Positions 1 to 33,162 of a stretch of 33,162 nt of DNA are shown one piece after another. The stretch's first letter is position 1; every line of letters starts with the position of its first letter. Both the position numbers and the translations under genes were made by a program. The stretch is from contig FLMG01002189.1 in the NCBI GenBank assembly GCA_900088475.1, positions 1 through 33,162 of the forward strand, in the 5' to 3' direction. Source of the stretch: Hyphochytrium catenoides. Lineage: Eukaryota; Sar; Hyphochytriomycetes; Hyphochytriales; Hyphochytriaceae. The notes under the pieces were generated by a model, which had not been told where the DNA came from, made no database searches, and saw nothing but the letters and a program-made list of their open reading frames with translations.

Positions 1-205
1 GAGAGAGAGAGAGAGTAGGTGAGCTCGGGGTTATATAGCTATATTGGCAGCAAGAAGGTTCCAAGCTTTACGAATGATGATGTCGATGAGAGAAGAATGA
101 GAGACAGAGACAGACACAGACAGAGAGAGAGAGAGGGAGAGAGAAATAACTGTGCTCGGCATTATATAGTTCTATAGGCAGGAAGAAGGGTCCCAAGCTC
201 TATCA
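1..205. repeat. Two diverged copies of a ~131-bp unit with GA microsatellite
   Basis: Two copies of a GA-led block are seen. The first places its TTATATAG box at 31 and the second at 162. Both are followed by a GGCAG(C/G)AAGAAGG stretch and a CCAAGCT box. A (GA)n run precedes each copy (1-14 and 121-143). No coding frame is supported here, and from 206 to 872 I see only CT/GA-rich DNA. Confidence 0.6.
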
Positions 206-872
206 AGGATCTCTTCGTCCTCTCTCTTTCTTTTTTTATCTGAGAGGACTCAGGCGAGTAGAACCTTTTTGGAGATAGGGAAGACAGAGTAATGCGTTCT
301 GGCGCCTATCATTAGATTGGATAAAGAAGAAAAAGGCTTGATCACTATTCTCTCTTCCGTCTCCCTGGTTCTTTCTTCGTCTCTCCCCATCTTCGTGGGA
401 ACATAAGTCCGTCTCCTCTCTTTTTTCTCTCTCATGCCGCCGCCAGAGCTGTCTTTTAACCCTCTCCCTTTCCCGTTCATTATGCTAGCAAATGACGGCC
501 TCTCTCTTCTTCCTTCTTATTTATCTCCCTTTTAGTAGTTATGTTAGGACATTCTTACGCGAAGAAGAGAAAGAGAATGGATTAGGAAACGGAGGACAAA
601 GGAGTGAAGAGACAACAAGAGCTAAGGCTCCAAACTCTCTCTTTCTTTCTCTCAGGATCATTAGAATAAGAAGAACTCTTGAGCCTCAAGAGACAAGAGA
701 CAGAGAGAAGCGCTTTAAATTCCTAGCGTAGAATCTTGAGCAATGAACCTAGTCTCTCACCAACTTTTGTCTCGTTTTTCCGCTCTGTCTCTCTTCTATT
801 TTCTCTCTCTCTCTCCCTCTCCGATTTGTTTCCTAACAAGCATTCTTACCCTGACGATGGTACTCTTCCCCT

Positions 873-2448
873 TCAGGGCCAGAGTCTCTCTTTAATCCAC
901 TGCTGATTATGTCCGCTCTCCTCATCCTCTCCCTTGCTTTTTTCTGTTCCTTGGCATCGGGCGGCAGTGCGGCGGCGATAGCGCAGTCGCCCGTGGCGCC
1001 TGCTCTTTTCTCCTTGCCAGAACTCTATCACTTCTGGCTGCAGCCTGTACAGCTGATATGGAACGGTGAAGCCTTTGGTGCTAGTCTCTTCTTCTTCTCT
1101 TTCTCCTCTTTCCTCCTCGTGATCTCGTCTTCGCGGCAGATACTTTGTCTTTAACCCTTCATAGTGGTTGTCAAAGAGTTCAATGTCTTCCTCTCCCATG
1201 ACCTCACTCTGCCTCCCTAACAGCGTCGCGAGCTGGGAGTCTTCTGATCGGGAGAAAAACTCTCTCCTTGTCTCTTCCTCGCTCGCCTCAGTCACTCTTC
1301 CTCTCACGCGGACCTGACGGCCTTGCTCACGCCAGTAAAACAACAGAGCAGCCTCTGGGTGTGCAGAGAGCTGTTTCCCCTTTGCACTGTCTCGATGGGA
1401 GCCGAACGCGAAACCTGTGCGTGCGCGGGGAAGAGAAAGAATAGAGAGGAAGAGCAAAACGCCAAGAGGACAAAGATTTCGGTCATTAAGACTGAGGGGC
1501 TAAGGATTCCTTAATCGTTGATGAGAGAGAGAGAGAGGAGGGAGAGAATTGTAGAATGAGAAGGATAAAGGAGAGAAAGAGAGAAAGGAAATCTTTAAAG
1601 GATAAAAGTGAAGAATAGAGAGCCAGCAAGAGTTATACATCTCACGTAACAAGTCGCACACATAGCGGATAGCTCTGCCTCCCTCTCTCTCTGTGGGTCT
1701 TTCTCTCTCTCTGTCTGTCTGTCTTTCTCTCTCTCTGTCTGTCTTTCTTTCTCTCTCTCTCTCTCCTGCTTGCTCTCTCTCTCTTGCTATCTCTCTCGTG
1801 CTCTCTTTCTCTCCCTATCAATCTCCCTCTCTCGCTCTCTTCCTCTATTTCTCCCCGCCCCCCGTCTCCTGACAATTTTGTCCGCCGCTTCTACTTTTGA
1901 TGTCCTCTCTCTCTCTCTCTCTCCATCCATCTGCCTTTCTCCCTTTGCCTCTGTCAATCCTGGTGGTGGCGTTCCTTACCTTTGTCGGGCGAGACATCTC
2001 TCAGCAGAACGACGCGAGCATCAGGCCATAATCCTCCTCTTTCTTCTCTCTTGACTGTGCTCTGTTCTTCCCTTTTCTCTCCTTCCTTCCCTTCTTCCAC
2101 TTCGTTCTTCCCCTCCACGGTGCAGACCGTCACTGCATGAGGCTCACAGACATCATCGTCTAGTGCAGCTGCAAGCCAGTCTTTGAACAGTGTAAAAGGT
2201 TCGGCTGGCGCAGCTCCAGCGTCGAACCGCGGGAAGTGCTCACTTCTCTGAAAGACCGGTGCTTGGTGGAGCTTAGCCTTGAGAAGATCCCAGCTAGCGC
2301 TACTGCTGGTGACAAGTAGTGGAGGAGAAGAAGGAGAGGGATGAAGGGAAGAGTGATCTAGCAGCACCTTCTCTCCTTCTCTGGCATCTTCTTCTTTCGT
2401 TCGATTTCCTTCTCTCGTGATGCTAGAGCTTGTCTTCTCCCGCTCCAT
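873..2448 (-). CDS. PNPO: Pyridoxamine 5'-phosphate oxidase (two exons)
   Basis: Predicted FMN enzyme that oxidises pyridoxamine or pyridoxine 5'-phosphate to pyridoxal 5'-phosphate, the last step of vitamin B6 cofactor synthesis and salvage. Exon 1 is 2448-1980 and exon 2 is 1414-873. The intron 1979-1415 (565 bp) starts GTAAGG and ends GCACAG. Joining restores the frame through DKG|FAFG and gives 336 residues. Family landmarks in order are: EPHAVTVCTVE (102-112), the FMN segment ARVVLLR (144-150), GSHRDSAKGKQL (160-171), FYW (182-184), RQVRVRG (189-195), SEDSQLA (213-219), EFWQG (287-291), the substrate pair R295/H297, and the closing WIKERLWP. The chosen ATG has A at -3. Oddities are a ~25-residue Lys/Glu-rich insert (113-138), a second acidic/basic stretch (250-270), a Ser/Pro-rich N-terminal extension of about 50 residues, and Gly298 where the family usually has Asp in RxHDR. 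The protein is longer than the ~260 residues usual in the family. No targeting signal is clear. Family identity is very likely; the exact start is less certain. Confidence 0.9.
1681..1930. repeat. CT/CTGT-rich microsatellite inside the PNPO intron
   Basis: A plus-strand run of CTCTCT, CTGTCTGT and CTTTCT units occupies most of the intron of the pyridoxamine phosphate oxidase gene. On the coding (minus) strand it reads GA/GACA. Long open frames across it encode only Arg/Glu or Leu/Ser repeats and are not genes. Confidence 0.75.
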
Positions 2449-3954
2449 GATGGTGGACAGCCTCGCGGGTCTCCCTTTGTTCCCCTCCTTCTGCTCCTCT
2501 ACGCCTCCTCCTCCTCACCGCTTCAGCTCCGCTTCAGCTCCTTAGTATGAGCTTGGTATTAGTTCTCAACGCTGTTGTGCCTGCTGCTGCTGCTGCTTCT
2601 CCTGCCGGCCGCTGGCGCTGCGGCTTGTGCTCCTGCTGATGATGATGGTGCCCGTCCTCCCAACAATCTCGTCCTCGACTCTTCTCCTGCGGCGGCGCAC
2701 TCAGCAACGAGTCCCGTCGTGCATCCTTCTCTTCTCATCACCATTTCGCAGTGTAGCTTGCTCCTCTTTCCCTTTTTACATAGTGAATCAATGGGATGTC
2801 AGGCACCAACAGAACAGGTTGATCCTGAGGATAGTGCACCAGCAACGGCATCAGAATGATGGTCAAATGATCCTGCTGGGGCCTCCCCACACCCCCCTCG
2901 GTTGAGGGTCCCCCCCGTTCAGATGGACTGTAATTATGGTATTGTCCCTCACTGATGTGACGCTACCCCCCCGGGCACCCCACCGAGAGCTGCCCCCCTC
3001 TCCCTACTCTTTCTGATCTTCTGACGATCTTAACTTGCTCGTCCTGCTCGTCTCGTTCAGGTGCACTACTTCCTAGTCACCGCAGAGCACTGGAGGCAGC
3101 AGGACGCAAAGCAAAGCAAGCAGTAGCAACAATGAACGTATGAGGCAGCAGAGAACGAAGAAGGTTCTTGAACAATAGAAGGCGCCCGCCAAGACGACAG
3201 ACGACAGAAGATCTTCGCCGTCCCTGTCCGGCAAAAGAACGAACAATACGAGTATGTTTGCTTATGTCTACCAGCAGGAAGAAGGTGATGGTACTAGATC
3301 TCTAAGAGTGTTCCACTCCACACCAGCGGAGCGTTGGGCAGAGGGCCGGCCGGCATACATAGTCTAGCCCAGAGAAGAGTGCAGAACCAGAGGCCTCAGA
3401 CAGCCGCGAGCCGCTAATAATGAGCAGTAGTGGCCGGTCCCGTTCTACATCCCGATAAGAGTACGCATTCTTTTATAAGAAGGCTGCCCACACATGGCTC
3501 CCAGACAGAGCTTCACTCGTCGCAACGCCGCAAGTAGAAGCCTAAGAGCAACAAGAAGAAGAGCTAAAGGGTGACAATGCAAAATTTCTAACCACCAGTA
3601 GTGATGGTGAAGGAGGAAGTCTCAGAAGAAGAGCTTGGGAGCCGGCGTGCAGGTGCTCTTCGTCTTTTTTGCTCCTCAGTCACTTTCCCTGAGAAGGGTA
3701 ATAGCTTTCATCGTACCGTGTTCTCATCAAGCGAACAATGGTCACGTCCGTCATCAGCAGAGTGGTACGAACTAGTTCCACACACCTCAATACTCTTGGC
3801 GATGGCTCTCTGTTGTTGCGTCTTTGGCTCATAGTAGTGGTAGAGACCTTGCATGGTTCTGCATGGTTCTGCACAGCAATGAGATGTGCAAATTGCCGCG
3901 CTCCGCGCTCGCCGCGCGCTAGTCTGTCATTCCATGGTTTTCACATTTTCCAGA
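2449..3954. other. No recognisable gene; CTG/CTC-rich then mixed sequence
   Basis: The first ~300 bases hold CTGCTG and CTCCT runs that create Leu/Ala-rich open frames on both strands. Later bases show no family similarity I recognise. A short direct repeat of GCATGGTTCT lies near 3851-3871. I see no splice-supported gene model. The promoter of the minus-strand PNPO gene should lie just right of 2448, but no convincing TATA box or other motif stands out. Confidence 0.4.
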
Positions 3955-4250
3955 CTTCACGGATTGTCCTGCCGCCGAAGCAGTCCACTGACGTTTATCT
4001 GCCCTTAGCTGGTCCGTCAAAGACGCCAGTAATCTTGGCGAAATCCACAGCGAAATGGTGTCAGGTGGAAGCGGTGCAGGAATGATCTACTCCTACGCCC
4101 ACGGAACTGCGTCCCTTTCTTTGCTTGGCGGGAGGATATCGTCATCGGCGCTTTAAAGCTGGATTCGCCAAGATTGCGGCCGCCTTTGACGGACCAGTTC
4201 AGGGCAGGTAAACTTCAGTGGACTGCTGCCTTCATCCCGCCGGTCAGTTT
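3955..4250. repeat. Imperfect inverted duplication, arms ~90 bp
   Basis: The segment at about 3955-4050 matches the reverse complement of about 4155-4250. Both arms carry CAGTCCACTGA, GTTTA(T/C)CTGCCC, CTGGTCCGTCAAAG and AATCTTGGCGAA in the same order. The left arm is open on the plus strand (STDVYLP and AGPSKTPVILAK can be read). The right arm read on the minus strand gives a similar peptide interrupted by a stop. This suggests two diverged copies of a once-coding segment in opposite orientation. The parent family is not recognised. Confidence 0.55.
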
Positions 4251-5040
4251 AGCAGGTCATCAGATGACGCGGATAGTAGTCGGACAGCTGCTGCCTCTGG
4301 CCAAGCTGAACGATGAAAAGGAAGAGCCCGACCCTGCGTCAAAAGAGTGGTGTTCACTGCGCTGAGGATTGAAGAGGAGAAGAAAGCCGTAGCGTCCTGC
4401 CTGCTTCATGTCTTCCCAGCGGACAAGAAGCTTACGTGCCATGCCCTAGTATAGGAAGCACAACGCTTGGGAGAGAAACAGTAGCGGCCGCCTTTATCCT
4501 TCTCATTTGGTGCTTCTCCAAAGACCAGCAAGCTGCAAGGAAGATCAACAACAACCAGGAACAGTCCTATGAACTACCGGGTCAAGAAGGAATCCTGCCA
4601 TTCAAAGGCCCAACCAGGCGGTGGAAGGCCTCTCTAGATTCCTACGAAGACATTGTCACTTTGGAAGAGGCACTAGGCCTAAGCTCTTCATAGGAGCTGA
4701 CGGATGAAGAACTCTGTCCGGTCACCTTTATAAAGAACTAGGGCGAAGCTCTTCCTAGGATCGCACTGATGATGACCGCCGGCAATCCAAGGAAGAGTCT
4801 TCACTGATAGTCTAGAGAGAGAGAGAGAGAGCAGCGGGATCGGAGAGTCTCTTCGGGCAAAGATGCAACAGTGACATTTACTGATTAGAGGAAAGGTAGT
4901 CTATCTACATCAGCTCCGTGTTCTTCTTGATATTCGATGATAAAGAGCACCTGTCATTGATCGATTGCCAACAACTAATACGTAAGCACAGGCATCTCTC
5001 TCACACCAGGCTGCCGCCCGCGACGTAGTAGCGAGGAGAC
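4251..5040. other. No recognisable gene
   Basis: An open frame at 4436-4693 (plus strand, 85 codons) has no recognisable domain, no signal peptide and no splice partners, so I do not call it. A short GA run lies near 4814-4832. Nothing else stands out before the long microsatellite. Confidence 0.3.
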
Positions 5041-5050
5041 AGAGACAGAG

Positions 5051-5104
<54 letters not shown>
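5041..5104. repeat. Long pure (GA)n microsatellite
   Basis: After an AGAGACAGAGAC lead-in, an uninterrupted run of about 23 GA dinucleotides extends from about 5055 to 5101. It is one of the longest perfect simple repeats in the window. The region from 5105 to 5660 is also GA- or CT-biased and holds no supportable gene. Confidence 0.9.
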
Positions 5105-5105
<1 letters not shown>

Positions 5106-5664
5106 TACAACTCTATCATCCGTCCAGCTCTTGTCCACTCAAGAAGATCTCTTCTCTCTCATCCCGAAGAGTTGGTTCTCCTCCTTGTTGTTGGTAGGAC
5201 GAAGCCCGACGCTCTTGAGAGCGCATTAATGGAGAGGAAGATGGAGAACGTGGTCTTCCTGCTGCTCTCTCTTCGCTTCTCTCTCGGTCCATACCTTCTT
5301 CGAGCCACCGGTCAGTCGTCTCCAATCTTTCTCCTCCTTCTCTTGTGGGATAGTGAGACGGACGAGAGGGGGACAGATTGGTCGATGAGGAACGGGAGAG
5401 AGAGCGACGGTGCTTGTGTTCTGTTCCTTCGAGGGATGGTCCTGCTAGTGTCGCCGTCTCTCTCGCAGCTGGCGCAGGTTCTGCTGTCCCATCCTGTGGC
5501 TGCCAACTGCCAGAAGCAGATGCTCTTGCACGCTGTGGTAGAAGAAGGTCAGACGTTGCCGGAGAAGATAGGAAGAGAGAGAGAGAAAGGGAGAGGGAGA
5601 GAGAAGGAGAGAGGGAGAAAGTTGCACGAGAGCGAGAGGCCTTTGCAGAAGAGAGAAACTACCC

Positions 5665-6176
5665 TTAACCATGAAAAGAGTATAGAAAGTGGGTTAATCT
5701 GGCAGCCATAGAAGAGGGAACAGCGGCGAAGAGATAGAGAGAGACAACGGCAACAGGAGAGAAGGCATCCACCACCTCTTCTGATACCTGTCTGGAAGAT
5801 GCTCTCCTCCTAGCGGGAGCCGTAGACTGAGCAGGACTTAGAGATGCAGCACCAGGAGATTCGTCCCCAGGCAGAGGAGTTACCAGCGCTCGTCCTCTCT
5901 CTCGTTTTGCTCCTCCTCCCCCGCCTTGCTCCTCCTCTTGCGCAGGAGACCCGAGGAGAATCGCAGAGGACAGTTGCGGGTATACCATCGTCTTCTCTCC
6001 TCTCTCTTGCTGCTCCTTCTTCTGCTGCCGGAGAGGAAGGTGTCGCTCGGGTGTGGCCGAAGAGAGAACCTTGGCGGGGACGACAGTCGGAGTATCTAAA
6101 TCAAGCTGGGACGCTTCTGTCAGAGCCTCAGCGAGAAGCTTCTGGATCCATTGGAGCTTGACTTTTGAGCTGGCGG
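5665..6176 (-). CDS. Candidate third exon: cytoplasmic tail of the rhodopsin
   Basis: This frame is open for 170 codons directly downstream of the rhodopsin stop codon. A GTACGT donor lies at 6286-6281 in the last rhodopsin exon. Opposite it is an acceptor ending CACCTAG (AG at 6178-6177), preceded by a clear pyrimidine tract. Splicing them removes 110 bp, joins ESLT in phase to AASSKVKLQWIQKLL, and lengthens the protein from 303 to 458 residues. The added tail has a possible amphipathic helix (VKLQWIQKLLAEAL), a Gly/Glu-rich linker and a basic, Ser-rich patch (ARRRASSRQ) that could be phosphorylated. It contains no known enzyme domain. If the intron is retained, translation stops at 6240. 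The join is inference from frame and splice signals only. Confidence 0.4.
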
Positions 6177-6239
6177 CTAGGTGACAACGTGAAGATCGGC
6201 AAAGGAAGAAGAGGGAAAGCAGACCAGACCAAGACGTCA

Positions 6240-7468
6240 TCAGTATCTTTCTAGAGACACGATTATTCCAGAAGTGTTGAACGTACCAGTTAAGGACTCT
6301 GTGCCCGGGCCCGCAAGGTGTTTCTCATGACGAGCTGCGCTGTCGTTCAGGAACAGGTGTTTGCCCTTTGGCTCGTTGAGAGGCAGGCCTAGGACCTCTG
6401 TATGTTCCTCCAGCTCCAGCCGGAAGAACGTCATTATGAGACCGAAGACGGTCTTGCAGAAGAGGTCGAGGAAGGCGTGGATAATCGTAAAGGCTTGTTG
6501 GTCGATGTGTCCTGTCCCCAGCCAGGAGAAGAGAAACAGGATGGGGAATAATGGCCAGAAGCCGAAGAAGATCTGCATTGAAGTTCAATCAGAGCAGAAA
6601 AGAGGGAAATTAGCAATGAGAGATAAGGATTTTCAGGAGGAAAGAGGGCACGCACCAAATGACAACGAATAGAAGGGCAAAAACCAAGGAAGGAAGAATG
6701 GCGGTGATGAGAAGGGGACCAGGAGCTCAGTGACACCAAGCCAAAGTAGACTGACCCCGGCAGGGCGAGCAAGGGGCAAAGCAGGAGAGTAGGAAGGCGT
6801 GAGACAGAGAGGGAGAACATCAGAAGAGGAAGAAAGAGGCCAAACCCTTCAGATGAAGAAACCAAGTCAGTGAAGGTCCAAACCCTTACCGTGCAGGCCC
6901 AGAACAGCAACTTCTGGCACTTGGGCGGATACACTTGGTACCTCTGCTTGACATGCCTTAGGAGAGAGAACGAGAAAGGAACAAACCAGACACAGCCCAC
7001 TGCATAGTAGCCAAACCGGAAGGCGGAGGGCGTGACGAAGGCCGCAACGCCGCACCAAAGAGTGATAATGACGGCAAAGACGAACCGCAGCTTATGCGGT
7101 ATTTCCAAGGTATAGAGAACGTCTAAGAGAATCAGAGGACAAGTGAAGACGTAGTCTAGATACCAGTACCAGTTGAAAGAGAAAGGCGTTCCGCCGCCAT
7201 CAAAGAAGTCAAAGGTCTTTGCTGCATAGATCGTCCCCGATACGAGACAGGAGAGTGCTGAGAACGAGTTCGCCTCTGGAGCGTACCCCGAGTGGTGCGG
7301 CTTGCACGAGTATCCCAAACCGAGGTCCAGCCGATAGAGCATCCAGGCTCCAGATCCGCCGATGAAAACAGAGCAGATGGCAGCCATAGCTCCCAGAAGT
7401 GGGTAGTCCATATCGTGGATGCTGCCATGGTGCCATCCGTCCTCGGGGCGACCCCCGCAGAATGGCAT
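6240..7468 (-). CDS. Channelrhodopsin of the potassium-channelrhodopsin (KCR) type
   Basis: Seven-helix retinal protein predicted to be a light-gated cation channel. Exon 1 is 7468-6890 and exon 2 is 6572-6240. The 317-bp intron has a GTAAGG donor and a TGCAG acceptor and joins FWACT to IFFGFWP, giving 303 residues. Helices lie at roughly 21-47, 66-88, 97-120, 126-146, 150-173, 187-211 and 216-243. The start MPFCGG was chosen because every functional residue then falls on the numbering I recall for HcKCR1: S70, Y81, D87, F88, N99, W102 (in place of the Arg82 of bacteriorhodopsin), D105, Y106, T109, C110, D116, H225, D229 and the retinal lysine K233. Trp199 lies 34 residues before K233, as in bacteriorhodopsin. 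The DTD triad (D105/T109/D116) is intact. Position 222, a filter tyrosine in HcKCR1, is Thr here, so K+ selectivity may be reduced. An ATG 17 codons upstream is possible but lies beyond a CAAACAG acceptor-like site. Confidence 0.92.
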
Positions 7469-7804
7469 CCTTCTGTTTGATATCCAGGTATCTCTTTCTC
7501 TCGCTCTTCTTCTAGTCACTGTCGCCTGGAAGGGGGAAGCAGGGAAGAATGCCGGAAACTGGCAAGAAAACCTTGTCGAGCAGAACTCAGGATATGCTAG
7601 TTATGAGACAGATAGCGGCGGATGACTTAAAGTCAAGAGAAGAAGCGGCTCCGTTGTTGAAGGCTGGAAGGAAAGTGAAGAACCGCTCCCAAGTGTTGCG
7701 GAGCACGGATGCGGTCCCTTGAATGCCTCTGAATGCCCTACTGGTGGTAATGGTGAGGAGGTCTCTTTATCAGCCGAGCTTCCTGCAAATGGAAGACCAG
7801 CCGT

Positions 7805-7837
7805 ATGGGCTGTGAGAGGGAGAAGAGAGAGAGAGAG

Positions 7838-7868
<31 letters not shown>

Positions 7869-8036
7869 GAGAGAGGAAGAAAGAAAGAGAGAGAGGGAGG
7901 GAGGAAGATGGCAAGAGAGAGAAAGAGATAGTGTTTGTGTGTGTGAGACAGACAGAGAGACACACAGAGAGAGACAGAGAAAGAGAGAGAACGAGGAAGA
8001 GAGAGAGAGTAAGAGAGAGAGAAAGAGAGAGGAAGA
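7805..8036. repeat. GA/GAAA/GACA simple-repeat block
   Basis: A 230-bp purine-strand block of GAGAGA, AAAGAGAG, GACAGACA and GTGTGTG units lies about 340 bp upstream of the rhodopsin start. It yields spurious Arg/Glu and Leu/Ser frames on the two strands. It could affect chromatin near the promoter, but nothing in the sequence shows that. Confidence 0.8.
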
Positions 8037-9139
8037 GGACAAAAAAGATGACGGACACGAAGAGACACCACCCCTACTACTAATAATAAAGTAGTTACAA
8101 ACCACAGTCTTGTAGTACCGGTAAGAGACCTTTAGGAAGAGTCTTTGGTTGGAACGACGGCAGAAGGACGGACAAAGACAGGCACCACGGGCACCTTCCT
8201 TCGGAACATTCGTTCGGAACTTCCTGGACATTGGAGATGCACAACTTTTTGTTTCTGTTTCCGTTTCCCGTGTGGGTGACGTGTCTTTCTACTTTCTTGA
8301 GCCTTTTATTATTATGTAGAACTAATGGCATCGGGACAGTAGAGAGGTACAGACAGTACTAGGCCGTCCCGCACCAGTACTGGTTAGGGTAGGGAACAAG
8401 TAAATAACGAAATCCAAGTAAACTTTCACTTATTTACTGAGTGGAGAACTTGCAGGGGCTTAATGATAGGTCTTGGACTACTTACTGGTACTTGAGATGT
8501 GGCAGCAAGTTCCTTCAGTAGTAGTTCGTCACCTTAGAGGGAGAGAGAGATCTATGGGCTTGGGTTGACCAAGTCTAACTCTAGTCGCAGTGCACTTTCA
8601 CCTCTGAGCCATCGCCAGCTCGCTTGACCACGATTTATCACCTGCTATAATGATGACTGACGTCATGACTGGTTAACGAGTACTAAGCACTTGCTGATTG
8701 CATTGGACTCATTTAACAAATAGACTTGCAGTTGCAGGGAAGGTGATACCTTTAGGGGCGTTGTGCGAGAGATAGAACTATTTGTACCTTGTACACTTAG
8801 GGTTAAGACTAAGAAGATGAGACGGACTGTACATGTTAGGGGATTCGGACGGCCAGAGCGTTGAAGCTGTTGGAGTGTGAGCTGTCTGCAGTAATAGGGC
8901 TACTGGCATCACAGTCAGGGTCATGCTTGATATGACGGCTTCGAACCACAACAGTGAAGCGCCAACACTAGAAGAAGCGTAGAGAGCCTGAACTGTTAGT
9001 AACATAGCTTGGTAGTTCTACTTCTTCGTCCCACTACTATTGTCACTTCGCCTCCTGCGAGATGAACCCAGCTTTTAGCTTCTACGGGAGAGTAGTTCAG
9101 CTTTCTCTTTCCTAGTGCCTTTATTAGTATTAGTGAGGT
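8037..9139. other. No recognisable gene
   Basis: Mixed-composition DNA with many short frames and stops on both strands. No domain, transfer RNA box set or splice-supported model was seen. Confidence 0.35.
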
Positions 9140-9485
9140 TCAAGGTACGAGGGAGAGACCACCCACAGAGAGTGAGAAAGGGGAGACCGCAGGGAGTGAT
9201 GAGGGAGAGACTACTGCCCTGTACAGATAATACAGAGAGGCTACAGAGAGAGGAGAGACCAACAGAGCCAGAGTGAAAGTGATGATGAGGGAGAGATCTT
9301 GCAGTGCGAGAGTGACGAGGGAGAGACCACAGACCTGGACAGAGACAGAGAGAGGAAAGACCACAGAGAGTGACGAGTATGAGACCACGGCCGTGACCTC
9401 GATCTAGACAGAGGCAGTAGAGACAAAAAGAGCAGTGACCAGAGAGGAGATAGAGAGATCACGGAGGCAGGGAAGACCAGGAGGG
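9140..9485. repeat. Degenerate GAGGGAGAGACCACAG minisatellite
   Basis: Imperfect repeats of a ~40-60-bp unit containing GTGA(C/T)GAGGGAGAGA, usually followed by CCACAGA. Copies can be seen near 9147, 9199, 9280, 9311 and 9360. A related block lies at 10926-11110. Open frames here are repeat artefacts. Confidence 0.55.
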
Positions 9486-12400
9486 TGGACATCAGCGTTA
9501 ACTGCTACGGTCCAGTACGCCCTGCTGGTTTCTTTTTTGATAATTCATCCTCCTGCGGCCTTGGTTGGCCAAACCCGTGCCTGCTTAGGGTTAGTACTTT
9601 CTTGGTAGTGGTGAAGAACTACCTGAAGATGACAGTACTAGCAACAAGGAGGGAGAAAGGTTGCGAAGAAAAATTCTGCAGTTGATGGCAGATTTTAGCA
9701 ACTTCGATGCCTCTGTACTAGGTCCTATGCCAAACTGCGCTTAGTGACACATGCTTGCCCAACCTATGATGATAGGTGTGTCTTTGTTGTTGCCTCTAGA
9801 GTTGAAGAGGTGATGGGAGCGGAGCCAATTATCGCAGCTATATATCTCCGGCTGTAGCCAAGGCTAGTGACCATCGGCGGTTCACAGGCGATCTCTTCCT
9901 GGTAAAGAATTCGGCGGTGGTGGTGGGCGTTGGCTAGGAAGGACATAGTAAAGGATCGATTAATAATGACGACAAGGACCACACTTTCCTTTTTATAAAA
10001 AAGAAGAAGCAAAGGTATCTTGGTGACCTCTTCTTTCTTCTTCTTCTTCCTCCTCTTTTGTTCTTCTCTATATGGTTGATAGTAGGTTATTTATCATCCA
10101 CAAGATATAACTTCTTTCTTATTTTCTTACTTCCTCTTTAATTGCCCTTCTCGTCTTCCTCCTTCTATACTTTTGCTTGTCGGCTCCTCCCACTATCTAT
10201 TGAGGCATTCCTTAGTCTCATCTTCCCTCAAAGTAGTAGTAAACGTAGTAGTAGACTTAGCAAATCAGCAGTTTTTATACCAGTACTCATAGTCATATTT
10301 ACAGCAGCTTGAGACATTGAGCAAGGTGATAACGCGAGGAAGAGTAGCGCCATCTATCTTGTTGTTTGTGACGAAGCGACGAGTCATACATAACATAAAG
10401 ACCAGCTAGCATACACTCATGATATATATATTAGCTTGTCATCTTCGCTCGAAGGAGTAAAGGACAAGACTGAGCAGATGATAAATATTCATACTAACAC
10501 CAATTATGGTCATCCACAGCTTGAGACAACTAACCAAGATGATAAACGCAAGAAGGAGCGCCATTATCATTATGGTTCATTAGAGAAGAAGTGATAAGTC
10601 ACCATAGTCCATTGTCGCAATCTTCTTTTCTTTTCTGGTTTTCCGTGTCTCGGTTGCAGACTCTCATCGGCCCGAAAGCGCAACGCAGTGGCAATGGCAG
10701 CAGGACTTGGATAGCCTAGACACCTCTGTGTAAGAGCCTCAAGTGCGTGGCTACGGTGGTCTTTCTATTAGAGTCAAAGTCTTGGATATTAAGCAATTGT
10801 GTGGCGCCCTGCCGCCCGGTCCCCCATTCTCTTTGTGCCTCAGCAAGGTGGCAAAAGGACGGTAGATGTCCACCCTCCTGGAAGACCACAGCGGCAGCAA
10901 GGTTGTTAGGGACTCATCAATCAGAGAGTGATGAGGGAGGAGTTAGTGGTGGTCACATCACAATAGTGACTACTAGGGGGAGACTACTAGACAGCCAGAG
11001 GAGGAGATAGAGACCACCACAGAGAGAGATGATGATGATGAGAAGAGAGAGAAGACCACCACTAAGATGATGGAGCCGCCAGTGGAGACAGATAGAGAGA
11101 GCGAGAGACTTTGAAGCTCCGCCGATTGACTCTTCGATCGGTGGTCGTTGATGGTGGTGGTGACCGACGAAGGGGTGTGATGCTTGGTGGCTTCGTGAGC
11201 CTTTCTCCGCCGTACTGCAGTGCATTCTTCGTCTGGATTGGATTAATCGGAGAGTGTACTTATCACCGATTGGAAGCTGTTCTAAGAGGACGGTGGAGGA
11301 AGATGGGATAGATGCACTAGTACAGCTCGGATGATACTACTGCTTGTTTTGTACGCTTCTTATTGGCTTATCATGGAACTATTACTAGAGGGAATCTGTG
11401 CCATATATGGAGAGAAATATCTTGTCTCACATCTGCATCTCCCGTCCCATCGTGATGACGGGAAGAAGGGCCAATCATTATAGGATTGTTGACAGAAGAT
11501 CATCCTCTCGGCCTGAGGAGCAAGAAGTCCTAGAGTTCTTAATCGATCATCCTTGATCTATTTGTTGCTCATTCTTCGACTTAACAAAGTAGTATTTCCA
11601 GGAGAGAGATTTTTGAGGGAGAGAGAGGAAGAAGCTTGTGCTTGTGCGTCAGTCGCCGCCTCGATGAGGAAGACGGAGAAGAAGACTCATTCTCTTCCCC
11701 TCTTCTTCCTCCAACCTTGTTACCTTGTTCGCTATTTTCCCGGCGGGACCAATTCCTGATGTTGTTCCTGACAGCCGCCGATCGATGATGAAAGGCGCCT
11801 GCACAAACGACTGTACATATGAGTTTCGAGAAAACGGGGATAGACAATCATTCAGGCCTCCAAGGTTCTCCCTCTGCAGTCGTTCCCTTTCCTTTAGTGC
11901 GTCTGTCCAACATTTGAAAGAAGAGATTCCGATGACGTCTGTTAGTGGCCCGCTATTAATAACAAGAATCGCCGACTTTGCTGACTGCATGATGAGGAGG
12001 AGCTGTTATTGTAAAGCGGCAACGGTAGTAGAAGACATGAAATAGATCTCTTCTTCACCTCTTATAATTTTCCTTCCACCCTAGCCTCCTTTGCATGTCT
12101 TCTCATGGGCTCTGCTCTTCTTTGTCGTCGCCTCTGGTGCTTGTGGATCACTGCTGCAGCTCCTTTATGGTGGCTTCTTCTCGTCCGTGGGCCTTTTGAC
12201 CTCACTCTGGCTATTGTTCGCCGACGATGATCAGGCTAAAAAAAAAGTGTCCAGTATCTATTCCCTAGTACGTACACTGCCCTGGATAATGGAAGGCGTG
12301 GCCGCTCTCAAGTGATGACCGCAGCTATTATCATATAGCTGCTTGCCTGTGCTGCTTCACCCGGATTTCACCACTATTACTCTGGCTGTCTCATTGTTGG

Positions 12401-13560
12401 CGACGAACCCTATTATATTGGAAGCTCTGTTACATTTCTTTGCCCGGATGCCCTACTAGTGCTGAGAGAAGCTAGCTTCATGTTTACTGTCTCAGGATCA
12501 CATGTTAAAGAGAAGACGTTGGTCGTCCCTTCCAACCGGGTGACGGCGACAATGGTGGACTTCAGAACCAATGCTCAAATATCTTCTCTTCTTTGACCTT
12601 TTGGTCTTACCCTCGCCTCTGGTGATATTACTTTATATCTAAGTAGTGGGCCTTCGTGGGCCTTCCTTCCACCATCTTCACCATCTCCAGCGCAGCGTAT
12701 TCCGACCATCTTCTTAGCTAGACTTTTCAAATACTAGTTCCCGTAAAACCTCTTCTCCTTAGCTTCTAGCTCCCGCCTATTTCTACGCAAAAGCATCTTC
12801 TCTTACGTACTAACTGTCTGCTGCCTCTCTTTCCGCCTCTCGCTGCCTCTCTCTCTCTCTCCGTCTCCGTCATTCTCACCATCTTCTCTCTCTTATCCTC
12901 TCAAACATTTTCGTCTTTCAGTCTGATCTGCGTCTTCCTCGCTTTCTCGTTCTTTCAGTCTGCGTCTTCTCCCGTCGCTTCCTCTTTCTGTATCTGTGTC
13001 TTCTTTCTTCTCCCTCTGCTTGCTAGACCCACAGCATTCCTCTTCCCTCCTCGCCTTCGTTCCGTTTCTTCCTCTTGCGAGTGTAATATCTTCTGTCTTA
13101 CCTGTTGCTCTGCCTGAGCTTTATTCTTCCCCTTCGTCTGACTTCTCTCTCCTCTCCTTTCTCCTTTCAGACGTAAGTTCTCTTTCTACCCTCTTACTCA
13201 TCAAACCGGCTCGCAAGACGCTGGAGTTGTTGATGGTAGAAGAGTAGAGCCGGACATTGGGGTGATGGTAGAGTTCATAGTGGCGACAGCAGGCTGACCA
13301 CCGGGGTCATGTGAGGTCAAAGAGAAGCACTGAACAGCAGCCTCCGGACTCCTCCCGCCTTAGAGAGCCCATAGATTCAACAGCTTGCCACTGGTGAGAG
13401 ATCAGTCTGGACACCAGGCATCTCGGACCCGGCGACGTTTGGTGTCCTCCACAATAGGCGGCGGGAGAAAACCAGCGAAAGGACAGCTCTCTCATTCAAA
13501 GAGGCTGGGTGCGTGGTCTCCCTCCTGTCGTGCTCTTGGGGGTTTCTGCTAGTGGTTTCT
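9486..13560. other. No supportable gene; scattered local repeats
   Basis: About 4 kb without a recognisable protein domain or coherent exon set. It holds a ~60-bp imperfect direct repeat around CAGCTTGAGACA (about 10303 and 10516) and TTCTTC-rich stretches near 10025-10170. It also holds another block of the GTGATGAGGGAG repeat (10926-11110) and CT-rich DNA at 12830-13210. A 74-codon plus-strand frame at 12091-12315 contains two hydrophobic stretches and a preceding CCCTAG acceptor-like site, but I cannot assign it or extend it. Confidence 0.35.
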
Positions 13561-13569
13561 TCTTCTTTT

Positions 13570-14080
13570 TTTCGTTAAGAACTACTACTACTAATGACTA
13601 CTAGGAAGAAGTAAAAAATGAAGAAAGAAGAAGGAGAAGAAGAAGAATAAGAAGAAAAAGAGGAAGAAGAAAAGAAACAAGGAAGGCTATGACGCCTTGG
13701 TCTCTTCCTCCTCAACTTGATCTCCTCCGCACTCATCATCAGTAAAGGAAGAATCATAATTGATCTCTTCAGTGATAATAAGGGGAGAAGGAGGAAGAGG
13801 AGAACCATCAACCACCATATCGCCATCATTAAAGTCAAACCCCGCGAGGCAAGCAAGAGAAGAAGGGCCCAACTGCTCAGGAGCAATACGCTTTAAAATC
13901 TGAAGCGCATTTTTCTCATGAGAAGATGCCATAGAGACTCTCGTGTGACGGCGTAAAACCATGGCCAAACGGGACCATTGACCGAGATGCCAAGAAGCAT
14001 CAAGAGCAGAGCGGTCACATTGAAGCTTCACCGGATTGCTCACACAATCAACAACGCCCGGCATAGCACCTCCAAATCTT
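13570..14080 (-). mobile_element. 5'-truncated LINE-like element, copy A
   Basis: Reading on the minus strand, the copy begins at FGGAMPGVVDC and runs through the conserved tail of the element's polymerase protein (HLGQWSRLAMVLRRHTR, ALQILKRI). It ends in an acidic C-terminus with LIITEEINYDSSFTDDE and a stop near 13687. A TTC-rich 3' tract and a terminal TTACTTCTTCCTAGTAG segment follow. The reverse-transcriptase core is missing, consistent with incomplete target-primed reverse transcription. Its frame is intact over the retained part. Confidence 0.6.
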
Positions 14081-14182
14081 CTTTCTTTTTTAGATTGATT
14101 TCCTTCAGCATTCTTTTTTACTTTTCTATTTTTTTTATTATTGTTGTTATCACTACTTAGCAAACTAAACTAGAAGAAGAAA

Positions 14183-14380
14183 GTGAAGAAGAAGAGAATG
14201 AAGAAAAGAGAAAGAGAAGAAAAGCTAAGTGGCCTTAGGCTCTTCCATCATCTCAGCTCGACCTGCTCCCTGCTCATCATCAGTAAAAGAAGAATCATAG
14301 TTGATTTCCTCAGTAATGATGAGCGGAAAAGAAGGAGGAGGAGTTTTTTTTTGCTGAAGATGTCTACGAATTGCTGCTAA
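14183..14380 (-). mobile_element. LINE-like 3' fragment, copy D
   Basis: Only the last ~40 codons of the same retroelement remain (PLIITEEINYDSSFTDDEQG and a stop near 14231), followed by TTCTTC-rich 3' sequence. It is nearly identical to the plus-strand copy at 21.75-22.08 kb, sharing its GAGCAGGGAGCAGGT segment, and differs from copies A and B. At least two subfamilies are therefore present. Confidence 0.6.
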
Positions 14381-14394
14381 TGTCTATGAAGAAG

Positions 14395-15482
14395 AACCTA
14401 CTAAGAAGAAGTAAAAGATGAAGAAAGAAAAAGGAGAAGAGGAATAATAATAAGAAGAAGAGGAAGAACAAGAGGAAGAAGAAAAGAAACAAGGAAGGCT
14501 ATGACGCCTTGGTCTCTTCCTCCTCAACCTGATCTCCTCCACACTCATCATCAGTGAAGGAAGAATAATTGATCTCTTCAGTAATAATAAGGGAAGAAGG
14601 AGAAGCGAGGAGGAGGTGAAACATCAACCATAATGTCATCATCAGCAACTTCAAACGCCGCGAGGCAAGCAAGAGAAGGGTTCAACTGTTCAGAAGGAAT
14701 ACGCTTCAAAATCTGAAGCGCATTTTCCTCATGAATCGCCATAGAGACTCTCGTGTGAAGGCGTAATACCATAGCCAAACGAGACCATTGACCAAGATGC
14801 CGAGAAGCATCAAGAGCAGAGCGGTCACATTGAAGCTTCACCAGATTGCTCACACAATCAACGACACCCGGCATAGCACCTCCAAAGGACTCCCAAACCA
14901 GTGGAACGAATTGCAGCCCTACAGCCCGGCAAGGTGCTCCATACTTCTTCAGCTTTGCCTTTTCAGACAAACAACCTTGATAGCCAGCGTGGACTGCTGC
15001 ATAAGGAAGGGTTCTAGATTGCAGCGAGTCCGTGATGGACACATCCAAGGCCGTATGCTAATACGAGGCGAAGAAGCCACGAACCAACAAATCTCCCGGT
15101 TTCAAGGTTTCAGATTTGACCCCGGAAGACGGTGACGGGGTTCGCGAGAAGAGACTTTGAAGCCAGAGTCCCGAAAAGCATGAAAGAGAATACCCCGAAC
15201 GGTGTGGTTCTACTGAGTTGAAGGCATTCTTGAAGTCGGCCTTCAGCAAAACCTTATGTCGGCCGGCACCCGCAGGGACGGCAACACCCACCTGGAGAGG
15301 TGAGAAGAGAGACACAGCCTGGGCTTTAACCTGTTCACCGCATCGCCAAAGAGTTTCCCCAGCAGCAATTTAATGGATCGAAGGCCACCATCTTTCTTGG
15401 TCAAACCAAACAAAGGAGCACCAGCGAGAAAAGAGGAGAGTTCAGGAGGAGCCAGGCTTGGGGCCAGGAGCGACACTAGCGT
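14395..15482 (-). mobile_element. LINE-like retroelement with reverse-transcriptase remnant, copy B
   Basis: The longest copy in the window. On the minus strand it shows reverse-transcriptase landmarks LTKKDGGLRSI, then GKLFGDAVNRL, then after a frameshift PLQVGVAVP and LLKADFKNAFNSV, which includes the first catalytic Asp of the palm. The part that should carry the second catalytic motif is absent, since sequence jumps to the C-terminal region (YAAVHAGYQG, KKYGAPCRAVGLQFVPLVWESFGG and onward). The copy is therefore internally deleted as well as frameshifted, and should be inactive. It ends in the TTC-rich 3' tract shared with copy A. The order of motifs fits a non-LTR-type element; the clade is not assigned. 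Confidence 0.65.
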
Positions 15483-15611
15483 GGAGAGAGAAGGACATAA
15501 TAGGGCATGCCGATATTTTTATAAGTTAAAGAAGTGGTAGGTATATGCTTCTGGACGTTGCTGCTGTATTTGTATCAATGAAGTCCTATGGCTACGTTTA
15601 CTGCTCCCTTC

Positions 15612-18600
15612 TTACAGAGCACCAATCCTATCCAGGGTCAGACCAAGAGCCTGGACAGACGCTTCGGTATAGATCTCGTCCCCGTTTGGCTCTAGATGTG
15701 CACCACTTGTAGCAGCAGCGATGGTGTTGTTGGTCTCCCTGCCCTGATAGTGCTCACGGAACGAAGCTACGTACTTGAGCATCTGGAAGTTAAACTGCTC
15801 AAGCAGCAGAGGCGTAAAGCAAAGGTTAAAAGAAATCTCCAATCTAATCATCTTTTCAGCTATTAGAGAATGGAAGTAGAGAAGTAATGTAGGTCGAAAT
15901 CTGAGTATCGCAAGGCCGAGGCTGAGTCAATCTAAGAAAATCCAAAGGGCAGAATGGAAGAAGAGTTACTGCAGATGATCAGCGAAGACGGGAAGGAATG
16001 TTACGCGTGACTAGCGGGTAGTGTTTGACTTACGGCGTTGTAAGAGCCAGCGAAGAAGATTGCAGGGTACTTAGTGTTGGCCTTGATATTCTCTGCTGGG
16101 GAGTAGCCCTTGATAGTCTTCATGACCAAATGATGACAGAAGATACAGGAATGTCATGGTAAATGATGGAAGTGCTTCTTCAAGCTAAGGCTTCTCTTAC
16201 ATTAAAGGTCTCCCGCTCATGGACATTCCCATACTCACTGGCCCACGAAAAGCCGGTTACTGAAGGGTAAAAAGGAAGGGAAATGGTCAGCCGAAGAGGA
16301 AAAACCCGCAAGAGCCATGCTTTGGAGGTGAAGGCACTGTTTTCTAGAATTCCAACGCGTAGAAGTGTGATGGAGATATAGCGGTGAAAAGGCTATCATC
16401 AAAGATATGAAAGACAAAATCGAGTAGCATTCGACACAGAAAAGACCACTTAGGGGCTTAAAAGAAAGACGACACAATAGAATGTGGCCACTGAAGATGT
16501 GGCTTTCTACTCTTACCGACAAGCTTGAGGGTAAGAGGGGAGGCATCCCCGTTCTTAACCCGAACAGCTTTGACCAGGTCTGGCGCCTGGTTGACTGCCG
16601 CCATCACCACAAGCCCAGCTTGAAGAGACAAAAAAGGAGAAGGTAGTTAGAATGGCATTTTTGTCGCGTGGCTGCGTCAGGTAGATTGGCCAAGACGAGG
16701 AATTAGTTGGGCCATTTTCTTATTCTCTAAACCGCTTCTCCTCCTCCTCATCGGCCATTGTGTCTATTGGCCTAATCCCTCTGCTCTTCGTTCCACTATC
16801 AAAGCCTCTCATCGATCGGACAAAGGCGTACCTCTAGAGTCAGAACCACTGCTGTATGTATTGGTAGTCACAGCAAGTTGATCTCTGGAGGTAATGCCAG
16901 TGTCAACCAGATTCTTAAGAACAGCTTTCAAATCCTCAAAGGCGTTGGTGGTGTTCCTGGCGTAACCAGCGGCTCCCCATTCCTTATTTATGATATTAGT
17001 TCCGCGGACCATTACAATGGCGATGACAACACCGCGATTGACGAGCGCAAGCCTATGTGGATAGGAGAGAACAATGAAAAGGGATGGACATGCAAAGAGG
17101 CAGCGAAGAAGGGAGGGAGAAATGGTAGTAAAATGTCAGTAAGCAGCGCTCTGGTTCCCTCACTACGTGAAGATAATAATCAAAATATGGATTGGGGCTT
17201 ACTTTTCTGGGTCATAGCTATTTGCCGTACTAAAACCATTCGCGGGATCAGCCACTGTGTAGACGACTGTAGGTTGCGGCTTGCTGGACGTAGCAACAGT
17301 CTTCTTCCGCATGATGGTGACAGGAATAGTGACCGCCTCTTTGCCGTTGCTTGGCGTGTAGGTGACATCGCTTCGCGTCACCTCATAATCCAGAGGGTCG
17401 AGGGTAACCAGCGCTTGGGGACGCTAGAGCAGTAAAAGCCGATCCAATGGTACGAAAGAGCGAGGTTAGTTACCGACGCAACTTTTGGCAGTATGGCTAA
17501 GGCAATGTAACCTTTGAACAAGCATGACAAGGCAGGAGGTTCCCTTCCTTGAAACAAAAGATAAAGAATGGCTAGGCAGCAGGGAGCACCAAAGTAGGAG
17601 TAGTTGTCTTGATGTATGACGATGACAAAGAAGAAATAGGGACCACCTACATAGACAAGCTTTGAACTCGACGTCTTGATGTCCACTTGATATAGAGATG
17701 GCGGGGTGAGCTGGGGAGGTGCGAGTGTAGACATGACGATGCGTCAGGCAAGAGAGAAAATGTAACATGCTAGATACAGTCGTTTCTTCTTCGCGGGACA
17801 CCGTGAACCATTGGTACCAGTACTATACTAGAAGAACCTACCAGGCTCTCTGCTAGAATGTCAAGCTGATCGTTCTGCTTACTAGCGATGTTATAATTGC
17901 TTGATGGGTACAGGGACGAGCTAGGACCGATGTTGAGGTTGACCGAAAGAGGAGTAACTGCCTCGCTCTCATTCAGAATCCAGGCTCCTGCAGCGGCACC
18001 TGAATCATAGAGTTAATTTAACAGGGATCAGGCTTCTGGTTGCTGAAAGTGGAACAGAGAAGAGAAGTCGTTCCAAGAAGCGTTAAGACCAGTAGTAGGT
18101 GCAGATTAATTGACAGGAAAGCTTGAGTTCAGGTCAACTTAGAAGAACACCAAGAGTCCAGAAAGAATGACAACTTCTTTTACCCTGAGAGCCACTTAGA
18201 AGACACCAAGACTCTGAACAGCTTAGAGCTGTTGCAATAGATTGAGGGGGAAGAGCCACTTCTCTCCAGTTCTTCTCCAAAGGTGTAGCGAGATCTCCTA
18301 CAAGGTAGCCTGTACCGATGGCGTAGAACGCATCGGACTCGGCTGTTCTCAAAACATACTTTGATCCAATGACCTGAACCTGAAGCGTTGTTGTTGTTGC
18401 CGAGGAAAGAGTGAGGCCCCACTTGCATCAAAGATGATGGACAAAAATGAGCAATTAAGAGCATACTCATAAGATAGAGCTTATGAAAAGAGGATACTGA
18501 GAGATAGAAGCAGCATCAATAGCAACCGGACAGCGATGGAAGAGTGACACCATCACCGATCCTCAAACTTCTTTTAAGAGCATTGGACCTGATGAACAAC

Positions 18601-20398
18601 ATGAGAAGCTTCCCGCCTTACCTCAATGATACCAAAGCCAGCGGGGTAACGGGTGGAACTCACACCGTTCTCATACCAATAGTACTCCTTATATGTGGGG
18701 CGCCCAGAATCGGTGAGATCCATGTACACAAAACCTATCTCATTGCGCCGATTGTCCGAGTACGTGAAGGACAGTAGCACTAGGTACCTAAAGATGAAGG
18801 AGTTGATGAGAAGGATGTAGGTAAAGAAAGCGAAAGCCCTGCAACCTCAAGTTCAACTATGTGTTCCACAACAACGAAGGAAGAGGCATCCAAGGAATAG
18901 TATGGCGGTCCACGTAAGCTCAGCGAAGCCCTCATCCATACACTAATTCGTCATATTCCCCAGGTCGTGACATTATTACCTGTCTGTGACTTGGTTGATC
19001 ATCAGCTGAGCTCCCTTCGGATGCCTATAGAGTTCCTTGTCATCATTCACGCTTGTTCCTACAATGTGGCTTCTAAGGACATTATACTCTTCGTCGACAT
19101 AGAAGAGCTCGTCATTGGCCACTGGTGACCATGCGCTGGAGGTTAGCGCAACATTCTCGTCGTACTTTTTGTCTTTGCCGGAGAGGTCGACGAACCTGGC
19201 ATTTGATATCTAAAAAGGAAGAGCGTCAATAAGAGTGAGGGTGCAGGAGGCAGAAAGAACCCCGCCTAGATATCAGGAGGCGTGACAAGTGTCCAAAGTG
19301 TCCTTTTTCGGATGCAGGAGCAGTGGATGAGCAAGAGGGGAGGCATAAAGATCGTTATCGCAAGACCGAAGACTGGACACCACGTGCAGATAAACTATCA
19401 AAGCGCAATTAGTAAGAGCAAGTCTGGAAAAGAAGGCTGGGTATATAAGGATCCTCGATAACCGAATCAGAGATACAGGGAGTCAAGGCGAACAAAGACT
19501 TACACCGCTGAAGAGCACGATCGTCCCATTGGCATTATGGTAACTCTGTACATATCTCCTCGCGTCGATGCTATCGATGACCTCAGTGACATCGGTCTTT
19601 ACCACCGGACCATTGCCGTCGATACGCTTCCAAACCAATGTGATATTACTATTATCTGGCTTTTCCTCCCCAAAGTCTATGTAATAGTAATAGTCTCCAA
19701 CAGTGGTAGCCGCAAGGGTCGGTGTCTAAGGGGAGGCCAGCAGGCAGGAGCGGGTTCGTTTAGCAGGGTTGCGACCAACATTGTGACTAGTACAAAATTC
19801 AACGGCGATTGTGGACGCCAAAACAGGATATGAGATGTAACGTAAGGGCATAGACTTTCAAAAACCAAGAAAAGAGTTGAAGGAGGCAAACCAGAGGTCG
19901 AAGGCGTTTTCGTCTTCTCTGCCTGTTGTCACTCCTCAACTGTTGATGTGACGACAATAACATAAGAGCAAAATGCCAGGAATGGAAGCTTGTAAGTCGA
20001 GCTGAGATGGACGGAAAACAGACCTGGTAGCTTTCCACTTCATGCTTCAATGTCTTCAGCTTGTCTTCCTTTTCTTGTGCGAGCTTTGCGAAATACTGGT
20101 TCTCCTTTTGCTGAAATGCCACTGCATCAGCATCTCCAGGGTAGTTCTCGTCTGCCGCATCCAAAGTTGAGAAGTAAAAGTACTGGTCTTCGACAATCTC
20201 CGCCGGAACCATGGCATCAGGTCCACGATCTTCGTTCTCTACTTTTCCGAAGACCAGAGTACTATTCTTGGGAATAGCGACGGGCGGGTCCGCCAAAGAT
20301 TCTGCCTTTGAAGGGGCGCCAGCGGCGCAAAGACTTGGGCCGCAGAGCCCAGCAGCGAGAGCCACCGTCATCGCCAAGCGATAGGAAGATAACCCCAT
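15612..20398 (-). CDS. Secreted prolyl-oligopeptidase-family (S9A) protein, 13 exons
   Basis: Thirteen exons were joined by frame and GT-AG sites: 20398-20024, 19725-19504, 19209-18980, 18787-18622, 18379-18184, 17999-17842, 17710-17651, 17423-17203, 17052-16832, 16618-16517, 16259-16201, 16117-16034 and 15794-15612. All phases agree, giving 758 residues. Prolyl oligopeptidases cleave short peptides after proline with a seven-bladed propeller and an alpha/beta-hydrolase domain. Residues 1-25 look like a signal peptide, unlike the usual cytosolic enzyme. Propeller matches include DRYLVLLSFTYSD and LTPPSLYQVDI. The hydrolase part begins near DYEVTRSDVTYTPSNGKE and continues through MVRGTN, AGLVVMAAVNQAPDLV, TGFSWASEYG and KGYSPAENI. 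Catalytic motifs deviate: the GGSNGG nucleophile elbow reads SDSRAG (613-618, candidate Ser615, after a ~6-residue insert), the Asp position aligns with Asn697, and the His aligns with His731. Activity is therefore doubtful. Exon 5 has a second acceptor 6 bp downstream. Family call is firm; loss of function is inference. Confidence 0.82.
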
Positions 20399-20589
20399 GA
20401 TACTTTGCTTTGGAAACTTGCTCCCACTAGTAAATAACCGATACGGTTGACGATGACGTTCGTGAGCAAAAGCGGTAGCCTTAAGAACTGGTGATCCTCC
20501 AGGAAATTGATAAGTAAGAACTTCTAAACCTGAGATCTATAAGACAGCTGACCTACACCTAGCCACTTGTAAAGGAAACGTTGGCTTCA

Positions 20590-21005
20590 GACCGATGTAC
20601 AAACGATGCTGAGCAGGTGAGTTCAGTTAGTTCTATGTCGTCTTAGTAAGGATGCATCGCAATCTCTTTTCTCTGGCGAAAAAGAATCTCCTTCCTTTTC
20701 TTCTTCTTCTCCGACCTCTTCTCTTTCTCCTCCTCCCATTTCTTCTTCTTCTTTCTAAGAAAGGAGCCATCATGGTAAAAAGAACGAAGGGGACAGCGAA
20801 TGTAAGTTTGAACGAGTGGCTAGGGGCCGATCCGCAAACGATGCGGAGCAGGTCAGTTCAGCCAGTTCTATGCCGTCTTACGATGCATCGCATTGTCTCT
20901 TTTCACAGGCGGGAAAGAATCTCGTTTACTCTTCTTGCTTTCCTTCTTCTTCTCCTTCTTCTTAGGATGCATCGCATTGTCTCTTTTCACTGGCGGGAAA
21001 GAATG
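20590..21005. repeat. Three copies of a GATGCATCGCATTGTCTCTTTTCAC repeat
   Basis: The longer unit spans AAACGATGC(T/G)GAGCAGGT, TTCTATG(T/C)CGTCTTA and ATGCATCGCA through GGCG(G/A)(G/A)AAAGAATC. It occurs at about 20606-20693 and 20836-20923. A third, shorter copy lies at about 20964-21003. TTCTTC tracts separate the copies. The block lies 200-600 bp upstream of the secreted prolyl-oligopeptidase-like gene, so it occupies or borders its promoter. Confidence 0.65.
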
Positions 21006-21750
21006 AAGGGAATGTAATAGGAAAAGTTCGAATGAATGAAAAGCGCTTCCATTAGTGTTTGCTCCTACGTCATAATAATCAAGCTGTAGTTCTACTCTTC
21101 TACGGTTGCAGTACCGCAATACGACAGGCTATCTCTTCAAACAGAACTACTGCTCACCGGACACATGACAATGTGATCACACAAGGACTGTGAGGAGGAA
21201 AACTACAAGCCTCGGGCATTACGACTTTTTTATTGTCTGATTGTCTGATAGGAAGATCCCACATTGCAGTGCCACAGAAGACCTCCAGAGGTCATAGAAA
21301 CTAGATTGTTACTTCTAAGCTCGGAGGCTAGTAGAAATGTTCATCAGAAAGTGCTTTTCTCCGTATCTCTACTAATAGAAGTACATCCTCTAATAATAAG
21401 GACAGTGGTTCTACGCTCAAACTTATTATTTGTCAGTCATCTATTTGTACGATAGAACTGAGATCAGCGGCGCGGGGTGGTCATCAGAAGACAGAAAGGA
21501 GCTAGTCTAGAGCTGTACGGAGAAACAGAGACATACAGAGAGTCAGTGAGGCAGAACATATTCTATAGTTTCTTTATTACTCCGGTTGGGGAGAGCAGAT
21601 GTTGAAGAGAAAGCGCAAGCTCATCTCTCTCGCACCAAGCCAACGAGCCCACAGGGCTACATCGTAGCATTGTAGAAGTAATAGTACTAAAGCACGCCTA
21701 AAACACTGGTAAGAACTACATATACCGAAAAGAAGAAAGAAAGTACGAAA
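21006..21750. other. No recognisable gene
   Basis: Mixed sequence with a short tandem TTGTCTGA near 21233 and no supportable coding or RNA feature. Confidence 0.35.
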
Positions 21751-21751
21751 A

Positions 21752-22080
21752 AGATTTTGAAGCGTGTTCCTCTTGAACAGCTGGACCCTTCTCTTGCTTG
21801 TCTGGCGACGGTTGAGCTCGACGGTGTTGACATGATGGTTGCTGGCGATGACATGGTTGCTGATGAGGACATGGTTGCTGATGGTTCACCTTTTCCTCCT
21901 CCTCCTTCTTCTCCGCTCATCATTACTGAGGAAATCAACTATGATTCTTCTTTTACTGATGATGAGCAGGGAGCAGGTTCGAGGTGGGATGCTGGAAGAG
22001 CCTAAGGCTTCTTAGTTTTTCTTTTCTTCGTCTTCCTCTTCTTCTTCTTCTCTTTCTTCTTCTTCTAGAATTAGTCTGTT
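21752..22080 (+). mobile_element. LINE-like 3' fragment on the plus strand, copy E
   Basis: The plus strand reads ILKRVPLEQLDPSLACLA, an acidic linker with repeated MVA(G/D) units, then PLIITEEINYDSSFTDDEQG and a stop. A TTCTTC-rich tract follows to about 22070. This is the same C-terminal tail as copies A-D, in the opposite orientation, truncated to about 80 codons. Confidence 0.6.
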
Positions 22081-25000
22081 AGTAGCGATAGTAGTAGCAA
22101 TAAACATCAAATAGGTTCAACCTCTCAAAAAATTAATAAAAAAGAAAAAGAAGAGGAGAAAATAGAAGAGGAAGCAAGGCAAAAGTGAAGTGGCAAACTC
22201 AGCCTTTCTCATTTGTACCAAGAATCGTCAAGTCCCTGTACATTGATGTTGATAACAGTCGATCCCAGAGGAAGGAAGAGTGCAGCACCACCACACATCT
22301 AAAATCCAATCACAGTGTTTTTGAATGATGCGGGGAGCGAAGGAGAGAGCACGCAAGAGAGGAGGAGGAAGATGGACAAAGCCGGACGATAGAATGGAGA
22401 GAGGACCAGACGAAGGGTAGCTGGTGAAGCAAGAGAGAATGAGAACCAATTGAAGAAAGACAGAGAAGGACAGGACAGCAGGGAAGCACAATTGAAAGGC
22501 GTAGAAATAGGGAGAAAAACAAGCGGTCCGTGAACTGAGAGAGCAAGAGAGGAAAGCTAGATTTGAAGGAGGAATGGGTCACCTGTCTAATTATTAAGAG
22601 GTGCTCTTGTTGGAGACCTGATTATGAGAAGCGATAATAATGAACGTCCTGCTGCAATGATGGAGATGAGAGGCGGCGGAGAAAAAGAGAATACCTTTGA
22701 AGTCCAAGAGGAACTGTGCTTTCTTAATGCGCTGGGTGGAGAATAGTGATTATCTCTCTCTGTTGACCTCAAATGCCCTCTTTGTGGCGCTTAATTGCTT
22801 ACATCTCTACGCATGGACGATGGGCAGAAGAAGCTGACCAATCTTAATGAAGAACTTCGGTGAGGGTTGGGGCTTCAAGACGAGCGAGGAAGCCCAACGT
22901 CTTCGTCCCCAATCATGATACCGTTAGATCCTCAAACATTGGTATTTACTTCTACTTATCAATCGTCATCTCTTCTATTCTCTTCTTCCTAATCTGCCAC
23001 TTGTTTGTTGTCTTCTTAGAGCGGCAGTGCGTGGCGGTACATCTCTCTTCTTCTTCTAATGCTCTTTGTGGGCCAACTTGCACCATTAGTGGTAGCGGCT
23101 TGCGAATATTTTTGCCTAGCCTATGTTCTGTGCATGCCTGCCCGCTGTCGGGTGTCCATCATCTGTGGCTGCTTTCCATCAAGTATAATATTAACGCCCG
23201 TCATCTTGTTATCGTCATCATCCTAACGTCAAAGTCGTTTCCTCTTTTTGGCTCTCCCTCCCCACTTCTTTATAGCGGGTGTCACATACGCTACTCCTCC
23301 TTCGTCTTTCTTCTAGGCTTTTGCTCGTCATCTACTACCCGATAGCTGCCAGCCGGTGGAGCTCTCCCCCTTTCCTTTTCCTTCTCGGCTAATGAATAAT
23401 AACAATCATCTGTGCTCCTTCCGCTATTTTTTTTGCTGAGATTCCAGGCAGCCCACTTTTCCTGTGCTTCTGATTGGGAAGTGCTCTCTCATCACTCTGT
23501 TCTCAATTTTTGTCTTCCTCTCTACAAAGCTGCTCAAGCGAAAGAGGAGGAGAAGGAGGTCGTGGTGATGTCGTTTATTGTCGATGCGGAGGTACAGTGA
23601 GGAGGGTATCTCTTCATTGAGGAGATTTCCTGAATCTGAGAGGCGGAATCCTAATCTCTCCGTTTCTCTAAGTTCCGCTGCTTATCTAGAGTGGACAACG
23701 GAGATTAAGGTAAACGCAGGGCAGTCATTTTGCTATAAGTTTATGGAGGTAAGAAGTAGGAGACGGGAGCGTCGCGCTTACAGGGGAACAAGAGTGATCA
23801 CCCAAGCTCGACTGATAGCTCAGCCTCGAAGCTTCAAGAAGGATGTAAGAAGAGGGCAAGGACCATAAGAAGAATAAAGCGAACCAAAACTGGGAAAAGA
23901 GAGAGAGAAGTTAGTTCTTCTTCCAGTGCCACCGTTCCGACAACCGTTAAATATGCATATAAAAGGCTGAATTGGAAGGAGGAACTCCGCCAATGGAGCA
24001 AATCATACTCATAGTTATCTCCTCTCGTTCTTCCGGTCTTTCTCTCCCTCCTCGGCTATCAAGCTGAGCCTCTTCCTCTCGGTTCTTCTACCTACCATCC
24101 TCTGTCGCTTTCTCTTCTTCTCTCTCCTCTCTTTCCTTCTCTCTCTTCCTCTCTCTCTCCACACACACACACATGTATATAGTTATTAGTCATTTCCTTA
24201 CGTGCTGTGTGCGTTGCTCTCTCAAATCTTTTGCCTCTGCTGCCTTTTGCCTTCCTTCCAACTGCTTCACAGCATCTCTCTTTATCTCATTTATGCTAAA
24301 GCTCTATTGAGCTTCCGCCTTTCGCGGTTACCTTCTTCGCTCTTTTTCGTCCTTATTTTCTTGCTTTTCTGTCCTCCGAGTAGCAAGCAAGAAGGTTCCT
24401 CTCAATTATAACGTCTTTCGTTCTCTCCCACCTCCAGCCAAATGTCTCACCCGTCACTAGCCGGCTCTCATTTTCTCTCTTCTTCTCAGCTTGGACATCT
24501 ACGTTCATTCTATCTTCTATTCTTCGTCTTCTCCCCCCCTTGCTTTCACTACTATCTTCTTCTTTTGGTTCACTCTAGCAGCTACCATGCACCAACCCTG
24601 TCGTTCTTCCTTCATTTTTGATAGAGTAAAACTAAGATAGAGAAAGATGAGAAAGAAGAAGAAAAGAAGACGAAAGACAAAAACAGAGAGACGAGCCAAC
24701 AGAGAGAGATAAGAGAGAAAAGAGTCACAGGCGACAGAGACGCCAGCGAGAGAAAGAGGGAATAACCCCCCCCCACCCCCCTTTCCAAAAAAAAAAGGTA
24801 GATACATAGATAGAGAGAAAGATGATAAGAGGGTGATCAAGAAGAGCGAGAGAGACACAGAGATAAAAGAGAGCCAGAAAAGATGTCATCACAGAAGAGA
24901 AATCAAGACGCCGCGTCACGGTGGTAGAAATACTCGACGATGAAGAACAAACGGTAAAAAGAAAATAGCGGGGAGCGAAAGAGACGGAGCCACCACACGG

Positions 25001-25960
25001 AGAAAAGAGGCACACAGTGACTGGTTGATAGAGAAAAAAGGAGGACGGATAATAGATGGTGAAGGAGAGAGCAAGTGAATGATGATGGTAAGCGCCGTCC
25101 TCCCGTTGAACACGCAACAATCGCTTTATTTATTGAGCTTCCTACGCCCGTAACAGCATGTTGTCATGCCTCTATCTTCCGCTCTTTCCCACCTTGTCTC
25201 ATACATCTCTCGCTCTCTCACCCACGCAACAGTCATTAATCCCTCTCTCCCTCTTTCTCTCCACCCCCCTTTGAACTCGATAACGGCACCGGTTGGGGGT
25301 CAAGTTATAGCTCAGAGAGCGTAGCATTCGAGTTCTGCAACTTCCAAGCAAGAAGAATGCTCCCAGGGTTCTAATTCTCGAGACTCTCTGGCTCATTCCG
25401 TCCACTCTCTGTTTCTCCAACCGTTTGTGCTAATGCTGGCTTGAATTCGTGGCGTTATGTGACTGTGCGTGCCGACCACCATAGGATAGGATACCAACAA
25501 GTGATTGGATCAGGTCCAGCCCACCAGTTCAGGAGCTCCTAATCATCTGCTGTCTCTCTTCTTTCGTCACGGTATCTAAGATGTTTACTTAACTTGCATG
25601 ACAGCTGAAGGAGCTTTGCATCTGTTTGACCGTGCGTCGTAATTCTGGTGGTAGGGCTATCTTGGTGTTGGTATGATGGCGATGAACTGATCTCACTGCG
25701 TTATCGCCGCTACCGGTCTTACGGTGAGAGGCAGGACAGTCCTCCAGCAAGGCACAGGGGGGAACGTCACGTTGTTGAATGTCTTCCTACTTTCTTTGCT
25801 ATAAATACTTATCTTAGCCTTCCCTAGTACCTCTTACAAATGAATTAAATACACCGACGACATCGGCCACAGGCAAAACATACACGAAGTTAAGGAAGTA
25901 CAAGGAAGATGAAGGTAATAAGAATACGAGACTTGCTTCTTCGTCAGGATCTATCTCTTC
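22081..25960. other. No supportable gene; CT-rich spacers
   Basis: The longest open frame (22860-23345, plus strand, 161 codons) has one strongly hydrophobic segment but no recognisable family, no start context that stands out and no splice support. CT/CA microsatellite sequence lies at 24115-24175, a C-rich/A-rich homopolymer pair at about 24767-24797, and GA-rich DNA from 24630 to 25080. The last few hundred bases should hold the 3' untranslated region of the minus-strand gene that ends at 25975. Confidence 0.35.
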
Positions 25961-25974
25961 TTCATCCTCCTGCA

Positions 25975-26439
25975 TTAGAAGCAGCACTTGTACTCCACAC
26001 CATTCACGATGCGCTTAAAATACTTGGTGGGGAATCGACCGCAAGGTTTGCATTGTGCTAAGATCGAGTTGGCTCCCCAACGATGCGCCCCCGGCTGTGG
26101 GCTGTTGAAGCCGTGCCAAGGACCGTTGTTCCAACCGTTACTAGTTTGTGCTCCTGCGTGCGCCATAGCAAATCCATTGCCGCTAGAGCTTGCCTGTGAC
26201 CAGGCTGAGGCAGAAGATCCTGGTCCGCTAGCTTGGGCAATGGCTGAGGCAGAAGCATGGGAGGAAGAAAAAGGGCTAGAGATCCACTGAAGGTGCCGGG
26301 AGGTGGTGGTTTCGGGTGCTGCCGTATCAACAATGTCGGAGTTTGGAGAGGAGTCAGGGCCACGGAGAGCTTGATGCTGTGGAGAGGCGGTGGCCGTAGC
26401 GACCAGCAGTACGGTACCGATGAGAGAAAGAGTCTTCAT
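25975..26439 (-). CDS. Small secreted Ser/Ala-rich protein with C-terminal Cys cluster
   Basis: A single-exon frame of 154 residues, start ATG at 26439 with A at -3. The frame stays open upstream for another 105 codons, but this Met is preferred because it begins a canonical signal peptide (MKTLSLIGTVLLVATATA, cleavage predicted near 18-20). The mature protein has an acidic Thr/Pro-rich lead, an RHLQ tetrapeptide at 48-51, a Ser/Ala/Gly/Gln low-complexity core (57-98) and a Trp/Asn/Gly-rich stretch (101-122). A C-terminal module has four cysteines at 130, 133, 152 and 153 (CKPCG and KCCF), which could make two disulfides. No family is recognised. The RHLQ position resembles the RxLR translocation motif of oomycete effectors, but the last residue is Gln and no downstream EER is present. 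The low-complexity core is silk- or wall-protein-like. Probable real gene, function unknown. Confidence 0.65.
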   Translation of the reverse strand: MKTLSLIGTVLLVATATASPQHQALRGPDSSPNSDIVDTAAPETTTSRHLQWISSPFSSSHASASAIAQASGPGSSASAWSQASSSGNGFAMAHAGAQTSNGWNNGPWHGFNSPQPGAHRWGANSILAQCKPCGRFPTKYFKRIVNGVEYKCCF

Positions 26440-27010
26440 AATTGTTATCTTTGATAAAAGTACCGCGTTATCTTCCGTGCAGGATTGGCGTAGGTAGGAG
26501 GCTGTGACAACTGGGGAGAAGATTGCTGATAGACAAAAACCGGCAGCAAGGAGAAGATCTTCGTAGCGGGCAGCAGACTCTCTAGAGAGAAACCAAGGCC
26601 TTGTCGTCCTCCCAAACAACTTTTTCCTCATTCTAATAAAGGTTGGGAGGAGAGAAGTGCTGATAATAAAGTTTGGTTGTGTTGTTGAGAGGGCGGGAGC
26701 CGTAGGGAAAATAACTATGGAAGAGAAAGAAAGAAGACTACTCGACAACTCCAAGAGAAAGAGAAAAACCTTATTATTATAGAAGAAAACTCATGTTCTA
26801 ATTCCGGCCAAACTGCTTGAGGTCGTCCACAGCGTGATTATTAATAAATTAATAGAGCATCGATGAGGAAAGATTATAGCCTCAAAACGAGCCTCGCAAT
26901 GGCATCTTCCGAGGAGGAAACATCGTGTTCGAATCGGTTCTGAGAGAAAGGTAGTCACGACGTCATCCAAATAATGCATTCCCCGTTTCTTATTTTTATT
27001 ATATACTACG
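26440..27010. other. Upstream region of the small secreted gene; no other gene
   Basis: This should hold the promoter and leader of the minus-strand secreted-protein gene. The frame remains open to about 26754 with two extra hydrophobic stretches, which I read as chance. Nothing else is supportable. Confidence 0.35.
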
Positions 27011-27015
27011 ACTAA

Positions 27016-27062
27016 TGTCTACTAAGAAGAAGTACGAGTAAAAGATGAAGAAAGAAGAAGGA

Positions 27063-27094
<32 letters not shown>

Positions 27095-27680
27095 AACAAG
27101 GAAGCCTATGACGCCTTGGTCTTTTCCTCCTCAACCTGATCACCTCCGCACTCATCATCAGTGAAGGAAGAATCATAATTGATCTCTTCGGTAATAACAA
27201 GGGGAGAAAGAGGAGGAGGAGGAGGTGAATCATCAACCACAATGTCATCATCGGCAACTTCAAACGCCGCGAGGCAAGCAAGAGAAGGGTCCACGTGTTC
27301 AGGCGGACTACGCTTCAAAATCTGAAGCGCATTTCCTCATGAAATGCCATAGAGACCCTCGTGTGAATGCGTAAAACTATGGCCAAACGGGACCATTGAC
27401 CAAGACGACGAGAAGCATCAAGAGCAGAGCGGTCACATTAAAGGTTCACCAGATTGCTTACACAATCAACGACGCCCGGCATAACACCTCCAAAGGACTC
27501 CTAAAGCAATGGGACAAATTGCAGCCCTACAGCTCGGCAAGGTGCCTCATACTTCTTCAGCTTCGCCTTTCCAGACAAACGACCTTGATAGCCGGCGTGG
27601 ACTGCTGCACAAGGAAGGGTTCTAAGTTGCCGCGAGTCCGTGACAGACACATCAAGCGTATGCTGATATGAGGCGAAGAA
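27016..27680 (-). mobile_element. LINE-like element, decayed copy C
   Basis: Matches copy B from the region before YAAVHAGYQG to the 3' end, but with several in-frame stops and frameshifts. Only the last ~70 codons (27318-27106) stay open. The copy ends at an AGTAGACATTAGT segment (read on the minus strand, about 27025-27010), matching the 3' terminus of the other copies. It is more diverged than A and B and therefore probably older. Confidence 0.6.
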
Positions 27681-28130
27681 GGATTATAGGAGACTCAAAT
27701 GCAAGGACTAAAGAACGAAGCTCCGAAGAGAGAAGGAAAAAAGCCCTAAGGAAAATAACCAGAGCTGGCAAAGAGGATAACCTTTGTTTTGCCGCATCAT
27801 CATCATCATTAAAAGAAGACAAGGATAAAGAAGAACCGATGACTCAAATGATGACGAGGGGAGAAGGAGGAGGACGAAGAGAGAAGAATATAGCGCATTG
27901 TTATAAAATGAAGGAGGAGCAACTAAGCGACGAAGGGAAAAGGGAAAAGAGGAAAAAATTAAACCAGAGCGGGCAATGAGAAAAATCGTTTACCGCATCA
28001 TCATCATCACTAGCATCATCATTATCACTAACATCATCATCAGAAGAAGAGAAGGGTTAAGATTAAGCGAAGTCCATGGACTCAATGATGACGAGGGGAG
28101 AAGGAGGGGGAGGAAGTGAACCAGAAAAAA
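27681..28130 (-). repeat. Two direct repeats resembling the LINE acidic tail
   Basis: Two blocks, about 27785-27870 and 27985-28110, share CCGCATCATCATCATCA and, further on, ACTCAATGATGACGAGGGGAGAAGGAGG or a one-base variant. On the minus strand both read PPPSPLVII followed by Ser/Asp-rich residues, echoing the PLIITEE...SSFTDDE tail of the nearby LINE copies. They are likely degenerate relatives arranged in tandem. Confidence 0.4.
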
Positions 28131-28890
28131 ACGCATCGTCATTGACAGAAGATGGAGGAAAGGAAGGAGGGAGAGAAGAAGGAAACGGTGGAACAGAAGG
28201 AGAAGAAGGAACGGCGAGTTCGACAGCATTACCAAATTAAGAAAAAAAAAGTAGTATTATCAGAAGAAGGAGAAAACGAAAGCCTTAGAAGCGGCAACCA
28301 GGTCCGGAGGGACTCGCTTGAGGAACCCAGGGTGGACGATTAATACACGATGATGACGCCCCACCTAGACTCCTGATCCTTAAGTAGACGCTGGACAAGG
28401 GTAAAAACGGAAGCTGACGAAAACCGGCTTGGGTGCTGTTTGCCGAAATTGGTGGGGGTGTAAGTTTTAAGGAACCCCACACGGAAAGAAGAGACGACTG
28501 GCTGCGAATTTTGCACAGGCTTGTTGCCCACGGAGAATTTCAGAAAGCATACCCTTGCGAAACGATTCAGGCAAGAACCTAATTCGCTATTATAACAATT
28601 TAATGTACTGCTTGCAGAATAACCCTGATTCGTTAGAGCTCCGACAAGAAGCCACATCAACCACCGCTACCTAAACGAGTAATGGATACTATAACAGTAC
28701 TCCATCATCTACTACTACTTGATAAACACCCATATAGCATAAGTATATAGACAGCAGACGAGATTCGTCGCAAGCGTATATAGGACGATTGTCAGGTGTT
28801 TCTTCCCACGCTGCTTCGAAAGTCTCTCACTGGCTGGAAGCTTAATAAAAATGGCTTGGAGGATCAAGAGGAGCAAGAAGAATCTACAGC
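28131..28890. other. No recognisable gene
   Basis: A 106-codon minus-strand frame (28660-28340) contains GKQHPSRFSSASVFTLVQRL and KDQESRWGV. It could be an upstream piece of a retroelement, but I cannot place it. The rest shows nothing supportable. Confidence 0.3.
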
Positions 28891-28896
28891 AGAGGC

Positions 28897-30050
28897 CTAG
28901 TACCGCGATTGTGCATGTTTATACAACAAAACGTTTATGAGGCGATCAAATAAGCAGAGCTTACCGTCTTCTTCAGTCAAGAATCTATAGCTCACACTCT
29001 GAAGGTCAAAATAACCATCACTTGTATGGCCCGCATGCTGCACTATCCCGGCGCTAGCTGCACTAGAACCTTTGTTAATCCGCAGTGTCAAATCACTGTG
29101 TCAGCAATATGGCGCCGGAACAGTTTAGAAGTTTCGCTGCTTGAGTCCAACTTGTACCTCAGCTCGCTGCTGTCACCGCACTCAGCTCTGCTGCCCTGGC
29201 TATAGCAGAATGCGTTGACAAAGTGGGGCGGCACACTCCGTTGTGTCGTCACGTTGCTGAGGCATGTTAGCCTCCACGATTCAATAGCCTTATCGGTTTC
29301 CCTCCAGTCGCCTTACTATCGACTTTGTCAGTTTACGAATAGATTTTTCACTATCAGACCGAGCGAACAAGTCAAAGTAGAGAGCTGTCCTCTTTCAGTC
29401 TTGCAGAACCAGCAAGATCCCGTGTTCCTATAATTCATCGTGGCTGAAGTGTAGCGGCATAAGACGATCCATATTGTACTAGCGAATCTATCCTTAAACT
29501 GGCTCCTTTGCTCGGCTTGAGACTGCAAAATCTATCCGTAAACTGACACATTGATCCGTTTCTTACATAAAAGCACCTAAAGATGGAACTTAGTGTTCCA
29601 GACATGAGCCGTATTGCTCCTGAGTGGACTATTCTAATCCCCGCAGTTCATCGGTGACGGCATCTCCGACACAAGGTTTGCAAGTAAATGCTCCATAAGT
29701 GCAGCCACCAGCTGCTGCGGGAGGAGGCATTCATTACTATTCCGAGGTGTTTGGAGTTCTCCGTGATCTTCATCTGCCTTCTCAGACCATGGAGTAGCTT
29801 GATGTTGTTGGGCACTCGCTCTCCAGTGGCCAGAGCAGCAGAGCTCTCGGTGGCCATAATCGCCTGTCATCCCGGAATTTCACATTTCAGCTGCTGATGC
29901 CTCCGACACATGCCTCGAGGCCGTAAAAGGGTTGGTGCAGTCCATAACAAAACATTTCGTCGTCGTGGGAGTCTGGTGTCAACCAGAGTCGCCCATGGCG
30001 CTTTTGGAGTAAGTGTCTATCTGAGCAATGTTTATTCAGCCTTCTTCGGT
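28897..30050 (-). mobile_element. Decayed Ty1/copia-like pol remnant
   Basis: In minus-strand order I see three weak matches to copia polyproteins. FCYGLHQPFYGLEACVG (about 29975-29900) resembles the LYGLKQ reverse-transcriptase block. NNIKLLHGLRRQMKITENS followed by KHLGIVM (about 29815-29730) resembles the segment before LGxxxYFLGI. A region ending RINKGSS...YRFLTEEDGKLCL (29085-28935) resembles the NKGAI...YHFLRE end of RNase H. Stops and frameshifts separate them. The order and spacing support a single old insertion, but each match alone is weak. Confidence 0.35.
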
Positions 30051-30109
30051 GCATGATGTTTGTCGGATCCTTGCTTGGGGTTGCCATCAGCAGCGACGGC
30101 TCTATTTGG

Positions 30110-30270
30110 TGTGGCTGGTCACTGCTCATCATCACTGCCGCTGGACACTGCCGCTGCACACTGCCGCTGGTCATACAGTATTTGGTGTGGCTGGTCACTG
30201 CGCACTGCCGCTGCTCACTGCTCACTGCCGCTGACCGCTGCCGCTGGACACTGCCGCTGGCCGCTAATTC
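30110..30270. repeat. CACTGCCGCTGG minisatellite
   Basis: Repeats of a 12-18-bp unit (TGCCGCTGGACAC, TGCCGCTGGTCA, TGCTCACTGCCGC) with a longer internal repeat of TATTTGGTGTGGCTGGTCACTG. It opens all forward frames over the block, which are not coding by any other evidence. Confidence 0.65.
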
Positions 30271-30374
30271 CCACTTACGTTATTACCGTAGAAGAACCTA
30301 GGAGACCACTGCACCACTGTCCACTGCATCTGATCAGGTCTCTTTGTGATTATCTATCTCTTGATTACCACCAG

Positions 30375-30656
30375 CAGGTACAATTGCGTTAGAAGATGTA
30401 CGCTGACGGCCCGGTGGAAGTGGGGTTAATAGACAGACTTCCGTTTCGTGACCTCGTCCTCTCTCTCTCCCCAGTATCAGCATAATACAGCAGGCACTCA
30501 TCAGGTACAGTTGGCTCACAGCATGTACGCTGGCAGACCGGTGGAAGTGGGGTTAATAGACAGACTTCCGGTCAGGGACCTCGTCCTCTCTCTCTCCCCA
30601 GTAGCAGCAAAATACAGCAGGCACTCATCAGGTACAATCGGGTCACAGCATGTACG
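30375..30656. repeat. Tandem duplication, 127-bp period
   Basis: The anchor ATGTACG occurs at 30396, 30523 and 30650, exactly 127 bp apart each time. The two complete units share CCGGTGGAAGTGGGGTTAAT, the CTCGTCCTCTCTCTCTCCCC stretch and CAGGCACTCATCAGGTACA. Confidence 0.85.
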
Positions 30657-31732
30657 AGGGGTTGCTTGGGTCTTAGTAGGGGTTGCTGGGGTCTGAGCAG
30701 GGATGCTTTTACTACACTAAGGGTAAATGGGCGTTGAACCTCTCCGTAAACACCTCTGTTCATCGCAAAACGTCATCAGACTTGGACTGAACCATGACTA
30801 TACCTTCAAAGAGTCTCTTGCAAAATGGCAGGCGTCTCAGCAGGGGTGGCTGGGGTCACAGCAGGGGTGGCTTTATTACACTGAGGGTACATGGGCTCTG
30901 ACCCTCTCCGTAAATACCTCTGTTCGTCGCAAAACGTCATCAGGCGCGGGCTGAACCATGACTATACCTTCGAAGAGTCTCTCGCAAAATGAGTATCACA
31001 TGCCTTGGGTGTTGGTGCCTATATTGGCCACTGTACCTGGCTCACTCTCTTCCACTCTGCGGACGTTACTAAGCTAAAGGTACATGGGCTCTGACCCTCT
31101 CCGTAAACACCTCTGTTTCTCGCAAAACGCTATCAGACGCGGACTTAACCATGACTATACTTTCAAAGGGTCTCTCCCAAAATAACTGTCCCATGCTCTG
31201 GGTGTTGGTGTTGATATTGGCCACTGTACCTGGCTCACTCTCTTTCACTGTGCGGACGTTACTACACTAAAGGTACATGAGGTCTGACCTTCTCCGTAAG
31301 CAACTCTATTGATAGGAAAATGTCATCAGACTTCAATGACTTTACCATCCGGACGGTGTTTCGGAAATTGATTACCGCGCGCGCCCTGCGAGTTAGTGTT
31401 GATATTGATCACTATACCTTGCTCACTCTCTCCTACTCTGTGGACGTCACCACGGTCAAGGTACAAGGGCTCTGACCCCCTCAGTAAACACTTCTGTATA
31501 TCGCAAAACGCCATCAGGCTTGGACTGAACCATGACTATGCCTTCAAATAGTCTCTCCCAGAAGGACGATCAGACGCCCTGGATGTTGGTGTCGGTATTG
31601 GCCACTGTACCTGGCTCACTCTCTTTCAGTGTGCGGACGATTCTAAACTAAAGACACGTGGGCTCTGACCCTCTCCGTAAACACCTCTGGTGATCACAAA
31701 ACGCCATTCGACTTGGAGTGAACCATAACTAT
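30657..31732. repeat. Satellite-like array, ~193-bp period, six copies
   Basis: The anchor ACATGGGCTCTGACC or a variant occurs at about 30727, 30891, 31084, 31277, 31465 and 31658. The spacings are 164, 193, 193, 188 and 193 bp. Each unit carries CTCCGTAAACACCTCTG, CGCAAAACG(T/C)CATCAG, AACCATGACTATACC, and in the long units GGCCACTGTACCTGGCTCAC. The short first period holds 15-bp GTCTCAGCAGGGGTG units in place of the missing part, tying this array to the next one. Confidence 0.85.
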
Positions 31733-32699
31733 TGCTGGTGTCTCAGCAGGGGTGGCTGGTGTCTCAGCAGGTGTGGCTGGTGTCTCAGCAGGGGTGGCAG
31801 GAGTTTCAGCTGGAGTGGCAGGAGTCTTGGCAGGGTTTGCTGATATCTCAGCTGGGGCCGCTTAAGTCTCAGCTGGGGCAACAGAAGTCTCAGCTCGGTC
31901 GTCGGGGGTCTCAGCGGGGTTGACAGGAGTCACAGGAGCCTTAGTGGGGGGTGGCAGAGTCTCTAGAGACTGAGGCGGGGTTGTTGGAGTTTCAGCAGGG
32001 GTTGCTGGTGTTTCAGCAGTTGTGGCTGTTGTCTCAGCAGGGGTGGCAGGAGTTTCAACAGGAGTGGTAGGAGTCTTGGCCGGGTTTGCTGGTATCTCCG
32101 CACATGTGGCTGGTGTCTCAGCAGGGGTGTCAGGAGTTTCAGCTGGAGTGACAGGAGTCTCAGCGAGGGTGGCAGGAGTCTTAGCTGGGGCCGCAGGAGT
32201 CTCAGCTGGGGCAACAGAAGTCTCAGCTGGGTCGGCGGCGGTCTCAGCGGGGTTGGCAGGAGTCACAGGAGACTCAGTGGGGGTTGGCAGAGTCTCTAGA
32301 GATTGAGCGGGGGTGGTTGGAGTCTGAGCAGGGGCTGCTGGTGTCTCAGCAGTTGTGTCTGGTGTCTCAGCAGGGGTGCCAGGAGTTTCACCGGGAGTGG
32401 GAGGAGTCTTGGCAGGGTTGCTGGTATCTCAGCAGGGGTTGCTGGTGTCTCAGCAGGGGTGGCAGGAGTCTCAGTAGGGTTGGCAGGAATTTCAGCTGGA
32501 GTGACAGGAGTCTCGGGGTGGCAGGAGTCTCAGCTGGGGCCGCAGGAGTCTCAGCTGGGTCGGCGACGGTTTCAGCGGGGTTGGCAAGAGTCACAGAACC
32601 CCTGTTTGCTGGTGTCTCAGCAGGTGTGGCTGGAGTTTTTACGCGAGTGGTAGGAGTCTTGGCAGGGTTTGCTGTTATCTCAGCAGGGGTTGTTGGAGT
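31733..32699. repeat. 15-bp minisatellite encoding PAETP-like pentapeptides, 333-bp higher-order repeat
   Basis: Units of about 15 bp (GGTGTCTCAGCAGGG and GGAGTCTTGGCAGGG types). The minus strand reads as Pro-Ala-Glu-Thr-Pro pentapeptides and the plus strand as Val-Ser-Ala-Gly-Val, and both are open for over 80 codons in places. A marker GAGTCTCTAGAGA recurs at 31957 and 32290, giving a 333-bp higher-order period that is a multiple of three. No start, signal peptide or flanking domain supports a gene. It is best treated as a minisatellite with possible coding ancestry. Confidence 0.8.
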
Positions 32700-32816
32700 T
32701 GTTGAGAACTGTGATATGTTCGCAGTGGTACTGCGCTGTACAATGAATGTGCAGTGGTCGAAGGGGCTAACGGTCAGTCCTGGTACATGTAAAACCGATA
32801 GGTTTACAGTGAAAAA

Positions 32817-32895
32817 GGGCATGTGGTGTAATATCCTAGTGGTAGCACACCTCGTGATCACCTGGAGGTCCGTGGTTCGAATCCCGGCTTGTCCA
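32817..32895 (+). other. tRNA-like sequence inside the LTR
   Basis: GGGCATG (32817-32823) pairs with CTTGTCC (32888-32894) at six of seven positions, counting one G-U pair, and an unpaired A follows as a discriminator. A GTGT/ACAC stem (826-829 with 847-850), a CCTC/GAGG stem (850-853 with 865-868) and a perfect B box GGTTCGAATCC (32874-32884) follow the order of a tRNA. The D and anticodon loops are too long and the T stem has mismatches, so it is a tRNA-derived relic with possible polymerase III promoter elements, not a functional tRNA. T-rich sequence follows at once. Confidence 0.65.
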
Positions 32896-32968
32896 TTTAT
32901 TTACTTGTAAACATCTGTCCAAACCCTACCCATAAAGAGAGCTCGCTGCTCTATTAGAAATTCCAACA

Positions 32969-32982
32969 TGGTGGACAAGCCG
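32969..32982 (+). promoter_or_regulatory. TRIM primer-binding site
   Basis: TGGTGGACAAGCCG directly abuts the CA end of the left LTR. It is exactly complementary to CGGCTTGTCCA plus a CCA tail. The CGGCTTGTCCA part is precisely the 3' end of the tRNA-like sequence at 32885-32895 in the same LTR. Confidence 0.75.
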
Positions 32983-33067
32983 CCGGATGGAATGACAGTT
33001 CTGTGATTGTTGCAGTATCACAGTTCTGTGGGGAATCTAGAGAATTGGAAGTTGGCAATTCTCTTTC

Positions 33068-33075
33068 AGGGGGGG
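33068..33075 (+). promoter_or_regulatory. TRIM polypurine tract
   Basis: AGGGGGGG lies immediately before the TG that opens the right LTR, where plus-strand priming is expected in LTR retrotransposons. The sequence before the left LTR has no such tract, as expected if that flank is host DNA. Confidence 0.7.
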
Positions 33076-33162
33076 TGTTGAGAACTGTGATATGTTCGCA
33101 GTGGTACTGCGCTGTATAATGAATGTGCAGTGGTCGAAGGGGCTAACGGTCAGTCCTGGTAC

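Follow-up and report, generated by a model that had tools for sequence, protein, structure and literature searches.

A sodium-preferring cation channelrhodopsin gene of Hyphochytrium catenoides with a predicted C-terminal tail shared by its two potassium-selective paralogs

The gene on the minus strand of the window, the 33,162-nucleotide stretch of DNA from the fungus-like protist Hyphochytrium catenoides analyzed here, is almost certainly that of the H. catenoides cation channelrhodopsin HcCCR (also NCR1), a channel gated by green light that favors Na+ over K+ by a mechanism already published. It probably continues well past the rhodopsin domain: judged from sequence, the predicted gene extends to position 5116 through two further exons and would encode 556 residues, of which ∼290 form a tail. 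In a search of solved-structure sequences, residues 1 to 265 of the spliced protein were identical to PDB chain 8gi9_A at 265 of 265 positions (E = 6.6e-189), and chain 8ifu_A ("HcCCR") matched at 264 of 265, with one residue different. Since the match to 8gi9_A runs throughout and that to 8ifu_A fails at a single residue, chance is of no concern. HcKCR1 and HcKCR2 were the next structure matches, the printed HcKCR1 alignments being ungapped. A protein-collection search gave 3 hits among 1,251 candidates and recovered the same protein as a UniRef entry, "Cation Channelrhodopsin" of Hyphochytrium catenoides. The known HcCCR/HcNCR1 (GenBank OL692497, PDB 8gi9 and 8ifu) is thus the protein of the window, with Thr222, Phe69, and Ser73; its deposited construct covers the transmembrane part, residues 1 to 265, and the full-length version published so far comprises 432 residues, against the 556 predicted here. 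A preliminary description of this DNA had guessed that the gene could be the third H. catenoides paralog, the one less selective for K+, and that the channel may favor Na+. Both guesses proved right: the protein is HcCCR, and its published wild-type preference for Na+ is about 5-fold (PNa/PK = 5 in a review table, PMC11592924; ∼5.8 in oocytes, PMC10730689), as given in the parts of these papers available to us. We rejected the idea of a new natural filter variant, and the interpretation of Thr222 is not new, because the sequence is that of the published HcCCR; the gene, the Na+ selectivity of its product, and the part played by Thr222 have all been published (available text of PMC9765531 and PMC10359266).

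Exon 1 (6890..7468, minus strand) opens with the ATG at 7468 and encodes residues 1 to 193, including F69, S70, S73, N99, W102, D105, and D116, as read from the translation, the identity to 8gi9_A, and the genome match. Intron 1 (6573..6889; 317 nt, GTAAGG...TGCAG, phase 0) follows residue 193, the same position as in HcKCR2. Exon 2 (6287..6572) encodes residues 194 to 288 and the first base of codon 289, carries T222, H225, D229, and the retinal lysine K233, and ends in phase 1 at ACTG|GTACGT. Joined over the GT...AG intron, exons 1 and 2 translate into a seven-helix (7TM) rhodopsin, which scored 76.6 bits against Pfam PF01036 (Bac_rhodopsin; cut-off, 24.6) and, with K233, belongs to the microbial (type I) rhodopsins. 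D105, T109, and D116, which we take to correspond to bacteriorhodopsin positions 85, 89, and 96, form the helix C DTD motif of the bacteriorhodopsin-like cation channelrhodopsins. This motif is named in the available text of PMC10359266. A long GA-rich simple repeat (7814-8031) lies ∼350 bases upstream of the start codon. Elsewhere in the window, an open frame at 876-1499 (minus strand) matches pyridoxamine 5′-phosphate oxidase, with the N- and C-terminal Pfam domains both above cut-offs, a galactofuranosyltransferase domain match at 19802-20536 (minus strand) stays below the Pfam cut-off (21.9 versus 27 bits), and tandem repeats, densely nested and with unit lengths of ∼20 to 333 bases, occupy 30396-32686.

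All 13 filter and retinal-pocket residues listed in the preliminary description (S70, Y81, F88, N99, W102, D105, Y106, T109, C110, D116, H225, D229, and K233) were found at the numbers given there in the spliced translation, as was Thr at position 222. Residues 1 to 263 align with HcKCR1 without a gap, which puts Thr222 in the Tyr222 column. The role assigned to Thr222 in selectivity stood; what had been overlooked is that Phe69 and Ser73 act jointly with it. By translation and alignment, these two positions both differ from HcKCR1, which has Leu69 and Ile73, and HcKCR2 has Ile69 and Val73. The three expected HcCCR determinants, Phe69, Ser73, and Thr222, are all present in the spliced protein. 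K+ selectivity in kalium channelrhodopsins requires both Trp102 and Tyr222, according to the available text of PMC9765531 and PMC10359266; HcCCR has W102, with T222 in place of the tyrosine. Among the single changes tested in HcCCR helices 2 and 7, only F69L, S73I, and T222Y are reported to shift selectivity significantly toward K+, and combining them made HcCCR K+-selective, with PK/PNa of ∼8 (PMC9765531, in part). The accessible portion of PMC10359266 describes how Tyr222 of HcKCR1 interrupts the extracellular opening and bonds to Trp102 and Gln218, how this opening reaches deeper in the HcCCR structure, past Thr222, and how residues 69, 73, and Asp116 make up an intracellular site. By these published steps, light isomerizes retinal on Lys233 and the 7TM protein opens; the extracellular aromatic constriction stays open at Thr222, and Phe69 and Ser73 alter the intracellular site beside Asp116, so that the pore is without both K+ filters of HcKCR1 and lets Na+ pass. 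The present view of how K+ can be selected without a classical tetrameric filter builds on the published natural experiment that HcCCR and HcKCR1 together provide.

We searched the genome (42.5 Mb in 1,105 contigs) with the HcCCR protein and found five matches, two on the contig of the window (C887) and three on contig C585; a rhodopsin-family search likewise gave five places, all on these two contigs. In keeping with this, the available part of the genome paper lists three type I rhodopsins, two of them consecutively numbered (PMC5795050); gene model Hypho2016_00010050, the one whose number stands apart, is probably HcCCR. On C585, HcKCR2 is preceded upstream by HcKCR1, which is present from exon 2 onward; the two genes stand in tandem on one strand, ∼5.7 kb apart (HcKCR1 stop at 14100, HcKCR2 start at 8368). 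A run of N fills C585:15923-18902, where HcKCR1 exon 1 is expected, and no exon 1 is readable before its exon 2. The acceptor of that exon 2, at C585:15859 and 64 bases from the N run, reads GGGGAAG versus TGCAG in the two paralogs and may reflect an assembly fault. Published identity of HcKCR1 and HcKCR2 to HcCCR is 70 to 74% in the 7TM domain, as given in partial accounts; like HcCCR, both carry the tail blocks described below, but unlike it, both have Tyr222 and are K+-selective. CovKCR1/2, mgCCR4, other KCR homologs, and WiChR fall in the same channelrhodopsin branch, a placement taken from the available published descriptions alone; in PMC9765531, likewise seen in part, the K+-selective CovKCRs retain Trp102 and Tyr222, and mgCCR4, with Ile at 222, lacks K+ selectivity. 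A further KCR-like exon 1, P0003 (270 amino acids, from a 1,616-base contig in ENA), is 59% identical over 62% of the HcCCR query; its match stops short of helix G, and at residues 68 to 73 it reads S-L-S-G-V-V by eye, closer to the KCRs than to HcCCR.

The end of the gene at 6240 in the preliminary description is probably wrong, as the in-frame read-through stop there seems to lie inside predicted intron 2 (6177..6286; 110 nt), just past the donor-like ACTG|GTACGT. Predicted exon 3 (5788..6176) encodes the start of the tail, with a helix-like block, KVKLQWIQKLLAEALTEASQLDL, conserved in both paralogs, and ends in phase 0 at RRRASSRQ|GT. Predicted intron 3 (5533..5787; 255 nt, GTATCA...CCACAG) leads to predicted exon 4 (5116..5532), which cross-comparison of the paralogs supports, reads RARASASG...HRRSLSRSSS...QELDG*, and with its stop would complete the 556 residues. 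In all three paralogs a phase-1 donor ends exon 2, and an acceptor downstream leads into a conserved frame; the splice phases are 0,1,0 in HcCCR and HcKCR2, and HcKCR1 shares the last two. Predicted full lengths are 556 residues for HcCCR (stop ending at 5116), 550 for HcKCR2, and 537 for HcKCR1, the last model taking residues 1 to 193 from the public protein since its genomic exon 1 is unreadable.

Three tail blocks are kept in all three genes, namely, the helix-like segment, RRASSRQ|RAR across the splice junction, and HRRSLSxSSS; invariant columns (HcCCR numbers) include K295-I299, K301-L303, E305-L307, R412-R421, and H459-S464. Over the 27 codons of the exon 3 segment, identities are 15/27 for HcCCR/HcKCR2, 16/27 for HcCCR/HcKCR1, and 23/27 for HcKCR2/HcKCR1, with nucleotide differences by codon position of 10,3,15, 8,4,12, and 4,1,6, respectively. 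Such differences, mostly at third positions, are the pattern of translated sequence. The 10-codon HRRSLSxSSS block gave 0,0,6, 0,1,5, and 0,1,3 in the three pairs, and the RRASSRQ block gave 1,1,5, 1,1,4, and 0,0,2; all three blocks were chosen for their likeness, which favors a pattern of this type. Exon 3 ends in (L/R)RRASSRQ, then GT, in each gene, and the donor is weak in two of the three (GTATCA in HcCCR, GTGTGA in HcKCR1).

For exon 4, we looked in each of the three genes for YAG acceptors from which the reading frame could continue in phase 0, with off-phase triples as controls. Among in-phase triples, RARAS.../RARTL... ranked first at lengths of 8 and 12 residues (scores, 53 and 65), second at 18, and third at 25. 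Control scores were 59 and 34 at 8 residues and 63 and 37 at 12; one 8-residue control thus beat exon 4 (59 versus 53); this high control stems from serine-leucine repeats, and the best 25-residue off-phase triple (91) is the HRRSLS block within the same exon 4 frames. Given these control scores, the acceptor search alone is no proof of exon 4. In cross-comparisons with the 98 to 117 open frames of each region, the exon 4 frames were mutual best matches in six of six comparisons, scoring 106 to 111 with runners-up at 50 to 101, and tail scores exceeded all 500 shuffles in all six exon/pair tests. tblastn between the paralog regions at E ≤ 0.01 found exon 3 and not exon 4. When the genome was queried with HcCCR exon 4 at E ≤ 1, the KCR exons were missing from the results, and the sole matches elsewhere were two weak ones (E = 0.016 and 0.022) with internal stops. 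Antisense to exon 4, a low-complexity DUF3915 match at 4986-5708 (plus strand) falls below its cut-off (20.2 versus 26.9 bits).

An end that leaves exon 4 unused, giving either the published 432-residue model or a 458-residue protein by reading exon 3 through to the stop at 5665, is unlikely. The full-length 432-residue construct was expressed, according to the available text of PMC10730689, and HcCCR exon 3 is indeed open to 5665; yet the likeness of the three genes breaks off immediately past RRASSRQ, with one codon before a stop in HcKCR1 and a serine-leucine-rich frame in HcKCR2, and the genes become alike again in exon 4, with HcCCR/HcKCR2 differences of 0,0,6 by codon position in HRRSLSRSSS. 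A genome search with exon 3 read through to 5665 returned the query itself and both copies on C585, one of which has a TGA within the aligned part. The same paper gives full-length sizes of 432 residues for HcCCR/NCR1 and 395 for KCR1 (PMC10730689, in part). The original HcCCR gene model, as partially available, was without part of helix 5, and the transmembrane region was rebuilt from the genome (PMC9396214); our guess is that 432 equals 458 residues minus that missing stretch. Alternative splices that could yield 432 residues included two acceptors that fit with the exon 3 end at 5788 and, with the exon 3 donor varied, four donor/acceptor pairs; none was convincing. That a tail exists was already known; its exon 4 part appears, by length alone, to be absent from the published full-length models. 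In the available text of the HcCCR/HcKCR literature searched, a scope that excludes the original 2022 HcKCR description, we found neither the exon 4 part nor the three-way conservation of the tail.

It is considerably less probable that the gene stops at 6240 with intron 2 read through, as a 303-residue protein. The frame is open as far as 6240, and channels truncated to between 265 and 273 residues are reported to function (PMC10359266 and PMC10730689, each in part); against this, the read-through peptide is by eye unlike HcKCR1 or HcKCR2, the spliced exons 3 and 4 are alike, and a published model already reaches 432 residues (PMC10730689, available text). That the DNA holds an ortholog from another hyphochytrid is barely credible against the full identity to 8gi9_A and an HcKCR1-like exon 2 in this genome that equals the solved HcKCR1 sequence wherever the two can be compared.

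We also searched for relatives of the predicted tail outside the three genes. A region search of the protein collection gave none at E ≤ 1 (4,465 candidates), nor did the solved structures at the same threshold, and a Pfam scan at E ≤ 1 returned the rhodopsin domain and nothing in the tail. A search with the full-length alignment of the three paralogs gave no match at E ≤ 0.001 among 8,000 scored, the 265- and 273-residue entries being outside its length range. Pattern matches in viral (50) and prokaryote genome (30) contigs yielded no confirmed relative, and a further place for exon 3 on contig C971 (E = 0.53) was taken as chance.

Features of the predicted tail are the helix-like segment and a pair of arginine-serine blocks, all conserved; one of the pair (RRASS, a basophilic-kinase type site) adjoins the splice junction. 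The number of RRxS motifs was not above chance, being reached in 238 of 2,000 shuffled tails for HcCCR, 1,223 of 2,000 for HcKCR2, and 1,033 of 2,000 for HcKCR1, so that what points to RRASS as a candidate kinase site is solely its shared position in the three paralogs. The helical moment of the helix-like segment is modestly high (reached by 842, 1,163, and 1,124 of 20,000 shuffles for HcCCR, HcKCR1, and HcKCR2, respectively). An A-kinase anchoring helix was considered and rejected: the amphipathic anchoring pattern fits one of the three paralogs, HcCCR, and was fitted by 332, 321, and 174 of 2,000 shuffled tails of HcCCR, HcKCR2, and HcKCR1. The genome holds one RIIa-domain match.

Because the predicted sequence is kept between paralogs that differ in ion selectivity, its role is probably common to K+ and Na+ channels. 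From the topology in the available parts of the structure papers, the tail would lie in the cytoplasm, where we would guess at membrane or flagellar localization or at phosphorylation of RRASS; with less certainty than attaches to the identity of the gene, the tail would localize or regulate the channel in the zoospore. The 432-residue form was poorly expressed in oocytes and truncations left the reversal potential unchanged (PMC10730689, in part), which fits a role in trafficking rather than in selectivity. Constructs in the available descriptions end at residue 265 (PMC10359266 and PMC7615185) or 283, except the oocyte ones of up to 432. As most are without the tail, the part that possibly decides location and regulation has been little studied within the literature covered. 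Taken together, the sequences lead us to propose, tentatively and as a plausible reading, that all three H. catenoides channelrhodopsins share a cytoplasmic tail of ∼270 to 290 residues beyond residue 265, encoded mainly by two exons, the last seemingly unpublished, and that it may serve as a common module placing or tuning K+ and Na+ channels in the same zoospore membrane. If so, the behavior of the native channels would differ from that of the truncated laboratory tools.
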